From Candidatus Nitrosotalea bavarica (GTDB taxonomy: Archaea; Thermoproteota; Nitrososphaeria; Nitrososphaerales; Nitrosopumilaceae), in the NCBI RefSeq assembly GCF_900167955.1, contig NZ_FUYK01000007.1, forward strand, positions 1 to 64,000: a DNA stretch of 64,000 nt. The letters run 5' to 3'. Shown piece after piece: positions 1-64,000 of the stretch. A model generated the notes under the pieces. That model was not told the DNA's origin, ran no database searches, and saw only the letters and a list, made by a program, of their open reading frames with translations. The first letter of the stretch is position 1; each line of letters begins with the position of its first letter. The position numbers and the translations under genes were made by a program.

Positions 1-429
1 CAAAATCATAGCTCCTACAAATATTAATATTGCAGGTAAAGTGATTTCTGAAACTCGTGTATCTCCTATGGTGATAGACAATTGTACAGGTTTCTCAGAA
101 AGATTAGTTAATTCCAATGTGACTTGATCATTGTGTTCAAAATGAAAGTAGTCGACAGTTACTTTATTAGTTATCTTTCTTATATCTAGAAAATTTCCAT
201 GTGAATCAATTACCTTGGCAAGAATATTATTTTGATAACTCTCTGAAGATATTAAATAAAACCCAATTCCATTTCCTTCAACTTTTAATGACGTGGTACC
301 AACCTCAGAATTTCCCAATTGAAAACTGTCTATACTTTTGTTAGCTTCTGATAAGATAACTCCAGCCCAAATTGATCCTGATATGATCAATATTATTCCT
401 ATGTGAAATAAAGAAATCGGAAGTCTCAT
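1..429 (-). CDS. Hypothetical membrane-anchored protein (C-terminus cut by window edge)
   Basis: This open frame runs off the left edge of the window. Translating the minus strand from the ATG at 427-429 gives at least 143 residues without a stop. The start, MRLPISLFHIGIILIISG, is a short N-tail followed by a hydrophobic helix, then a soluble beta-rich region of about 90 residues, then a second hydrophobic stretch (LPAILIFVGAMIL) at the edge. The architecture matches the 168-residue protein at 43786-44292: TM, beta domain, TM. The two are probably members of one uncharacterised family. The start codon lies 41 bp from the end of the tRNA-Arg gene on the same strand. Function unknown. Confidence 0.7.
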   Translation of the reverse strand, partial: MRLPISLFHIGIILIISGSIWAGVILSEANKSIDSFQLGNSEVGTTSLKVEGNGIGFYLISSESYQNNILAKVIDSHGNFLDIRKITNKVTVDYFHFEHNDQVTLELTNLSEKPVQLSITIGDTRVSEITLPAILIFVGAMIL

Positions 430-470
430 AATTATAATGTGTAACAAAGTCTATCTATTTATAATATCGA

Positions 471-544
471 GGGCCCGGTGGGATTCGAACCCACGACCTG
501 ATGGTCCGAAGCCATCCGCACTATCCGGGCTATGCAACGGGTCC
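471..544 (-). tRNA. tRNA-Arg (anticodon TCG)
   Basis: The minus strand folds as a 74-nt cloverleaf. The anticodon stem GATGG/CCATC holds loop CTTCGGA, so the anticodon is TCG. The T arm is GTGGG-TTCGAAT-CCCAC and the D stem is GCAT/GTGC. No intron and no encoded CCA. The acceptor stem GGACCCG/CGGGCCC has one A-C mismatch at position 3:70, and the base in the discriminator position is U; both are odd (see findings). The isotype call depends only on the clear anticodon loop. Confidence 0.93.
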
Positions 545-587
545 GATCAAGTAAGAATTTAACGGGGCTAAATATCTGTCTAGGTAA

Positions 588-1760
588 TTGAAAATATCAC
601 AAAGAGTAGCAGGAGTAGAATATGCAATACGGGATATTGCACTAGAAGCTAGGAAACTACAAAAGGAAGGCAAGAAAATTACCTATCTTAACATAGGTGA
701 CCCTCTCCAGTATGGATTTCAGCCTCCTGATAGAGTTAAAGAAGCACTTGTCAAAGCTGTTAAGGAAGGCCAAAATTATTATGCATCTTCCGAAGGTCTG
801 CCAGAATTACGTGAAGCAATATCAAAAAAAGAGGCAGTAAAGGGTCTTAGGGTTTTTGAAGATGATGTATTGGTAACAAATGGAGTCTCTGAAGGCCTTG
901 AGATGGTTATGGCATCGATTGTGGAACAAGGCGATGAAGTGCTAATTCCAGGTCCGTACTATCCTCCTTATGCGTCATATGTAAGATTATTTGGAGGAAA
1001 ACCAATTGAATTTTTGGTAGATCTACACAAATCCACTCCTGATCTAGATGATATTAGATCAAAAATTACCTCTAAAACTGTTGCAATATGTCTTATCAGC
1101 CCCAATAATCCCACTGGTGTGGTATTTAGTGAGAAATCTCTAAAAGATTTAGTTGATTTGGCTAATGAGCATGATCTCTACATTATCTGTGATGAGATAT
1201 ATGATCAAATAGTCTTTGACGAAAAATTCACAGGTATAGGAAAAGTTAGCGGTGATTCTCCTATAATTTTGTTGAATGGATTTTCCAAAGTTCACCTAAT
1301 GTCTGGTTGGCGAATAGGGTATATTGCATTTAACCAATCAAAAAAACTAGAACTATTACGAGAGAATGTACCCAAGTTATCTAGGGTAAGAATTGCTACC
1401 AACTTGCCAGTACAATATGCTGCACTAGAATCGCTCAAAGGACCGCAAGATTATATAACAAAATTTGTTTCTGAACTCAAAAAAAGACGAGATTACACCA
1501 TCAAGAGATTAAATGATATGAATGGAATCAGCTGTTCTAACCCAAAAGGAGCATTTTATGCATTTCCAAAGATTGAAGATAACAAGTATAGTTCTGACAA
1601 GGAATTTGTAATACAATTATTGAAAACAACTGGTATTCTGACAGTTCATGGATCTGGATTTGGAACTCAATATGGCACTGGCCACTTTAGAATGGTTTTC
1701 TTGCCTGAAATACCGCTACTAGAAGAAGCTTTGAATAAAATCGAAAAATTTGTTGCCTAG
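588..1760 (+). CDS. Class I/II pyridoxal-phosphate aminotransferase (alanine/aspartate type)
   Basis: A 390-residue fold-type I aminotransferase that moves an amino group between an amino acid and a 2-oxo acid in the cytoplasm. The Schiff-base lysine is K234 in NGFSKVHLMSGWRIGY, where the following GWR(I)GY is typical of the family. PNNPTG (substrate/PLP binding) and CDEIYD (the PLP ring-nitrogen Asp) are present upstream. Length is normal. Start is a TTG at 588, with TTTAAC about 28 nt upstream, consistent with a leaderless mRNA. The 3' end overlaps the convergent PPOX gene by 4 bp. Alanine:pyruvate or aspartate specificity cannot be told from sequence alone. Confidence 0.9.
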   Translation: MKISQRVAGVEYAIRDIALEARKLQKEGKKITYLNIGDPLQYGFQPPDRVKEALVKAVKEGQNYYASSEGLPELREAISKKEAVKGLRVFEDDVLVTNGVSEGLEMVMASIVEQGDEVLIPGPYYPPYASYVRLFGGKPIEFLVDLHKSTPDLDDIRSKITSKTVAICLISPNNPTGVVFSEKSLKDLVDLANEHDLYIICDEIYDQIVFDEKFTGIGKVSGDSPIILLNGFSKVHLMSGWRIGYIAFNQSKKLELLRENVPKLSRVRIATNLPVQYAALESLKGPQDYITKFVSELKKRRDYTIKRLNDMNGISCSNPKGAFYAFPKIEDNKYSSDKEFVIQLLKTTGILTVHGSGFGTQYGTGHFRMVFLPEIPLLEEALNKIEKFVA

Positions 1761-2155
1761 TATTTCCAATTTGTAATCTTTTTGGGAGTTATTTCTATGA
1801 TACAATCAGTTTGGTGTAAAAGTTGCTGGGCAGATTGATTTCTCATATTCTTAAAATACCGAAGTAGGATTTTTTCTGTTAATTGTTTAACTATGTCTGC
1901 TTTCAAAATTAGTTTAGCTCTTCCAATTCCCGTCATTCCAACTATATCAGGAGATTTTATCCCAATGTCAATACAAAATGAGACCTTTGAATTCTTTTTG
2001 ATGTTTTTTGCTTTTCTTGTCTTTGTGTTGGTTCCTACATAGAATTTGTCGTTATCATACATGTACCAGACAGGAACAATGTGAGGATTTCCAGAGGGAC
2101 CTATTGTAGCAAGACGTAGAATCTTTTGTGATTTGAGAAATTCTTTACTCCTCAT
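1757..2155 (-). CDS. Pyridoxamine 5'-phosphate oxidase-like (PPOX) flavin/F420-binding protein
   Basis: A 132-residue split-barrel protein of the PPOX superfamily, which binds FMN, F420 or haem. Recognisable parts are the N-terminal LATIGPSGNPHIVPVWYMYD strand-turn-strand, YVGTNTKTRKAKNIKKNSKVSF and the later GIGRAKL strand, in the order usual for the family. Its start overlaps the end of a small membrane protein gene by 11 bp, and an F420:NADP reductase gene lies just upstream on the same strand. F420 is therefore a plausible cofactor (inference). True PdxH activity is unlikely because the protein is much shorter than PdxH. Confidence 0.82.
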   Translation of the reverse strand: MRSKEFLKSQKILRLATIGPSGNPHIVPVWYMYDNDKFYVGTNTKTRKAKNIKKNSKVSFCIDIGIKSPDIVGMTGIGRAKLILKADIVKQLTEKILLRYFKNMRNQSAQQLLHQTDCIIEITPKKITNWKY

Positions 2156-2369
2156 AATTTTCTCCCCTTAAACCTAAAACAATGAGAAATCCTGCAATTC
2201 CAAATATTCCTATTGATATCTTTTCACTTGTTATGTCGGATGATGTAAAAAAGTCCGCAGTAAAATCTGGTCCCCAAATAAACAAATCTCTCACTATGGG
2301 AATTACAGCTACAACAAGGAACAATACACCCATTGCTGTAAACCAATTTTTTCTTCTAACTTTACCCAT
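2145..2369 (-). CDS. Small two-helix membrane protein, unknown function
   Basis: A 74-residue protein with two predicted membrane helices, about residues 11-26 (AMGVLFLVVAVIPIVR) and 51-66 (KISIGIFGIAGFLIVLGLRG), joined by an acidic/Ser-rich loop. The N-terminus is basic (MGKVRRKNW), which suggests it faces the cytoplasm. It sits between npdG (22 bp upstream) and the PPOX gene (11-bp overlap), so it is probably co-transcribed with them. No recognised domain. The ORF in the opposite frame over the same bases has no protein-like features. Confidence 0.68.
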   Translation of the reverse strand: MGKVRRKNWFTAMGVLFLVVAVIPIVRDLFIWGPDFTADFFTSSDITSEKISIGIFGIAGFLIVLGLRGENYEE

Positions 2370-2391
2370 GATAATATTTGTAAAATAGTAA

Positions 2392-3063
2392 CTAGATTAT
2401 CTTTATGCCTGGATTCTTCATCTTGTTCTTTATCATTGCATTAAGGAGAATGGGAGTTGCCACTTCAGCTAGATATGACAAAGAACCAGGTCCTAATAAT
2501 ATTGGTCTAAGATTTTTTATCTCTGTTATTAACTGACGTACTATATTGATTGAATCATCAGAGTCTCCGCAAACAAAAATGTCTGAATCCAGTACGAGTT
2601 TAGGATCAATTAGTTTTTTCTCGGATATGGTGTGAAATGCAGATACTAACTTTGATTTATTTTTCATATGTTTTTGTACCAATTCAAACGCTGATGGTTT
2701 CTTGTCTTTAAAAGAAATAAATTCAAAACCAGCATCAGTCTTTGTCAAGGGAACTATCGGTGATATCACTGTGCAATCATCTCTCACATTAGGTAAAAGT
2801 TGAGAACAAATCATATCGATATTTTCATATGGAATTGATAGAACTAGAACATCACTTTCTCTTGCAACTGCAGTATTGTCTTTTCCAGAAATATTGCCTT
2901 TGAAAGAGCCATATTCTTTTTGCGCAAGCTCTGAATATTCTTTAGCTGCTTCTTCTGCCTTGGCAGTTTCTCTAGAACCTATTGTAATATCATGATTTTC
3001 ACACCATCTTAAAGCAAATCCTTTACCCATTCCACCAGTTCCACCAATTATCCCAATCTTCAT
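2392..3063 (-). CDS. npdG: NADPH-dependent F420 reductase (F420H2:NADP oxidoreductase)
   Basis: Transfers hydride between coenzyme F420 and NADP. The N-terminus MKIGIIGGTGGMGKGFALRW is a Rossmann GxGxxG-type loop in the form typical of NpdG, and TIGSRE follows at the end of beta-2, where NADP 2'-phosphate is bound. VLVLSIPYENI and SAFHTIS are also family segments. At 223 residues the size is normal. I choose the ATG at 3061-3063; a frame-open ATG 18 bp upstream would add MPVQHF before the first beta strand, which is not expected. It heads a three-gene minus-strand set and is divergent from the phosphatase at 3107. Confidence 0.88.
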   Translation of the reverse strand: MKIGIIGGTGGMGKGFALRWCENHDITIGSRETAKAEEAAKEYSELAQKEYGSFKGNISGKDNTAVARESDVLVLSIPYENIDMICSQLLPNVRDDCTVISPIVPLTKTDAGFEFISFKDKKPSAFELVQKHMKNKSKLVSAFHTISEKKLIDPKLVLDSDIFVCGDSDDSINIVRQLITEIKNLRPILLGPGSLSYLAEVATPILLNAMIKNKMKNPGIKII

Positions 3064-3106
3064 GAAATGTTGAACAGGCAATGTTATTATTATCTTTATT
3101 CAATAA

Positions 3107-3739
3107 ATGCAATCATTATTGACATTATTTCTTTTTCTACGACATGGTCAAGCCAAAAATAATGTTGAGAGGATTCTCGCTGGACGTACAAAAGGATTCC
3201 CACTTACAGAATTAGGTATTCAGCAGGCTGAAAAAATAGGAGATTTCCTTAAACCTCTCAATATCTCCAAGATATATTGTAGTCCTATAGAGAGAGCAGA
3301 ACATACTGCCAGAATAGTTGCAAATAAGATGGATTTGAGATGTGATATAGATGAAAGATTAACGGAAATAGATATGGGAACATTTACAGGAATGCATTAT
3401 GATGAAATGTTTGAAAAACACGGAAATGTTTTCTTAAAGTTCTATCAAGGTCATCCTGTTATTGAAAATAATGGTATAGAGACATTTTCAAGTGTAAAAA
3501 AACGAATTTTAGACATGGTTGATCATTGTTCAAGAAAACACAATGAAGAAACCATTTTACTTGTTACACATATGGATCCTATCAAGTCAATAATATCTAC
3601 CATTCTTCAACCTAGACCTGAATCATTATATGAAATGATAATAAGAAATGCATCTCTAACAATACTAAAAAACGACCAATCAGTCTTTTCAATGGTTGCA
3701 ATAAATTCTATGAATTCAGAAAGATATCAGCAGGAATAA
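3107..3739 (+). CDS. Histidine phosphatase family protein (phosphoglycerate mutase-like)
   Basis: A 210-residue member of the histidine phosphatase superfamily. The catalytic RHG is in FLRHGQAKNN near residues 12-14, the second motif is YCSPIERAEHTA, the acid is in LTEIDMGTFTG, and the second active-site histidine is in LLVTHMDPIKS. These mark a cofactor-independent-looking phosphatase or 2,3-bisphosphoglycerate-type mutase; the substrate cannot be assigned. Starts at the first ATG, 43 bp from the divergent npdG start, so the two promoters share a very short spacer. Confidence 0.85.
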   Translation: MQSLLTLFLFLRHGQAKNNVERILAGRTKGFPLTELGIQQAEKIGDFLKPLNISKIYCSPIERAEHTARIVANKMDLRCDIDERLTEIDMGTFTGMHYDEMFEKHGNVFLKFYQGHPVIENNGIETFSSVKKRILDMVDHCSRKHNEETILLVTHMDPIKSIISTILQPRPESLYEMIIRNASLTILKNDQSVFSMVAINSMNSERYQQE

Positions 3740-3836
3740 AATTCACGTCATTACATATTTCCTTAATTCTGTTTTAAACGAGTCTTCCTTACAATAGCAG
3801 AACCAATATCTATGGGTTAACGAAATTATCAATAGA

Positions 3837-4823
3837 TTGAAACTAATAATAATTCTCTTAATAGTTTTTACAGTTCTTGGAAATTTCTTATCATACGCAT
3901 ATGCTTTACAAATGTCTACTGATAGAGAAGTTTACTCGGAGGGTCAACCACTACTAGTCTATGGAACCGGTCTGCCAAATGAGCCGATAATTATAAGACT
4001 TTTTGCACCTGACGGTACTATAGCACAATTTGATCAGATTACGGCTGATGCTGGCGGAAACTTTGAACATATTCTAATCAGATGGCCAAATGCTACTACA
4101 ACATACACATATGGAACTTATACTGTTGAGGCAATTGCTTCAAAGGAGCAAGGGCAATCTCAAAAAATTGATGTTAAATTTGCTCCATCGACAACATTAG
4201 AAAAAATTCCCATTCAAAGAATTGTAAATGTTGTAGTATTTACCCCTCAGACTGCAGCAATTAACCAAACATTTCGAGTTTTTGTTCAAGTCACAAGTGA
4301 TGGATTGTTGGTAGCAGGTGACCCGTTGAAAATACTGGGTACCTCACACGTTCATCTTCCATCTGGTGATGTGGAAAGTCTTGCAAATTCTTTAAAGACT
4401 CTTCACCAGGGTCTCTATTATGCAGATTATACCCCTACACAAGAAGGAACATATGTTTTTCATATAGTGTACTTTGATCAGGGAACTATTTCTCATGGTT
4501 CATCTGCCACACAAGTTCTTAAACAAAACATAGAGGGAATTTCCAATCAGATATTGAAATTAAATTCTGTTCTTGATTCTACTTCGCAAGAACTTGATAA
4601 ATTAAAAACTGAGATCCAAGGATTTGGTAATGTTTTAGATACTAGTCAACAATCTATATCTGAGGCAAATCAGAACATAAACAAAAGTGTATCATCAATG
4701 TCTGATTCTGTTAAAAATATAGAGGAAGCATCTGGCCAATTTAATTCATTATTCCTTCCTGTTGTTGCTCTTATTGCAATAATTATCGCACTACAAATAA
4801 CAATTCTTGCTAGGCGACGTTAG
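3837..4823 (+). CDS. Exported Ig-like protein with coiled coil and C-terminal membrane anchor
   Basis: A 328-residue secreted protein. Residues 1-23 form a signal peptide. Residues 25-110 (MSTDREVYSEGQPLLVYGTG...) are the same Ig-like domain found in the five PEFG-CTERM proteins at 55-60 kb. A second beta domain follows to about residue 230. A Ser/Asn/Leu-heptad segment (about 232-298) looks like a coiled coil, and residues 303-323 are a membrane helix before RRR. Starts at TTG 3837. Only 5 bp separate it from the subtilase gene, so they are likely co-expressed and possibly partners outside the cell. Function unknown. Confidence 0.75.
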   Translation: MKLIIILLIVFTVLGNFLSYAYALQMSTDREVYSEGQPLLVYGTGLPNEPIIIRLFAPDGTIAQFDQITADAGGNFEHILIRWPNATTTYTYGTYTVEAIASKEQGQSQKIDVKFAPSTTLEKIPIQRIVNVVVFTPQTAAINQTFRVFVQVTSDGLLVAGDPLKILGTSHVHLPSGDVESLANSLKTLHQGLYYADYTPTQEGTYVFHIVYFDQGTISHGSSATQVLKQNIEGISNQILKLNSVLDSTSQELDKLKTEIQGFGNVLDTSQQSISEANQNINKSVSSMSDSVKNIEEASGQFNSLFLPVVALIAIIIALQITILARRR

Positions 4824-4828
4824 ACTCC

Positions 4829-7800
4829 ATGGTAAAGAATAAAAATATCATTTCAAAAACGGGATTTTTTTTGATTTGCATTTTGATGTTTTCTCTCTTT
4901 CCAAAATCGGCAATTGGTTCATACGATATAGATCTTCCAAAAATTACAACAGATGTCAACATAAATCAAGTCTCAGATCTGATAAACTTTCAACCATCTG
5001 AGAATCAAAATCAAATTAAAAGATACATTGTTTTTGGCTCCGGTTCTGTTACTGATATAGTATCACGGGCCAATCACGTTACTTATGGGGTAGATTTGGA
5101 TCATGGATCTTTTGCTATGGGTTTTTTTAATCAGGATGAAGTATCAAATTTAAAATTAAATGGATATAACGTAATGGAGGATTTACCCTTAGAATTTGAC
5201 TCTCTAAAATCTGATCTCCCTATAACTGAGGTTTCAAGAGTCGATCAAATTCTAGGCTCTGACAAAGTTTTTGACAATTATGGATATACTGGAAATGGCA
5301 TCAATATAGGAATAGTAGATACTGGAACTGATTTTTCAAATCCTGATATGAGGGATTCTATAGCTCGTGATAAGAATAACATTCCTGTAATGATTGATGC
5401 CGATGGTCAAGGAATTGTACTAACAAATGCAACATTTGTTGCAAATATCAATAGTAAAGGAATAATACAAAATTATACAAAATCTATTCCAAAAAATGTA
5501 ACATCTTCTGTTTATGTAACTTCAAAAGGAGTATTTCTTGATTTGAATAAAAAAGGTAAGGGAACATATGTTCAAGTCTATAACTCTCTATACCCAAAAG
5601 GAGGTAATCCTGTCTTGAATGGAACTGTCTCAGACGACTATAAGATAGGAAAAGATCCAAAACACTTTATTGTTTCCAAAAGTGGCGTGTACCATTTTGG
5701 TATGATATATGAGAGTATATCTTTTGGCCAATTATTTAGACTGCAAACGGTACCCGTTCTTGTCGTTGATTCAAACATTCCAGGTTTGTATGATACAATA
5801 ATTGCAGACATGTCAGATTCTTGGAAAGACTTTGAAAAATTCGATAATCCTATTTTGCCAAAATATGATTTTGATTTTACCGATGAAAAACCCACCACCT
5901 TAGGGGACGGAAACGAGTATCTTGTATATGATTCAAACCATGATGGCAAATCAGACTATAGTGCAGGAACAGTGGGGGCACATGTGTTGGATGTGTATGG
6001 AGTAATTGCAAAACCGTCTCTAGTTAACAAAAATTTAGGGGCAATCAATGGTACACTTCTTCCTCCACTTGATCCTCATGGAAATTTCTTTGGAATAATG
6101 TACGATTATGGAGGTCATGGAACAGGAACAGCTGGTTCTATTGTATCTGTTGGCAAAGAAAGTTATGATGTGTATTCCACGTCAACAAAATATCACATAA
6201 GAGGAGTAGCTTCTGGTGCAAAAATAGTTCCAATCAAGGCACTTTGGTTAGGTGATGCAATTTACGGTTGGCTATGGGCAGCAGGATTTGATCAAGAAAA
6301 AAATCAATGGAAGTATTCGGGTAATCCTAGAGTGGATGTTCTGTCAAATAGTTGGGGGATATCGACTTTTCCTGCACTTCAATCAGTTCCGGGACTTGAC
6401 GTACAATCACTTTTACTTGGTGCACTTGCCGTTCCTCATTCTCTTGATGTAAATTATCCTGGAATATTGGTAGTTAACAGTGCTGGAAATGCAGGGCCAG
6501 GTTATGGAACTCTGGGAACGCCTGATGCTGCACCATTTGGTATAACTGTTGGTGCGGTGACTGACAATGTTTTTGTTGGATATGGGCCATTCAAGAACCA
6601 ACCAAGATTTGGTAACAATACTTCTCATTATGGTGAGGTATCTGGATTTTCCAGTAGAGGGCCATCCCTAATAGGAGATCCTAAACCAGATCTGATGGCG
6701 ATAGGAGAATATAGCTATACTCCTACATCGGTGTCACAAATTAGTAAAAATAGTACTGGTGAATATGGATTGTTTGGAGGAACCAGCTTGGCAGCACCTC
6801 TAGTGGCAGGTTCCGCAGCTATTCTTATGGAGAGTCTAAAAGATAACAACATCCCTTACAATTCTTTTACAATAAAAAATATTCTCATGTCAACTGCGAC
6901 TGATTTGGGTAATGATCCTTTCACACAAGGCTCTGGATTGGTAAACATAACAAGAGCCATTGATTTTGTGCTAGGAAACAATGATGTCTTTGAAGTTTAT
7001 AATGATGCATCATACTATAACACAAAGAAAATCTTGGATCCTGCTTTGCGTACAATGAACTCATCTTCTGTGGGTTTGAAGAAAATCCAACTTACAAATT
7101 CCTCATTGCCAGAAACATCTTGGTTTGGAGGTAGATTGTTTCCGGGAGATAGAACATCTGCTACTTTCACAATAGTAAATCCAACAAATCATACTCTAGA
7201 AGTAGATATTCAACCACAAAAACTTGGATTGATAAAACTTGATACTTATAACGGAACAACTCAAGTACGATTACAGGATCCACTCATAAAAAAATCAGGA
7301 GTGTATAGACCGAATTACATTCCGTTACAAGAAATACAAAATCATGCAAGTCTTGCATCTTTTTTTGAAAAAACAAAACCTATTCCAGATAATGTTTCCC
7401 TATTGGTTCTTGATTTGACATCTCCATTTTCACAATTTATGAACTCATCTGCAAAAACATATGCTGATGACATGAAGATTTCATCATTGTATCTGTATGA
7501 TTGGAATACAAAAAATGATAGTTCCATACCTGCCTCTCAAGATCTCTCTTTGATTAATAGAGGCGGTGCATGGGGAACTGTGCAAGAACTCCGAGTCTCA
7601 GAACCTGCAGCACAGATAAAACACACCCCATTAGTTGGAATTTATCCAGTTCCTACTAGATACTCCTATTGGACTGGAGATACAAAGAAAAATTCAACAT
7701 CATCTGATTTTACTTTGACTGCAAGTTATTATAAAAAAATATCATGGAATGATATATGGTTAAATTCAAAAAATATTCAGATCAAACCTCATGGAACCGC

Positions 7801-9079
7801 TAAGGTTATAGCTACTCTAATTGTTCCTTCAGATGAGACTCCTGGACTGTATCAAGATTTTATCAACTTTAAAGATGATTTGCATACAGTTAATGTTCCC
7901 GTATCATATGCTGTAATGAAAAAACTTCAACCAAAAGATCTGCCTACTGTAATACAAGGGCAAAATGGTGATGCACTATATGGAAATGGGTACATTGGAG
8001 GGGGATTTGATATGGCAAATAGATACAACGCAGGAGATTGGCGTCAATATTATTTTGATGTCACTGATAAGACAATTAATTCAGTAGCAATGAATCTTTC
8101 TTGGAAAGATCCTGATACAAATCTATCCGTATTTTTAATAGATCCACAAGGAAGAATTATTCAAACAAACTCTCCACCTGGTGTACTTGGACAATTTCAA
8201 GGATGGCCAACTGGTGATTGGCTAGGACCAAGCCCGGTCTTTAGTGAGGGTGGTGGATTTTATCCAATAAAAAATACGGATGCGACATCTACTGTATTAT
8301 TTGCTTCTCTAAACCAAACTGGAGTTTATTCATTATTGATACATGCGCCATTATTTGGTGGAAGATCAATTGCAGAACCTGTAACGATTACTACTAAATT
8401 CTCTACACTCTTGCCAATAGAATCACCGCCTCAGTTGATTCTAGATATCCCACTTTTCATAAATAGTAATTATACAATTAATCCAAAAATAATAGGTGAT
8501 AGTATTGAGAATAAAGAATATTATCTTGACAACGAGACAGCACAGATAATTGATCAAGAAAAACTAACAGAAGACATACGAAATCTTTCAGAAGGAGAAC
8601 ATGATCTTAAATTTGTAATAACAGATACTGTTGGGCATAGTATATCCAAAGAGTTTAAATTTGTAATAGACAATACTCCGCCAGAGATTATTTTACAATC
8701 ACCAAAGAATTATTCTGTAGTTTCTGGAGTGGTCAATATTGATTTGGATGTGAATGAATTGAATCTTGCACAAAAAGACTGGTTGACTATAAAAACCCCT
8801 AAACAGATTTTCCACGATGTTAAAAGTATCCAATTTGATACCACATCTCTTGCCAATGGAAATTATACCATTGAAGCTATGGCAAAAGACCGGGCGGGAA
8901 ATATAAAAATGGCAAATATTGTGTTAACCGTAGACAATTCTAGTCTTGGCATATCATCCCCTAGTCAACATAACAGCGATCAGAATTTTACAACCTTGAT
9001 TGAAATTGTACTAGGAATTGCCATAGCGTTAACAATAACCGTTTTTACTTTGAAAAAATTAAAAATTTCAAAAAGTTAG
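4829..9079 (+). CDS. Large cell-surface subtilisin-like serine protease (S8, pyrolysin/TPP II-like layout)
   Basis: A 1416-residue secreted S8 protease. A signal peptide (about 1-30) is followed by a propeptide-like region. The triad is D164 (GIVDTGTD), H430 (GGHGTG) and S653 (GGTSLAAP), with oxyanion Asn N554 (NSAGN). Asp and His are about 266 residues apart, far more than in subtilisin, so a large domain is inserted there, as in pyrolysin and tripeptidyl peptidase II. Beta-rich modules follow, including a bacterial-Ig-like segment (VIDNTPPEIILQSP). A membrane helix near 1388-1407 and a basic KKLKISKS tail complete it. It is probably anchored facing outward; substrates unknown. Confidence 0.93.
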   Translation: MVKNKNIISKTGFFLICILMFSLFPKSAIGSYDIDLPKITTDVNINQVSDLINFQPSENQNQIKRYIVFGSGSVTDIVSRANHVTYGVDLDHGSFAMGFFNQDEVSNLKLNGYNVMEDLPLEFDSLKSDLPITEVSRVDQILGSDKVFDNYGYTGNGINIGIVDTGTDFSNPDMRDSIARDKNNIPVMIDADGQGIVLTNATFVANINSKGIIQNYTKSIPKNVTSSVYVTSKGVFLDLNKKGKGTYVQVYNSLYPKGGNPVLNGTVSDDYKIGKDPKHFIVSKSGVYHFGMIYESISFGQLFRLQTVPVLVVDSNIPGLYDTIIADMSDSWKDFEKFDNPILPKYDFDFTDEKPTTLGDGNEYLVYDSNHDGKSDYSAGTVGAHVLDVYGVIAKPSLVNKNLGAINGTLLPPLDPHGNFFGIMYDYGGHGTGTAGSIVSVGKESYDVYSTSTKYHIRGVASGAKIVPIKALWLGDAIYGWLWAAGFDQEKNQWKYSGNPRVDVLSNSWGISTFPALQSVPGLDVQSLLLGALAVPHSLDVNYPGILVVNSAGNAGPGYGTLGTPDAAPFGITVGAVTDNVFVGYGPFKNQPRFGNNTSHYGEVSGFSSRGPSLIGDPKPDLMAIGEYSYTPTSVSQISKNSTGEYGLFGGTSLAAPLVAGSAAILMESLKDNNIPYNSFTIKNILMSTATDLGNDPFTQGSGLVNITRAIDFVLGNNDVFEVYNDASYYNTKKILDPALRTMNSSSVGLKKIQLTNSSLPETSWFGGRLFPGDRTSATFTIVNPTNHTLEVDIQPQKLGLIKLDTYNGTTQVRLQDPLIKKSGVYRPNYIPLQEIQNHASLASFFEKTKPIPDNVSLLVLDLTSPFSQFMNSSAKTYADDMKISSLYLYDWNTKNDSSIPASQDLSLINRGGAWGTVQELRVSEPAAQIKHTPLVGIYPVPTRYSYWTGDTKKNSTSSDFTLTASYYKKISWNDIWLNSKNIQIKPHGTAKVIATLIVPSDETPGLYQDFINFKDDLHTVNVPVSYAVMKKLQPKDLPTVIQGQNGDALYGNGYIGGGFDMANRYNAGDWRQYYFDVTDKTINSVAMNLSWKDPDTNLSVFLIDPQGRIIQTNSPPGVLGQFQGWPTGDWLGPSPVFSEGGGFYPIKNTDATSTVLFASLNQTGVYSLLIHAPLFGGRSIAEPVTITTKFSTLLPIESPPQLILDIPLFINSNYTINPKIIGDSIENKEYYLDNETAQIIDQEKLTEDIRNLSEGEHDLKFVITDTVGHSISKEFKFVIDNTPPEIILQSPKNYSVVSGVVNIDLDVNELNLAQKDWLTIKTPKQIFHDVKSIQFDTTSLANGNYTIEAMAKDRAGNIKMANIVLTVDNSSLGISSPSQHNSDQNFTTLIEIVLGIAIALTITVFTLKKLKISKS

Positions 9080-9085
9080 ACAAGG

Positions 9086-9093
9086 TTTATATG
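9086..9093 (+). promoter_or_regulatory. TATA box for the complex III operon
   Basis: TTTATATG is centred about 29 nt before the ATG of the Rieske gene. With normal archaeal spacing this puts the transcription start at or next to the A of the ATG, so the operon mRNA is probably leaderless. No Shine-Dalgarno sequence is needed or seen. Confidence 0.65.
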
Positions 9094-9118
9094 CAATTTT
9101 TCCGAAACGGAGCTTTGA

Positions 9119-9727
9119 ATGTCTGAGCAAGATTCTACCAAGGATCCTCTATCACGACGTGATTTTCTTAAATTATTAGCTGCTGCAGGTGTTGCTTTGA
9201 CTTTTACACCCTTTATTCCATGGGGTAAATTCATGCCCAACCCATCAAATGCATCTTTGGAGAGGGCACAAGTTATACTGCCAGATGGAACACAAGCAAA
9301 CGTTAAGACTTTTCCAAAAAATCACTCTGAGGTTATTACTTATCCAAAAACCGGAGATAGTGTTCTTGATCAAGAGGCATTTAAAAAATGGCAGTTTATT
9401 CGATTACCTGATGAACTTGGTGGCGCTGTAGATGATGTTAGTGCATTTCGTGCATATAGTATGGTTTGTTTACATTTATGGTGTTTATGGAAATACTGGC
9501 CACAAGAAGGTAGAAAAAGAGGAGAATGTCCATGTCATGGAAGCATGTATAATCCATTAAACGGAAAAGCCTTTGCAGGACCAGCTTCACTTCAAGCTTC
9601 TCCATCAAATGTACTGGCAACTCTTTATTTTGAAGCTGATAATGATGGAAATTTATGGATTAAACCAGCAGTATGGTCTGTAAACGAAAATGGAATAGTG
9701 GGGTATGGTCGTTTCCTTAAAACGTAG
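9119..9727 (+). CDS. Tat-exported Rieske iron-sulfur protein of complex III
   Basis: The [2Fe-2S] subunit of the cytochrome bc-type quinol oxidase complex. A twin-arginine signal (SRRDFLK, R13-R14) precedes a hydrophobic anchor. Box I is CLHLWC (ligands C117, H119) and box II is CPCHGS (ligands C137, H140); C122 and C139 would form the usual disulfide. Box I has Leu and Trp where most Rieske proteins have Thr and Gly. At 202 residues the length is typical. The gene overlaps cytochrome b by 23 bp and is followed by a blue-copper protein gene. It passes electrons from quinol towards cytochrome b and copper carriers. Confidence 0.95.
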   Translation: MSEQDSTKDPLSRRDFLKLLAAAGVALTFTPFIPWGKFMPNPSNASLERAQVILPDGTQANVKTFPKNHSEVITYPKTGDSVLDQEAFKKWQFIRLPDELGGAVDDVSAFRAYSMVCLHLWCLWKYWPQEGRKRGECPCHGSMYNPLNGKAFAGPASLQASPSNVLATLYFEADNDGNLWIKPAVWSVNENGIVGYGRFLKT

Positions 9728-11144
9728 AAACGGTCTAGTAGATTTTTTCTACTGGATATGGGATGGAATGGAAAGAACCGTATTTATCGGAACTAAATTT
9801 TCTTTTCCATCAAGATTTGTAAGTCCATTTGGATTCCTGGGAATGCTCACATTTGTGATGTTTGTAATTCTGGGAGTCACTGGTGCATTATTGATGTTCT
9901 ATTATGAACCGATATTAGACAGAGCGTGGGACAGTGTTCAAAAAATCAACGATACCGTTCCTTATGGATTTATGATACGAAATATTCACTATCATGCTTC
10001 AAATGCAATGGTTCTACTTGCAGTACTTCACATGTATTACCAATACTTTAGTGGGAGATACAAAATAAGAAATGAAATTATCTGGGTCACCGGTGTAGTA
10101 CTTGGTACTGTAACTATTTTGGAAGCATTTACTGGATATGATATTATATTTAGTGAACGTGCTGAACTTGCAATCAGTATAGCTGCCTCTCTTACTAATT
10201 CAATGCCAGTAGTTGGACCTACAATTCGTGACGCAATGTTTGGTTCAGGCTTTGCTGATTTTATTCTTAGATTCTATACAATGCATGTATTTCTCTTGCC
10301 AGTAGTAATGCTAGGATTAATGGCAGTTCACATGCCACGATTTTTGGTCTTTGATGTTCCATTGGTAATGGCAATTTCTGGTGCGATATTTATAACAGGT
10401 GGAGTTTTCCCCGTTGATCTTGGTTCCAAGTTTGAACCTACAGTGCCGCCAGGAATTACTGTGCCTGAATGGTATCTTACAGGCATCTATGCATTCTTGA
10501 GGACACAATATGACAAATTTGTAACAGGTGTATTGTGGCCTGGTGTATTCATTGTAGCAATCGCAATGACTCCATTCATAGATAGGTACAAAAAATTCTC
10601 ATGGAAAGATAGGCCTATAGTAACTGCGTTTGGTATTACTGGCATTACCCAAGTCATGGTGACAACATATTGGGGCTTTTACATTACACCTGATATTACT
10701 AAACCACTTGTTGCTAGACTTGTAATTGATCCGATCTTCTTCTATTTGGTAATGTTATTACTGGTTCCTATAGGATTTGGATTCTCGTACATGATGATAT
10801 TACTTGCAAAAGAATCAGAAAGAAAAGCAAAATTGGCAGCTTCAAAAGCTCCACATAAATCGTCACCAATTAATCTCTCAGGAAAATGGATTAACTGGTT
10901 AATTGTAGCGCTACTTGCATTCCAAGTGTATCTTAACATCGCAGCATATAACGCAGCACTGGCTGGGATGAAAAACTTTGCTCTATTTCTAACAGGATTG
11001 ATTCTTATGGTATTTGCTGGACTATTCCATCTTTATCGACACGGATTAAATGAAGCAAAGAAGATCCAAGTTCCACCACCGGCAGAAGCAGAATCTCCAA
11101 AAGCACTTGATGGTAAAGAACTCTCTGGAAGTCTACCTCAATAG
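9705..11144 (+). CDS. Cytochrome b subunit of complex III
   Basis: A 479-residue integral membrane protein that carries two b haems and oxidises quinol. Haem-ligand pairs are visible in HYHASNAMVLLAVLHMYY and MHVFLLP...AVHMPRFL. The quinol-oxidation-site motif is PEWY (PPGITVPEWYLTGIYAFLR). It is one continuous protein including the C-terminal helices, unlike the split b6/subunit IV form, and it ends in a Pro/Glu-rich cytoplasmic tail. Begins at ATG 9705 inside the end of the Rieske gene, a sign of translational coupling. Cytochrome c1 is absent; the next gene encodes a cupredoxin, as in other ammonia-oxidising archaea. Confidence 0.95.
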   Translation: MVVSLKRRNGLVDFFYWIWDGMERTVFIGTKFSFPSRFVSPFGFLGMLTFVMFVILGVTGALLMFYYEPILDRAWDSVQKINDTVPYGFMIRNIHYHASNAMVLLAVLHMYYQYFSGRYKIRNEIIWVTGVVLGTVTILEAFTGYDIIFSERAELAISIAASLTNSMPVVGPTIRDAMFGSGFADFILRFYTMHVFLLPVVMLGLMAVHMPRFLVFDVPLVMAISGAIFITGGVFPVDLGSKFEPTVPPGITVPEWYLTGIYAFLRTQYDKFVTGVLWPGVFIVAIAMTPFIDRYKKFSWKDRPIVTAFGITGITQVMVTTYWGFYITPDITKPLVARLVIDPIFFYLVMLLLVPIGFGFSYMMILLAKESERKAKLAASKAPHKSSPINLSGKWINWLIVALLAFQVYLNIAAYNAALAGMKNFALFLTGLILMVFAGLFHLYRHGLNEAKKIQVPPPAEAESPKALDGKELSGSLPQ

Positions 11145-11261
11145 ACTCGAATATTGTTCTTATTCCATAATCTCTTCATGCTTAGAAAATAAATCATATT
11201 TGATAATTATCCAATTATTTTTGTATAGCTTTATAAGACTAAAAACAAGATCAGAAAATAG

Positions 11262-11732
11262 TTGAGTCTTCCATCCTCCAGTCATGCGTATGGAATAGGA
11301 TTGATCGCAGTTATCATCGGAGCTGCACTTGGAGTTTCATATTACCAACTTTACTATATACCAGAGTTTAACGCAAAGCCCATAATTCCAGACAAAGTTC
11401 TTCATCCCAGTGATACGACTACAATAATTATTATACCTGGTTCAGAAAATCCATCACAAACTCAAAACTTTACACCAAAGACAATTACGACTCAACTAGG
11501 AGTAAACAATCTTGTAATCTGGAAGAATACTAGTGAAGCTGCTCATACTGTTACCCCTGACAAGCCATTCAAGGATGGTTACAATGGAGCCTTTGGATCT
11601 CCTGGAGTTATCAAACCAGGTGCTACATACCAATTTGTCTTTACACAGGAAGCTGTTATACCATATCACTGTGAACCTCATCCATGGATGACGGGAACTA
11701 TAACCATAGTACATGGGGCTACGACATCCTAA
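11262..11732 (+). CDS. Membrane-anchored plastocyanin-like blue copper protein
   Basis: A 156-residue type 1 copper protein with an N-terminal signal anchor (about residues 10-32) that holds the domain outside the cell. Ligands are H95 (AAHTV), C137, H140 and M143 (HCEPHPWM), the C-x2-H-x2-M plastocyanin pattern. It begins at a TTG; an AT-rich region with a TATA-like TTTATAAG (11230-11237) lies about 28 nt upstream, so it may have its own leaderless promoter. It follows Rieske and cytochrome b and likely takes the place of cytochrome c as electron carrier to the terminal oxidase (inference from lineage and context). Confidence 0.92.
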   Translation: MSLPSSSHAYGIGLIAVIIGAALGVSYYQLYYIPEFNAKPIIPDKVLHPSDTTTIIIIPGSENPSQTQNFTPKTITTQLGVNNLVIWKNTSEAAHTVTPDKPFKDGYNGAFGSPGVIKPGATYQFVFTQEAVIPYHCEPHPWMTGTITIVHGATTS

Positions 11733-11759
11733 GACCAAATTACGATAAATATAAGAAAA

Positions 11760-12110
11760 TCAGGGCATTATTTTTCCAAAAACAACGTCACTTTCAATCT
11801 CTTTGTGTTCTTGAATTATTGATACTCTAAATTTTATTTCATGAATTTCTTTGGGCTCAAATTCTATTGAAGCAGTAAATTCAACTAAATTTTGTGGTAT
11901 GTCGTTTTTATTAATAAATAATCTTGAGAGATTCTGTGATATGGACTTGTTATTGTACGATCTATAGACTATGAGCTGATTGGACCCTAGAATTTGAGCA
12001 TTAACTACAACTCCATCATATCTTCCAGAATAATTTACTTGGATTTTTCCTTTAATCATCTCATGAGGCTTGAAAGTAAGATTTTCTAATTTTAGTTCAA
12101 TGTCTTTCAT
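11760..12110 (-). CDS. Conserved hypothetical beta-strand-rich protein
   Basis: A 116-residue protein with no signal peptide or membrane helix. Alternating hydrophobic strands (IELKLENLTF, GKIQVNY, GVVVNAQIL, NLVEFTASIEF, EIKFRVSII) suggest a single beta sandwich, perhaps arrestin-like, but no signature motif confirms this. It is convergent with the blue-copper gene (27 bp apart) and about 80 bp upstream of tRNA-Arg(TCT) on the same strand. Unknown function. Confidence 0.6.
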   Translation of the reverse strand: MKDIELKLENLTFKPHEMIKGKIQVNYSGRYDGVVVNAQILGSNQLIVYRSYNNKSISQNLSRLFINKNDIPQNLVEFTASIEFEPKEIHEIKFRVSIIQEHKEIESDVVFGKIMP

Positions 12111-12190
12111 ATGACATTGATCTTCAAATGAAGATATTAAATTGTTAGAAATCTAACGTCAAAGATATTCTTCTCAAATTATCTAGAAAA

Positions 12191-12265
12191 CGGGCCCGAA
12201 GGGCTTCGATCCCTTGACCACTGGATTAGAAGTCCAGCACTCTATCCAAGCTGAGCTACAGGCCC
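12191..12265 (-). tRNA. tRNA-Arg (anticodon TCT)
   Basis: The minus strand folds as a complete cloverleaf. The acceptor is GGGCCTG/CGGGCCC with discriminator G. The anticodon stem CTGGA/TCCAG encloses CTTCTAA, so the anticodon is TCT, reading AGA/AGG. The T arm AAGGG/CCCTT has loop ATCGAAG, with A in place of the usual T at position 54. No intron and no encoded CCA. Confidence 0.95.
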
Positions 12266-12300
12266 AAATATCGGGCAATTAGTAGCCATATTAAGGGTTT

Positions 12301-13149
12301 TTACAACCATTTTTTTTCATTAAGATCTCTTTCCATCTTGAAGAGAAATTGTTGTGCATAACCTGCATATGGCCCAAAATATTCTACAATCTCTTCATGA
12401 AGTTTTTCATATTTTTTTTCGGTTACTGGTTTTTCTGATATGTTGTCAAAAAATTTCTTATAATATTTTAACAAAATTCTTTGTGTCCATCTGTCAATCG
12501 GGAAAGCTTCCATTTTGTCAAGAGAAAATAATGCAATACAGTCTGCTACCTTGTTGCCTATTCCACGAATTTTTTTCAGAGATTCTACAGCAGTATGATA
12601 GTCTGTTTTTTTTAGCCATGCAAAATCGATCTTGTCTGAATTAACTGCTTGGGCTGCTTCTTTGACATATTTTGCTCTAAATCCTAGTTTGCAATCTACC
12701 AGATCTTTCATAGTTGCATTTGCGAGAATCTCTGCTTTTGGAAATGTACGTAGTTCATATCCATCAAATTCTTGCTTGGCGCCAAATTTCTTGCATAAAT
12801 TTTCTAGCATTGATTTGATGTTTTGTATGGATGAGTTCGATGAACAGATGAATGATACATAGCACTGAAACGGATCCTGCCTTATCAATCTCAAACCTGG
12901 GGATTGCTTTACAGCATTTCCTACCATCTTGTCTTTGCTAATGTTTAATAGTATTTTTTCTAAATTATCACCTGATCTGAGAAAGTTATCCATGTTATTA
13001 GATGACGATCTAGCACTGAAAGGTGACTGATTCAGAATGAGAATATCCTGACCATCTATTCCTATCCACTGGTCTTTGATTTTATTCCAGAGAAAAACCT
13101 GCCCACTGTTAATTGTGGTTTCTATGTCTATCGCATATGCCTTTCGCAT
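12301..13149 (-). CDS. ogg: 8-oxoguanine DNA glycosylase/AP lyase (OGG1 type)
   Basis: Removes 8-oxoguanine from DNA and nicks the abasic site. This is the long OGG1 form (282 residues): an N-terminal beta domain (GQVFLWNKIKDQWIGI), then a helix-hairpin-helix GPD domain. The catalytic lysine is K200 in the hairpin IRGIGNKVADCI, and the conserved acid is D219 in FPIDRW. QDPFQCYVSFICSSN resembles the OGG1 core segment around its QDP motif. Begins at ATG next to the end of the MBL nuclease gene (1 bp gap), so the two are likely co-transcribed. Confidence 0.93.
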   Translation of the reverse strand: MRKAYAIDIETTINSGQVFLWNKIKDQWIGIDGQDILILNQSPFSARSSSNNMDNFLRSGDNLEKILLNISKDKMVGNAVKQSPGLRLIRQDPFQCYVSFICSSNSSIQNIKSMLENLCKKFGAKQEFDGYELRTFPKAEILANATMKDLVDCKLGFRAKYVKEAAQAVNSDKIDFAWLKKTDYHTAVESLKKIRGIGNKVADCIALFSLDKMEAFPIDRWTQRILLKYYKKFFDNISEKPVTEKKYEKLHEEIVEYFGPYAGYAQQFLFKMERDLNEKKWL

Positions 13150-13150
13150 G

Positions 13151-14407
13151 TTATACGGTTATTGTTTCGCCTGCATCTGGTGCACGTGCATCAAATCCTA
13201 ACTTTTCATGTATCTCATCTGCAAACTTTGTACAAGAGTCCATGTCTCCATGAACAGTAAGAACTTTGGGATTACCCTTTATTTTCTTCATCATTTCAAA
13301 AAGGGAATCTCTATCTGCATGTCCTGAAAATTCAAACTGTCTTACTTCTGCTTCACACTTGAACTCCTTTCCTCTTACACCCACTCGTCCTGTATCCAAA
13401 AGTTTTCTTCCCGGTGTTCCTTCTCCTTGATATGAAACTAGCGCAATACCATTTCTCTTATCTAATGCTAAATTCTGCAAATAAAATACTGCAGAACCAC
13501 CTACTAACATTCCTGCAGGTGAAATTATGACAGCTGGTTCATCTAGTGCTTTCTTTCTTTCTTTTTCTCCTTTTATCCAAACTGCTTGGTGAACAGAATC
13601 AGCAAATACTTTTGGATCACGTAAATACTCTGGATAATTCAACATTATTTCATTTACTTTTACAGCCATGCCATCCATTACCACTTTATGTTTGAATCCG
13701 GCGTTCTTTAAGACACATGCAATTTCTTGAGATCTTTCCACTGAAAAAGCAGGTACAAAAAGAGAGCCTTTCCTATCCAACACTTCATATGCAAATTCCA
13801 TGAACTTTTCTTCTGACTCATTTCGTGGCATCTGGTTTGTCTGAGAGTACGTACTTTCAGTAATCACTAAATCAACCTCACCAAAATCAAGATCCGCCTC
13901 TCTTAGCATTCTTGATCCTTTTGGGTTAATGTCTGCAGTGTAAAATAATCTCTTATTTTCAGATTCAACTATGACTGATGCTCCTCCTAAAACATGGCCT
14001 GATTCGAGTAGCTGAAAAGAAGCATTTCCACGTTCAATTTTTTCTCTATATTTTATTTCCTTTGAATACATCATCATCTTTGAAACACTAGCAAAATCGT
14101 ATGGTAGCTGAGTTTTTTGAATTCTAAGCATATCTTCTATTAGCAATCTTGAAAGGTCAAACGTTGGAGGGGTGGCATAAACATCAGTACTACCATTTAC
14201 AAAGAGTGCAGGCATGTTGCCTGAGTGATCAAGATGGGCATGAGTTATAATAGCCGCGTTTATCTCATGTGGATTTACTGCTATTGGATATAGTGATTCT
14301 TTTCTTAATTCTACTCCGTAATCTAATAGAAAACTAGCACCATCGCAATTTACTTGAAACGCAGATCTGCCCACTTCTTTGGCTGCCCCTAGAACTCTTA
14401 CTTGCAA
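13151..14407 (-). CDS. Beta-CASP metallo-beta-lactamase ribonuclease (aCPSF2-like)
   Basis: A 418-residue RNA-processing nuclease of the archaeal CPSF/RNase J family. The zinc site begins with THAHLDHSG (H56, H58, D60, H61). Later ligands are in SGHVLGG and TADINPKGS, and the beta-CASP histidine motif is SGHADRDS near the C-terminus. There are no N-terminal KH domains, which points to aCPSF2 rather than aCPSF1. Expected to act in 5'-3' RNA decay or mRNA end processing. The ATG is at 14405-14407 and it is the first gene of the pair with the DNA glycosylase. Confidence 0.9.
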   Translation of the reverse strand: MQVRVLGAAKEVGRSAFQVNCDGASFLLDYGVELRKESLYPIAVNPHEINAAIITHAHLDHSGNMPALFVNGSTDVYATPPTFDLSRLLIEDMLRIQKTQLPYDFASVSKMMMYSKEIKYREKIERGNASFQLLESGHVLGGASVIVESENKRLFYTADINPKGSRMLREADLDFGEVDLVITESTYSQTNQMPRNESEEKFMEFAYEVLDRKGSLFVPAFSVERSQEIACVLKNAGFKHKVVMDGMAVKVNEIMLNYPEYLRDPKVFADSVHQAVWIKGEKERKKALDEPAVIISPAGMLVGGSAVFYLQNLALDKRNGIALVSYQGEGTPGRKLLDTGRVGVRGKEFKCEAEVRQFEFSGHADRDSLFEMMKKIKGNPKVLTVHGDMDSCTKFADEIHEKLGFDARAPDAGETITV

Positions 14408-14524
14408 GAATCAAAACTTTTTCAAAGGACTTTTAAATCTTTAGCACTCAGATCGGACCTGACTTATTATATTTCTTGGATGATTTGCAAAAGACTTAAT
14501 TAGATCAAAAAAAATGATCCGACT

Positions 14525-14746
14525 ATGGGTAGAACTTTTGAAGCATGGTGGAGTACAATCCCAAAAGACCTTAGAGACAAAGTTCGAAAAGGCGATGAGG
14601 GAAACAAACCACTATTGAATCAAATAAACTGGATTTGGGTTCACAATATGATGAATCAGAAAGGAGATCTAAATCCTTCATCTGCGGAATTGCTTGACTG
14701 GGTAACATCAGGCCAGATTGAAGCAATGCGCCAAATAAAGAAGTAA
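14525..14746 (+). CDS. Small conserved hypothetical protein
   Basis: A 73-residue soluble, helix-rich protein with several Trp residues (EAWWSTIPKDLRD, INWIWVHNM, LLDWV). No cysteine, signal peptide or recognised domain. It stands alone on the plus strand between the divergent nuclease gene and the ferredoxin gene. Its protein-like composition and good start support it as real. Its function is not known to me. Confidence 0.6.
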   Translation: MGRTFEAWWSTIPKDLRDKVRKGDEGNKPLLNQINWIWVHNMMNQKGDLNPSSAELLDWVTSGQIEAMRQIKK

Positions 14747-14833
14747 AAATATCATTTATACTTTCTTTTTGTTTTTCTTTTATTTTGAAAACTTGAGATA
14801 ATTCTATAACTCCGTTATGGATTTTGCAGATCA

Positions 14834-14841
14834 TTTAAATA
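14834..14841 (+). promoter_or_regulatory. TATA box for the ferredoxin gene
   Basis: TTTAAATA is centred about 30 nt before ATG 14868. It sits in a 121-bp spacer otherwise free of features and predicts a leader of only a few nucleotides. Confidence 0.55.
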
Positions 14842-14867
14842 GCAAACGATGAAAGATCAAAAACAGA

Positions 14868-15170
14868 ATGCCAATCGCAATTCTTCCAGACGTTGATGAG
14901 CAGAGATGTATAGGCTGTGCGCTATGCGTAGAGATCTGTACTTCTCTTGGTCCAGACGTTCTTCGTGTAAAACCAGTAGATGGTTGGAAAAGAGGTAAAG
15001 CATTTGTATTTTATCCAGAAAGATGCATCTCAGACGGAGCATGCATTGGAGTTTGCCCAACAAAAGCAATCTTCTGGATGAGACCAATGACTTACACTCC
15101 AGGACAACCAGTACCTCTACACAAGAACGGTATATTCGTAAAAGGCTGGGCAGAAGACGCCGCACTATAA
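14868..15170 (+). CDS. Dicluster ferredoxin with CxxDxxC second cluster
   Basis: A 100-residue soluble electron carrier. The first motif is C14-x2-C17-x2-C20-x3-C24. The second is C53-x2-D56-x2-C59-x3-C63-P, with Asp where the second Cys of a normal [4Fe-4S] motif would be. By the usual crossed ligand pattern, cluster I (C14, C17, C20, C63) is a normal [4Fe-4S]. Cluster II (C53, D56, C59, C24) would be a [3Fe-4S] or Asp-ligated [4Fe-4S] centre, as known for Pyrococcus furiosus ferredoxin. A 28-residue spacer separates the motifs, and a Pro-rich C-terminal extension follows. Monocistronic. Confidence 0.93.
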   Translation: MPIAILPDVDEQRCIGCALCVEICTSLGPDVLRVKPVDGWKRGKAFVFYPERCISDGACIGVCPTKAIFWMRPMTYTPGQPVPLHKNGIFVKGWAEDAAL

Positions 15171-15192
15171 GCGGATTCATTCTTCTTTTTTA

Positions 15193-16707
15193 TTATTTTT
15201 TAATATTGATAAATTTGATTTTTGGTTTTAGGCCTTTAGACTGGTATTTTAAGAACTCATCATTTGTGGCATAAATTTTCTTGAATTTGTTGTTTTTAAG
15301 AAACATACTCCAAGTTTTAGTGAATTCCGGAAATTCATTTTGATTAAAGTCTGTATTCGATATGACATAGTGAGCCGCAGGATAAATATCTGATAGTTCC
15401 AATGGGATTATTCCAAGGTAGGGATTGTATTGACAAAATTGTATGTCATCTAATTTAGAAGCAAATTTCTTTTTTAGGTTGTTATATTCTGTTGAAGTAT
15501 AAAATGGTCTTATGCTACCATCTGGTATTATTACTAGTGTCTTCTTTTTTGTTTTGAATTTACGTACAAGTGAATGGAATCTAAAAATCTCAGGTCTGTA
15601 TTGATCTTCTTTGGAAAAAAGAAACACTGCGTTCTCTTTGTATCGTGGTGTAGTTTCTAAAAAGAATGAGGTATTGTTAGTAAAAGTAGATATTGTTTCA
15701 AACAACTTGGGATGAGATCTTGCCTTTCTTATGGTATATTCCCACAATCGTCCTTCATGAATGGCCTGTTTTACTCTGTCTACCTCAGCCTTTATGGCAA
15801 ATAGATTGTGGAGCGCTATCTTGTTAGTTCTATCCTCTTTATCTAGAGATAGCATCTCTTTTGGTTTTAATCTGGTACACACTTCACAGTTACAAGAAAA
15901 ATATGCAACTTCAGAGAGATGGGCAGTACCATCTTCCATAATGTATCTATCATGTTTTGCATATAGCATGTAAGATGCAGAATCAAAGGTATCACAGCCA
16001 AGTGCCACTGCGAGAGGTATGGTAAGTGGATGTCCTGCTCCAAATAGATGAAGCGGAATAGAATCTGGAATCTCTTTTTTTGCAGTTATTATCATTTTGG
16101 CAAGTAATTTGTATTCATAAGATTCCATGAATTCAACAGGACTTCCCAAAGCCAACATCTGAAAACCTGAATCAACAAGTGCTCTTGTTGATTTCTTGAC
16201 TAAATCTGAATGTTCACTACCTTGTATTGGTCCAACCCATATCTGACCATTATCATCCCTAGTATCAAGAGTCTCCTTTGAAACTCTAAGTGTGTGTTGT
16301 ACATATTCTACTGCTTTCTTTTTTGAAAGTCCAAGTCCTGTCGGTCTATCCAAAGGAATTGCAATATCAGTTCCTATTCCTTTTTCAAAAGCTGCAATTT
16401 TTTTATAATCTACATCAATGTCTCCATATTCTAAGACCTGATATCCACCAGAATCTGTCATGATAGCACCATCATAATCGATTATCTTGTGAATGCCTTG
16501 TTTTATTGCCTCGTCACCATATCTCTTTAATGTGATGTATGCGTTTGTTATGACTAGATCAAATCCCATCTCTCTTAATTTTTTAGCGGGAATTGTTTGC
16601 TTGACTGGATGAATTACCGGAACATATGCTGGAGTCTCAACTTTACCATGATTTGTATGAAGTATTCCTATTCTTCCTGCAAGATCTGATTTTTTTATCT
16701 CAAACAT
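15193..16707 (-). CDS. tgtA: tRNA-guanine(15) transglycosylase (archaeosine synthesis)
   Basis: Replaces guanine at position 15 of the tRNA D loop with preQ0, the first committed step of archaeosine. It has the TIM-barrel Tgt core with TDSGGYQVLEYGD, GPIQG and ALGSPVE. The zinc site is C272-x-C274-x2-C277 (CNCEVC). The 504-residue length adds a C-terminal extension after residue ~350, which fits the archaeal TgtA-specific domains, although a canonical PUA end is not evident. Starts with ATG at 16707. It follows the Fap7-like kinase gene on the same strand (34 bp gap). Confidence 0.93.
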   Translation of the reverse strand: MFEIKKSDLAGRIGILHTNHGKVETPAYVPVIHPVKQTIPAKKLREMGFDLVITNAYITLKRYGDEAIKQGIHKIIDYDGAIMTDSGGYQVLEYGDIDVDYKKIAAFEKGIGTDIAIPLDRPTGLGLSKKKAVEYVQHTLRVSKETLDTRDDNGQIWVGPIQGSEHSDLVKKSTRALVDSGFQMLALGSPVEFMESYEYKLLAKMIITAKKEIPDSIPLHLFGAGHPLTIPLAVALGCDTFDSASYMLYAKHDRYIMEDGTAHLSEVAYFSCNCEVCTRLKPKEMLSLDKEDRTNKIALHNLFAIKAEVDRVKQAIHEGRLWEYTIRKARSHPKLFETISTFTNNTSFFLETTPRYKENAVFLFSKEDQYRPEIFRFHSLVRKFKTKKKTLVIIPDGSIRPFYTSTEYNNLKKKFASKLDDIQFCQYNPYLGIIPLELSDIYPAAHYVISNTDFNQNEFPEFTKTWSMFLKNNKFKKIYATNDEFLKYQSKGLKPKIKFINIKK

Positions 16708-16741
16708 TTTAAATTTTAATCTGATATGACGTAATTTGAAC

Positions 16742-17290
16742 CTAGTATGGAAAGAATTTCTGCATGTCTCCTTTCTTGAGAACTAGTTGTAGCCAATCTA
16801 CATTATCTTCTACTTTACTTCCTTTGAAAGTTGATTCTACCTTCTTTACCATTGTCAAAATTGATTTGTCACTTGTATCAATTTGAAAAGTCTTCTTTCT
16901 ACCAAATTCATGTACTGTGTCATGATAAATAATTCCTAATATCTCACTGCCTATGTTCTCAAGTGATTTTTTGCTAGTGTATTTTCTTTTCTTGTATATT
17001 GATTTCAGTTTATATGGACTTTTTCTTAAAACCACTGCAATTTCTACATACTTTGGTGATATGACATAAGGGGCAAGATGTCCTACAAGTATAGCTCTCT
17101 CCGAATTCATTCTGTCTATTATTTTTTTTAGCTTATCAACATCGACATCAAGAGTCCCATTATTCTTTTTGAATATCCCTTCGCTTATTGCAATCTTGTT
17201 GATATCGATAATCTCAAGGTTTAGCTTCCTTGAAATCAATTTTGCTATGGTGTGTTTACCCGTTCCTGGATTTCCTGTTATTATTTTCAA
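16742..17290 (-). CDS. AK6/Fap7-family adenylate kinase-like NTPase
   Basis: A 182-residue P-loop protein. Walker A is GNPGTGKHT at residues 6-14, and the LNLEIIDINKIA and ILVGHLAPY segments match the AK6/Fap7 group, which takes part in small-ribosomal-subunit maturation with uS11 in archaea and eukaryotes. It could also have plain adenylate kinase activity. Upstream of tgtA on the same strand and divergent from ychF across a 72-bp spacer. Confidence 0.83.
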   Translation of the reverse strand: MKIITGNPGTGKHTIAKLISRKLNLEIIDINKIAISEGIFKKNNGTLDVDVDKLKKIIDRMNSERAILVGHLAPYVISPKYVEIAVVLRKSPYKLKSIYKKRKYTSKKSLENIGSEILGIIYHDTVHEFGRKKTFQIDTSDKSILTMVKKVESTFKGSKVEDNVDWLQLVLKKGDMQKFFPY

Positions 17291-17362
17291 TAAATACCCT
17301 GTAATGGAATGAAATTAAACACTTTTGGAATACTAATAAGAGCATATCTTTGATTAATTCTC

Positions 17363-18556
17363 ATGCAAATTGGCCTACTAGGGAAAACCAATGTCGGAAA
17401 ATCCACATTCTTTTCAGCTGCTACTCAGACAACTGCACAAGTTGGAAATTATCCATTTACAACTATTGAGCCAAATATGGGAATTGCTTATGTAAAAACT
17501 AATTGTGCATGCAAACATTTTGCAATAAATCACAATCATCCATTATGTGTTGATGGAATTCGATTTATTGCAATCAAGCTAGTAGATGTTGCAGGTCTAG
17601 TTCCTGGAGCTCATGAAGGAAAAGGTCTTGGCAATAAATTCTTGGACGATGCAAGAACATCTGAAGTGTTAATCCATATAGTGGACGCATCAGGTTCTAC
17701 TGACATACAAGGTCAACCTGTCCCTGTAGGAACTCATAATCCACTTGAAGATGTTAAATTTGTTGAGGAAGAGTTTGATCAATGGATGAAACAAATACTT
17801 CAAAGAGAATGGCATAAGCTTACTAGAGAATTGGAAAGCAAAAGTGGTAAGGTGATTCAAGCAATTGCACAAAGATTTAGTGGACTTGGAATCGATGAAT
17901 ATGACGTAGAGACTGTAATACACAACTTGAATTTACATTCAAAGAAACCTTATGACTGGAGCGAAGACGAACTTGGTTCATTTGTTAAAACGCTTAGAAA
18001 CCGAACAAAACCAATCATAATTTCTGCAAATAAATCTGATCTTTGCCACGATCTTAGTATCTTGGATGAATTCAAAAAAATACATCCAACTATTGCATGT
18101 AGTGCAGAAACTGAACTTCTTTTGAGAAAAGCGGCAAAGGGTGGAATAATCCAATATCTGCCAGGCGAAAAGTCTTTCAAGATTAAAGATGGAATTAATC
18201 TAAACCCTCAACAGAAAAGTGCGCTTGATCTTGCAGAAAAAGTTGTATCTAAATTGGGCGGAACTGGGGTTCAGCAGGTACTTGATTCTGCATGTTTTGA
18301 TCTTCTAAAATTAATTACGGTATTTCCAGTTGAAGATGAAACAAAATTATCTAATAAAAATGGCGAAGTTCTACCTGATGCAAAACTCTTACGACCAGGA
18401 TCTACTGCACGAGACCTAGCAAAGTCAATACATCAGGATCTCGCAAATGGTTTTCTTTTTGCTATTGATGCAAAAACAAAACAAAGGGTAGGAGCGGAAC
18501 ATCAACTCAAAAATGGAGATGTTTTGAAAATCGTATCAACTCTAAGTAGGGGATAA
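17363..18556 (+). CDS. ychF: YchF/Obg-like P-loop GTPase with C-terminal TGS domain
   Basis: A 397-residue OBG-family NTPase expected to bind ribosomes. G1 is GKTNVGKST near residues 7-15, G3 is DVAGLVPGAHEGKGLGNKF, and the base-specificity motif is SANKSD. A helical insert (about 130-200) follows the G3 region. The C-terminal TGS domain runs from about residue 315 (ITVFPVEDE... GSTARDLAKSIHQDL). An archaeal feature is the NCACKH segment after G2. One bp separates it from kae1, so they are probably co-transcribed; both act on translation. Confidence 0.93.
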   Translation: MQIGLLGKTNVGKSTFFSAATQTTAQVGNYPFTTIEPNMGIAYVKTNCACKHFAINHNHPLCVDGIRFIAIKLVDVAGLVPGAHEGKGLGNKFLDDARTSEVLIHIVDASGSTDIQGQPVPVGTHNPLEDVKFVEEEFDQWMKQILQREWHKLTRELESKSGKVIQAIAQRFSGLGIDEYDVETVIHNLNLHSKKPYDWSEDELGSFVKTLRNRTKPIIISANKSDLCHDLSILDEFKKIHPTIACSAETELLLRKAAKGGIIQYLPGEKSFKIKDGINLNPQQKSALDLAEKVVSKLGGTGVQQVLDSACFDLLKLITVFPVEDETKLSNKNGEVLPDAKLLRPGSTARDLAKSIHQDLANGFLFAIDAKTKQRVGAEHQLKNGDVLKIVSTLSRG

Positions 18557-18557
18557 A

Positions 18558-19541
18558 ATGCTCAGTCTTGGAATAGAAAGTACTGCTCATACATTTTCAT
18601 GTGCGGTAATAGAAAAAAAGGGAAAACAAGGAAAGATTCTATCTGATATACGAAAGATCTACAGACCTCCAGAAGGAGAAGGGATTCATCCACGTGAGGC
18701 ATCACGTCACCATGCAGAAAATTCTCCAGAGGTTCTTTCAGAGTGTCTCAGAAAAGCACATGTAAAAATTAATGATCTTGATATTGTATCATATGCAGCA
18801 GGTCCAGGTCTTGGACCATGTTTAAGAATTGGTGCAGTGGTAGCCAGATCACTGTCTTCGTATTACGATATTCCGATATATCCTGTAAATCATGCACTAG
18901 GTCATATAGAACTTGGAAAAATGCTGACTGGTGCAAAAGATCCCTTGGTTTTACTTGTTTCAGGAGGGCATACAATGATCTTGGCATTTCTTTCAAAGAA
19001 ATGGAGAGTTTTTGGTGAAACTCTGGATATTACTCTGGGTCAATTGCTAGATCAAATTGGAAGGTATGCTGGATTTGCATCACCATGTGGTCCAAAAATA
19101 GAAGAGCTCGCATCCAAATCAAAAGAGTATCTTCCGCTGCCTTATGTTGTAAAGGGAAATGATGTGTCATTTTCAGGTCTCTTGTCTGCAACAAAAAGAA
19201 TAATTCCAAAGGGAATGGAAGCCACGTGTTTTTCATTACAAGAAACTGCATTTTCTATGATAGGGGAAGCAACAGAAAGAGCTCTCTCATTTACTGGAAA
19301 AAAAGAACTTTTGGTTGTTGGAGGAGTTGCTGCAAACAAGAGATTGTCTGACATACTTTCAAGCATATGTAAAAGACATAACTGCAAATTTTTTGTAGCA
19401 CCAAAAGAATATGCTGGAGATTGTGGTTCTCAAATATCCTGGGTTGGATTGTTAGAGTCATCAAAGAAGATGGGGACAAACCTAGAAGATACTTTTGTAA
19501 AACAATCGTGGAGACTAGATACTGTGGAAGTTTTTTACTAG
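18558..19541 (+). CDS. kae1: KEOPS subunit Kae1, tRNA N6-threonylcarbamoyladenosine transferase
   Basis: Transfers the threonylcarbamoyl group to A37 of ANN-decoding tRNAs. It is an ASKHA-fold protein of 327 residues with the N-terminal LGIESTAHTFSCAV nucleotide loop, the HPREASRHHAENSP segment, metal-binding VNHALGH and VSGGHTM. Late motifs are FSGLLSA and LLVVGGVAANKRL. In many archaea Kae1 is fused to Bud32; here Bud32 is a separate gene 446 bp downstream with an opposite-strand gene between. The stop overlaps the convergent gene at 19538 by 4 bp. Confidence 0.95.
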   Translation: MLSLGIESTAHTFSCAVIEKKGKQGKILSDIRKIYRPPEGEGIHPREASRHHAENSPEVLSECLRKAHVKINDLDIVSYAAGPGLGPCLRIGAVVARSLSSYYDIPIYPVNHALGHIELGKMLTGAKDPLVLLVSGGHTMILAFLSKKWRVFGETLDITLGQLLDQIGRYAGFASPCGPKIEELASKSKEYLPLPYVVKGNDVSFSGLLSATKRIIPKGMEATCFSLQETAFSMIGEATERALSFTGKKELLVVGGVAANKRLSDILSSICKRHNCKFFVAPKEYAGDCGSQISWVGLLESSKKMGTNLEDTFVKQSWRLDTVEVFY

Positions 19542-19861
19542 GGTAGATATTTGGAAATAGCTTCCTTTACTTCTTTTTCCCACTTTCCAGTATTATATAC
19601 TCCAAACTTGTAGATCTTTTCATTTTCATCTGTTTTTATTTTTATTCTTACTTTTGTTATCAATCTACCTTCTTTTGCAACTTCTATTATTTGATTGAGG
19701 CTAGCCTCAAGAACTGTCTTTCCAAATTTCTTTGAAAAATCAATAATTCTTCCCTCTGTCTTATCAAATGCGATTCTCTTATTTGTTAGCGTAAGAATGC
19801 CTGCACCTAAAGAATCTTCAGAACAATCCTCTTGTATTATTCGCTTCTCATCTGACTCCAT
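19538..19861 (-). CDS. Conserved hypothetical protein, possible PH/GRAM-like fold
   Basis: A 107-residue soluble protein. The segment GAGILTLTNKRIAFDKTEG resembles the strand-turn-strand of GRAM/PH-like membrane-lipid-binding domains (LxxTNxRl pattern), followed by more strands and a C-terminal amphipathic helix (WEKEVKEAISKYL). It lies on the opposite strand between kae1 and bud32. The fold is a guess from pattern only; no function is assigned. Confidence 0.6.
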   Translation of the reverse strand: MESDEKRIIQEDCSEDSLGAGILTLTNKRIAFDKTEGRIIDFSKKFGKTVLEASLNQIIEVAKEGRLITKVRIKIKTDENEKIYKFGVYNTGKWEKEVKEAISKYLP

Positions 19862-19986
19862 GTTATTTCTTTTTGTCTCCGATGTTATAATTGTATATTT
19901 GACAAATCATAAATTTTGTTTCAAAAAACTATTTTATGAAGTCAAATGATTGTGACTTAAATTATGTTCTACTCTACTAGTTTTCA

Positions 19987-20607
19987 TTGAAACTGCTCAA
20001 AAAAGGTGCAGAAGCTGATATCTATATTACATCTTGGAATGATCAAAACTCTGTTTTAAAAATTAGAAAAAAGAAAGATTATCGAGTTCATTCTCTTGAT
20101 ACTAGGATACGAACACTAAGAACAATAAGGGAGGCAAAAATGCTCTCTGAGGCTAAATCTTTTGGAATCACTACGCCACTTGTTTATTTTGTGGATGAGA
20201 AAAAATGTGAAATATATCTTCAGTTCATAAAAGGTAAATTAATTCGAGATATTCCTGAACAGCAAATCGTAAAAACATGTGAGGAAATAGGAAAAATTGT
20301 GGGAATTCTCCATAAGAATGGAGTTATGCATGGAGATCTGACTACTTCGAATTTTATTCTCTCTCAAAAAGGTTTAGCAATACTTGATTTCGGACTTTCA
20401 CAAAAAACTGATAAGATTGATGATTTTGCTATTGATCTTCGTTTATTCAAGGAAGTTCTTAATAGTGCTCATGCTCAAATTGTAGATAATGCTTGGACTT
20501 TATTCATACAAGGATATAAAAAGATATTGGGGAAAAATATAACAGAAAAAATCATTAATCAAGTTTTGGTCATAGAAAAAAGAGGCAGATATGCAAATGT
20601 CAGCTAG
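19987..20607 (+). CDS. bud32: KEOPS subunit Bud32 (small serine/threonine kinase/ATPase)
   Basis: A compact 206-residue RIO-like kinase that supports Kae1 in t6A formation. The start KKGAEADIYI is the truncated glycine loop of Bud32, and K in SVLKIRKKKDYR is the ATP-binding lysine. The catalytic loop is HGDLTTSNF and the metal motif is DFGLS. The basic tail (EKRGRY) is typical. Starts at TTG 19987, with a TTAAATTA box 30 nt upstream, suggesting a leaderless mRNA. It overlaps the following pyrophosphatase gene by 17 bp. Confidence 0.94.
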   Translation: MKLLKKGAEADIYITSWNDQNSVLKIRKKKDYRVHSLDTRIRTLRTIREAKMLSEAKSFGITTPLVYFVDEKKCEIYLQFIKGKLIRDIPEQQIVKTCEEIGKIVGILHKNGVMHGDLTTSNFILSQKGLAILDFGLSQKTDKIDDFAIDLRLFKEVLNSAHAQIVDNAWTLFIQGYKKILGKNITEKIINQVLVIEKRGRYANVS

Positions 20608-21160
20608 TGTATTTTTTGTCAGCTCTAACAAGAATAAATTTGAAGAGGCAAGAAACATCACAGCAAAATTTGGATTAAAATTAAAATTTCTAAAATCCAC
20701 TCTTCAAGAAATTCAAGCAGATGATGTGAAAGAAATTGCTAGGTATAAAGCCATGGAGGCATTTTCTATTTGTTCAAAACCTGTAATTGTGGAAGATGAT
20801 GGGCTTTTCATAAAATCATTAAATGGTTTTCCTGGACCGTATTCTTCATTTGTATTTAATGCGATTGGTAACAAAGGAATCTTACGATTAGTATCAAAAC
20901 CAAGGGATGCATCATTTAGATCAATTATAGCATATTGTGAAAGAGATGGCGATGTACATCTGTTTAGCGCAGATGTAAAGGGAACCATATCGCAAAAAGA
21001 ACAAGGTTTGAAGTGGGGTTTTGATCCTATCTTTATTCCTCAAGGGAGAAACCAATCATATTCTCAGATTATGGACAAAAACCAAATATCTCATAGATAT
21101 TTGGCATTGAAAAAATTTGCTAATTGGTATCTAGATACGAGGAAATCACGCGGTCGATGA
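20591..21160 (+). CDS. rdgB: XTP/dITP pyrophosphatase (HAM1/RdgB family)
   Basis: Hydrolyses non-canonical purine nucleotides (XTP, dITP) to protect DNA and RNA. The family start FFVSSNKNKFEEARNI, the catalytic VEDDGLFIKSLNGFPGPYSS and the late GFDPIFIPQG and SHRYLALKKF are all present in a normal-size 189-residue protein. The ATG lies within the end of bud32, which suggests coupled translation. The 3' end overlaps the convergent taw1 gene by 41 bp. Confidence 0.94.
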   Translation: MQMSASVFFVSSNKNKFEEARNITAKFGLKLKFLKSTLQEIQADDVKEIARYKAMEAFSICSKPVIVEDDGLFIKSLNGFPGPYSSFVFNAIGNKGILRLVSKPRDASFRSIIAYCERDGDVHLFSADVKGTISQKEQGLKWGFDPIFIPQGRNQSYSQIMDKNQISHRYLALKKFANWYLDTRKSRGR

Positions 21161-22154
21161 ATCTATTCTGATTCTGAAGAACAACAATTCTTGACATCTC
21201 ACTTTCGTCCATGATTGAATACATTCCACTCTGCTTTACAATCTGATCTGAAAAATGTCTTATTTCAAATATGTCTGGAGAATTTGTATATTCTAATCTA
21301 TTTCTTGATCTACCAACGTGCATATATGATTTTAATTCTATAAAATGCACATTAGCACGATTTATCAATCGTGCATATTCTGGAATTAATTTTTCATCAG
21401 CGTTATAGTCTTTAATTAAAGTGAAACGTAATACCGTTCTTGTATCAAGTTCTGCAAGTAATTCAAGACTTGTATTCCATCTCTTCCACGCATCTTTGTA
21501 TTTTGGTCTATTTACTAGATCAAATATTTCTGCGTTTGGAGCATTTGTTGAAAGATACAACTGAGTTGGCAATGCATCTTCGTCACTGAGTCTTTGCAAC
21601 ATTTCAGGCTCTTGACCATTCGTTACAAGAAATATTGATTTTGTAGCCGGGAGTTTCTTTAGATATTTTATAAGCTCCGGCAATTGTGGATACATGGTAG
21701 GTTCTCCTGATAGTGAAATGGCATAATGACTAGGAAGAAGTGACTCGTCTAGCTTTTCCTTGTTGCTTTTTGGATCACCGTAATGACCCATGATCAATTT
21801 CTTACGTTCTTCCATTAGATTAGACATGATTATCTCTGGAGGTGCAACCTTATCAGATGGCATCTCTAAAGAACTGTAAAACTCCATTGGCCTCCAGCAG
21901 TAAACACATCGATTTTCACAAAACATTCCAGCTGGAGAAAATTCCATACATCTGTGAGTTGAAATCCCATAGAACTTGTGTTTGTAACACTGACCATCAT
22001 CTTTGAATGACTTTTTTGTCCAATGACATAGCTCAACAGTTCCATGATCCGAAACTCCGTACTTTGCTTTCTTTAACTGTTCTAGAATCATTGGCTTGAT
22101 CTGGATAAATTCGTTTGAAACCTCTACTGTTTCTCCAGAACAACTCATGCCCAT
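21120..22154 (-). CDS. taw1: tRNA 4-demethylwyosine synthase (radical SAM, Taw1/TYW1)
   Basis: Forms the tricyclic wyosine core on G37 of tRNA-Phe using pyruvate. The SAM cluster is C79-x3-C83-x2-C86 (CENRCVYC). Three more cysteines, C43, C56 and C69, give the spacing 13-13-10 seen for the second [4Fe-4S] cluster of archaeal Taw1. SGEPTMYPQL is the SAM/substrate segment. At 344 residues the length is normal, and there is no flavodoxin domain, as expected in archaea. A 42-residue membrane protein gene lies 36 bp upstream on the same strand. Confidence 0.95.
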   Translation of the reverse strand: MGMSCSGETVEVSNEFIQIKPMILEQLKKAKYGVSDHGTVELCHWTKKSFKDDGQCYKHKFYGISTHRCMEFSPAGMFCENRCVYCWRPMEFYSSLEMPSDKVAPPEIIMSNLMEERKKLIMGHYGDPKSNKEKLDESLLPSHYAISLSGEPTMYPQLPELIKYLKKLPATKSIFLVTNGQEPEMLQRLSDEDALPTQLYLSTNAPNAEIFDLVNRPKYKDAWKRWNTSLELLAELDTRTVLRFTLIKDYNADEKLIPEYARLINRANVHFIELKSYMHVGRSRNRLEYTNSPDIFEIRHFSDQIVKQSGMYSIMDESEMSRIVVLQNQNRFIDRVISSYLDTN

Positions 22155-22190
22155 TTTTTAGTTGACGGTTTTAATTAAATCTAAGGCATG

Positions 22191-22319
22191 TTATTTCAAG
22201 AGTCCCACGCATGGAGCATTTTCCATTGGAACACACAATATCTTACCTAGGTATAACATGCTAACAAAGACTAATGCTGCTGCGATACCCATTGAGACAT
22301 ACCACCATCTAATCTTCAT
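22191..22319 (-). CDS. 42-residue single-helix membrane protein
   Basis: A small frame on the minus strand: ATG at 22317-22319, TAA at 22191-22193. The product begins MKIRWWYVSMGIAAALVF, a basic/aromatic N-tail and one membrane helix (about 6-26), then a short tail with two cysteines (KILCVPMENAPCVGLLK). Its protein-like layout and its place 36 bp upstream of taw1 on the same strand support it. An 84-residue frame on the opposite strand over the same bases lacks such features. Function unknown. Confidence 0.5.
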   Translation of the reverse strand: MKIRWWYVSMGIAAALVFVSMLYLGKILCVPMENAPCVGLLK

Positions 22320-22456
22320 GAATCCGAATTGTTTTTTTGTCGCTAATAAACTTACGCATGATTTTCATAGATCTACAAAATTTACTTTTCATAAAATTTC
22401 AAAATATGTGTACTGACGATTAGTTATGCTAATGCGCCATTTCTCACAAAACTATC

Positions 22457-22462
22457 TTATAT
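22457..22462 (+). promoter_or_regulatory. TATA box for the alcohol dehydrogenase gene
   Basis: TTATAT is centred about 24-25 nt before ATG 22484. This spacing decides the start: transcription should begin at or next to this ATG, so the in-frame TTG at 22469 would lie upstream of the mRNA. Confidence 0.6.
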
Positions 22463-22483
22463 GACATCTTGGTACATATCAAC

Positions 22484-23536
22484 ATGAATGCTGCTAGAAT
22501 AGTACGAGTAAAGGAAGCTCTTGAAATTCAATCTCTTGAAACTCCAAAACCTAGGGGTTCCCAAGTTCTCATTAAAGTAGAATCTGCTGGTGTTTGTCAT
22601 AGTGATATTCACCTCTGGGATGGTGGATATGAAGGACCTGCAGGTTCATTCATGAAAACAACTGATAGGGGTGTAAAATATCCATTAACTCCAGGCCACG
22701 AAGTTGCTGGAGTGGTAGAGAGCATGGGTGAGGACGTAGAGGGATTCGTGAAGAATGAGAAGGTTCTAGTATTTCCTTGGATAGGTGAAGGTCTATGTCC
22801 TGCTTGTAGGATAGGCGAGGAAAATCTTTGTGACAAGCCAAGATCTTTGGGTGTTTACAATGATGGTGGTTATGCAGAATATGTTCTTGTTCCAAATTAC
22901 AAATATTTGGCAAAAATAAATGACATGGACACCGATATATGTGCGCCTTTATCTTGTTCTGCTCTTACTGCTTATGGCGCAATTAAAACTGCAAAACTAA
23001 ACCCAGCTGATAATGTAGTGATTGTAGGTGCTGGAGGACTTGGATTGATGGGTATTCAATTGGCTAAAGCAATTAGTGGTGCAAGAATAATTTCATTAGA
23101 TGTCAATGATGATAAATTAAAAGTAGCAAAACAAAGTGGTGCAGACATTACTATCAATTCATCCAAGGAAGATCCTGTAAAAGTTATAATGGAATTAACA
23201 GGTAATTTGGGTGCTGATGCCGTAATTGATTTTGTCAATGCCACCAAATCGGTAGAAACAGATATGCAAATTCTACGACGCAGAGCTCGTGTTGTTCTTG
23301 TAGGTCTATTTGGCGGTTCTTTGCAATTAAATCTTGTAACAATGCCTACTAGGGCATACAAGTTGATGGGTTCATACACTGGTTCTATGACTGATATGAT
23401 TGAATTAATTTCTCTTGCGCGCAGAGGAATCATCAAGCCAATGATCTCAAACAAGTTTAAACTTAATCAGGCAACAGAAGCATTAACAATGCTAAAAGAA
23501 GGAAAAATAATAGGCCGAGGAATCATTAATCCATAA
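22484..23536 (+). CDS. Zinc-dependent medium-chain alcohol dehydrogenase
   Basis: A 350-residue NAD(P)-dependent alcohol/aldehyde oxidoreductase. Catalytic zinc ligands are in GVCHSD and GHEVAGVVE; the structural zinc loop is CPACRIGEENLC. The Rossmann motif is GAGGLGLMG, followed by LDVND, whose Asp favours NAD(H). The start is set at ATG 22484 from the TATA spacing. Relatives in ammonia-oxidising archaea have been proposed as semialdehyde reductases of the 3-hydroxypropionate/4-hydroxybutyrate carbon-fixation cycle; that role here is possible but not shown by sequence. Monocistronic. Confidence 0.9.
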   Translation: MNAARIVRVKEALEIQSLETPKPRGSQVLIKVESAGVCHSDIHLWDGGYEGPAGSFMKTTDRGVKYPLTPGHEVAGVVESMGEDVEGFVKNEKVLVFPWIGEGLCPACRIGEENLCDKPRSLGVYNDGGYAEYVLVPNYKYLAKINDMDTDICAPLSCSALTAYGAIKTAKLNPADNVVIVGAGGLGLMGIQLAKAISGARIISLDVNDDKLKVAKQSGADITINSSKEDPVKVIMELTGNLGADAVIDFVNATKSVETDMQILRRRARVVLVGLFGGSLQLNLVTMPTRAYKLMGSYTGSMTDMIELISLARRGIIKPMISNKFKLNQATEALTMLKEGKIIGRGIINP

Positions 23537-23639
23537 AATCTCCTGATTACAGCAAAACAAGTACTCGAATATCCTAAATGTTGGTATCTATGCAGTTGAG
23601 TTAAGATTAATACTGGATTGAGAACGAATTTCTTTATGT

Positions 23640-23712
23640 GGCCCTTGTAGTACAGTGGCCAGTATAGGGGACTGTGGATCCCCGGACAGGGGTTCGATTC
23701 CCCTCAAGGGCC
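23640..23712 (+). tRNA. tRNA-His (anticodon GTG) with encoded G-1
   Basis: Complete cloverleaf: acceptor GCCCTTG/CAAGGGC, anticodon stem GGGGA/TCCCC around CTGTGGA (anticodon GTG), T arm AGGGG-TTCGATT-CCCCT. The base before the acceptor stem is G (23640) and the discriminator is C (23712), the G-1:C73 pair that histidyl-tRNA synthetase needs. In this organism it is genome-encoded, not added afterwards. A run of seven T residues directly follows and likely terminates transcription. Confidence 0.96.
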
Positions 23713-23719
23713 TTTTTTT
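23713..23719 (+). terminator. Oligo-T terminator of tRNA-His
   Basis: Seven consecutive T residues directly follow the discriminator base, the usual archaeal intrinsic stop signal. Confidence 0.55.
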
Positions 23720-23752
23720 GTTTATTTGTTAGACTTTGATAATTGATATTTT

Positions 23753-24136
23753 TTAAAATATGCCAAATTTACTTGATTCCATTTCTTCCTTGATGGCAAG
23801 TTTCACCTTCAAGTTCTTTTGACTAACCTTGTCATTCAACCAAGTCAAAAACTTGCGGTCCAAACCTTTTCCCTTTATCTTTTCAAAATCCGGTCCCAAT
23901 TGATCAGACAACCGTTTTACTAGTGATCTGTTGACACAAACCACATAAAAATGCCATCCAAAAGCAAATTCTGAATCTGTCACTACAAAGTCGTTTTCAC
24001 CATGAACCATCTTCTCAGCATTGCTCAATGTAGATATGATTGCTTTACTGGTATTTTCATAATCTATAGCTGATACGTTGATGTTGATTCTTTCTTGCAT
24101 CATATGTCCTATAACGACATTTCCAAATAAAAACAT
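23753..24136 (-). CDS. Conserved hypothetical protein
   Basis: A 127-residue soluble alpha/beta protein, no cysteine motif or membrane helix. The visible pattern is an N-terminal strand (INVSAIDYENT), a helix, a central strand pair (ENDFVVTDSEFAFGWHFYVVCVNRSLV) and a charged C-terminal helix. Two later in-frame ATGs (24101-24103 and 24098-24100) follow an AGGA-like site and could be the real start, removing 11-12 residues. It lies 15 bp after the methyltransferase-like gene on the same strand. Function not recognised. Confidence 0.6.
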   Translation of the reverse strand: MFLFGNVVIGHMMQERININVSAIDYENTSKAIISTLSNAEKMVHGENDFVVTDSEFAFGWHFYVVCVNRSLVKRLSDQLGPDFEKIKGKGLDRKFLTWLNDKVSQKNLKVKLAIKEEMESSKFGIF

Positions 24137-24151
24137 GACTGAGAATTCATT

Positions 24152-24916
24152 CTAGTGGTCAATTAGGTGTTCAACTTCTATATTGAAAAAAGTCTTGAGA
24201 ATTCCGATATAGCTCTTTACAGGATCTGGTATGCCATCTCCACATGCGATGCCAAGATTTTTTGCGTTTATCCATATTACAAGTGTCTGGAGTATGGTCA
24301 GAAACCTGTCATTTTCAGAATTCTTTGAACCGATAGCTCTTGAATATCTATCAGCAAATTCCCACGCAACAGCAAAATCAATGCAATCGGTATTAAATAT
24401 CGAAAGCATCTGATCTTGGAGAGATTCTGCTTTCTTGAATGGTGTGACATTTAGAATGTATGGAAAATCTACTTTGTTTGGCATGAATCCAGTAAGCGGT
24501 CCCCATATGGTTATTATTTTGCATCCAGGTTTGAAACTTTCAAATTTTGGGATCATTTTCTCAATTACCTTCTGATCTGAAAACCAAAAAAGTATTACAG
24601 TGGCATCACTAATATTAGAAACTGTGACATCTTGACATCTAAATGATCCATTTGAAATATGCTTTTCCTCAAGAAGTTTTTGTGCATGTGTTATCTTGTC
24701 TTTATTATTATCAATACCAATCGCTTTCTTTACATTGAATTCTTGTAAAGCTATTATGATGCTGTTACCACTGCTGCACCCTAGATGGTAAAATACATCA
24801 TTTTCAGTCAGTTCTGAAAATCGAAATATCTCTTTTAATGTTTTATCTGATAATTCTACATCCTCGCCACTGATTATAGCACTTGGAAGTGATGATAGGT
24901 AATCTTCAATTTTCAT
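24152..24916 (-). CDS. Putative class I SAM-dependent methyltransferase
   Basis: A 254-residue protein. Motif I FYHLGCSSGNS (residues ~41-51) followed by AIGIDNNKDKITHAQKLL is the SAM-binding beta1-loop and beta2 acid of class I methyltransferases; CQDVTVSNI and VILFWFSDQKV match the next motifs. The N-terminal helix LPSAIISGEDVELSDKTLKEIF resembles DOT1/KMT-like archaeal enzymes. The C-terminal ~100 residues are lineage-specific. Target unknown. It is upstream of, and probably co-transcribed with, the hypothetical gene at 23753. Confidence 0.72.
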   Translation of the reverse strand: MKIEDYLSSLPSAIISGEDVELSDKTLKEIFRFSELTENDVFYHLGCSSGNSIIIALQEFNVKKAIGIDNNKDKITHAQKLLEEKHISNGSFRCQDVTVSNISDATVILFWFSDQKVIEKMIPKFESFKPGCKIITIWGPLTGFMPNKVDFPYILNVTPFKKAESLQDQMLSIFNTDCIDFAVAWEFADRYSRAIGSKNSENDRFLTILQTLVIWINAKNLGIACGDGIPDPVKSYIGILKTFFNIEVEHLIDH

Positions 24917-24941
24917 TAAATAATGATAATCTACACTAAAT

Positions 24942-25226
24942 TTATTCTCTTATTCTTTCTAGAGCAGAAACTGCCTGCCACAATGTAACTCTGACGTATG
25001 ATGGCATGTTAGGATCTTGTGATATATCATCAAGAGCGCTTATGGCATTTGCTGCTCTTACTGAAACGGGAGAATTTTGCTTTTTTAATTCTACAATTAG
25101 GTCTGTCAAATCTTTCTTGATGTTTCTTGGAGTGGAAGGATTTGCTGCAATTTCAACTAGAGTAGTAATGGCCGTGTTTAAAGTGTCAATATTTGGATCA
25201 TTTTTTTCGACCATTGTAACATCCAA
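24942..25226 (-). CDS. UPF0147 family protein
   Basis: A 94-residue all-helical protein of the archaeal UPF0147 family, recognised from LVEIAANPSTPRNIKKDLTDLIVEL and the ending DPNMPSYVRVTLWQAVSALERI. The role is unknown. The upstream TATA (25245-25254) predicts transcription start near 25224, so the TTG at 25226 is possible as a leaderless start; the ATG at 25214 (MVEKNDPN), with a ~10-nt leader, is the alternative. Confidence 0.85.
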   Translation of the reverse strand: MDVTMVEKNDPNIDTLNTAITTLVEIAANPSTPRNIKKDLTDLIVELKKQNSPVSVRAANAISALDDISQDPNMPSYVRVTLWQAVSALERIRE

Positions 25227-25244
25227 GCTATGCTAATTGAGCTT

Positions 25245-25254
25245 ATTTTATAAA
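25245..25254 (-). promoter_or_regulatory. TATA box for the UPF0147 gene
   Basis: On the minus strand this reads TTTATAAAAT, a near-perfect archaeal TATA box, about 25 nt upstream of the gene start. It sits in the 35-bp space behind the Rieske ferredoxin stop. Confidence 0.6.
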
Positions 25255-25261
25255 GTTTGCA

Positions 25262-25570
25262 TTATACTTCTACAAAGATATTTTCTGATTCTACAACTAC
25301 TTTATACGAATTCAGGTCTTTTATCTTGGCAGGAAAAGAAGAAAGTTTACCTGTTTTACAATCAAATTTTGCTCCATGCCATCCACATGTTACAACTGTT
25401 CCATCCAAGATTCCTTCGGAAAGACTTGCTCCTGCATGAGTGCATGTATCATTAATTGCATAATAAGTTCCGTCGATATTTGCAACAAGTACATCTTTGC
25501 CATCTATTGTGATCTTCTGCATTTTGCCTGGAATGAAATCGCTTACTTTTCCAACAATTATCTTTCCCAT
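25262..25570 (-). CDS. Rieske-type [2Fe-2S] ferredoxin
   Basis: A 102-residue soluble Rieske domain without signal peptide. The ligand motifs are CTHAGASLSEG (Cys, His) and CGWHGAKFD (Cys, His). The disulfide cysteines of respiratory Rieske proteins are absent, so this is the low-potential, ferredoxin-like type that feeds electrons to oxygenases or reductases. About 64 bp downstream of the FAH-family gene on the same strand. Partner unknown. Confidence 0.93.
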   Translation of the reverse strand: MGKIIVGKVSDFIPGKMQKITIDGKDVLVANIDGTYYAINDTCTHAGASLSEGILDGTVVTCGWHGAKFDCKTGKLSSFPAKIKDLNSYKVVVESENIFVEV

Positions 25571-25634
25571 ATCTGATGAGAATCTTGAACTCTTAATAAT
25601 TTTAATGCCGGTTCTAGAACTTCAGAATCTTGAA

Positions 25635-26504
25635 TTAAACAAATTTTACAGTGTTTTGCAGTTTACCGAGATTTTCTATCTCCATCTCTATCTTGTCACC
25701 ATTCTTCAAAAAGACGGCATCTGGCTTATTGAGCATGACTCCTGCAGGAGTACCGGTAGATATGATGTCACCCTTTTCCAATGTCATTGCTTTACTTAAC
25801 AATGATACAATGGAATAGACCTTTAGATGCATATTTGATGTTGAAGAATTTTGTCTAATGTCTCCATTTACTTTGGTCATCATTTTGAGATTTTGTGGAT
25901 CAGGTATTTCATCTGCAGTAGTTATCCAAGGACCACAAGGTGCAAAAGTATCAAAACCCTTTGCTCTGGTAAACTGTTTGTCCTTTGCTTGTATGTCTCG
26001 TGCAGATGCGTCGTTTAGAACCATGTATCCAAAAACTACTTCTTTTGCCTCTTTTTCTGATATGTTCTTACAGTCCTTGCCAATTATCACTGCAAGCTCT
26101 ATTTCATAATCAAGCTTTGAGACAAATGATGGGCAAACTATGTCAGATGTAGCTCCATTGAGCGTTGTTCTTGGTTTGATAACTATGGCCGGCTCATCTG
26201 GCGGAATCAAATTTTGTTCTTTTGCATGATCTTTGTAATTAAATGCTAAACAAATTATTTTAGATGGATTTGGAATGGGCGGAAGAAATTTAAAATCAGA
26301 TAGATTCTCATTATAAGTTAGATTTTTTGCATTAGTCTTTATTTCATCATACCATCCATCAAATAAAAAATCTTTGATACTTTGTGGTATGGGAATTCCA
26401 GTCTGTGATGTCATACTTTCTCTTGTCAAAACTTTTTCCCCATTAACAATAGCATATGTTTCAATATTTTGTCTAAGTAATCTTGCAATCTTCATTTTCT
26501 TCAC
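25635..26504 (-). CDS. Fumarylacetoacetate hydrolase (FAH) family protein
   Basis: A 289-residue protein with the FAH C-terminal fold. CLAFNYKDHAKE, PAIVIKPRTTLNGATSDIVCP, the metal-site LDYEIELAVIIGKD, FGYMVLNDASARDIQ and ISTGTPAGVM are all present in order. The acidic residues EIE and D of LNDASARD bind the divalent metal. Such enzymes hydrolyse, decarboxylate or isomerise 2-oxo/2,4-dioxo acids; the substrate here is unknown. It overlaps gltX by 4 bp (ATGA type), so it is translated from the end of the long rpoN-eno-mevalonate cluster. Confidence 0.9.
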   Translation of the reverse strand: MKKMKIARLLRQNIETYAIVNGEKVLTRESMTSQTGIPIPQSIKDFLFDGWYDEIKTNAKNLTYNENLSDFKFLPPIPNPSKIICLAFNYKDHAKEQNLIPPDEPAIVIKPRTTLNGATSDIVCPSFVSKLDYEIELAVIIGKDCKNISEKEAKEVVFGYMVLNDASARDIQAKDKQFTRAKGFDTFAPCGPWITTADEIPDPQNLKMMTKVNGDIRQNSSTSNMHLKVYSIVSLLSKAMTLEKGDIISTGTPAGVMLNKPDAVFLKNGDKIEMEIENLGKLQNTVKFV

Positions 26505-28207
26505 TTGTGAGTGTATATCGCTTGATTTGCAGAATCTTTTCTACAATATCCGAATCTCATGAACTGAATTTCTGCTCCCACATTTAACTCTAAGTAGTAT
26601 TGTTCGGTAATACCTTGTCTAGCTTCTAGACTATTTTCATTAAATTGGTCATTTATGAAGAGTATATTTGGTATCAAGACTTCAATGTTTACTGGATTGT
26701 TTCTTGGAATCCATTGAATTTTAGGAATATCTGATTTGTAATTACTACTGGTTATCTCTCCTTGTATTTCTGAACCTATCTTTGTAATTTTTATGTTGTA
26801 TAATTCTAACAATCTTGCCTCATCGCCGATCTTCAATGTATTGGCGTCATTACCTGATATGAAAAAATTTCCATCTATCTTGATTTTCCTTTTACCCATG
26901 TCATTTTGTGGATGATTTGATATCTCAATCTCGGTAAGATTGTTGTTGATCACTGTTAATTTTACTGGTTCGAAAACGATGAATAATCTTACACTTGTAG
27001 GGTCTATTATTTTTCGATTAAATGATTCAAGTGTCTCAAATGGTGGTAAAGTATCTGATTTAGTAAAGCCAAGAGAAATGACAAATTTTCTAATGGCTTC
27101 AGGAACTATGCCTCTTCTACGTAATCCTTCAAGAGTAGGAAGTCTGGGATCATCAAATCCAGATACTTTTCCCTCTTCTACTAGAGGTTTTAGAACTCTT
27201 TTGGAAACAGGCATTCCTTCAAACTCTAACCTTGAAAATTCCATCATCTTTGGTTTACGCATATCAAGTACGTCTAAAAGTTTGTAATACAGTTCAGTTC
27301 GTAATTCATACTCTTTAGTTCTAAACGCATGAGTAATTCCATCAATACTATCTTCAATGGAAACTGCAAAATCATAGTTTGGCCAAACTCTATACTTGTC
27401 CTTGTGGATTGGATGCAATTCATCTATTATTCTCAATAAGGTTGGATCTCGCATAACTGTATTATCTGAATTCATATCTCCACGAAATCTGACAATGGCC
27501 TCTCCAGGTTTGAATTTATCAAACATTTTATTCCAACGAGTGATATTTTGATTGAGATCTCCAGCTCTACACTTACAGGATAACATTTCTCTTCTGTTCT
27601 TGCTAATTGTTTCTTTATTACATGTACACACATATGCATGACCAGAATCTAGGATCTCTCTAGCTTTTTTATAAATTATTTCCATGTCGTCAGATGTATT
27701 TTTTACAAGATCATATTTTACACCAAGCCAATCTAGACCAACTTTGATCGCTGCATAATACTCTAAACGTTCCTTCTCTGGATTTGTATCATCAAATCTT
27801 AAAATGAGTTTACCTCCGTACATTTTTGCATACTCTTCATCAATTATCGACGCCTTTGCGTGTCCAATGTGAGGATAACCATTGGGTTCAGGAGGAAAAC
27901 GTGTAATTACATTGCCTTGCTCTGCTCCTTCAAGAAGTGGAAGACCAACTCTCTCATGTTTTGGTTTTACTACAAGTAATTCTGGATATTTATTTGCAAG
28001 TTCCTCTTTTTGAGACTCTACTGATAATTTGTTAACATCAATTACTTCTTGTGAAATAAGTGGAATGATATCTTTGATTCTAGAACGAAGTTCTGGTTTA
28101 GTGCCAATTACTTTGGAAATAATTGAATCGTTTCTAGTCTTTCCCTCATGTTCAGATGCATTAAAAAGAGCAATTCCACGAATTACTCTTTTTAATTCAT
28201 CATCCAA
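26501..28207 (-). CDS. gltX: Glutamyl-tRNA synthetase (archaeal/eukaryotic GluRS type)
   Basis: Charges tRNA with glutamate; in archaea it usually also makes Glu-tRNA-Gln for the GatDE route. It is class I: the HIGH signature is in RFPPEPNGYPHIGHAKA and the KMSKS-equivalent is MPVSKRVLKPL. The CTCNKE...CKC cysteine segment suggests a zinc site. The anticodon-binding half is the beta-barrel type of archaeal GluRS/GlnRS. Length (568) is typical. Its start directly follows the prenyl synthase stop (no gap) and its end overlaps the FAH gene. Confidence 0.95.
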   Translation of the reverse strand: MDDELKRVIRGIALFNASEHEGKTRNDSIISKVIGTKPELRSRIKDIIPLISQEVIDVNKLSVESQKEELANKYPELLVVKPKHERVGLPLLEGAEQGNVITRFPPEPNGYPHIGHAKASIIDEEYAKMYGGKLILRFDDTNPEKERLEYYAAIKVGLDWLGVKYDLVKNTSDDMEIIYKKAREILDSGHAYVCTCNKETISKNRREMLSCKCRAGDLNQNITRWNKMFDKFKPGEAIVRFRGDMNSDNTVMRDPTLLRIIDELHPIHKDKYRVWPNYDFAVSIEDSIDGITHAFRTKEYELRTELYYKLLDVLDMRKPKMMEFSRLEFEGMPVSKRVLKPLVEEGKVSGFDDPRLPTLEGLRRRGIVPEAIRKFVISLGFTKSDTLPPFETLESFNRKIIDPTSVRLFIVFEPVKLTVINNNLTEIEISNHPQNDMGKRKIKIDGNFFISGNDANTLKIGDEARLLELYNIKITKIGSEIQGEITSSNYKSDIPKIQWIPRNNPVNIEVLIPNILFINDQFNENSLEARQGITEQYYLELNVGAEIQFMRFGYCRKDSANQAIYTHK

Positions 28208-29209
28208 CTAAAGACTCCTCTCTACAACAAAATCAAGCAAAGAGAGCAGTTCTTTTTTTGCATGTCCATCGTATACTGATATGGATTTCTTGGCTGTATT
28301 GGAATGATATATTGCCTTTTGTTTTATTATTTTTTCTATGCCTAGAGCAGAAATTGTAGAAATGGCTCTTTCTACTTCACTTTTTGAAACAGACGAATTC
28401 CCGAATGCATTAAGGATTGTCTTTTTTTCTTGATTGTTTGCTTTTTTAATTGCCATTAAAATTGGAAGTGATTTCTTTCCTTCTCTGATATCGTTTCCTA
28501 CGGGTTTTCTTGTAATTTTGGGATCACCTACTATTCCAATTAAATCATCAATTATCTGAAAAGCGATTCCTAGATTTCTTCCAAATGTGGCTAGTCTTGT
28601 CACGTCAGACAAATTTTTGTTTGCAGTTATTGCTCCCATTGCACATGATGCTATAAATAACGATGATGTTTTTTTCTCAATCATATTGATATATTGACTT
28701 TCATTTGGAATTTTATTTGATTTTGCCATGCTAATGTCAAGTGCTTGACCCTCACATACATCTGTACATGCTTTTGCTAATGTAGTAACAAGATTCAAAC
28801 CAACTTCTTTTGACTTGTGCAGATAAGGTTTTGAAATAGTTTCAAATGCCCTTGAAAATAATAAATCACCTGCAAGAATTCCAATTGGAATTCCAAATTT
28901 CACATGAACTGTAGGTACACCATGTCTTACTTCATCATTGTCCATGATATCATCATGTACCAATGTGAAATTATGTATCATTTCTATTGCAGCAGCTGCA
29001 GGTATGGCCTGCTTTACAGTCCCCCCTAAGAGTTGGCAGCTTTTTATGACCATATATGGCCTCAATCTTTTTCCTCCATGATCAATCAAATAACTTGCTG
29101 CTTGGTATAGATCTCTAGGTTCTCCAGTCAGTCTTGATGAGAGAAATGAGTCTATCGTGGATGCTGTTCTTGCTAGTGTTTCTAATTTCATTCTTTTTTT
29201 AGCTCCCAT
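28208..29209 (-). CDS. Geranylgeranyl/farnesyl diphosphate synthase (polyprenyl synthetase)
   Basis: Condenses DMAPP with successive IPP units to make the C15-C20 chains of archaeal ether lipids. The first Asp-rich motif is DDIMD at residues 86-90 and the second is in IIDDLIGIVGD. GGKRLRPYM and the HNFTLVHDD segment are family hallmarks. The aromatic residue (F81) five positions before the first DDxxD is the type linked to C20 products in archaeal enzymes. It overlaps the IDI-like gene by 22 bp. An internal ATG at codon 7 could also be the start. Confidence 0.93.
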   Translation of the reverse strand: MGAKKRMKLETLARTASTIDSFLSSRLTGEPRDLYQAASYLIDHGGKRLRPYMVIKSCQLLGGTVKQAIPAAAAIEMIHNFTLVHDDIMDNDEVRHGVPTVHVKFGIPIGILAGDLLFSRAFETISKPYLHKSKEVGLNLVTTLAKACTDVCEGQALDISMAKSNKIPNESQYINMIEKKTSSLFIASCAMGAITANKNLSDVTRLATFGRNLGIAFQIIDDLIGIVGDPKITRKPVGNDIREGKKSLPILMAIKKANNQEKKTILNAFGNSSVSKSEVERAISTISALGIEKIIKQKAIYHSNTAKKSISVYDGHAKKELLSLLDFVVERSL

Positions 29210-29826
29210 CTGTGATCTGGAAAATGATACTTTAATGATTCTTCAAGTTTACTCTTGAGATCATCTCTATTCCACATCTTGAGAATTTCTTTGTGTTTAT
29301 CATTGATATTTTGACTTGACTCTGGTATGAAATTCAGTGCAACTAGTAACCATGGGCAAAAAATATGCGGTGAATTCTTTATCTCTGATAATAATTCTTC
29401 AAGTGTAACCCACTTGAAATCTGAAATTTCACCTTCTACAAGCTTTATTTTTGACGAGTCATCTAATATTCCAATTAAAGTGCCACAAACTTCATTTTCT
29501 GATCCAATATCTTTGTAGGGTACGTGATACTCAAATTTATGTAAATAATCTAATTTGCATGTAACTCCCAATTCTTCAGGTAATCTTCTTTCTGCCGATG
29601 AAATGTAACTCTCTGATTGTCTTGGATGACTAGCTACTGTCCCATCCCAATCTCCAGGCCACAACATCTTATCTTTGCTTCGTTGTGTAAGTAATAGCTT
29701 TCCTTCCTTGTTGAATAAAAATATTGTAAAGGCTCTGTGAAGTTTTCCCTTTGGTAAATGACATTTTACTTTTTCTTCAATTCCTATTTGATTATCATTA
29801 CTGTCTACAAGAATTAGATATTCCAT
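29188..29826 (-). CDS. idi: Type 1 isopentenyl-diphosphate isomerase homologue lacking the catalytic Cys
   Basis: A 212-residue Nudix-fold protein clearly of the IDI-1 family: LHRAFTIFLFNKEGKLLLTQRS, WPGDWDG, the helix RRLPEELGV and GSENEVCG. The glutamate matching E. coli E116 is E112 and metal histidines (H23, H30) are present. However, where active IDI-1 has Cys before the (G/S)HP motif (TNSVCGHP in E. coli), this protein has Ala65 (DGTVASHP). The role as DMAPP supplier is supported by its neighbours (isopentenyl phosphate kinase 3 bp upstream, prenyl synthase overlapping downstream), but catalysis must differ or be lost (see findings). Confidence 0.85.
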   Translation of the reverse strand: MEYLILVDSNDNQIGIEEKVKCHLPKGKLHRAFTIFLFNKEGKLLLTQRSKDKMLWPGDWDGTVASHPRQSESYISSAERRLPEELGVTCKLDYLHKFEYHVPYKDIGSENEVCGTLIGILDDSSKIKLVEGEISDFKWVTLEELLSEIKNSPHIFCPWLLVALNFIPESSQNINDKHKEILKMWNRDDLKSKLEESLKYHFPDHRWELKKE

Positions 29827-29829
29827 AAT

Positions 29830-30570
29830 TTATCCTCTGAATATTGTTCCCTCAAAACTCTTGCCATTTATTGCATTTGTTATTCTCTTTGGAATCTTTC
29901 CATTTACAAAGAAAACATCCGTTCCACCTTTAGATATGTAAAAAGCTTCTTTTATTTTACGAGACATTCCTCCTGTTACATCCATTGTTACTTCTGAAGT
30001 AATCGGTATTTCTGTAGTAATCTCATTCAAAAGATTCTTGCTTTTCATATCTGAATATACTCCATCTACATTTGTAACAAAAATTGCAAGACGAGGACGT
30101 AACAATTTAGAAAGAACTCCCATGATTCTATCTCCAGACAATATGTAAAACTTATTTTTCCCAAACCACATTGCATCTCCATACGAAATAGGAATCAATC
30201 CTGTCTTTGCAATATTGGAAATTTCTTTAACTTTCTTGGTCAGTGGCTTATCTCCTATCATGAAATCACTGGGAGGTAAACAATATGGTTTTAGACCAGA
30301 TTCAAGAAATGACTCTAGTACAATACTGTTTAATTCTACCATTGAATTTTTTACAGTGGCGACTCCTTTGATACTATATTTTTGAGGTTTTGTATGCATG
30401 TCATACTTTACCGACCAATAATGGCCAAAAGAACCTCCACCATGTATTACAACAATAGGCTCATCTACATTTTTGAGACTTGACGCAATTTTTCTGATTA
30501 ATTTTCTATTGGGGGTCAGCGGTTTTTCTTTATTGGTAATTATTGAACCTCCCAGTTTCACCAAGATCAT
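29830..30570 (-). CDS. ipk: Isopentenyl phosphate kinase
   Basis: Phosphorylates isopentenyl phosphate to IPP in the archaeal mevalonate pathway. An amino-acid-kinase fold of 246 residues: start MILVKLGGSIITNKEKPL, glycine-rich HGGGSFGHYWSVKY with the catalytic His, then LSGDRIMGVLSKLL, FVTNVDGVYSD and DVTGGMSRK. The frame stays open for 36 codons further upstream, but the ATG at 30568-30570 begins exactly at the first strand and has a TATA box 29 nt upstream. It heads the idi-prenyl synthase-gltX part of the cluster. Confidence 0.94.
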   Translation of the reverse strand: MILVKLGGSIITNKEKPLTPNRKLIRKIASSLKNVDEPIVVIHGGGSFGHYWSVKYDMHTKPQKYSIKGVATVKNSMVELNSIVLESFLESGLKPYCLPPSDFMIGDKPLTKKVKEISNIAKTGLIPISYGDAMWFGKNKFYILSGDRIMGVLSKLLRPRLAIFVTNVDGVYSDMKSKNLLNEITTEIPITSEVTMDVTGGMSRKIKEAFYISKGGTDVFFVNGKIPKRITNAINGKSFEGTIFRG

Positions 30571-30594
30571 GATTTTTATCAGTGCTATGAACGG

Positions 30595-30603
30595 TTTTAA
30601 AAA
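30595..30603 (-). promoter_or_regulatory. TATA box for isopentenyl phosphate kinase
   Basis: Minus-strand TTTTTAAAA is centred 29 nt from ATG 30570. It indicates a promoter inside the long minus-strand cluster and fixes the ipk start, excluding the longer upstream frame. Confidence 0.55.
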
Positions 30604-30730
30604 GTATATCACTGAATTCATGATGATTACGAAATTCTTTGGTTGACACTTGTTACCTAAGTTTTCTTTTCTAAACAATACTTGCCTTGTAAATTATTGA
30701 AAATTTGTAATTGGAACTAAATCTCGTATT

Positions 30731-31684
30731 TTATGCATACATTAGTCCATTGTAATCTATTTTCGCCAAAAAACAATCTGAAATTTTTCCTAAATTGTCT
30801 AGAGTATTTTTCCTGTTTGAATCATCTACAAGGGAAATAATGCATCCACCTCCGCCAGCTCCGGTTATCTTTGCCCCGTGGGAAGTTCTCTTTGCCTCTT
30901 TTACTAAAAGATCAATCTTTTCTGTTGAAATCCCCATCTGTTTTAGCAACTCTTGATTTTTTAACATCAGTGACCCTAATTCATTCAAGTCATTTTCTTT
31001 CAAGGCCGAGGTTGCATTGTTGACTATCTCAATTTCTTGTTCACATAATTTTCTAAAAATATCTTCATTTTTTTCTTTAAAATTCCTGACTTGCCTTACT
31101 ACATCTTGTGTATCATGAATCTGAGCAGAATTAGATATTATGAAACTCAAATCATTTCTTGATGGGATATTTTGAAATCCATTCTTTAGATCATATGACA
31201 TTAGTCCACCAAATGTAGAAACCGATGAATCTGCGCCAGAACTCTGTTCAAATATAATACGTTCTGCCTGTATTGCTCTTTTTACTACTTCATTTTTTGA
31301 TAATTTGTTAAATAATCCATTGACTGAAGCTGTAGCTGCAACACATGCAGCAGATGACGAACCTAATCCTACTCCTGCAGGTATATCTGACTCTAAAATT
31401 ATCTCAATGCCTTTCACGGTGGAATTCTCTTCCAATGCTTTCTTTACTATGTAAAAAAATGGTTTCATAAATTTTTGTGGTACCTTTTCTAAATTATTTA
31501 ATGAGTTTAGTTCCATCTCTGATTCTCCTAGTGAAGAACTTACTCTGACTATCTTTTCATCCAAGAATTGTGAAGTTGCAGTTATTCTCTTATCTATGGA
31601 ACAAAGTATTGCCTTGACGCCATATACTACAAAATGTTCTCCGAAAAGGATAATTTTTCCAGGAGCAGATGCAATGGATTTCAT
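30731..31684 (-). CDS. mvk: Mevalonate kinase
   Basis: A GHMP kinase of 317 residues that phosphorylates mevalonate. Motif 1 is APGKIILFGEHFVVYG, motif 2 (ATP loop) is PAGVGLGSSSAACVA, and motif 3 is KITGAGGGGCIISL. The catalytic Asp lies in SSGADSSVSTFGG and the Lys in APGK. The ATG overlaps the stop of the MEMO gene by 4 bp. With isopentenyl phosphate kinase next to it, this supports the archaeal modified mevalonate pathway; the phosphomevalonate-handling enzymes are not in this window. Confidence 0.95.
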   Translation of the reverse strand: MKSIASAPGKIILFGEHFVVYGVKAILCSIDKRITATSQFLDEKIVRVSSSLGESEMELNSLNNLEKVPQKFMKPFFYIVKKALEENSTVKGIEIILESDIPAGVGLGSSSAACVAATASVNGLFNKLSKNEVVKRAIQAERIIFEQSSGADSSVSTFGGLMSYDLKNGFQNIPSRNDLSFIISNSAQIHDTQDVVRQVRNFKEKNEDIFRKLCEQEIEIVNNATSALKENDLNELGSLMLKNQELLKQMGISTEKIDLLVKEAKRTSHGAKITGAGGGGCIISLVDDSNRKNTLDNLGKISDCFLAKIDYNGLMYA

Positions 31685-32517
31685 ACAAACGCTATAGATG
31701 CATATCCGACTACTGAACTTTTATCGCCTGTTATATCGCCACTGGTTGCGTATTTATTCAAGATAGCTTTTGTTGCTCCCAATTCCTTACAAGCTATCAT
31801 GGTAGATGCAATCGCTCCATACCCACACGCACTAACCTGTTTTTCTTGTAAAATTTTGTAAAATTTATCTACATCTAGACTAACTACTGCCTCTATCAGA
31901 GATTTATCCTGTGCGTGAGCAAAATCATTTGGTTCGTAATGAGTAAAATCTGAAGAACCAATTATCATAGTATTCTTAATTTTTGCAATCTTTGCTATGG
32001 CTTTACCAATTTCCCTTGTAGCATTATAACTTTGGTCGATTAAAATTAAAGGTAAGATCTTGAATTTGTGAGAAAATATTTCTTGAAGCATTGGAAGTTG
32101 TACTTCTAAACAATGATCTCTTGTATGAGAAAAAGAATCTAGCTCTATAGACTTACAAATCTTGTTAATTTCAATTGAATTTTCTGCATCTACTTCGATA
32201 TCTCCAAGTGGAGTTCTCCATACTCCTTCTTTCATCGTTGCAACGTTTCGTCCTATTCCCCAATGATTTGGCCCAATTATTATTACAAGTTCAGGTCTTT
32301 GTGATGATATTGCATAGTATGAATTTGCAGCTATTGGACCAGAATACTCATATCCGGCATGAGGGCATATTACACCGATAATTTTTTCATCGTCTGGAGA
32401 AGGTGGTAATTTTCCCGGACCGTACTTGTGTAAAAAACAATTTTTTATGCTTGATTTTAATTCCTGACTTGTTTTTGGATAGAACATTCCAGCAACAGCT
32501 GGTGTCCTCACCTGCAT
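31681..32517 (-). CDS. MEMO1 family protein
   Basis: A 278-residue protein of the MEMO family, related in fold to extradiol dioxygenases. The signature segments VRTPAVAGMFYPKTSQEL, CPHAGYEYSGPIAANSYY, GPNHWGIGRNVA, IGSSDFTHYEP and the C-terminal GDITGDKSSVVGYASI are all present. The histidines in HAGY, NHWG and THYEP would form the metal site. Archaeal function is unsettled; this gene is often found next to mevalonate genes, as here (4-bp overlap with mevalonate kinase). Confidence 0.94.
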   Translation of the reverse strand: MQVRTPAVAGMFYPKTSQELKSSIKNCFLHKYGPGKLPPSPDDEKIIGVICPHAGYEYSGPIAANSYYAISSQRPELVIIIGPNHWGIGRNVATMKEGVWRTPLGDIEVDAENSIEINKICKSIELDSFSHTRDHCLEVQLPMLQEIFSHKFKILPLILIDQSYNATREIGKAIAKIAKIKNTMIIGSSDFTHYEPNDFAHAQDKSLIEAVVSLDVDKFYKILQEKQVSACGYGAIASTMIACKELGATKAILNKYATSGDITGDKSSVVGYASIAFV

Positions 32518-32521
32518 TGTG

Positions 32522-33196
32522 TTATTGCCTCTGTGATCTCATTCTTGAAGGTGCCATTCTTTCCGCAGCCTCTTCTTCTAATTCTTCTTCTGTTATCTTT
32601 GTTTCAAAGTCATCTATTTGATATTTCATAGATTCTGAGTTTTTTAGTTTACCTCTCTGCATTAGGATCTCTCTTGCTAATAACCAATAAGTTGCAGCTA
32701 GAGATTTTCTTCCTCTGTTATTTGCTGGAATTACCAAGTCAATTTTGGAAGTAACATTATCTGTATTTGAAATGCCTATTACTGGAATTCCTGCATTAGT
32801 AGCCTCTACAATTGCTTGTTCATCTACTTGAGGATCTGAAATGAAAACTAATTCTGGCTCTCTGTAGTATGGTAATGATGGATTTGTAAGAGTCCCTGGC
32901 ATGAATCTTCCAAGCATGGGAGTTGCACCAGTGATCTCACAGAATTTCTCAACTGGGGTGCTGGCATATTCTCTTCCCGAACAAACTAGAACTTTTGTAA
33001 TATCCGCTCTATTGATAAATTTGGCTGCAGTCTGAATTCTTGATAATGTTTTCTTGCTGTCAATAATGTAAAGTCCTTCATTTGTTGCCTTGGTAACAAA
33101 TGAGTTCATGAACTTTGTTTTTACTTGAGTTCCTACTCTTATTCCAGTAGATAATACGTATTTCTCCATATGTTCAAAGTCTTCTTGTTTACTCAT
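32522..33196 (-). CDS. rps2: Small-subunit ribosomal protein uS2
   Basis: A 224-residue S2/SA family protein: YVLSTGIRVGTQVKTKFMNSFV, TLSRIQTAAKFI, GRFMPGTLTNP, EPELVFISDPQVDEQAI and IPVIGISNTDNVTSKIDLVIPANNRGRKSL are all family hallmarks. The C-terminus is an acidic/basic archaeal tail (EEELEEEAAERMAPSR). Four bp upstream of the MEMO gene and 9 bp after enolase, within the rpoN-eno-rps2 order common in archaea. Confidence 0.97.
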   Translation of the reverse strand: MSKQEDFEHMEKYVLSTGIRVGTQVKTKFMNSFVTKATNEGLYIIDSKKTLSRIQTAAKFINRADITKVLVCSGREYASTPVEKFCEITGATPMLGRFMPGTLTNPSLPYYREPELVFISDPQVDEQAIVEATNAGIPVIGISNTDNVTSKIDLVIPANNRGRKSLAATYWLLAREILMQRGKLKNSESMKYQIDDFETKITEEELEEEAAERMAPSRMRSQRQ

Positions 33197-33205
33197 TGCG
33201 TGTTT

Positions 33206-34444
33206 CTAAATCTCGGCCATTCCACGTATTAAATCATACTCTGATAGTCGTACTAATTCGTTAAGTTTGGCTATTCTCTCTCCGCCTAATATGCCAACCT
33301 TGAGCATCTTTGATTTGGTCGCAAGTCCAATGTGTGATATATGGGAATCAACTGATTCTCCAGATCGATGGGATGTGATTAGTTTTACATTGTTATTGTT
33401 TGCCTCTTTTGCAAACTCTAAAGCATCATAGAGGCTTCCAGCTTGATTTACTTTTAATATGGCACCACTACATGCTCTTATTTTTACTGCTTTTTTGAGA
33501 ATCTTTGTATTCGTTACTAAGAGATCATCTCCAGTTATCAACACGCGCGGGAATTTTTTGGTCAAGATAGACATGTCTTCAAAAGCTTCTTCATGAACAG
33601 CATCTTCAGCATAAACAAGTTTGTATTTTTTTATTATATTCGAAGCAAATTCAATCTGTTTTTGTGGAGTGTTTTCAAAACCCGCTCTATCGTATATGTA
33701 TCTCTTTTTCTTTTCGTTCCACTGTGTGGATGAAGCAAAATCCACTCCTAAAGAGACTTCTTTTCCTAATGTAAAACCAAGCTGCTCACAAGCTTTTGCA
33801 GCTATTTCTAATGCTTGATCATTTTTTAATTTGGGTGCCCAACCACCTTCATCTCCCCTTCCCTTTGTAAAACTTGGATCTTTTTCAGCTAGAATTTTTC
33901 CTACTTCTTTGTGTACTGCCAAGTTAACTTCTATTGCATCACGGATAGTTTTAGAACCTGTTGCACAAACTAAAATTTCTTGAATATCTGGCGTACCAGG
34001 CCCTGCATGTGCTCCTCCACCTATTATATTTCCAAGAGGAAATGGGAATCTAAAAGTTGAACCTTTTGCCAATAGCTTGAACATTGGAATGTCTAATGAT
34101 TTTGAAGCAGATTCAATTGATGCAATAGTTAATGCAAATGCCAGAGAACCTCCAACTTTAGAATAATTGGGAGTTGGATCTATTTCTCTTAAAGTCTCAT
34201 GAATTATTTTTAAATTTGATGGATCAAGACCGATAAACTTCTTTACGTTTTTTTTTAAAATTTCTAAACTCTTTTCTGGCTTATCTTGAGGAAAACTACG
34301 TGCTTCATATTTGCCAACACTTGCACCTGAGGGAGCACATACTCGTCCTATGTGTTTTTTATCTGATATTACATCTACTTCAATGGTTTTACTTCCTCTG
34401 CTATTGTAAAGTACTCTACCTTTGATTGAAGTAATCAGAGGCAT
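33206..34444 (-). CDS. eno: Enolase (phosphopyruvate hydratase)
   Basis: Interconverts 2-phosphoglycerate and phosphoenolpyruvate, here mostly in the gluconeogenic direction (inference for an autotroph). N-terminal ILYNSRGSKTIEVDV-type start (VLYNSRGSKT), APSGASVGKYEAR, the catalytic GDEGGWAPKL, metal ligands in VDFASS, YAEDAVHEE and TGDDL, the catalytic Lys in LKVNQAGSLYDA and the terminal SHRSGE motif are present. The 412-residue length is normal. One bp separates it from rpoN. Confidence 0.97.
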   Translation of the reverse strand: MPLITSIKGRVLYNSRGSKTIEVDVISDKKHIGRVCAPSGASVGKYEARSFPQDKPEKSLEILKKNVKKFIGLDPSNLKIIHETLREIDPTPNYSKVGGSLAFALTIASIESASKSLDIPMFKLLAKGSTFRFPFPLGNIIGGGAHAGPGTPDIQEILVCATGSKTIRDAIEVNLAVHKEVGKILAEKDPSFTKGRGDEGGWAPKLKNDQALEIAAKACEQLGFTLGKEVSLGVDFASSTQWNEKKKRYIYDRAGFENTPQKQIEFASNIIKKYKLVYAEDAVHEEAFEDMSILTKKFPRVLITGDDLLVTNTKILKKAVKIRACSGAILKVNQAGSLYDALEFAKEANNNNVKLITSHRSGESVDSHISHIGLATKSKMLKVGILGGERIAKLNELVRLSEYDLIRGMAEI

Positions 34445-34445
34445 T

Positions 34446-34688
34446 CTATTCTAATTCTGCTTTTACTTCTTGTTCTCTTCTCTTGATTGCTTCGTAAAAT
34501 GGAATGACTTGGTGAATTGTCTCGACTGATGTCAATATCATAGCTCTGCAACAGTATCTTTTAAAACCAAATGAATCCAAAACCTTTTTTGGATCTTCAC
34601 CGCTTTTTACACGATTCTGATATTCTTTAAACTTGTCAGCAATCAAATTTCCACAACTAAAACATCTAACAGGAATCAGCACAGACAC
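34446..34688 (-). CDS. rpoN: DNA-directed RNA polymerase subunit N (Rpb10)
   Basis: An 80-residue zinc-bundle subunit of archaeal RNA polymerase. Start MSVLIPVRCFSCGNLIADKF with C9 and C12, and the paired C46-C47 in RYCCRAM, form the atypical CX2C...CC zinc site. It heads the minus-strand run rpoN-eno-rps2-MEMO-mvk. The C-terminal extension after the CC motif is longer than in Euryarchaeota. Confidence 0.97.
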   Translation of the reverse strand: MSVLIPVRCFSCGNLIADKFKEYQNRVKSGEDPKKVLDSFGFKRYCCRAMILTSVETIHQVIPFYEAIKRREQEVKAELE

Positions 34689-34704
34689 AAAAAGTAATCA
34701 AGGC

Positions 34705-34712
34705 TTATAAAA
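34705..34712 (+). promoter_or_regulatory. TATA box for tRNA-Leu
   Basis: TTATAAAA is centred about 29 nt before the first base of tRNA-Leu(GAG). It lies in the 49-bp divergent spacer to rpoN, where the minus-strand reading TTTTATAA could also serve rpoN, although that distance (about 20 nt) is short. Confidence 0.5.
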
Positions 34713-34737
34713 ACCATACATGGGTAAAACCAAATGT

Positions 34738-34822
34738 GCGGGAGTCGCCCAGCCTGGTCAAAGGCGCTAGCTTGAGGGGCTAGTATCTTAGGATTTCGAG
34801 GGTTCAAATCCCTTCTCCCGCA
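34738..34822 (+). tRNA. tRNA-Leu (anticodon GAG)
   Basis: An 85-nt class II tRNA. The acceptor is GCGGGAG/CTCCCGC with discriminator A. The anticodon stem CTAGC/GCTAG holds TTGAGGG, anticodon GAG. A long variable arm (TATCTTAGGATTTCGA region) and T arm GAGGG-TTCAAAT-CCCTT follow, as expected for leucine. No intron. Confidence 0.95.
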
Positions 34823-35082
34823 TTAAAAATTCAAAACATCATCAAATTGAATCGAATAAAAAATATTGTCATATTTTGATAGACATGTCATAAATCGCAT
34901 TCAATAAAATAACTTTTTACCTCTGATATTTTACCTTTCAAACAAAATGTCGAATTTATATTGTTAACATCGTATTGTGATATCATTATTGTTCAAGAAC
35001 TTGATTTGTTAAATGATTTCCAGTAATTTTGAAATTTAAAATATAACGAATCTCGTACATGAATTCCGCATTGGTAAAGCCC
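34823..35082. other. AT-rich spacer between tRNA-Leu and nnrE
   Basis: About 260 bp with no convincing frame, RNA gene or repeat on either strand. The only recognisable signal is the nnrE TATA box at its right end. It is one of the longest gene-free stretches in the window. Confidence 0.5.
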
Positions 35083-35090
35083 ATATTTAA
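35083..35090 (+). promoter_or_regulatory. TATA box for nnrE
   Basis: ATATTTAA is centred about 24 nt before ATG 35110 and predicts a leaderless mRNA starting there, which excludes the longer open frame from 35059. Confidence 0.5.
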
Positions 35091-35109
35091 CATAAAATTC
35101 CATATTGTT

Positions 35110-35760
35110 ATGGAAATCACGGTAAAACAAATGATGCAAATTGAAGAGAATGGGCATCAAATGGGCTTTTTTAGAAAACTCATGATGGAAAACGCCGGCG
35201 CTGCTACTGCAAGACACATTGTTGAGCACTATTCTGATTTAACATCAAAAAAGGTAACAGTTTTTGCAGGATTGGGAAATAATGGTGGTGATGCTTTTGT
35301 TGTGGCACGACACTTGGCTGGGTTTGGATGCCGACCTACCGTCATACTTCTTGGACATCCTGATAGAATAAAAACAGAAGAAGCCAAATCCAACTGGAAA
35401 ATTTTAGAAAAAATGAATTCGGTAAATCTTGTACTTGCATCTGATGCTGCTGAAATTGTAAATGACGCCGAAATAATTGTAGATGGTATACTTGGAACGG
35501 GTATATCTGGAAGTATCAGGGAACCTTATTCATCAGCAATAAGCCTCATAAACCAATCTCATGCTTTCAAATTGGCTGTCGATATACCAACAGGTCTTGA
35601 TCCAGATACAGGACTAGTAAATGACAAGTGTGTAAAAGCTGATGTTACTATAACTTTTCACAAAATGAAAATTGGAATGCCAAAAAATCTAGATATGTGT
35701 GGTAAGATAATTGTTGAAAAAATAGGAATACCGCCAGAAGCGGAGATTGATGTGCTATGA
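35110..35760 (+). CDS. nnrE: NAD(P)HX epimerase (YjeF N-terminal domain)
   Basis: Epimerises hydrated NAD(P)H so it can be repaired. 216 residues form a single YjeF_N domain: GFFRKLMMENAGAA, VFAGLGNNGGDAFVVARHL, the catalytic-region IIVDGILGTGISG and AVDIPTGLDPDTG. The dehydratase (NnrD) half that many prokaryotes fuse to it is missing. The ATG at 35110 begins the first helix (MEITVKQMMQIEENG); 17 upstream codons lie before the predicted transcription start. It overlaps the MBL hydrolase by 4 bp. Confidence 0.9.
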   Translation: MEITVKQMMQIEENGHQMGFFRKLMMENAGAATARHIVEHYSDLTSKKVTVFAGLGNNGGDAFVVARHLAGFGCRPTVILLGHPDRIKTEEAKSNWKILEKMNSVNLVLASDAAEIVNDAEIIVDGILGTGISGSIREPYSSAISLINQSHAFKLAVDIPTGLDPDTGLVNDKCVKADVTITFHKMKIGMPKNLDMCGKIIVEKIGIPPEAEIDVL

Positions 35761-36371
35761 AAGTGCATCAACTCGAAGTAGGAAATATGCAAAACTTTAC
35801 TTATGTACTTGAAGATGAAGAGACAAAAGAAGCAGTTATCATTGATCCATCTTGGGATTTAGACTTGGTAATTGAAACTCTAGAAAGAAATGCTCTAAAA
35901 GTCAAATATGTAATAAACACGCATCATCATTTTGATCATACTATAGGAAATGACGCAATAGTAAAGCACACTAAATCTAAAATCCTGCAACATGAATCCT
36001 CTACTCTAAAAAATGATATGCGGTTAACCAATGGTGAAAAAATAAAATTTGGTAACTCTGAACTTACTGTGATACATACTCCTGGACATTCAAAAGATAG
36101 TATTTGTCTAGTTGGGGCTGGAAAAATTTTCTCAGGAGATGCACTTTTTGTGGGAAATTGTGGAAGAATTGATTTACCTGGAGGAAGTGCAAAAGAACTT
36201 TATCATAGTCTGTTTGATATTATTTACAAACTTGATGATACTCTTATGTTATATCCAGGACATAATTACGGAATCTCTCCAAATTCAACAATAGGTAAAG
36301 AAAAGAAAACTAACTTTGTATTACAACCTAGAACTGAGGAAGAATTTGTGAATTTTATGGGCAGTGATTAA
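35757..36371 (+). CDS. Metallo-beta-lactamase-fold hydrolase (glyoxalase II-like)
   Basis: A 204-residue protein with the dinuclear metal site THHHFDH (H56, H58, D60, H61), then HTPGHSKDS, FSGDALF and YPGHNYG, which supply the other His/Asp ligands. NCGRIDLPGGSAKELYHSL is typical of the glyoxalase II/persulfide dioxygenase branch, so it likely cleaves a thioester or related sulfur compound. Translation is coupled to nnrE (ATGA overlap), and the CobT-like gene follows 3 bp later. Confidence 0.9.
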   Translation: MKVHQLEVGNMQNFTYVLEDEETKEAVIIDPSWDLDLVIETLERNALKVKYVINTHHHFDHTIGNDAIVKHTKSKILQHESSTLKNDMRLTNGEKIKFGNSELTVIHTPGHSKDSICLVGAGKIFSGDALFVGNCGRIDLPGGSAKELYHSLFDIIYKLDDTLMLYPGHNYGISPNSTIGKEKKTNFVLQPRTEEEFVNFMGSD

Positions 36372-36374
36372 TCA

Positions 36375-37430
36375 TTGCAAGACATTGAAATATTTGGAAA
36401 CAAGCAAAAAGGTTTAGAATTCATACACCAAACTAAACAAAAAAAATTCATTTTCGCTCTAGTTATTTCTTATACTGCAACATCTGAAATACCTGGAATA
36501 ACTATAGCTGGAGAGCATCCTGATCTAATAAAATTCACTGGACCTGCTGATGCTGAATTTATCCATTATGGGCATTGCAAGAGCATTTCTGTAATTCCTA
36601 TGACTCCTGATGGAAAACCAACACCTGCACTATTAACAAAAACAGCATTAGAAGCAGCAAGCATTTCAAGTATTGTTATAAACGCAGGCAGTAAGGTATC
36701 ACCAAAACTTCCTTTTATTGATATGAATTTAGATTATGGAAAAAATATTGCAAAAGAACCCGCACTCAGTATGGAAGAAGTAGGAAAGGCTGTAGAATAT
36801 GGTAGAATAATTGGAAGATTTCTAGGGGCTTCAACTGATTGTGTTGTTATTGGTGAAAGTATTCCGGGTGGTACTACAACTGCTCTTGGAGTACTTGAAG
36901 GACTGGGAATTAAAGGACTTGTTAGTAGTAGCATGCCAGAAAATCCTGTAGGACTTAAGGTTCAAACAGTAAAAGACGCGTTAAAAAGATTACAATCAAA
37001 AGATCCATTTGAAATTATTTCACAACTAGGTGATCCAATGATTCCAACAGTTGCAGGTATTCTTAGTACAGCTTCAGAATTATCTAAAGTGATATTAGCT
37101 GGAGGTACACAAATGGCAGCTGTACTTGCTTTTGCAAAAAGTATGGGATTTGATGGAAAGAATACAGCTCTTGGCACAACCTCTTATGTGACAGACGATA
37201 AATCTGCAAATTTAATTGAAACCGTTTCACAGATACTGGATATTCCTATATTAGTTGCTAAACTCAAACTTGCAGAATCTAGCATTTCTGGATTACGATC
37301 ATACGCAGAAGGATTTGTAAAAGAAGGAGCTGGAGCAGGTGGTGCATCTATTGCATGTATGCTAAAAACTGGAATTGATGCAAAGGGTCTTTTGGATTTA
37401 ACTGAAAAAGAATATGCAAAAATTACTTGA
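36375..37430 (+). CDS. CobT-like nicotinate-nucleotide:dimethylbenzimidazole phosphoribosyltransferase (UPF0284)
   Basis: A 351-residue protein of the archaeal UPF0284 group, related to CobT, which activates the lower base of cobalamin. Seen in the sequence: VISYTATSEIPGITIAGEHPDLIKFTGPADAEFI, a glycine-rich GESIPGGTTTALGVLEG, AVLAFAKSMGF and the end segment EGAGAGGASIACML. Starts at TTG 36375. It is the third gene of nnrE-MBL-cobT and overlaps convergent glmS by 8 bp. Ammonia-oxidising archaea make cobalamin, which supports the role, but archaeal UPF0284 activity is less well established than bacterial CobT. Confidence 0.85.
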   Translation: MQDIEIFGNKQKGLEFIHQTKQKKFIFALVISYTATSEIPGITIAGEHPDLIKFTGPADAEFIHYGHCKSISVIPMTPDGKPTPALLTKTALEAASISSIVINAGSKVSPKLPFIDMNLDYGKNIAKEPALSMEEVGKAVEYGRIIGRFLGASTDCVVIGESIPGGTTTALGVLEGLGIKGLVSSSMPENPVGLKVQTVKDALKRLQSKDPFEIISQLGDPMIPTVAGILSTASELSKVILAGGTQMAAVLAFAKSMGFDGKNTALGTTSYVTDDKSANLIETVSQILDIPILVAKLKLAESSISGLRSYAEGFVKEGAGAGGASIACMLKTGIDAKGLLDLTEKEYAKIT

Positions 37431-39183
37431 CTGTTACTGATTTTGCCAAATTCCTAGGATAATCAGGATCTGTATCTTTTTCAAGTGCTGCATGATATGC
37501 AAGAAGCTGTATGGGCACTATTTCTATAAGCGGATACAACGACTCTGTAATGCTGGGAATATCTATCCAATAATCATACACATCACTTGGTTTATCCGAA
37601 ATTCCTATTATCTTGGCTCCTCGAGCTTTAATTTCTCTAGCTGATGTTAACGTGTCATTGTAGGTAGAATCATTTGGATTTATGATTAAAACATAAGAAT
37701 TTGAATCCATCAATGCTAATGGACCGTGTTTTAATTCTCCTCCGGGAAGTCCTTCTGCATGAATGTATGTAAGCTCTTTTAACTTCAATGAACCTTCTGA
37801 AGCAATTGGATAGTGAATACCTCTTCCTAATACGTAAATGTCTGAAACATCTTTTAGTCTATTTGCAACATCTCTAATTTTAGAATCATTGGAAAGAATC
37901 TTTTTGATTGCCTCTGATACTTTTGTAAGATCTAATTCTATACACCCATCACATATTTTATCGACCATTTTGTACAATACTACCAGTTGTGACGTGAAAC
38001 TTTTAGTCGCGGCAACTCCTATTTCTGGGCCACAATTAAGTCCAATTGAAATTGATGATTGATGAACTAATGAAGATGTCATCATGTTAACAATTGATAT
38101 GATTTTAGATCCTGTCTTTTTTGCAATGTTTACAGCTTCTAGTACATCTGCACTTTCTCCACTTTGAGATATTGCAATTAGAATTGATTTCTCTTCAAAT
38201 ATGTCCGGGGAAAACTGTACCTCACTAGAAATTAATGGATCAATCTTTATCTTTGCATATTTTGAAAAGAGAAATTTTGCTATTAATGCCGCGTTATAAC
38301 TTGTTCCGCTTCCAGTAATGTACAAGTTTCTTGCATGTTTTATCAAATCAGAAGCTAAATCGATCTCAATTTTAGTTTTGTTTCCAGCATTCAATATTGT
38401 TGTAGGCTGTTCTGAAATCTCTTTCAAAGTGTAATGAGCATACTGTCCCTTGTATGCATCAGCAAATTCCTTTGATACTTTAGTTATTTGATGCTGTACT
38501 GGGTTTGCATCAAAATCAAAGATCTTCAATCCTGATGAATCAATGATCACAAATTCTTTGTTATCTGGATAAATTACTTCGTCAGTATATTCTACAAATC
38601 CTAATACATCACTTGAAATGAAATATCCTTCCCTTCCTACTCCAATTATGAGTGGTTCGTGTAGTCTAGCTGCAGCTAATGTACCATCCTGAAACACTGC
38701 TACAAAAGCATAATTTCCTTTTAGTTCAGCTACTGTATCTACTACTGATTTTTTAATTTCTTTTGTCTTGTCATAATTATATTGAAGAAGATTTGCAATC
38801 ACCTCACTATCTGTCTGACTTTTAAAAGTATAACCTAGTGTTTGGAGTTCTTTTTTTAATTCTTCATGATTTTCAATTATTCCATTATGTACAATTGCAA
38901 TTTCTCCTGAACTTGATGGATGTGGGTGTGCATTTGTGTCAGTTACCATTCCATGGGTAGCCCATCGTGTATGTCCTATTCCTATAGTTCCAATAAGTTC
39001 ATCAAGCTTTACTGCTTTATTTACCTCTAAGACTTTGCCCACTCCTTTTCTTACATTGATGTGATGCTCTGAAAAAGTTGCAACACCTACACTATCATAG
39101 CCACGATATTCCATCCTTTTTAGTCCCTTGACTATTATTGGAGCTGCAGGGCTGATACCGAGGTATCCTATAATCGAACACAT
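37423..39183 (-). CDS. glmS: Glutamine:fructose-6-phosphate aminotransferase (isomerising)
   Basis: Makes glucosamine-6-phosphate for surface glycans and N-glycosylation. The N-terminal Ntn glutaminase has Cys2 as nucleophile (MCSIIGYLG), with RGYDSVG and GHTRWATHG; two SIS sugar-isomerase domains follow (ITGSGTSYNAA, SQSGESADVL; GRGIHYPIASEGSLKLKE, ELKHGPLAL). It ends with the typical YPRNLAKSVTV. The 586-residue length is normal. Monocistronic between cobT and rps4. Confidence 0.96.
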   Translation of the reverse strand: MCSIIGYLGISPAAPIIVKGLKRMEYRGYDSVGVATFSEHHINVRKGVGKVLEVNKAVKLDELIGTIGIGHTRWATHGMVTDTNAHPHPSSSGEIAIVHNGIIENHEELKKELQTLGYTFKSQTDSEVIANLLQYNYDKTKEIKKSVVDTVAELKGNYAFVAVFQDGTLAAARLHEPLIIGVGREGYFISSDVLGFVEYTDEVIYPDNKEFVIIDSSGLKIFDFDANPVQHQITKVSKEFADAYKGQYAHYTLKEISEQPTTILNAGNKTKIEIDLASDLIKHARNLYITGSGTSYNAALIAKFLFSKYAKIKIDPLISSEVQFSPDIFEEKSILIAISQSGESADVLEAVNIAKKTGSKIISIVNMMTSSLVHQSSISIGLNCGPEIGVAATKSFTSQLVVLYKMVDKICDGCIELDLTKVSEAIKKILSNDSKIRDVANRLKDVSDIYVLGRGIHYPIASEGSLKLKELTYIHAEGLPGGELKHGPLALMDSNSYVLIINPNDSTYNDTLTSAREIKARGAKIIGISDKPSDVYDYWIDIPSITESLYPLIEIVPIQLLAYHAALEKDTDPDYPRNLAKSVTVK

Positions 39184-39229
39184 GTTAATTTTTAATATAT
39201 TTTCTTGATAAATAATGATTGCGTGTATT

Positions 39230-39796
39230 TTACTCGGCTGGTTGTTCAGTTTTTACTTCTTCATCTGACTGTTCAGCTTTTACTTCTTGGATAAGAGGTT
39301 GTTTTGCCTTGTTAAGGTCTAACTCTGGTGATAAGTGAATCTGATCTTCTTCTTCGACTTTAACTGTGTAGGAAGGAACAGTAACTACCCTATCTCCAAT
39401 CATTACATGGCCATGAACAACTATTTGTCTTGCCAAGTATGGACTCTTGATTGATTCTTTTTTCTGAATGAATGTTTGTAATCGTCTAGATAAAAAGTCC
39501 GCTACTTTTAGGTTAAGTACATCATCTAGTGTTGCATTTTCTTTTACGAGTCCAACTCTTGCAAGTGATTTCATAAGTATTGGTTCTTTTGTAATTCTGA
39601 TATCTTGGGTTAATGCTAATAGTGATCTTGCTTGATTTCTTATTCTTGAAAGTTCTGTATGTGCCTTCCATAATTCTCTTTTATTCTTAAGACCAAAAGT
39701 ACCCAACACATGTAATTCCTCATTTAGTAAATCGTAGTTAAGAGGACGTTTTGGTTTTCTCCACATTTTGCGCGAATTCTTTGGATGATCTCCCAT
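39230..39796 (-). CDS. rps4: Small-subunit ribosomal protein uS4
   Basis: A 188-residue archaeal S4: MGDHPKNSRKMWRKPKRPLN start, ELWKAHTELSRIRNQAR and the S4 RNA-binding domain RRLQTFIQKKES...ARQIVVHGHVMIGDRVVTVPSYTV. The last ~25 residues form an acidic tail with a duplicated phrase, VKAEQSDEEVKTEQ. Only 9 bp after rps13 on the same strand, the rps13-rps4 order usual in archaea; rps11 and rpoD, which often follow, are not here. Confidence 0.97.
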   Translation of the reverse strand: MGDHPKNSRKMWRKPKRPLNYDLLNEELHVLGTFGLKNKRELWKAHTELSRIRNQARSLLALTQDIRITKEPILMKSLARVGLVKENATLDDVLNLKVADFLSRRLQTFIQKKESIKSPYLARQIVVHGHVMIGDRVVTVPSYTVKVEEEDQIHLSPELDLNKAKQPLIQEVKAEQSDEEVKTEQPAE

Positions 39797-39805
39797 CTAA
39801 TTCAC

Positions 39806-40429
39806 CTACTTCTTCTTTTCCGCAGCTGGTTTTGCTGCCGGAGCTGCACCAGCCTTTGGAGCTGCTGCAGGAGCTGCACCAGCCTTTGGAGCTGCTGCAG
39901 GAGCTGCACCAGCCTTTGGAGCTGCTGCAGGAGCTGCACCTTCAGCAGCTGGAGCACCTGGAGAACCAGCTGGTAAAACTTTACCTCCTTTCTTTACTCC
40001 GACGGCGCCACCTTTTCTACCAGTGGTACGCGTACTTTGTCCACGAACTTTTAATCCATATGTATGACGAAATCCTCTCCAACTGTTCATACCTTTTTCT
40101 CTTTCAATATCATTTCTTATGTTAAAATCAACATCAGAAGTAATTAGATGAAAATCATTTCCAGTATCCATGTCTTTTCGTCTATTTAGAAACCAAGATG
40201 GTATATTGACAGATGAAGGATTTCTCATAGCATTCTCTATTTCTACTACTTGTGATTCTGTGAGAAAACCTACATTACTATCTGGATTAATTTTTAAAAC
40301 TTGTAAAAGAGCTCTTGCAAAATTATAACCTATGCCCTTTACTTGACCAACTCCTATGATGGTCTTTTTGGCACCGGGAACATCCTTACCCGCAATTCTA
40401 ACTATGTGTCTGAATTCCTGTGAAGACAA
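39806..40429 (-). CDS. rps13: Small-subunit ribosomal protein uS13 with Ala/Pro/Lys repeat tail
   Basis: Contacts the 16S head and the large subunit. Core residues 1-~150 are standard archaeal S13 ([38 protein letters not shown]). Residues ~155-207 are an added low-complexity tail with three copies of [10 protein letters not shown] (164-193) and a lysine end. This tail is encoded by a perfect DNA repeat. The start is TTG 40427-40429, with a TTTTTATC box about 30 nt upstream in the spacer shared with the MoxR operon. Confidence 0.96.
39841..39930 (-). repeat. Three perfect 30-bp tandem repeats in the rps13 tail
   Basis: Bases 39841-39870, 39871-39900 and 39901-39930 are identical, followed by the first 10 bases of a fourth unit. 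Each unit encodes ten residues of the Ala/Pro/Lys tail of uS13 in frame, so copy-number change would not break the reading frame. Confidence 0.95.
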
Positions 40430-40482
40430 GTATTAAAAAATCCCCTTCATCCCCGATAAAAACCATACTAAAATAATAACAG

Positions 40483-40489
40483 TTTAAAT
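40483..40489 (+). promoter_or_regulatory. TATA box for the MoxR-VWA operon
   Basis: TTTAAAT is centred 25 nt before ATG 40511, predicting a leaderless mRNA. It is divergent from the rps13 promoter in an 81-bp spacer. Confidence 0.5.
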
Positions 40490-40510
40490 CAGATTTGGAG
40501 AGTATTTACC

Positions 40511-42148
40511 ATGTTGACTCAGGAACTTGAAAATCTTGTTAATAGAAGTTATGGTTCAGAACCAAAGTATACGGAAATCATGGCTGGTGTTCCTGAAGAC
40601 TATAAACAAATTAAAACATTAAGAGATCTTTTAGAAATTAATTATAAAATCGTTGGTTCAAAGGAACAACTTCGTAGAAATTTAATCTCAAAGATAAAAT
40701 CAAAGAGTGTCACATATCCTGGAATAATTGGTTTTGATGATGATGTTATTCCTGCCTTGGATAGAGCTATACTCTCATGCCATGATATGATTTTGGTAGG
40801 TCAGATAGGACAGGCAAAGACTAGGATAGCACAAACCGTTGCAGAAACTCTACTTTCTCCAATGCCGCTAATTCGAGGTAGCATAACAAATGATTGCCCC
40901 ATGGATCTTCCACAGAATGATCTGATATCTTTATTGAAGGATAAAGAAAATTACATGTCAATTCCAAAATTTTATGTTGATGGTGACAGTATAGAAAAAA
41001 TTCGTAATAATAAACTTGATACTCCGATTGAATGGGTTGATGGCAGACACAGATTCAAGTATGTATTAGCAACTCCGGATATCTCTGTAAAAGATTTAGT
41101 TGGTCAGATAGATGCAATCAAGATAACAAAGAAAGGTACAGAAATGTATGAAATTGAATCCTACTCTCCAGGCCAACTAATGCAGGCAAAACATGGATTA
41201 TTTTGTATTGATGAGTTACCTGTTCTTGATACAAGAAAACAAGTAGCACTCTTATCTGTATTACAAGAAGGGAGGTTCACCACTGGTTCATATCCTGTTA
41301 TCTTTGAGCCAAAAACTGTATTTTTTGCAACTGCAAATCCTATTGATTATACTCATTCTGGAAAAATAATCGAACCACTTTATGATAGATTAAAAAGTCA
41401 CATTCAAACTCATTATCCAAGATCACTCCATGATGAAATGCTGATAATAATCCAGGAAGCAAAAATACCAAGATCACTTATTCCTGTATTCCTGTTGAAA
41501 ATTTTAACAAGAATTGTTCAAGCAGCTCGCTCTAGTAATGAAATTAATCAAGACAAGGGCGTAAGTGTCAGAATGGGAGTACATAGTCTAGAATTACTTG
41601 TAGGCGAAGCAGAAAGGACTAGATCTCTAACTCATAATATCATGGCAGTACCAAGACCATGTGATATATTTTCAATTGCTCAATCCGTAAAGTTTGAACT
41701 TGCTGAACTTGACGATGTAACCGAAAATCGCACGAAAGTTCTAAAAACTCTAATCTCAAATGCTATGAAAGAAACATCATTGGAATATCTAACAGGTATA
41801 GATTCAAGCATTCTTGATTCGATAAAAAAAGAATTTCTAGGTAAATCATTCCAAGTATCACAAGCAATACTTGAAACAAATAGTTCTCAAATGTCATATG
41901 ATAATCAATTGAAGAATTTCAATTCCCTTCTAACTTTGATTAATGGTGTATACAGAAAAGTTACTTTTGATCAGGAAGACTTTGTAAAAGAAACTAAAAA
42001 GTATGAAATATCTAATGATACTCTGATTATTTCGGAAAATGCACAAAATGAGCTTAAAGCTGGTGTTGTGGAATTAGTACTTGATGGTCTTTGCTGGCTT
42101 GAACCCAAAATTCTAGATAAGAAAGAGGACACATACGTTGCGAGCTAA
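40511..42148 (+). CDS. MoxR/magnesium-chelatase-like AAA+ ATPase
   Basis: A 545-residue AAA+ protein. Walker A is GQIGQAKT (97-104), Walker B is LFCIDELP with D234-E235, and sensor 1 is FFATANPID. The placement of EEGRFTTGSYPV and LYDRLKSHI fits the helix-2-insert clade (MoxR, ChlI/BchI, CobS). The N-terminal ~70 residues and the ~150-residue C-terminal part match no family I recognise. It overlaps the VWA gene by 11 bp. MoxR ATPases usually work with VWA proteins to remodel or load metal into a target; that target is not known here. Confidence 0.85.
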   Translation: MLTQELENLVNRSYGSEPKYTEIMAGVPEDYKQIKTLRDLLEINYKIVGSKEQLRRNLISKIKSKSVTYPGIIGFDDDVIPALDRAILSCHDMILVGQIGQAKTRIAQTVAETLLSPMPLIRGSITNDCPMDLPQNDLISLLKDKENYMSIPKFYVDGDSIEKIRNNKLDTPIEWVDGRHRFKYVLATPDISVKDLVGQIDAIKITKKGTEMYEIESYSPGQLMQAKHGLFCIDELPVLDTRKQVALLSVLQEGRFTTGSYPVIFEPKTVFFATANPIDYTHSGKIIEPLYDRLKSHIQTHYPRSLHDEMLIIIQEAKIPRSLIPVFLLKILTRIVQAARSSNEINQDKGVSVRMGVHSLELLVGEAERTRSLTHNIMAVPRPCDIFSIAQSVKFELAELDDVTENRTKVLKTLISNAMKETSLEYLTGIDSSILDSIKKEFLGKSFQVSQAILETNSSQMSYDNQLKNFNSLLTLINGVYRKVTFDQEDFVKETKKYEISNDTLIISENAQNELKAGVVELVLDGLCWLEPKILDKKEDTYVAS

Positions 42149-43475
42149 TACTAACTTTGTTTATTTTCAAAGCGAAGATGATAAATCTGAAAATTCCTCA
42201 TCAGAAATATCTAATGAATCAGTCAAGCAAGCACTTAAAACAATTGCACGACAAATCTTGAAAGAAAAGACACCATCAATGAAAGATCTGGAAAATATGC
42301 TAAAAAGTGCACTACAAGAAACAATCACAAATCAAGAAAAAAATGAAGATAAGCAAGAAACAGATGTACATGGTAATAGTGAACCTATGACAAAATACTT
42401 GCAAAAACTTGGATATCTTAAAGATGATAAAAAATGGTTAACAAAAAAAGCTTTTTTTGAAATTGGACAAAAAATGCTTGAAGATATAATAAAAGCAATT
42501 AATGAGAGTGGATCTGGTTTTCACGAAACTAAGAATATTGGATTAGGTGATACAATACTTGATACGACAAAAAAACTCGAAGTAGGAGATGATATTAAAC
42601 ATCTGAATGTGCCAAAGACAATAATGAATGTAATCCAACGAAAAAAAAGTAAAGGTGAACCCATAAAATTCCCACTTGAAATAGAATTTGATGATTTTGA
42701 AAAATTTGAGACAAAGGAAGAGGTAAAAGTCGCAGTAGTTTACTGCATAGATCTTAGTTCTACGATGAAATATTCTCTGAGTTCTGGAGAGGGAACTAGA
42801 ATAGAGGCAGCAAAAAAGGCTCTGTGGGCACTATATGTGTTAAATAAAAAATTCTTTCCTAGTGATTCTATTTACATTGTTGGCTTTGGCTCACTTGCAT
42901 CACAAATCAACCCCCATGATATACCGTATCTAAAAACATATGATGCCAGTGATAATTTTCTTCATTATACAAATTATCAGGCAGCACTTAGGTTATCATT
43001 AAAGATTCTAAAGAAAGACGGCTCACAAAATAAACGAATTGTCATGATAACTGATGGCCAACCAAGTGCCTGTTTTGTAGATGATGAATCACAAAGAAAT
43101 GCCATACTATCAGACAAACCGTATTCCCACTTTTACAGACCAGACGAGTCAACTCTTTCTAAAATAAAAAATGAACGAGATGTTAAACTGGATATGGGTG
43201 ATGAGATGGTCTATCTATGTTATAGATACAGGCAAGTTGATCCTGCTGTAGAATCAAAAACATTACACGAAGCAAAAAAATGTAGAAAAGAGGGCATTGA
43301 AATTGACACCATCATGGTAAGTGAAGAGGCAGAACTATTGAGTTATGTCGAAAGCCTTGAAAAACATCTGAGAGGAAGAGCATATTACATCAATCCAGAA
43401 AAAATCGATAGAGTTTTAATAAGTGATTTTATATCTAACAAGAAAAAAATACTAAATTCTAGGAATAGTTGGTAA
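42138..43475 (+). CDS. VWA-domain protein partnered with MoxR ATPase
   Basis: A 445-residue protein with a charged N-terminal half (residues 1-195, Lys/Glu-rich, helical) and a C-terminal von Willebrand A domain. The metal-ion site begins D205-x-S207-x-T209 (CIDLSSTMK, Thr in place of the usual Ser) and continues with TNYQAALR and MITDGQPS. No signal peptide or membrane helix, so cytoplasmic. Starts at TTG 42138 inside the MoxR gene and overlaps the next gene by 7 bp. It resembles the ChlD/CobT type of chelatase partner, but metal chelation is not demonstrated. Confidence 0.83.
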   Translation: MRANTNFVYFQSEDDKSENSSSEISNESVKQALKTIARQILKEKTPSMKDLENMLKSALQETITNQEKNEDKQETDVHGNSEPMTKYLQKLGYLKDDKKWLTKKAFFEIGQKMLEDIIKAINESGSGFHETKNIGLGDTILDTTKKLEVGDDIKHLNVPKTIMNVIQRKKSKGEPIKFPLEIEFDDFEKFETKEEVKVAVVYCIDLSSTMKYSLSSGEGTRIEAAKKALWALYVLNKKFFPSDSIYIVGFGSLASQINPHDIPYLKTYDASDNFLHYTNYQAALRLSLKILKKDGSQNKRIVMITDGQPSACFVDDESQRNAILSDKPYSHFYRPDESTLSKIKNERDVKLDMGDEMVYLCYRYRQVDPAVESKTLHEAKKCRKEGIEIDTIMVSEEAELLSYVESLEKHLRGRAYYINPEKIDRVLISDFISNKKKILNSRNSW

Positions 43476-43789
43476 ATTTGAGTGAAAGTTTTGATAGACA
43501 AAAAATGATGGAAACTTTGGTAGATCCAGAAGTGTCATCTATTCTTGCAGAGCTTGAAAGTGGGGAAAAGGACACGGCATATTTGACAGATAAGATACAA
43601 TTATCATCAAATGAGATAAAAGATCGTCTCTCCTATGTAATAGAACATCATTTTGTTATAATAGATCAAAACAATGGAAATGAAATTTTTAAAGTCGATT
43701 TGAACAAACTTAATAAAATTATGGAAAGTGAAGATAATTTTAAAAATGTGGTCGATGGACTAACTGAACTAGATCAATTTCTGAACTAA
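43469..43789 (+). CDS. Small helical protein, possible winged helix, third gene of the MoxR-VWA operon
   Basis: A 106-residue soluble protein. LVDPEVSSILAELESGEKDTAYLTDKIQLSSNEIKDRLSYVIEHHFVII has the helix-turn-helix/wing spacing of ArsR-like winged helices (helix pair, then HHFVIIDQNNG as the wing), followed by a C-terminal helix. Candidate starts are TTG at 43469 and TTG at 43478. It overlaps the VWA gene and meets the convergent membrane protein gene by 4 bp. It may regulate the operon or be a structural part of the complex; neither is shown. Confidence 0.65.
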   Translation: MVNLSESFDRQKMMETLVDPEVSSILAELESGEKDTAYLTDKIQLSSNEIKDRLSYVIEHHFVIIDQNNGNEIFKVDLNKLNKIMESEDNFKNVVDGLTELDQFLN

Positions 43790-44292
43790 GATTTAGGCTT
43801 AACGCGATTTTTTATAAGATACATCATACCAACTGCAAGTCCTGCAAGACCTGCCATAAGTACGATGAATCCAGAAATATCTGCTAATTCTATACCTTGA
43901 GGATAATATCCTATAATACCGAGAATCTGAATTTCTCTCTGTCCTTGATTCTCTATTTGTAAGGTGTAATTTCCAGAGGTAGAAATCTTGAAAATTTCCT
44001 GAATTGGACTTTTTGTTATAGATTTTGTTATTATTGCATTGCCATTAGGATCAATTACAATTGCTTTGATATTGTCATCGTTTCTTAGATCAGTTACCTG
44101 AATCACATATACTGCTTTTTGATTGTTGTTTAGGTCCATTCCTTTTGTAATGGTCATTTGTGTTCCAGCACTCAAAGTCTCTTGTTGGTTTTCGAGATTT
44201 TCAGAAGTTATTTGAGATTGATATGCTGTTATGGCAATTCCAATCAATACAAGTATTCCACTTGTTATTATGATTGTTTTAGGTTTTATCAC
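43786..44292 (-). CDS. Two-TM protein with extracellular beta domain, unknown function
   Basis: A 168-residue protein. A first helix (TIIITSGILVLIGIAITAY, ~5-23) is followed by a soluble domain of about 110 residues (FKISTSGNYTLQIENQGQREIQILGII looks like a final beta sandwich strand set). A second helix (ISGFIVLMAGLAGLAVGMMYLI, ~139-160) and a basic cytoplasmic end complete it. The layout is the same as the partial gene at 1-429, so the two are likely paralogues. It lies 72 bp from the divergent 1009-residue surface protein gene. Confidence 0.65.
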   Translation of the reverse strand: MIKPKTIIITSGILVLIGIAITAYQSQITSENLENQQETLSAGTQMTITKGMDLNNNQKAVYVIQVTDLRNDDNIKAIVIDPNGNAIITKSITKSPIQEIFKISTSGNYTLQIENQGQREIQILGIIGYYPQGIELADISGFIVLMAGLAGLAVGMMYLIKNRVKPKS

Positions 44293-44363
44293 AGTGCGTC
44301 TGAAATCTGACCCTTAGTTAAAACTTGGTATGAATATGTCATGATATATCTATCATAAATGGT

Positions 44364-47300
44364 ATGAATTATTCGATAACATTATCTTGTACATCTTCTC
44401 ATATTAGAAAGTTGTATAAAATTCTGATAATCTTTCTAGTTCTTTCAATGATAATACCTCCCATGACTCTACCTGATGCAAAAGCCTATTCTGATCATCC
44501 TAATCTTTTTGTTTCTGCAGAAAATAGTCTTTTTAATAATTATTTTTCTGGACCAATGGTAGTTGAAGTTATGGTGACAGAATCTAATAGCCAATTAGAT
44601 CAAGTATTGGGTGAACCAAATGTTTCTGTAGGTGGAAGTCGTCTTCGAATGGTTCAAAGCACTGATGGTAATTGGTATGGCTTTTTTGCAAATACTGAAT
44701 CTGCACAACAAGCTGATCAGGCAGCTCTTTCAGGATCTCCAGGTCAAAGTACTGACTTTGGCGTCTTTTGTTCTAGGTCTACAGCTCCATCAGTTCTAGG
44801 AGTAGATATTTCACAGACTGATGGAGTGGCAATTCCTGATTCTGCAGGCTTGTCTGGTACTACACAAGGAACTGCGGGCTTTAATTCATGCACTGGTAAT
44901 GCAACAACTCCATCAAGTCAAAATAATGTTATACGAAATCCTCCGTCTCTGAATACAAATCCCAAAGTTCCAGTGGGCCAGATAGGAATTAATCCAAATA
45001 TTTGGCCTTTTATCCAACTTTTTACTTTAAGTAATAATGTTCACATAGAATATGACGGTTCAACAGGTACTCAAAGTGTAGACCTTACTTATTCAGACAT
45101 TCCAAATATTTCATTAAAACTTGACAAAGATGCATATCCAACTGGTTCAGATGTTTTTGCAACAATAAATGATATTGAATTAAGCATAGATCCAACATCC
45201 ATAAACTCATGGACATTCAATGTTGGTTCACCTCAGGCCACATTTTACCAAGCCTTTTCTGAATCTGGTAGGAGTACAAGTGGATCTGGATTAGTAAATC
45301 TACTACCCTATCTGAGCAGTATGGGCTTCAAGGATAATGGACAGCTAACTATGGATACATCTGATGTTGTTAATCTGAAAACTAATTCTGTTCAAACAAG
45401 CTCATCACTTAATAGTATATACAACAAATTGGTAACTTTTGTAGAAACAGGACCACATACTGGAATTTTTTCAAGTTCCTTTGCGAGTGTTTCTACTATT
45501 GGAACATTACCGGATGCTCCTAGGGGTCACTCTGGATCAATTACTTATGATCTTCAAAGCGCTTCTATTGTTTCTGGTACTTCTACTGCGACCCTTACTC
45601 TTGGTACTGGTCAGAGTCAATTTAATCCAGGTCAAAGAGAAACAATTACTCTAGTAGATAATACTCAAAATCTTAACTCAAATCAGATTGATCAACTAGA
45701 TGTTTTTAGAAGTTCTGCAAAAATCCCAACCTTGGAGATTGGAAGTCCAATTACATTGAGTAGCTCATCAGGTGTTACATTCTATAATTCTTCAAGCACT
45801 CTTGTAGTTCCATCTGTTATATTTGATAGTAATTCCTTGAGATTGATTGTGGATACTAGAGGTCAATCTATGTCTAATTTCCAGAAAATCACAATTAATC
45901 TTGGCATTACAGCCCAGTCTCTCAAGAACTTGTTCATAGATACAAGTCAATCAAATTCGGGCGGGACTAACTGGATTAACTATGACCTAAGATCTTTTCA
46001 ACAACAACTTGGCATAACATCATTTTCTGGTGCTAGTATGACATTATACTTTGGCTCTGTTGGGAGTTCACCAGTTCAAATTTTAGCACCGGGAACAATT
46101 GTTTCTGGTAACGGCTTAGTTCAGATAAGTGATGCTACAGTGGCATCTATTGAATCAATGTCATCAGGCCTGCCAGTATATTTGGAAATTAATTTCAATA
46201 CTTCAGGCGGCTTTTCAAATCCAAGTGATACTCAACCCATAGTTTTTGATCTTTTTTCCTTTGGAACCAAAAATGGTCAACAAGAAAATAATGGTATCTA
46301 CAGAGCAGAACTACAAGAAACATCTGCTAATTCTGGTGTATTTTCTGGAACAATGGAATATGCGGTAGCAAATCAATTAAATCAATTTGATCCTAATCTG
46401 ATTAAGGGACTTAGTACTTTTGGAAGTAATATTAAATTTCTTGTAAATAATGACCTTACTGATGCTAATGCAATACACTTTTCAATTATTAGTACTCAAG
46501 GAGGAGGAACGTCTGCACCTACAACATCTCAGAATAGTCTTCCTACGCATACTGGTATAGTAACACTGGACTCGCCAACTTATAGAATCGGTTCAGTTGT
46601 TACAGTTACTGTCATTGATCCTGATCTAGTTACTGATGCTAATACTATTGTAACTTATCCAGCTGTAAATGATCCTAACTCAGCAGCAGATGATACTGTT
46701 GGAGATAGTAGTGGAAACATACTCCTAGAAGTTTGGATCAAGGGATATAGATTTCAACATTGTACCATAAATGGAGTCACATATGGAGGACTTGGTGCTA
46801 CCGGTTTTTCACTGATTGAAACAGGACCAGGTACTGGAATATTCAAGGGTAGTTTTGGAATGCCCGCACAGATATGCAGTGAGGACGGAACTACTTTAAT
46901 TTCCTCTGTTGGAGGTACTGTTCAGGCAAGGTATCACGATTTTCAAGATGAATTTGGTAGATCAGTCATAATCGAATCTACCGTTGGTGCCGCACCTGCC
47001 ACACCACAACCCGTACCACAACCTACAACAACCTCGATGCAATACAATACAATTTCAAAGTCAACTCAAATTAGTGATAAATCAGGAAGACCATTACTTC
47101 AAAATCCACATGTTGGGCAAACAATTAATTTCCAAAGTATGATTTCAAACAAATTATACTCAAACTATCAGAAAATTTCTTACATTGTTCAGATAAAAGA
47201 TAGTGACAATAAAGTAGTTTTCCTAAAATGGTCTGAAGATAATCTTGTAAATCTATCAACTACCAATGAAGCAATTCAATGGATGCCAACATCCCCAGGA

Positions 47301-47393
47301 GTTTATACTGCTGAAGTATATGTCTGGGATGGAATGGATACTCTAGTACCACTCATAGATGATAATCAATACAAAATTCAAGTTCTTCCATAA
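44364..47393 (+). CDS. Large secreted surface protein with S-layer-like repeat motifs
   Basis: A 1009-residue exported protein with a signal peptide near residues 15-42 (IIFLVLSMIIPPMTLPDAKA). The rest is Ser/Thr/Asn/Gly-rich beta structure with no membrane anchor. The phrase ET(G/S)xxxG(I/V)FxGxF occurs three times, at about residues 361, 652 and 819 (for example ETGPGTGIFKGSF), marking repeated domains. The last ~80 residues (QWMPTSPGVYTAEVYVWDG) are an Ig-like cap. Composition and repeats resemble thaumarchaeal S-layer-type proteins. Whether it is a structural S-layer protein or an accessory one is not decided. Confidence 0.75.
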   Translation: MNYSITLSCTSSHIRKLYKILIIFLVLSMIIPPMTLPDAKAYSDHPNLFVSAENSLFNNYFSGPMVVEVMVTESNSQLDQVLGEPNVSVGGSRLRMVQSTDGNWYGFFANTESAQQADQAALSGSPGQSTDFGVFCSRSTAPSVLGVDISQTDGVAIPDSAGLSGTTQGTAGFNSCTGNATTPSSQNNVIRNPPSLNTNPKVPVGQIGINPNIWPFIQLFTLSNNVHIEYDGSTGTQSVDLTYSDIPNISLKLDKDAYPTGSDVFATINDIELSIDPTSINSWTFNVGSPQATFYQAFSESGRSTSGSGLVNLLPYLSSMGFKDNGQLTMDTSDVVNLKTNSVQTSSSLNSIYNKLVTFVETGPHTGIFSSSFASVSTIGTLPDAPRGHSGSITYDLQSASIVSGTSTATLTLGTGQSQFNPGQRETITLVDNTQNLNSNQIDQLDVFRSSAKIPTLEIGSPITLSSSSGVTFYNSSSTLVVPSVIFDSNSLRLIVDTRGQSMSNFQKITINLGITAQSLKNLFIDTSQSNSGGTNWINYDLRSFQQQLGITSFSGASMTLYFGSVGSSPVQILAPGTIVSGNGLVQISDATVASIESMSSGLPVYLEINFNTSGGFSNPSDTQPIVFDLFSFGTKNGQQENNGIYRAELQETSANSGVFSGTMEYAVANQLNQFDPNLIKGLSTFGSNIKFLVNNDLTDANAIHFSIISTQGGGTSAPTTSQNSLPTHTGIVTLDSPTYRIGSVVTVTVIDPDLVTDANTIVTYPAVNDPNSAADDTVGDSSGNILLEVWIKGYRFQHCTINGVTYGGLGATGFSLIETGPGTGIFKGSFGMPAQICSEDGTTLISSVGGTVQARYHDFQDEFGRSVIIESTVGAAPATPQPVPQPTTTSMQYNTISKSTQISDKSGRPLLQNPHVGQTINFQSMISNKLYSNYQKISYIVQIKDSDNKVVFLKWSEDNLVNLSTTNEAIQWMPTSPGVYTAEVYVWDGMDTLVPLIDDNQYKIQVLP

Positions 47394-47408
47394 TAGAAAT
47401 TTTGAATT

Positions 47409-48566
47409 TTAAAAATTGTATTTGCTTTTGTATGGTGACACTGCGCGTAATTCCTTAACCACTTTTTTTAATACGTCTACAGTTTCATCAATTTCTTGTT
47501 CCGTATTTGTTATTCCTACTGTAAGACGTAAAGACCCTGTAACTTGCTCATGCGAAAACCCCATGGCTTTTAACACATGCGATGCTTTTTGGATCTTTAC
47601 AGAACAAGCAGAACCCGTAGATGCAGATATTTTATTTTCGTCTAATTTTATTATTAGATCCTCTCCACTTACACCCAGAAAAGTAAAATGAGTATTATTA
47701 GGAATTCTCATATCTGGATGTCCATTAAGTGTAGTGGATGGTATTTCAGATAAAACGCGTGAGATCAACCTTGTAGATAATTTTTTGAAATGAGCCATCT
47801 TCTCATTCACGTCATCCTTTATTAATTTACATGCCATTCCAAATCCTACAATGCTTGCTACGTTTTCTGTGCCAGATCGTAATCCTCTTTCTTGACCTCC
47901 TCCTAACATTAGAGGTGATATTTTTACACCATTTTTGATATACAATGCACCTACACCTTTTGGACCATTTATTTTGTGAGATGATATTGAAAGCAAATCA
48001 ATTCCAAATTCCTTGACGTCTATGGGGGTTTTTCCTACTGCTTGGACTGCATCTGTATGAAAGATAATGTTCTTCTCTCTTGCAATTTTAGCTATTTCCT
48101 TTATGGGCTGTATTGTGCCAACTTCATTATTAGCATACATTATTGTAATCAGACAAGTGTCATCCGAAATCTCTTTTTTGAGATCTTCTGGATTTACAAA
48201 GCCATATTGATCTACGGGAAGAAAAGATATTCGATATCCTTCTTTTTCAAGATGTTTACATGGTTCAAGTATTGCGTCATGTTCAATAGATGATGTTATG
48301 ATGTGTTTGCCTTTACTTTGTGATGATATTCCATAGATTGCAGTATTGTTTGATTCTGTTCCTCCTGAAGTTATGAGTATTTCATTGATATCCGCATTGA
48401 CTAGTGCGGCAATTCTTTTCCTTGCATTTTGAATTGCGGTATTTGCAAGCCTACCATGTCTATGTATGGAAGAAGGATTTCCGTATTGTTCTCTGAAATA
48501 AGGTAACATCTCTTCGATGACCTTTTCATGAACTGGTGTAGATGCGGCATTATCTAAGTAAATCAA
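47409..48566 (-). CDS. Cysteine desulfurase (NifS/IscS class)
   Basis: A 385-residue PLP enzyme that takes sulfur from cysteine and holds it as a persulfide. MIYLDNAASTPVHEKV is the family start; GNPSSIHRHG, TSGGTESNN, FHTDAVQAVGK and the PLP lysine in SISSHKINGPKG are present. The catalytic Cys is in ASTGSACSV. It overlaps the larE stop by 4 bp and is translated right after LarE. This points to sulfur supply for LarE or for Fe-S assembly; no scaffold gene is adjacent. Confidence 0.94.
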   Translation of the reverse strand: MIYLDNAASTPVHEKVIEEMLPYFREQYGNPSSIHRHGRLANTAIQNARKRIAALVNADINEILITSGGTESNNTAIYGISSQSKGKHIITSSIEHDAILEPCKHLEKEGYRISFLPVDQYGFVNPEDLKKEISDDTCLITIMYANNEVGTIQPIKEIAKIAREKNIIFHTDAVQAVGKTPIDVKEFGIDLLSISSHKINGPKGVGALYIKNGVKISPLMLGGGQERGLRSGTENVASIVGFGMACKLIKDDVNEKMAHFKKLSTRLISRVLSEIPSTTLNGHPDMRIPNNTHFTFLGVSGEDLIIKLDENKISASTGSACSVKIQKASHVLKAMGFSHEQVTGSLRLTVGITNTEQEIDETVDVLKKVVKELRAVSPYKSKYNF

Positions 48567-49363
48567 TCTGTTATCACATTGAGTTTGCCTGATCGATATC
48601 CACTAGGATCAACTAAGACTGTATTAAATCCAAACTGATTCATGTATTCCTTTAACACTGACATCTTTTTCTCGTCACTGAGAAAAACAATTTCATTTTT
48701 ATCTACTTCTATATTGGCGCTATTTCCAAAGTCGCGAACTCTTACCTGTCTTACACCAAAAAGTTGTTTTATCATAGTCTCACTCTTCTCAATTCTTGCA
48801 AGCTTTTCAGCGGTAACGGTATTTCCCCATGGAATGCGTGATGCTAAACAGGAATTGGATGGTTTGTCATGGATTGAAAGACCCATCTCTCTTGCTACTC
48901 TTCTAACATCTAATTTTTTGAATCTACTTTCCACTAGTGGACTTTGAACACCAATTTCTTTTAGGGCTACTATTCCAGGTCTGTACTCTGTAAGATCATC
49001 TAGGTTAGTTCCATCAACGATGAGGCCAATTTTTTCTATTTTTGATAGTCTAAGAAGGTGCTCTGATAATTCTGTTCTACAATGAAAACATCTGTTTTGA
49101 TCATTCTTTACAAAGTCTGGATTATCTAGTTCATTGTATTCAATAATTATGTGCCTAATTCCTATCTCTTGACAAACTATCTTTGCAGATTCCAACTCTT
49201 CCTGAGAGAGTGTCTTGTAATCTGCTGTTACTGCAATAGCCTGTTTACCTAGAGCTTTTTGAGCAGCATATGCCACAAGAGCACTATCAACACCACCAGA
49301 AAGAGCTACCAGAACTTTTTCTTTTCCATAAAACCAATTTACTAATTCTTCGAACTGTTTCAT
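48563..49363 (-). CDS. larE: LarE, sulfur transferase for nickel-pincer nucleotide cofactor
   Basis: A PP-loop ATP pyrophosphatase (266 residues) that adenylates the pyridinium dicarboxylate mononucleotide and inserts sulfur. The PP-loop is SGGVDS (22-27). RCFHC (C92, C95) and the LarE motif SNSCLASRIPWG with C172 are present. C172 matches the sacrificial cysteine of Lactobacillus LarE; no further cysteine follows, so this is the single-Cys type rather than the [4Fe-4S] type. Overlaps larC and the cysteine desulfurase gene by 4 bp each. Confidence 0.93.
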   Translation of the reverse strand: MKQFEELVNWFYGKEKVLVALSGGVDSALVAYAAQKALGKQAIAVTADYKTLSQEELESAKIVCQEIGIRHIIIEYNELDNPDFVKNDQNRCFHCRTELSEHLLRLSKIEKIGLIVDGTNLDDLTEYRPGIVALKEIGVQSPLVESRFKKLDVRRVAREMGLSIHDKPSNSCLASRIPWGNTVTAEKLARIEKSETMIKQLFGVRQVRVRDFGNSANIEVDKNEIVFLSDEKKMSVLKEYMNQFGFNTVLVDPSGYRSGKLNVITD

Positions 49364-50592
49364 TTTATGTTTAGTCTCCGTTTGACTTCATCTGATATCA
49401 AATCAGCTGTCACTTTAAATGATAAATCTAATGACTCTGCAATTAATTTGACATCATCTGCTTCTACTTTGAAATGCTTTACAGTCTCCTCATGTTTTAC
49501 AATCTTACATCTAACAGTGAAATTTTTTCCTTGTAATAGAATGGGTACTGTGACAATTATTCTTGGAACAATATATCGATTAGAAGATCTTACTCGTACG
49601 CCTAAAGTGCCAGTCTCTGAAACAAGTGTATTCATCAGGCTATTTGTAACAGATGGCTCACATATGACGGAAACAAGATTGGTCGGTCTTCCTTTCTTTG
49701 TTATAGCTCCTGTTACAGTAACATCTTTTGCACCATTTGCAATTAACTTATCAATCATATGTCCAATTGTCTCACCAGAGACATCATCTAGGTTTGTTTC
49801 AAGAATTTGTACTGTATCTAACTGAAATTCGCTTGTTGATTCTCCTCTGACAATTTTCAAAACATTGGAAAATCCCTCAAAGTCTTTACTTCCAGCACCA
49901 TATCCTATTGATTTTATTTTCATTGTTGGATAAAATTCTGAACATCTATTTGCCAGATTTACAAGGAGACTTGCACCAGTTGGTGTGGTTAGTTCCTCTT
50001 TAACCTGTCCTCCGCAAATTATTGTATCTGAATTACGAAATATTTCAAGTATGGCACTTGCAGGATTGGATGTAGTTCCATGAGAGAAAGTTAGAGTGCC
50101 TCCACCAACTGCCACTGGTGTTGAAATAATCTGGTCTGAAAATAATTTTAGATCATCTAATGCAATAGCTGAACCAATAATATCTATGGCAGTATCAATA
50201 CTTGATGCTTCATGAAAATGTACTGATTCTAATGGTTCTCCATGTATCTTCGACTCTGCATGAAGCAATGATCTGATGCTTTCCTTTGTAAAAACTTTGG
50301 CCTTCTCAGATAATCCTATCTTGTCTGATGTTGACAATATACACTCTTGAATCTCCATTCCTTTTCGTTCGTGGTGATTCTCACTTGTCTCTAAAACAAG
50401 ACGTGTTGCCTCTATTCCATGTTTTACAACTTTGTCAAAATCTAATTTTGTAATTTTAGAACCTCTGAGATAATCTTCAACTGAATGTACACCATCTATG
50501 ACTTTGGACTTGTTTGCTCCTATGCTAACTAATGAAGAAAGTAACATATCTCCAGAGATTCCAGCTATCTGTGCATCGATTACAAGTACCAT
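49360..50592 (-). CDS. larC: LarC, nickel insertase/cyclometallase for nickel-pincer nucleotide
   Basis: A CTP-dependent enzyme that inserts nickel into the pincer nucleotide. 410 residues, one continuous frame, unlike the frameshift-split larC1/C2 of Lactobacillus plantarum. DAQIAGISGDMLLSSL, HFHEASSIDTAIDIIGSA, TTPTGASLL and the later LETNLDDVSGETIGHM are LarC hallmarks. First gene of larC-larE-cysteine desulfurase on the minus strand, divergent from malate dehydrogenase across 126 bp. Confidence 0.93.
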   Translation of the reverse strand: MVLVIDAQIAGISGDMLLSSLVSIGANKSKVIDGVHSVEDYLRGSKITKLDFDKVVKHGIEATRLVLETSENHHERKGMEIQECILSTSDKIGLSEKAKVFTKESIRSLLHAESKIHGEPLESVHFHEASSIDTAIDIIGSAIALDDLKLFSDQIISTPVAVGGGTLTFSHGTTSNPASAILEIFRNSDTIICGGQVKEELTTPTGASLLVNLANRCSEFYPTMKIKSIGYGAGSKDFEGFSNVLKIVRGESTSEFQLDTVQILETNLDDVSGETIGHMIDKLIANGAKDVTVTGAITKKGRPTNLVSVICEPSVTNSLMNTLVSETGTLGVRVRSSNRYIVPRIIVTVPILLQGKNFTVRCKIVKHEETVKHFKVEADDVKLIAESLDLSFKVTADLISDEVKRRLNIK

Positions 50593-50718
50593 GATTTTCT
50601 AAATATACTAGAATGCATATAAATTGTAATTTGTCCGTAACTTGTTTGGAGAAATAATATATCATAATTCTGATAAAAGACAGTCAAGTTTAATTAGAGA
50701 TTACATTGAGGGCATTTT

Positions 50719-51633
50719 ATGATTACAATTATTGGCTCTGGAAAAGTAGGTGGAGCAGCTGCATTATTTACAGCTCTTAGAAAAGTTACAGATGAAATAC
50801 TGCTATTAGATGTAGTTCAAGGTCTTCCACAAGGAGAGGCTATGGACATAAATCACATGTTGGCAGAAAAAGGAATTGATGTAAACGTTAGAGGTTCAAA
50901 TGATTATTCTGAAATGAAAGGCTCTGATATTGTAGTTGTTGTTGCTGGTTCTGGCAGAAAACCTGGAATGACAAGAATGGATCTTTTAAAAATAAATGCG
51001 TCAATAGTAAAAGGTGTTGTAGAAAATATTCAAAAATATGCTAAGGATGCAATGATACTTCCAGTAACTAATCCGTTAGATCCAATGGCGTATCTTGCTT
51101 ACAAAGTCTCGGGATTTCAAAGAAACAGAGTATTTGGAATGGGTGGCATGCTTGATTTGTCACGATTTACACAATTTATACACGAAGCTACAGGTTACTC
51201 GAGAAATTCAATACGTGCACTTGTAGTAGGTGAACATGGCGAGAACATGCTCCCACTTCCAAGATTCTCTACTGTATCTGGAATGCCACTTTCTTCAATT
51301 TTACCAAAGGAGAAAATTGAAGAAATTGTACAGGGAACAAGACAAGTTGCAGCAAAGGTAATAGAACTAAAGGGTGCAACAGTTCATGCCCCGGGAAATG
51401 CAATATCTACAATCATAGAGGCGGTATTAAACAACACAAGACAAGTTATTCCTGTAGCAACATATCTTGATGGAGAATATGGTTACTCTGATGTCACTAT
51501 TGGTGTTCCAGCAGTTATAGGTAGAAACGGTGTTGAGAAAATAATAGAATTGGACCTGGATTCAAGTGAAAAAGAGTGGTTCAAAAAAGGAGTAGAAAGC
51601 GTCAAGAATGCCATCTCAAATCTTGGACTCTGA
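50719..51633 (+). CDS. mdh: Malate dehydrogenase (LDH/MDH family)
   Basis: NAD(P)-dependent malate/oxaloacetate interconversion. 304 residues with [15 protein letters not shown] as the dinucleotide loop and LLLDVVQG, whose Asp suits NAD. The catalytic His is in [12 protein letters not shown]. The specificity loop [15 protein letters not shown] has Arg at the position that separates MDH from LDH (Gln). It lies between larC and larB; larB starts 33 bp downstream on the same strand. This suggests a link between 2-hydroxy-acid metabolism and the nickel cofactor, or simple co-localisation. Confidence 0.95.
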
Positions 51634-51666
51634 TTAAATTTTTAACTACACCATAACTATCACTTT

Positions 51667-52467
51667 ATGTTGGATCTTACAGAAATACTAGAATCACTTG
51701 ATCTTGGAAAGATAAGCGTCTCAAAGGCTAAGAAGCTACTTTCACTCTACTCTGTAGAAAAAATTGAAGATTTTGCTAAGATGGATATGAGTAGAAAGTT
51801 ACGACGTGGAATACCAGAGGTTATTTTCGCTGAAAAAAAAGAATTTTTGGACCTTAAGAAGATAATTCTTGCAACAACATCTAAAGCAGATTCTATCCTT
51901 GTCTCAAGAATCAACAAAGGTCACTATAAAAAAATATTGACTTTTTCTAAAAGGAACAAATTGAAAATACAGACAGGTAAAAATACCACAACTATACTTT
52001 TCTTTAAAAAATTGTCTTCCACAGGAGGAAAAGTAGGGATACTAACAGCGGGAACTTCTGATGTTGGCGTGGCAGAAGAAGCAAGACTAATGTGTGAATC
52101 TATGGGATGTCAATGTATCTGCAGTTATGATGTTGGCATAGCTGGAATTCATAGGCTTTTTCCTATAGTTAAAAAAATGATACGCGATGATGTAGATGCA
52201 ATTATAGTAGTTGCTGGAATGGAAGGGGCACTTGCATCAATAATCTCATCACTAGTGGATATACCTGTAATTGGAGTGCCATCCTCAGTTGGATATGGTT
52301 ATGGAGAAAAAGGAGTTGCAGCATTGGCATCTATGTTACAGAGTTGTACTTTGGGACTTTCTGTTGTTAATATTGACAATGGCATAGGTGCAGGAGCATT
52401 TGCAGCTAATGTAGCAAATAGAAGTGTAAGAAAAAAATCAAGTCTTAATAATTCCAAGACTTCCTAA
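51667..52467 (+). CDS. larB: LarB, pyridinium dicarboxylate mononucleotide synthase
   Basis: Carboxylates and hydrolyses nicotinic acid adenine dinucleotide, the first step of nickel-pincer nucleotide synthesis. The C-terminal half is PurE-like: GKVGILTAGTSDVGVAEEARLMCESMG, then VVAGMEGALASIISSLVDIPVIGVPSSVGYG and NIDNGIGAGAFAANVA, all typical of LarB. The N-terminal ~120 residues carry the usual LarB start region. 266 residues. Follows mdh on the plus strand; the 3' end overlaps the convergent VIT-family gene by 30 bp. Confidence 0.93.
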   Translation: MLDLTEILESLDLGKISVSKAKKLLSLYSVEKIEDFAKMDMSRKLRRGIPEVIFAEKKEFLDLKKIILATTSKADSILVSRINKGHYKKILTFSKRNKLKIQTGKNTTTILFFKKLSSTGGKVGILTAGTSDVGVAEEARLMCESMGCQCICSYDVGIAGIHRLFPIVKKMIRDDVDAIIVVAGMEGALASIISSLVDIPVIGVPSSVGYGYGEKGVAALASMLQSCTLGLSVVNIDNGIGAGAFAANVANRSVRKKSSLNNSKTS

Positions 52468-53157
52468 TTCAGAACCTATTCCATATCCTATGAGAGCAAT
52501 ACCAGTACCCAGTCCTGCCATCTCTAATCCTCCTCGTAGCATACTAATGTTGGCAATCTTTGATTTAATCGCACCAATGACAAAAGATGCAGAAAGACTT
52601 ACTCCAATTGCCACAAAGAGTGGAATATATCCGCTTAAAAAGAAATAAGGAATAATCGGTAGGATTCCTCCAACAAGAAAAGCACCAAACATGCGGAAAG
52701 CACTCTTTAGAGGACTTCCAACTATTTCTAAATTCAGTTTGAGTTCTTCTGTAAGCATTGTATCTAACCAAACTTTCTTGTCTGATGTAATCTTGTTTAC
52801 AATTTTCTCTAAATCCTGACCTGTGAATCCTTTTGTCTTGTATACATCTTCTATCTCTCTTCTTTCTGCTTCTGGTACATTGTCCATCTCCCATTTCTCT
52901 CGTTCAATCTCAGAATTGAGAATCTGTCTTTGTGATTTTACAGCAAGATAATTCTGGACAGCCATTGCTTTAGCACCTGTAAACATGGCAACAATGGCTG
53001 CAAGTATGATTATGTTGGAAGACATTGCTGCCCCTCCAACTCCAGCTACAAGGCCTAGTGAAGTGTTTATTCCGTCGCCAAAACCAAATACGAAATCTCT
53101 TATCGAACTACTCTCTTTTTGATGTGCTTCAACATGTCTTGGTTCTACTCCGACCAT
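52438..53157 (-). CDS. VIT1/CCC1-family iron/manganese transporter
   Basis: A 239-residue membrane protein of the vacuolar-iron-transporter family. Helix 1 contains the family phrase RDFVFGFGDGINTSLGLVAGV. The cytoplasmic metal-binding loop is Glu-rich (IEREKWEMDNVPEAERREIEDVYKTKGF, TEELKLNLE). Helices 3-5 follow (GAFLVGGILPIIPYFF, IGVSLSASFVIGAI, LEMAGLGTGIALIGYGIG). Members export or store Fe(II)/Mn(II). Convergent with larB and divergent from the radical SAM gene. Whether it has anything to do with nickel is unknown. Confidence 0.92.
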   Translation of the reverse strand: MVGVEPRHVEAHQKESSSIRDFVFGFGDGINTSLGLVAGVGGAAMSSNIIILAAIVAMFTGAKAMAVQNYLAVKSQRQILNSEIEREKWEMDNVPEAERREIEDVYKTKGFTGQDLEKIVNKITSDKKVWLDTMLTEELKLNLEIVGSPLKSAFRMFGAFLVGGILPIIPYFFLSGYIPLFVAIGVSLSASFVIGAIKSKIANISMLRGGLEMAGLGTGIALIGYGIGSELGSLGIIKT

Positions 53158-53227
53158 TGTCTGTAGATGGGTAATGCCTGTTTATATGTCAAAAGTAAAA
53201 TGTTTCATACTATGCCAAGGTAAACGA

Positions 53228-53235
53228 TTTATATC
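53228..53235 (+). promoter_or_regulatory. TATA box for the radical SAM gene
   Basis: TTTATATC is centred about 29 nt before ATG 53261. GA-rich sequence fills the space to the start codon, with no clear Shine-Dalgarno. Confidence 0.55.
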
Positions 53236-53260
53236 ATAGAAAGAACTCGAAGAAAGAAGA

Positions 53261-54826
53261 ATGGCAGGAAGGAGAATAGTTCTAACTGCAGATCGTAGCC
53301 TTATGACTAATTATCGAGGCAATTTTCTGTATGGCTTTATTGCATGTGGTCCTTATGAAGTAGTTCCAGAATGGGTTTTTGATAAAGTGTTTTGTCCTCC
53401 AGTTGAAACTGATCAAGTGACTGGTGAAGCAAAGGTAGCTCAAGTTGGTTTGAGAAGAGTAGAATCTGCACTATTGCAAGGTTACAAACGAGATGAGGTG
53501 TTTATAGCAAATCCTGATTATTTAGAAAAATGTGTTGGGCCTGATACCAAAGTAGTAGGAATTAATGTAATGGATCCTCTTGGCATGGCTCCAGTCACCA
53601 CGACAATGTCCCCTGAAAAACTCTCCTACATTGCAATGAAATTTAAGAGAATGTGTGCTAAGATAATCCAACTAAAGAAGAAGTATAATTTTCATGTTGT
53701 AGTTGGTGGTAACGGTGCATGGGAACTTGCAAAAACTGATAGAATGAAAATCCATGGTATTGATACAGTTGTAGTAGGTGAAGCAGATGAATTGGCTTTA
53801 GATCTTTTCCATGATCTTGAAAAAGGTGATGCGCCAGAGTTGATGCATTGCTTTGTTAAGAATATTCAAAATATTCCTATGATTCAGGGACCAACTGTTA
53901 ACTCATTAATTGAGGCAATGCGAGGATGTGGACGAGGCTGTGACTTTTGTGATGTCAATAAAAGATCAAAAAAAGATTTACCGCTAGAAAGATTACAACA
54001 AGAGGCAAAAATGAATCTTGATTATGGTTTTGATTCTATATGGTTACATTCTGATGAAATGCTTCTTTATGGTTGTGATAACCGAGACTTTCAACCAAAC
54101 TATGATGCCATAATGGAATTGTGGAAAGGTTTGAAGTCTTTGGGTGCAAGATTTGTTGGAACTACTCATATGACATTCTCTGCTGTATGTGCTGATCCAA
54201 AACTACTGCATGACATGTCTGAAGTAAATGACATGAGCGATGAAAAATGGCTTGCCACAAATCTTGGAATTGAAACAGTTGCACCTAGAATGGTTAAGAA
54301 ACATCTTGGGGTCAAGACAAAGCCATTTTCAACAGATGAATGGGGCTGGGTTGTTAGAGAAGGTGCAAGGATACTAAATGAGAACCATTGGTTCCCAGCA
54401 GCTACTATCATAATTGGTTGGCCTGATGAGACACCAGATGAGACTCAATATACTATAGATTTGATTGAAGACTTTAGGAAAACAAGAATGCGTGGCCTAG
54501 TTGCACCATTATTGTATCAAGACTTTAGTGAAAAGAATTCCATGCACTTTGGTAATCTTAATGAAGCCCAGTTTACACTATTTTGGAAATCATGGGAACA
54601 TAATCTTAGAGTCATTAATGATATCATTCCTATAATAATTAGAAATAAGACATTTGGTCCACCTATGAAACTTGTTATGTATGGTATGATAAAAGCTGGA
54701 ACCTGGGCAATTATGAGATATCTCAGAGGTTTATCTAAAGATCTATTCAATGGTAAACTTCCAGAAGATATTATGGAAAAATATGCCCGAAGCAGATCTG
54801 TAAATGCTCCTTCTTATACTAGATAG
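53261..54826 (+). CDS. B12-binding-type radical SAM protein (candidate lipid-modifying enzyme)
   Basis: A 521-residue protein. The SAM cluster is C223-x3-C227-x2-C230 (GCGRGCDFC). The N-terminal ~200 residues form a Rossmann-type domain with VVVGGNGAWELA and VVVGEADELALDLF, as in cobalamin-binding radical SAM proteins; the DxHxxG cobalamin-His motif is not seen. The long C-terminal part contains FPAATIIIGWPDETPDET. Archaeal enzymes of this layout include the GDGT ring synthases (Grs) and tetraether synthase (Tes), and thaumarchaea need both kinds. I cannot tell these apart here. Monocistronic; convergent overlap of 8 bp with the next gene. Confidence 0.8.
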   Translation: MAGRRIVLTADRSLMTNYRGNFLYGFIACGPYEVVPEWVFDKVFCPPVETDQVTGEAKVAQVGLRRVESALLQGYKRDEVFIANPDYLEKCVGPDTKVVGINVMDPLGMAPVTTTMSPEKLSYIAMKFKRMCAKIIQLKKKYNFHVVVGGNGAWELAKTDRMKIHGIDTVVVGEADELALDLFHDLEKGDAPELMHCFVKNIQNIPMIQGPTVNSLIEAMRGCGRGCDFCDVNKRSKKDLPLERLQQEAKMNLDYGFDSIWLHSDEMLLYGCDNRDFQPNYDAIMELWKGLKSLGARFVGTTHMTFSAVCADPKLLHDMSEVNDMSDEKWLATNLGIETVAPRMVKKHLGVKTKPFSTDEWGWVVREGARILNENHWFPAATIIIGWPDETPDETQYTIDLIEDFRKTRMRGLVAPLLYQDFSEKNSMHFGNLNEAQFTLFWKSWEHNLRVINDIIPIIIRNKTFGPPMKLVMYGMIKAGTWAIMRYLRGLSKDLFNGKLPEDIMEKYARSRSVNAPSYTR

Positions 54827-55157
54827 ATTTTTTCTCTAATGTACTAATTGCAGCATCTGCAATAGTGTTTGATTTCGGCGTTAAAACAACAAAATAGATC
54901 TTGTCTGATCTTTCTGCAGCTTCTACACTTTTGAATTTTTTTAAATTCATGTCAAACTCTAACAATTTTCCATCGAGTTTTCCTTTTGAATATATCATCA
55001 AATAGGAGTTTCCTGAAGCTGGAGTTAAGGGTATTATGGAAAAAATATATCCTTTGTAAGAGTTTATTGGCAAAACATTTTTCATTGGTGGTGCCATGGT
55101 AGACATTGCAATAAATATGTCTTCAGGAGAGTCAAACTCTTCAAATTCGAAATCCAA
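54819..55157 (-). CDS. Conserved hypothetical protein
   Basis: A 112-residue soluble alpha/beta protein that starts at TTG 55157 with an acidic N-terminus (MDFEFEEFDSPEDIF). Strands KGYIFSIIPLTP, SYLMIYSKGKL and DKIYFVVLTPKS are separated by charged helices. No known motif. It sits between the radical SAM gene (convergent, 8-bp overlap) and the PEFG-CTERM array. Function unknown. Confidence 0.6.
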   Translation of the reverse strand: MDFEFEEFDSPEDIFIAMSTMAPPMKNVLPINSYKGYIFSIIPLTPASGNSYLMIYSKGKLDGKLLEFDMNLKKFKSVEAAERSDKIYFVVLTPKSNTIADAAISTLEKKSI

Positions 55158-55294
55158 TGTATATGCTTGTTTATTCTTGTATAATAATCTATGATATCTG
55201 ATATGGAATTTATTAAAATAAGTGATATTATGACTGACTCCGTTTTAATATTGTATGTTTATAAAATATTTTAAAAAATTAATTGATTCTAGTT

Positions 55295-56335
55295 CTAGTA
55301 TTTTGGCATAAATCTTAGTCCAGTCTTTGCTGAAACTGCAATTATTGATATGATTGCAATTGCAAATACTAGAGCTGCGATTGGTCCAAACTCTGGAACT
55401 ATTACTGTTCCAACAATACCAATTGTACTATCACCTGTGCTGAATGGAATGCTAAGTATTCTACTAGTTTGACCCTTGGTTTCAGTGAACTGAACTGCTT
55501 TGCTACCCACTGTTACTATGAAATTGGTGTCTGGTAATGTAGCTGTACTTACTGCTGCTATTCCTTTTGTTAAATTGGCATCAGCATTTGGTGGAGGTAG
55601 TGTCTTTGCATCTATCAACACACGTGGTATGGTGACTGTTATGGAACCAGGTGCTGTGGCAGGACTTAGATTGATCTGAAGCGTGTATGTGGATGATAAA
55701 ATACTCATACTAGTAACAGTAGCTCCTTTGATTTCATATGGTATGTTGTAAGTTTGACTTCCTGATTGTAATGGATATGTTCCAGTGATTGATTGTGTTA
55801 CTGTGGATGAACCAGTTCCTCCATTGAAATGGAATGTGTGGGTTGCATTTGTGTATGGGCCATATTGAACTACTATGGTATAATTACCTGCATTTATCCA
55901 AAGTGGTCCAGTTGCTAGAAATGATTTGGTATAAGTACCATCTGCTGAAGGTGTTAACTGATCTACTCTTACCATATTATTTAATGGATTCGTAACTCTG
56001 ACCGTTACATCGGTTCCGTTCTGTATGTCTCTCACTTGGCCTGACATGACAATTTTGTCTCCTTGATTATATGTCGGTAAATCCGTCTGGACAGTAATAG
56101 GTGCTAATGTTGTTTTAATTACTCCCGTTCCACTCTTATTAGCTTCTTGTTGTAAGTATTGGTAAGCTGTCATATTGTCTTGCAAATTTGGATTCTGCGG
56201 TCCAGCGTTGGATGGTGGTGGTGCTGTAGCATTCTGTCCAAAAACTGGCAAACCAATTGGTGCCAAGAATACTGTGATAATTAGTAATGACGCAATAAAG
56301 ATATTTTGTCTTCTCATGCCTGCTAAAATACTCAA
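55295..56335 (-). CDS. PEFG-CTERM surface protein, array copy 1
   Basis: A 346-residue exported protein: signal peptide (residues ~10-34), a Pro/Asn-rich spacer, an Ig-like domain (ITVQTDLPTYNQGDKIVMSGQV..., ~79-170) and a second beta domain (VTSMSILSSTYTLQINL... to ~305). It ends with PEFG, a membrane helix and KTGLRFMPKY. PEFG-CTERM is a thaumarchaeal sorting signal thought to be cut by an archaeosortase. This copy has the longest spacer and the most divergent second domain. The last 104 bp are identical in all five copies. Confidence 0.92.
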   Translation of the reverse strand: MSILAGMRRQNIFIASLLIITVFLAPIGLPVFGQNATAPPPSNAGPQNPNLQDNMTAYQYLQQEANKSGTGVIKTTLAPITVQTDLPTYNQGDKIVMSGQVRDIQNGTDVTVRVTNPLNNMVRVDQLTPSADGTYTKSFLATGPLWINAGNYTIVVQYGPYTNATHTFHFNGGTGSSTVTQSITGTYPLQSGSQTYNIPYEIKGATVTSMSILSSTYTLQINLSPATAPGSITVTIPRVLIDAKTLPPPNADANLTKGIAAVSTATLPDTNFIVTVGSKAVQFTETKGQTSRILSIPFSTGDSTIGIVGTVIVPEFGPIAALVFAIAIISIIAVSAKTGLRFMPKY

Positions 56336-56383
56336 GGATCTTGAGTATTTATGTATTGATAAAAGAAAATTTGACTTCTAGTT

Positions 56384-57217
56384 CTAGTATTTTGGCATAA
56401 ATCTTAGTCCAGTCTTTGCTGAAACTGCAATTATTGATATGATTGCAATTGCAAATACTAGAGCTGCGATTGGTCCAAACTCTGGAATTATCTGTGTACC
56501 GATTATTTCTATATCTTGATCTCCTTGTAGAAACTGAATGGTTAGATTTCTAAAATTATTATCTGAAGATTCACTTTGTGGTTTTACTTCGGCGCCATCT
56601 ATGAGTATTATGAACGCATCATCTTGACCTGAATTTGTCTTTGCATCAATCAAAGTCCTTGGTAGTTGTACTGTAATGGTTCCATCACTTGTGGAATTTA
56701 CTGACACGATTACGGACAAGCTCTGTGCGTCTATTGTCATAGTTTTAACAGTACCTCCACTTATGGTATAATTTACGTTGAAAGTCTGTTGACTATTAGG
56801 ATCTTTGAGCGGAAATACATTGCTTGTAGGGGTAATTGAACTTTGGAAAGTAAAAGTAGCCTGTGCGGTTACATTCGGAGGTCCATATTGAACTTTTACT
56901 ATGTATGCCCCATTTAATTTCCATAGTGTTCCCACTGCCTTGATTGTATCTGTATACTTGCCATCTTGCGATACGTCAATCTGTGCCACTTGAACAAGAC
57001 TGTTAGTTGGATCCAATATCTGAACGGTTAACGGAGTTCCAAAAACTACTGATTGTACAGCACCTGAGATCACAATTGTATCACCTAATGTGTATGATGA
57101 TTTGTCAGTATTCATTGTGATTAGTGGTGCCGTGGGAGGAGTTGATTGTGCCAAAATGGGAACTGATAGTGCCGAACTTAGGAAAAACAATATAATTAAA
57201 ATTGGTAAATAACGCAT
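56384..57217 (-). CDS. PEFG-CTERM surface protein, array copy 2
   Basis: A 277-residue exported protein. The signal peptide (~1-23) ends near SVPILAQ. The Ig-like domain begins ITMNTDKSSYTLGDTIVISGAV, and the second beta domain includes VIVSVNSTSDGTITVQLPRTLIDAKT and IEIIGTQIIPEFG. It then has the shared helix and KTGLRFMPKY. The segment before PEFG is closest to copies 5 and 3. 48 bp separate its stop from the start of copy 1. It is predicted to be anchored to the cell surface after sortase-like processing. Confidence 0.92.
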   Translation of the reverse strand: MRYLPILIILFFLSSALSVPILAQSTPPTAPLITMNTDKSSYTLGDTIVISGAVQSVVFGTPLTVQILDPTNSLVQVAQIDVSQDGKYTDTIKAVGTLWKLNGAYIVKVQYGPPNVTAQATFTFQSSITPTSNVFPLKDPNSQQTFNVNYTISGGTVKTMTIDAQSLSVIVSVNSTSDGTITVQLPRTLIDAKTNSGQDDAFIILIDGAEVKPQSESSDNNFRNLTIQFLQGDQDIEIIGTQIIPEFGPIAALVFAIAIISIIAVSAKTGLRFMPKY

Positions 57218-57263
57218 ATCGGACTTGTCTTTCGGTTGTATATTTCCTTTACTATATTTCTAA

Positions 57264-57287
57264 TAAAAAATGAAAAAGTAGAGCGTT
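57264..57287 (-). terminator. T-rich terminator conserved after array copies 3, 4 and 5
   Basis: After the stop codon the minus strand reads CTACTTTTTCATTTTTT. The same 24-bp block, with one base difference, follows copy 4 (58537-58560) and copy 5 (59164-59187). T-runs of this type end archaeal transcripts; each of these genes therefore probably has its own transcript. Confidence 0.55.
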
Positions 57288-58169
57288 CTAGTATTTTGGC
57301 ATAAATCTTAGTCCAGTCTTTGCTGAAACTGCAATTATTGATATGATTGCAATTGCAAATACTAGAGCTGCGATTGGTCCAAACTCTGGAACTATCTGTG
57401 TACCAATTATCTCAATCTTCTCAGATCCTGCTTGGAATGGAATTACTATATTCCTTGTGTCTGTAGTAGGTGACTCTGTAAACTCTGTTATCTGTTCACC
57501 ATCAATTAGGACTGCAAAGACGCTGTCGGTTGTACCACTTTTTGCATCGAGCACTGATCTTGGAATGTTAAGAGTGATCTGACCATCATTATCTGCTTGT
57601 ATTGCAACAGCCAGAGTCTTAGATGCGGTGTCCAATGTTGCTCCAGAAACAGTTCCTCCGTTAATACTGTAATCTATACAGTAAAACTGAGTACCTACTG
57701 AAGTTGAAAGCTGTTGTGGTGTGCAATTATTAGTTGTCTGTCCACCGCCAGGAAGTGTGAATTGTGTTGTTGTTGAAAGTAGTCCTTGTTGAGCTCCTTC
57801 TTGAACATAAATGGTGTATGTTCCACCTACAGTCCATAATGGACTTGAAGTGTTGATTTTAGCTTGAAAATCACCACTACTGCTCACTGTTATCTGATTT
57901 ACTTCTACAACGTTTCCTGTTGGATCAGAAACTTTCATTGTAACAGCCTGTCCCCCTATTGCATTTTGGACATGTCCTGTAACAATTACTATTGACTGTC
58001 TGTCATAAACATCTTTGTCGGTTGACACTGTGATTGGCAGGATTTGTTGAGACCCAGTACCAGGGCTGCTTTGCATTTTATCTACTGACTGCGCAAATGC
58101 AGGTAGAATGCCTATTACAGCTACTGTAGCAAGAATTGCGATCAACGCATATTCTTTATGAGTACTCAT
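57288..58169 (-). CDS. PEFG-CTERM surface protein, array copy 3
   Basis: A 293-residue exported protein that begins MSTHKEYALIAILATVAVIG, nearly the same signal peptide as copy 4. It has the Ig-like domain (ITVSTDKDVYDRQSIVIVTGHV) and the second beta domain with an added pair of cysteines (NNCTPQQ...FYCIDYS) that could form a disulfide outside the cell. It ends with PEFG, helix and KTGLRFMPKY. The upstream promoter bases are shared with copy 4, and the bases after the stop with copies 4 and 5. Confidence 0.92.
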   Translation of the reverse strand: MSTHKEYALIAILATVAVIGILPAFAQSVDKMQSSPGTGSQQILPITVSTDKDVYDRQSIVIVTGHVQNAIGGQAVTMKVSDPTGNVVEVNQITVSSSGDFQAKINTSSPLWTVGGTYTIYVQEGAQQGLLSTTTQFTLPGGGQTTNNCTPQQLSTSVGTQFYCIDYSINGGTVSGATLDTASKTLAVAIQADNDGQITLNIPRSVLDAKSGTTDSVFAVLIDGEQITEFTESPTTDTRNIVIPFQAGSEKIEIIGTQIVPEFGPIAALVFAIAIISIIAVSAKTGLRFMPKY

Positions 58170-58196
58170 CTTATTTGCGATTAAGAAGCGAGACTA

Positions 58197-58213
58197 TTTA
58201 TGTATATTTAAAA
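58197..58213 (-). promoter_or_regulatory. Promoter TATA region of array copy 3, shared with copy 4
   Basis: Minus strand reads TTTTAAATATACATAAA, about 28-44 nt upstream of the start codon. The same element lies upstream of copy 4 at 59151-59170. In both genes the bases from the TATA region into the signal-peptide codons are almost unchanged, so the promoter was duplicated with the gene. Confidence 0.6.
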
Positions 58214-58536
58214 AAAATTCTGTTATCTAGTCGAGATTTATTTATCTTATAGATTGGATCTAAAGTATATTTGATAATTTAACCTGTGTAAAATCATCTT
58301 CAAATGTCTTCTTTTTATCTGAGATTTTGGATTTATAGAAAATAATTTTTTAATTATGTGGTTTTTGTAATTTGTTTATGTTATATGTTTGAGTACTAAT
58401 CTTATTTGGTTGTAATTGATATGATTACATATTTACTAATATATTTTAGAATTTGTTTAATGATTGACTTCATTCGCTACTTTTTACAATTTGATTTGTT
58501 AAATTTTGTTAATGTTCCCATTAGGGAAAATTTTCT
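58214..58536. other. AT-rich gap inside the PEFG array with a possible paralogue remnant
   Basis: About 320 bp with no intact gene. Bases 58391-58408 nearly match the start-codon region of copies 3 and 4 (gagtac-cat-cttatttg), but the start codon has become ATT and the frame closes after 16 codons. Nothing else is recognised. This could be the decayed 5' end of another array member. Confidence 0.4.
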
Positions 58537-58560
58537 TAAAAAATGAAAAAGTAGAGAGTT

Positions 58561-59124
58561 CTAGTATTTTGGCATAAATCTTAGTCCAGTCTTTGCTGAA
58601 ACTGCAATTATTGATATGATTGCAATTGCAAATACTAGAGCTGCGATTGGTCCAAACTCTGGAATTGCTGGAGGTGATGGTGTTACTTCACCTGCGATTT
58701 GGAATATAGCTGAATTCACTCTTGCTTGTTCGTCTCCTTGCTGTGCTTTTATTGTGTATTGTCCATTCTCAAGCCATAGATTGCCAGCGGTACTTACTGT
58801 TTTAGTAAAGTCTCCGTTACTATCAAGGGTCACTTGAGCTGCTGTCACTACATTATCAGATGGACTGGTTATCTCCAAAGCGACATCTTGTCCTGGGTAT
58901 GGATTTACAACATGTCCAGTGATCATAATTTGTGAATTGTGATCGTAACCTGGTTTGTCAGTTGTCACTGTTATTGCAACTTGCGGTATCTGTTGAATGT
59001 TGTTGGTGTCATTACAGTCCGGACACGCTAAGTATGGGTTGTTTGCTGCAAAGGCAGGTACTACACCTACTATAGCTGCTGTAGCAAGAATTGCGATCAA
59101 CGCATATTCTTTATGAGTACTCAT
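58561..59124 (-). CDS. PEFG-CTERM surface protein, array copy 4 (short form)
   Basis: A 187-residue exported protein: MSTHKEYALIAILATAAIVG signal peptide, one Ig-like domain (ITVTTDKPGYDHNSQIMITGHV...), then directly EVTPSPPAIPEFG, the helix and KTGLRFMPKY. It lacks the ~100-residue second beta domain of the other four, although both flanks are intact. The mature N-terminus has a CPDC pair (LACPDCNDTNN) not seen in the others. The short linker suggests clean loss of a domain or an ancestral short form. Confidence 0.92.
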   Translation of the reverse strand: MSTHKEYALIAILATAAIVGVVPAFAANNPYLACPDCNDTNNIQQIPQVAITVTTDKPGYDHNSQIMITGHVVNPYPGQDVALEITSPSDNVVTAAQVTLDSNGDFTKTVSTAGNLWLENGQYTIKAQQGDEQARVNSAIFQIAGEVTPSPPAIPEFGPIAALVFAIAIISIIAVSAKTGLRFMPKY

Positions 59125-59150
59125 CTTATTTGCGATTAAGCAGAATGGAT

Positions 59151-59170
59151 ATTTATGTATATTTAAAAAA
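59151..59170 (-). promoter_or_regulatory. Promoter TATA region of array copy 4
   Basis: The same TTTAAATATACATAAAT element as at copy 3, about 27-46 nt upstream of ATG 59124. It lies between the copy 5 terminator and the copy 4 start, so copy 4 has its own promoter. Confidence 0.6.
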
Positions 59171-59187
59171 TGAAAAAGTAGAGAGTT

Positions 59188-60087
59188 CTAGTATTTTGGC
59201 ATAAATCTTAGTCCAGTCTTTGCTGAAACTGCAATTATTGATATGATTGCAATTGCAAATACTAGAGCTGCGATTGGTCCAAACTCTGGAATTATCTGTG
59301 TACCGATTATCTCTATTTCTTGAGTTCCATTTACAAATGGAATTGATAGAGTTCTAGCGGTTGTTGTCGTGCTCGTCTCTTGGAAATCAGCTTCTTGGCC
59401 GTCGTTTAATACAACCCATTTGTCATCTTGACCACCACTTGTTTGTGAATCAATGAGTCCTCTTGGGAGTGTTATAGTTAATACTCCATCTCCAGTGGTT
59501 TGTATTGATACAATAAGCGACTTTGATTGTACGTCAGCCTTTATGTCCGTGACTTTACCATTGGTTATGCTGTATTGTACGGAAAGTGACGTTCCATCAA
59601 CTGGCATAGTGTTTCCCGCCTGTGTCGGAGTTCCAGTAGAACCTGCAAATTGGAAGGTTGTTTGGGCTGTGTTGACATTACTGCCGAACTGTACTGTCAC
59701 CTTGTATGCACCTGCTGCTGACCAGAGAGGGCCTGTAGCTTTAAACGATGTTGAATAAGTTCTATCAGAACCCAAATCTATTTGAGCCAATTTTACAATG
59801 TTTCCTATTGGGTTAAAGATCTCCATAGTGACTGGTTGACCAGAAATGTAATTCATTGTACTTCCTGATATTGTAATTGTATCACCATCATTGTATGAAG
59901 CCTTGTCTGTTGTTACACTGATTGCACCTGTTGGTGTAGGACTTACCAGATTTCCAGATAATGTTGCATTTGTAGAATTTGTACCTAATGGATTCTGAAC
60001 TGCATATGGAGAAGCAAAAACGGGCATTACTCCTATAGCGCAAAGCAAAATCGCAAATAGCGCAAATCCTTTAAAGCGAGTGCTCAT
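59188..60087 (-). CDS. PEFG-CTERM surface protein, array copy 5
   Basis: A 299-residue exported protein: basic N-terminus MSTRFKGFALFAILLCAIG, signal cleavage near MPVFASP, Ig-like domain (ISVTTDKASYNDGDTITISGST), second beta domain (LIVSIQTTGDGVLTITLPRGLIDSQT; EIEIIGTQIIPEFG), then the shared end. It is the first gene of the array. Its own promoter, minus-strand TTTAAATA at 60111-60118, is ~27 nt from the ATG. Divergent from rpoH. Confidence 0.92.
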   Translation of the reverse strand: MSTRFKGFALFAILLCAIGVMPVFASPYAVQNPLGTNSTNATLSGNLVSPTPTGAISVTTDKASYNDGDTITISGSTMNYISGQPVTMEIFNPIGNIVKLAQIDLGSDRTYSTSFKATGPLWSAAGAYKVTVQFGSNVNTAQTTFQFAGSTGTPTQAGNTMPVDGTSLSVQYSITNGKVTDIKADVQSKSLIVSIQTTGDGVLTITLPRGLIDSQTSGGQDDKWVVLNDGQEADFQETSTTTTARTLSIPFVNGTQEIEIIGTQIIPEFGPIAALVFAIAIISIIAVSAKTGLRFMPKY

Positions 60088-60173
60088 CCTAGTTAGGCAT
60101 GATTTTTTTTGCTATTTAAAGTTGCGGAAAAAATTATTGACAAATGGTACTAAATTTGACACGTTTCAGATTA

Positions 60174-60185
60174 GATATATATTAA
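60174..60185 (+). promoter_or_regulatory. TATA box for the rpoH-rpoB-rpoA1 operon
   Basis: GATATATATTAA lies about 80 nt before ATG 60259, so the mRNA should carry a leader of roughly 50-55 nt. This differs from the leaderless pattern of most other promoters here. Confidence 0.6.
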
Positions 60186-60242
60186 CCTCTCGGTGGATTC
60201 ACCTTAGTTTGTGGATTAGTTATGCGTTTACAGCTAATGTTG

Positions 60243-60250
60243 AAAGGAGA
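60243..60250 (+). promoter_or_regulatory. Shine-Dalgarno site of rpoH
   Basis: AAAGGAGA ends 8 nt before ATG 60259, a strong ribosome-binding site. It fits the leadered mRNA predicted from the TATA position. A similar AAAGGAGAG lies before rpoA1 (63842-63850). Confidence 0.7.
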
Positions 60251-60258
60251 TTTTAGAC

Positions 60259-60510
60259 ATGATAAGTAAAAAAGAGAAAATACTCATTCCAGATCATATC
60301 TATGTCCCAAAACATGAGATAATCAATAAAGATGAAGCAATGAAAGTTCTTGAAAAATATCATACCAAGCCCACTGAAATGCCGCTAATCTTTGTAAGTG
60401 ATCCAGCTATCCGAGGTTTAGGAGTAAAGCCAGGTGATATGATAAAAATTACAAGAAAGAGTCCTACTGCTGGTGAGAGTCTCTACTATAGGTACGTGGT
60501 GGAAGAATAA
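60259..60510 (+). CDS. rpoH: DNA-directed RNA polymerase subunit H (Rpb5 C-terminal homologue)
   Basis: An 83-residue archaeal RpoH: ILIPDHIYVPKHEIINKDEAMKVLEKY, MPLIFVSDPAIRGLGVKPGDMIKITRKSPTAGES and the end YYRYVV are diagnostic. It is the first gene of the RNA polymerase operon. Its TAA stop shares one base with the rpoB ATG (TAATG), which favours coupled translation and equal subunit amounts. Confidence 0.97.
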   Translation: MISKKEKILIPDHIYVPKHEIINKDEAMKVLEKYHTKPTEMPLIFVSDPAIRGLGVKPGDMIKITRKSPTAGESLYYRYVVEE

Positions 60511-63500
60511 TGGTAAATATTTCAAATAAACGCTGGCCTATTGTTCAAGATATTCTAAAGAGAGAAGGAATTGCAAGACAACATCTTAACTCATATGATG
60601 AATTTCTTGAAAGGGGACTTCAAAGTATTATAGATGAAGTCGGACATATTGAAATTGAAAGTGCCGAATATCCGTATAAAATTCAGCTTGGCAAAGTAAA
60701 ACTTCAACAACCACGTATGATGGAATTGGATGGATCGATAACTCATATTGCACCAATGGAAGCACGATTAAGAAATGTTACATATGCTTCGCCTATAATG
60801 CTTGAAGCAAGTGTTGTAGAAGATGGAAAAATTCTTGAATCGAGATATATTCACATCGGAGACATGCCCGTGATGGTAAGATCTAATGCGTGTATATTGC
60901 ATAGTCTTTCTGAACAAAAACTTGTAGAACATGGTGAAGATCCAAATGATCCTGGTGGTTACTTTATCATAAATGGTTCAGAGAGAGTTATAGTAGGACT
61001 CGAAGATCTTTCTTACAATAAAATTATTGTAGACAAGGAAACTGTTGGTGGTAATACTGTTTTCAAAGCTAAGGTCTATTCTTCTATAGTTGGCTATCGC
61101 GCAAAATTGGAATTGATAATGAAAAATGATGGTCTTATTGTTGCAAAGATTCCAGGTTCCCCTGTTGATATTCCTGTAGTTACTTTAATGCGAGCATTAG
61201 GTCTTGAATCTGATAGGGAAATTGCTGCTTCTGTATCTCTAGTAGATGACATTCAAGATGAGCTTGAGGGCTCGTTTGAAAAATCAGGCGATGTGCCAAC
61301 TGCAAAAGATGCTATTGTCTACATTAGTAAGAGAATTGCACCTGGTATGCTCGAAGAGTTCCAGATCAAGAGAGCTGAGACATTACTTGATTGGGGTCTT
61401 CTTCCACATCTTGGTAAACATCCTGATAATAGAAAAGAAAAAGCACTCTTTCTTGGTGAAGCTACTTGCAAATTAATTGAATTGAAGTTGGGATGGATTT
61501 CTCCTGATGATAAAGATCATTATGGGAATAAAGTGATAAAATTTGCTGGTCAAATGCTTGCTGATCTTTTCAGAACAGCATTTAGAAACTTAGTCCGTGA
61601 TATGAAATATCAACTAGAAAGGTCCGGTCAGAAAAGAGGTATCAATGCAGTAGCAGCTGCTGTTAGACCTGGAATTGTTACTGATAAAATGAATAATGCA
61701 ATTGCAACTGGAAATTGGGGAAGAGGTAGAGTTGGTGTAACTCAACTTCTTGATAGAACTAACTATCTATCAACTATTAGTCATCTTAGAAGAATTCAAT
61801 CACCTTTGAGTAGAAGTCAGCCTAACTTTGAAGCAAGAGATCTTCATGCTACACACTTTGGTAGAATATGTCCAAGTGAAACTCCTGAGGGTTCAAACTG
61901 TGGACTAGTAAAGAACTTGGCTTTATCTGCAATAATTTCTGTTAATGTTCCATCTGAGGATATAATTGAGAAACTCTACGACTTAGGTGTAACATATGTC
62001 TCTGATGCAAAAGATGAATTGAAAAAAGAAGGAACTAGAGTTTTTGTTGATGGGAGATTAATTGGATACTTTAAAGATGGACAGAAACTTGTTGATTCAT
62101 TACGAGATCTCAGGAGAAATTTCAAGATTCATCCACACGTTGGAATTTTCTTGTATCAATCTAGTTTTGAAGGATCAACTAAAAGACTCTATGTTAACTG
62201 TAATGCTGGAAGAGTGCTTCGTCCTCTAATTGTAATTAAAGATAATAAAGTTCTCTTAACACAAGAATTAATCGATAAAGTTAGTAAGAAATTCCTTTCA
62301 TGGACAGATTTACTGCATATGGGAATAATTGAATTAGTAGATGCTAATGAAGAAGAAAACTCTTACATTGCAATTGATGAAACTGACATCAAGAAGCACA
62401 CTCACATGGAAGTATTCCCATCAGCAATTTTGGGTGCAGGTGCATCAATAATTCCATATCCTGAACATAATCAATCTCCAAGAAATACATACGAATCCGC
62501 AATGGCAAAACAAAGTCTTGGTTTCTCAACTCCTCTAATGAATGCAAGTACCTATGTTCGACAACACCTTATGCTTTATCCACAAACTCCAATCGTTAAC
62601 ACAAAAGCCATGGGTCTTCTAGGACTTGAGGATAGACCTGCTGGTCAAAATTGTGTTGTTGCAGTACTACCATTTGATGGTTATAACATTGAAGATGCTA
62701 TTGTCTTGAGTAAATCTTCAATTGATAGAGGACTTGGTAGAACATTCTTCTACAGAATCTATGAAGCTGAAGCAAAACAATATCCTGGTGGCATGAGGGA
62801 TAATTTCGAGATTCCAACTGCAGAAGGAAATATTCGTGGATTTAGAGGAGACAAGGCATATAGATTATTAGAAGAAGATGGTGTAATTGCAACCGAATCA
62901 ACAGTTCAAGGTGGAGATATACTAATTGGCAAAACAAGTCCTCCAAGATTCATGGAAGAATATAGAGAATTTGAGGTTAAGGGACCATATAGAAGAGATA
63001 CATCAATTGGAGTAAGACCATCTGAAAATGGAGTAGTTGACACTGTTGTCATGACTCAATCACATGATGGGGGAAGAATGTATAAGATTAGAGTAAGAGA
63101 TCTCCGAATTCCAGAAATCGGTGACAAATTTGCTTCAAGACATGGTCAAAAGGGAGTTGTTGGATTACTTGTCAATCACGAAGATCTTCCATACACTGCA
63201 GACGGAGTTGTTCCAGATGTTATGATTAATCCACATGCTTTCCCATCTAGAATGACAGTTGGAATGTTCCTAGAATCTGTAACGGGAAAAGCTGCAGCAT
63301 TACGTGGTAGTAAGATGGATGGTTCTGCTTTTGTTGGAGAAAAACTTGAAGATGTAAAAGGAGTTTTAGAACAAAATGGATTCAAGTATTCTGGAAAAGA
63401 AGTAATGTATGATGGAAGGACAGGAAAGCCATTTGCGGTAGATGTTTTCATTGGAGTTGTATATTATCAAAAACTACACCACATGGTTGCAGACAAGATT

Positions 63501-63857
63501 CATGCAAGAGCAAGAGGTCAAGTGCAAATGTTAACAAAACAACCAACAGAAGGACGTGCAAGAGGTGGTGGTTTGAGATTTGGTGAAATGGAGCGAGACT
63601 GTCTTATTGCATATGGTGCATCTATGATGCTAAAAGATAGATTACTTGATGAATCTGATAAAGCGGATATCTATATTTGTGAAAGATGTGGATTGGTATC
63701 CTATTATGATATTAAACAAAGAAGATTCGTATGTAGAGTCTGTGGAGATAAAGGAAAAGTTACATCTATCTCTGTAGCATATGCGTTTAAACTACTTTTA
63801 CAAGAAATGATGAGTCTTGATGTAGCACCACGACTTTTGATAAAGGAGAGAGTATAA
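60510..63857 (+). CDS. rpoB: DNA-directed RNA polymerase subunit B (Rpb2, unsplit)
   Basis: The second-largest catalytic subunit, 1115 residues in one gene (many Euryarchaeota split it into B' and B''). Present are SERVIVGLEDLSYN, the GRICPSETPEGSNCGLVKNLA core, DGYNIEDAIVLSKSS, GDKFASRHGQKGVVG, LRFGEMERDCLIAYGA and the C-terminal zinc site CERCGLVS...CRVCGDKGK. Flanked by rpoH and rpoA1, each with a one-base TAATG overlap. Confidence 0.98.
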   Translation: MVNISNKRWPIVQDILKREGIARQHLNSYDEFLERGLQSIIDEVGHIEIESAEYPYKIQLGKVKLQQPRMMELDGSITHIAPMEARLRNVTYASPIMLEASVVEDGKILESRYIHIGDMPVMVRSNACILHSLSEQKLVEHGEDPNDPGGYFIINGSERVIVGLEDLSYNKIIVDKETVGGNTVFKAKVYSSIVGYRAKLELIMKNDGLIVAKIPGSPVDIPVVTLMRALGLESDREIAASVSLVDDIQDELEGSFEKSGDVPTAKDAIVYISKRIAPGMLEEFQIKRAETLLDWGLLPHLGKHPDNRKEKALFLGEATCKLIELKLGWISPDDKDHYGNKVIKFAGQMLADLFRTAFRNLVRDMKYQLERSGQKRGINAVAAAVRPGIVTDKMNNAIATGNWGRGRVGVTQLLDRTNYLSTISHLRRIQSPLSRSQPNFEARDLHATHFGRICPSETPEGSNCGLVKNLALSAIISVNVPSEDIIEKLYDLGVTYVSDAKDELKKEGTRVFVDGRLIGYFKDGQKLVDSLRDLRRNFKIHPHVGIFLYQSSFEGSTKRLYVNCNAGRVLRPLIVIKDNKVLLTQELIDKVSKKFLSWTDLLHMGIIELVDANEEENSYIAIDETDIKKHTHMEVFPSAILGAGASIIPYPEHNQSPRNTYESAMAKQSLGFSTPLMNASTYVRQHLMLYPQTPIVNTKAMGLLGLEDRPAGQNCVVAVLPFDGYNIEDAIVLSKSSIDRGLGRTFFYRIYEAEAKQYPGGMRDNFEIPTAEGNIRGFRGDKAYRLLEEDGVIATESTVQGGDILIGKTSPPRFMEEYREFEVKGPYRRDTSIGVRPSENGVVDTVVMTQSHDGGRMYKIRVRDLRIPEIGDKFASRHGQKGVVGLLVNHEDLPYTADGVVPDVMINPHAFPSRMTVGMFLESVTGKAAALRGSKMDGSAFVGEKLEDVKGVLEQNGFKYSGKEVMYDGRTGKPFAVDVFIGVVYYQKLHHMVADKIHARARGQVQMLTKQPTEGRARGGGLRFGEMERDCLIAYGASMMLKDRLLDESDKADIYICERCGLVSYYDIKQRRFVCRVCGDKGKVTSISVAYAFKLLLQEMMSLDVAPRLLIKERV

Positions 63858-64000
63858 TGGCACTTGAGACAATCAAAGTAATTGACGGAATAAAATTCTC
63901 AGTATGGTCTCCAACAGAAATTCGAAAATACTCTGTTGCAGAAATTACTGCACCTGAGACTTATGATGAAGATGGAATGTCAGTTCAGGGAGGATTAATG
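63857..64000 (+). CDS. rpoA1: DNA-directed RNA polymerase subunit A' (Rpb1 N-terminal part), partial
   Basis: The first 48 codons only; the gene continues past the window. MALETIKVIDGIKFSVWSPTEIRKYSVAEIT is the start of archaeal A', with WSPTEIRKYS as the family hallmark. ATG overlaps the rpoB TAA by one base and is preceded by AAAGGAGAG. It completes the rpoH-rpoB-rpoA1 order. Confidence 0.95.
   Translation, partial: MALETIKVIDGIKFSVWSPTEIRKYSVAEITAPETYDEDGMSVQGGLM

Follow-up and report, generated by a model that had tools for sequence, protein, structure and literature searches.

A conserved larC-larE-desulfurase operon in ammonia-oxidising archaea points to a native sulfur donor for a three-cysteine LarE

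Results and discussion

In a 64,000-nucleotide stretch of the genome of Candidatus Nitrosotalea bavarica (hereafter the window), we identified a single operon of the nickel-pincer nucleotide (NPN) cofactor pathway consisting of larC, larE and a gene for a cysteine desulfurase, with larB located on the opposite strand. The LarE encoded by this operon carries the three-cysteine motif of proteins that hold an iron-sulfur cluster, and we infer that the desulfurase is its sulfur donor in these archaea. The co-expressed desulfurase probably feeds an expendable sulfide to the cluster of a [4Fe-4S] LarE, which turns over. Features of the operon and its relatives are described below.

Organization of the operon

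The genes and sequence elements of this region are as follows (window coordinates).

47409..48566, minus strand: cysteine desulfurase, IscS/NifS-type (class I), 385 aa, TTG start
47604..47606, minus strand: catalytic Cys321 of the desulfurase, in the loop SASTGSACSV
48563..48566, minus strand: 4-bp overlap of larE and the desulfurase gene, TTGA (TTG start and TGA stop)
48563..49363, minus strand: larE, PP-loop sulfur insertase of the CXXC-C type, predicted [4Fe-4S], 266 aa
48848..48850, minus strand: LarE Cys172, third predicted cluster ligand, matching T. maritima C172 (PMC9283937)
49079..49090, minus strand: LarE Cys92-x-x-Cys95, predicted cluster ligands, matching T. maritima C92/C95 (PMC9283937)
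49283..49300, minus strand: LarE SGGVDS ATP-binding PP-loop, residues 22-27, invariant in the alignment
49360..49363, minus strand: 4-bp overlap of larC and larE, ATGA
49360..50592, minus strand: larC, nickel insertion protein of NPN cofactor biosynthesis (LarC1 and LarC2 domains), first gene of the operon
50719..51633, plus strand: mdh, malate dehydrogenase, divergent neighbour (NF004863, 384 bits)
51667..52467, plus strand: larB, pyridinium carboxylase of NPN biosynthesis (NF033503, 240.6 bits, cut-off 175)

The first gene, larC, matches PF01969 with 355.9 bits and lies above the cut-offs of both TIGR00299 (159.4 bits) and NF052512 (111.1 bits). As a first-pass annotation of this DNA had observed, larE ends inside the start of the NifS/IscS-type gene. 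The overlap implies that the start codon of the desulfurase is TTG, and a chance open reading frame call can be excluded because the TTGA junction is kept in 30 of the 30 larE-centred loci checked. Since larC also overlaps larE by four base pairs, the unit comprises all three genes. The divergent mdh-larB unit beside it is kept in several families. At the other end, a gene for a 1009-aa protein without a Pfam match (44364-47393, on the opposite strand to the desulfurase) has its end separated by 15 bp from that of the desulfurase gene, a position that is kept in two genomes (G124 and G185).

LarE carries a three-cysteine motif

LarE scores 268.6 bits with TIGR00268 (cut-off 150) and contains four cysteines, C64, C92, C95 and C172. 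The last three are invariant in 70 of 70 LarE sequences taken from larE loci, and the same holds in our alignment (A1). The CXXC-C pattern is likewise found in nearly all of about 80 homologues, from a diverse range of bacteria and archaea, in which these columns align. In contrast, a single-cysteine control from Sporosarcina (L151) has W and S at positions 92 and 95 and carries its cysteine one residue earlier (W/S/C171/S), where the LarE of the window has Ser at position 171. The distinction between single-cysteine and three-cysteine LarE proteins, including the one-residue shift, has been described previously (PMC9283937). With a CXXC and a distant third cysteine, the LarE of the window groups by its motif with the non-sacrificial [4Fe-4S] proteins; the hallmarks of the sacrificial type, a lone active-site cysteine where L. 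plantarum has Cys176 and the lack of a CXXC, are not found in it. The first-pass annotation had taken this LarE for a single-cysteine protein that gives up its own sulfur, probably that of C172, an assignment that the invariant CXXC-C motif contradicts.

An AlphaFold2 model of LarE built from the same alignment (pLDDT 90.5) has as its best matches in the PDB the mmLarE-[4Fe-4S] chains of 8cnz (E 7.7e-22), ahead of LarE from Lactobacillus plantarum. The mmLarE structures (8cnz, 8cp3 and 8cp4), which are presumably of Methanococcus maripaludis LarE, match with TM 0.82-0.85 and with the CXXC-C cysteines aligned, although sequence identity is about 30%. The L. plantarum protein (5udq and others) has the same fold, family and substrate-binding Arg residues. 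However, it has a single Cys176, lacks the CXXC, and is consumed after one turnover. Since all PDB matches share one fold, it is the motif and not the fold that decides the LarE type. On the strength of this motif, we expect C92, C95 and C172 of LarE to coordinate a [4Fe-4S] cluster, and we predict an inherently catalytic protein, with nothing converted from sacrificial to catalytic. The NCBIfam name of TIGR00268, 'sacrificial sulfur transferase LarE', covers three-cysteine members that are probably not sacrificial; this is a likely misannotation, every LarE still being 'sacrificial' in NCBIfam.

The desulfurase and a separate SUF operon

The desulfurase (Aminotran_5, 303 bits) passes the IscS subfamily model NF002806 (327.3 bits, cut-off 304) and just misses the NifS equivalog TIGR03402 (516.0 bits, cut-off 530.75), and is therefore called an IscS/NifS-type class-I desulfurase. 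It has in common with these enzymes an active site of His96, the PLP lysine Lys198 and catalytic Cys321, kept in nearly all orthologues. Unlike them, it is encoded with larE rather than with an IscU/NifU scaffold, and the larC-larE-desulfurase operon contains no scaffold gene. In a tree of 67 sequences, a branch separates the lar-linked desulfurases from the other IscS/NifS proteins of the class, with weak support for a single clade (76/32; 74% of bootstrap trees).

The same genome has a separate sufB-sufD-Rieske-sufS-sufU operon (C15, ~152.3-157.2 kb). SufS and the lar-linked enzyme are its only clear desulfurases, in addition to a weaker SufS-like protein. General Fe-S assembly is covered by this SUF operon, and because a SufS is encoded within it, the lar-linked desulfurase is not simply an Fe-S-scaffold enzyme. 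The first-pass annotation had allowed that the desulfurase might serve such a scaffold, and the complete SUF operon weakens this reading.

Conservation of the larE-desulfurase pair

The pairing is conserved, but not obligate. We searched 200 genomes of the class (Nitrososphaeria), first for LarE and then for the desulfurase. Among the matches listed, an orthologous desulfurase lies directly downstream of larE on the same strand for 128 of 149 larE genes; again among the matches listed, the overlap is exactly four base pairs in 85 of the 128 adjacent pairs and a single base pair in 8 genomes. In two genomes outside the 128 (G125 and G118) the pair is adjacent but cut by contig ends, and in another (G197) the region is split over two contigs. 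The trio larC-larE-desulfurase is held in four families (f1, f2, f3 and f5), with intergenic gaps of -4 to +224 bp. An apparent loss of the junction in G158, G176 and G180 reflects low-complexity inserts in both proteins, and the 4-bp overlap is intact. Inserts in LarE and the desulfurase are seen at loci L047, L048 and L049, from three related high-GC genomes.

LarE with an intact motif occurs without the desulfurase in G046, G130, G153 and G068, in genus g28 and in families f7-f9. In family f6 (G150 and G191; loci L059 and L202), larC-larE is followed by SufS-SufU and not by the IscS-type gene. The desulfurase ortholog is almost never found without LarE, with one clear case in the 200 genomes (G185, described below). 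The possibility that the pairing is limited to this genome, which the first-pass annotation had raised along with a check of its conservation across archaea, is thus set aside by its presence throughout much of the class as well as in other archaea.

Elsewhere, other desulfurases adjoin larE. In a euryarchaeal MAG (L167), larE overlaps a SufS-type gene by four base pairs (ATGA), and in G377 (L105) sufS is located 4 bp upstream of larE. The gene order is nifS-iscU-moeB-larE in Methanohalophilus (L155:2657-5783) and moeB-larE-nifS-iscU in G394 (L074:2626-6425), while in a Bacillota MAG (L127) larE is followed by one small gene and then by a desulfurase-family gene. That unrelated desulfurase families adjoin larE argues that the two are linked in function, beyond mere inheritance of gene order. 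With the pairing conserved and unrelated desulfurases beside larE in other archaea, the functional link that the first-pass annotation had proposed appears likely. The clusters of Methanohalophilus and G394 (moeB/thiF-like, larE, nifS, iscU) possibly contain a LarE paralogue that acts in another sulfur relay.

Comparison with T. maritima LarE and a proposed mechanism

The LarE of Thermotoga maritima (C92, C95, C172) binds a [4Fe-4S] cluster and retains all of its cysteines; supplied with E. coli IscS and L-cysteine, it performs multiple turnovers, which Na2S does not sustain (PMC9283937). It resembles the LarE of the window in its CXXC-C numbering and its PP-loop, and [4Fe-4S]-dependent, desulfurase-fed catalysis is expected to be common to the two. 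The systems differ in the donor, which is E. coli IscS for T. maritima and has a candidate gene within the operon here, and in LarA, a homologue of which is present in T. maritima and was not detected in the genome of the window. The two desulfurase genes of T. maritima are far from its larE (PMC9283937), and native operonic coupling is therefore new here. The first-pass annotation knew of no established example of a desulfurase making LarE catalytic; T. maritima LarE with E. coli IscS and L-cysteine provides one (PMC9283937). Desulfurase-fed [4Fe-4S] LarE is accordingly already known, from biochemistry in T. maritima. What is new is the native desulfurase within the operon, with its wide conservation, the finding that other desulfurases take its place elsewhere, and the lack of a recognised client enzyme. 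A literature search for LarE in ammonia-oxidising archaea found no paper.

In the mechanism that we propose, the desulfurase would use L-cysteine to form a persulfide on Cys321, and this sulfur would be passed to the open iron of the LarE cluster to give [4Fe-5S]. LarE would adenylylate P2CMN with ATP, and the non-core sulfide would attack, twice per cofactor. LarC would then put in nickel, while LarE would retain all of its cysteines and turn over. The operon and its conservation, the CXXC-C motif, the intact active-site residues of the desulfurase and the separate SUF operon are contributed by the sequences analysed here; the cluster and turnover with IscS were demonstrated in T. maritima (PMC9283937).

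Alternatively, the desulfurase could be a general sulfur donor (for example, for tRNA thiolation or Fe-S clusters) that is encoded at the end of the lar operon and is one of several sources for LarE. A natural loss of larBCE bears on this explanation. In G185, which belongs to the same genus as the genome of the window, larC, larE and larB are absent and the desulfurase and mdh are intact in place. The loss occurred at two places (larC with larE, and larB; L223), the flanking VIT1 and radical-SAM genes are still in order, and the break in the sequence falls at the larE stop. Retention of the desulfurase implies that the enzyme has at least one further use, or that the loss is recent and the gene has not yet decayed. 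Together with the LarE-only genomes, of which there are several, it makes the desulfurase a preferred, not an exclusive, partner of LarE. A general role also fits the small set of clear desulfurases in the genome of the window. However, the ortholog almost always accompanies LarE and adjoins it through a stop/start overlap that is conserved, a SufS is already encoded in the SUF operon, and unrelated desulfurases take the position beside larE in other lineages; a general donor is therefore unlikely. Malate dehydrogenase, a conserved neighbour, was rejected as a member of the pathway, since it is kept in G185 after the loss of larB, larC and larE.

It is also improbable that the product of LarBCE and the desulfurase is a related thio-cofactor, or that their substrate is a different one, in a pathway other than hydroxyacid racemisation. 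Such a pathway would agree with the absence of LarA from 143 of the ~152 genomes with LarB and LarC, but LarB, LarC and LarE all score above their family cut-offs, and they are lost together (f4, G185, G098, G181 and G192), as expected for the known pathway. We give slightly less credence again to a desulfurase that builds or repairs LarE's own [4Fe-4S] cluster and is not the source of cofactor sulfur, given that direct transfer of persulfide from IscS to cluster-loaded LarE was seen in T. maritima (PMC9283937). Cluster scaffolds are fed by NifS-type enzymes, and an IscU scaffold is encoded beside LarE in Methanohalophilus and G394; however, the operon described here is without a scaffold gene.

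We know of no established way for a persulfide to reverse dehydroalanine formation. The version of the first-pass annotation, in which a sacrificial single-cysteine LarE is recharged by the coupled desulfurase and so becomes catalytic, was rejected on the motif comparison with the Sporosarcina control, for although C172 is near the position of L. plantarum Cys176, the CXXC-C is present and invariant, and the single-cysteine type has no CXXC and carries its cysteine one residue earlier (PMC9283937).

A desulfurase that supplies sulfide to a catalytic [4Fe-4S] LarE is thus the explanation that we prefer. It would provide a natural, conserved genetic partner for LarE-plus-desulfurase catalysis, which to date has been demonstrated only with a desulfurase borrowed from E. 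coli. The gene pair tells experimenters which desulfurase to take.

The client of the nickel cofactor

LarB and LarC are each found in 153 of the 200 genomes, and both in 152 by comparison of the two lists; among the matches listed, LarE is found in the same genomes. The LarA domain PF09861 (Lar_N) is above its cut-off in 15 of 200 genomes, including 9 of the ~152 with LarB and LarC. The genome of the window (97% complete) has no PF09861 match, and its Lar system (LarB, LarC, LarE, LarA) is therefore incomplete, with no LarA detected. DUF362, which shares a Pfam clan with LarA, is absent. Three control genomes, Synechococcus elongatus, M. jannaschii and Haloferax volcanii, similarly have LarB, LarC and LarE matches and no Lar_N match. 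Desguin and colleagues reportedly noted in 2014 that LarA has a narrower distribution than the maturation genes. For H. volcanii, an NPN enzyme yet to be identified has been suggested as a possibility (PMC8305020). A LarA homologue has been published for C. glutamicum, yet our control genome of this species has no Lar_N match, so strain differences or misses by Lar_N are possible.

We also looked for a hidden LarA with a dedicated profile built from 6 LarA sequences. It detected a single divergent protein of the LarA fold, 362 aa long (G000 C16:13177-14262; L227:1057-2145; E 3.6e-12), which is missed by Pfam Lar_N and is below the cut-off of PF21113 (17.9 bits). The protein occurs in 179 of 200 genomes, among them G185 and all seven of family f4, both of which are without larBCE. 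The His and Lys that are conserved in LarA, which we take to be catalytic and cofactor-binding residues, are not present in it. Because these residues are missing and its distribution does not track larBCE, this protein is unlikely to be the client.

We consider it nearly as likely as not that ammonia-oxidising archaea, with a dedicated desulfurase in the operon, make NPN for an enzyme that does not belong to the known superfamily of LarA racemases. The larger matter that the operon brings up is the identity of the client enzyme in these abundant archaea, where the whole pathway is kept and LarA is mostly missing.
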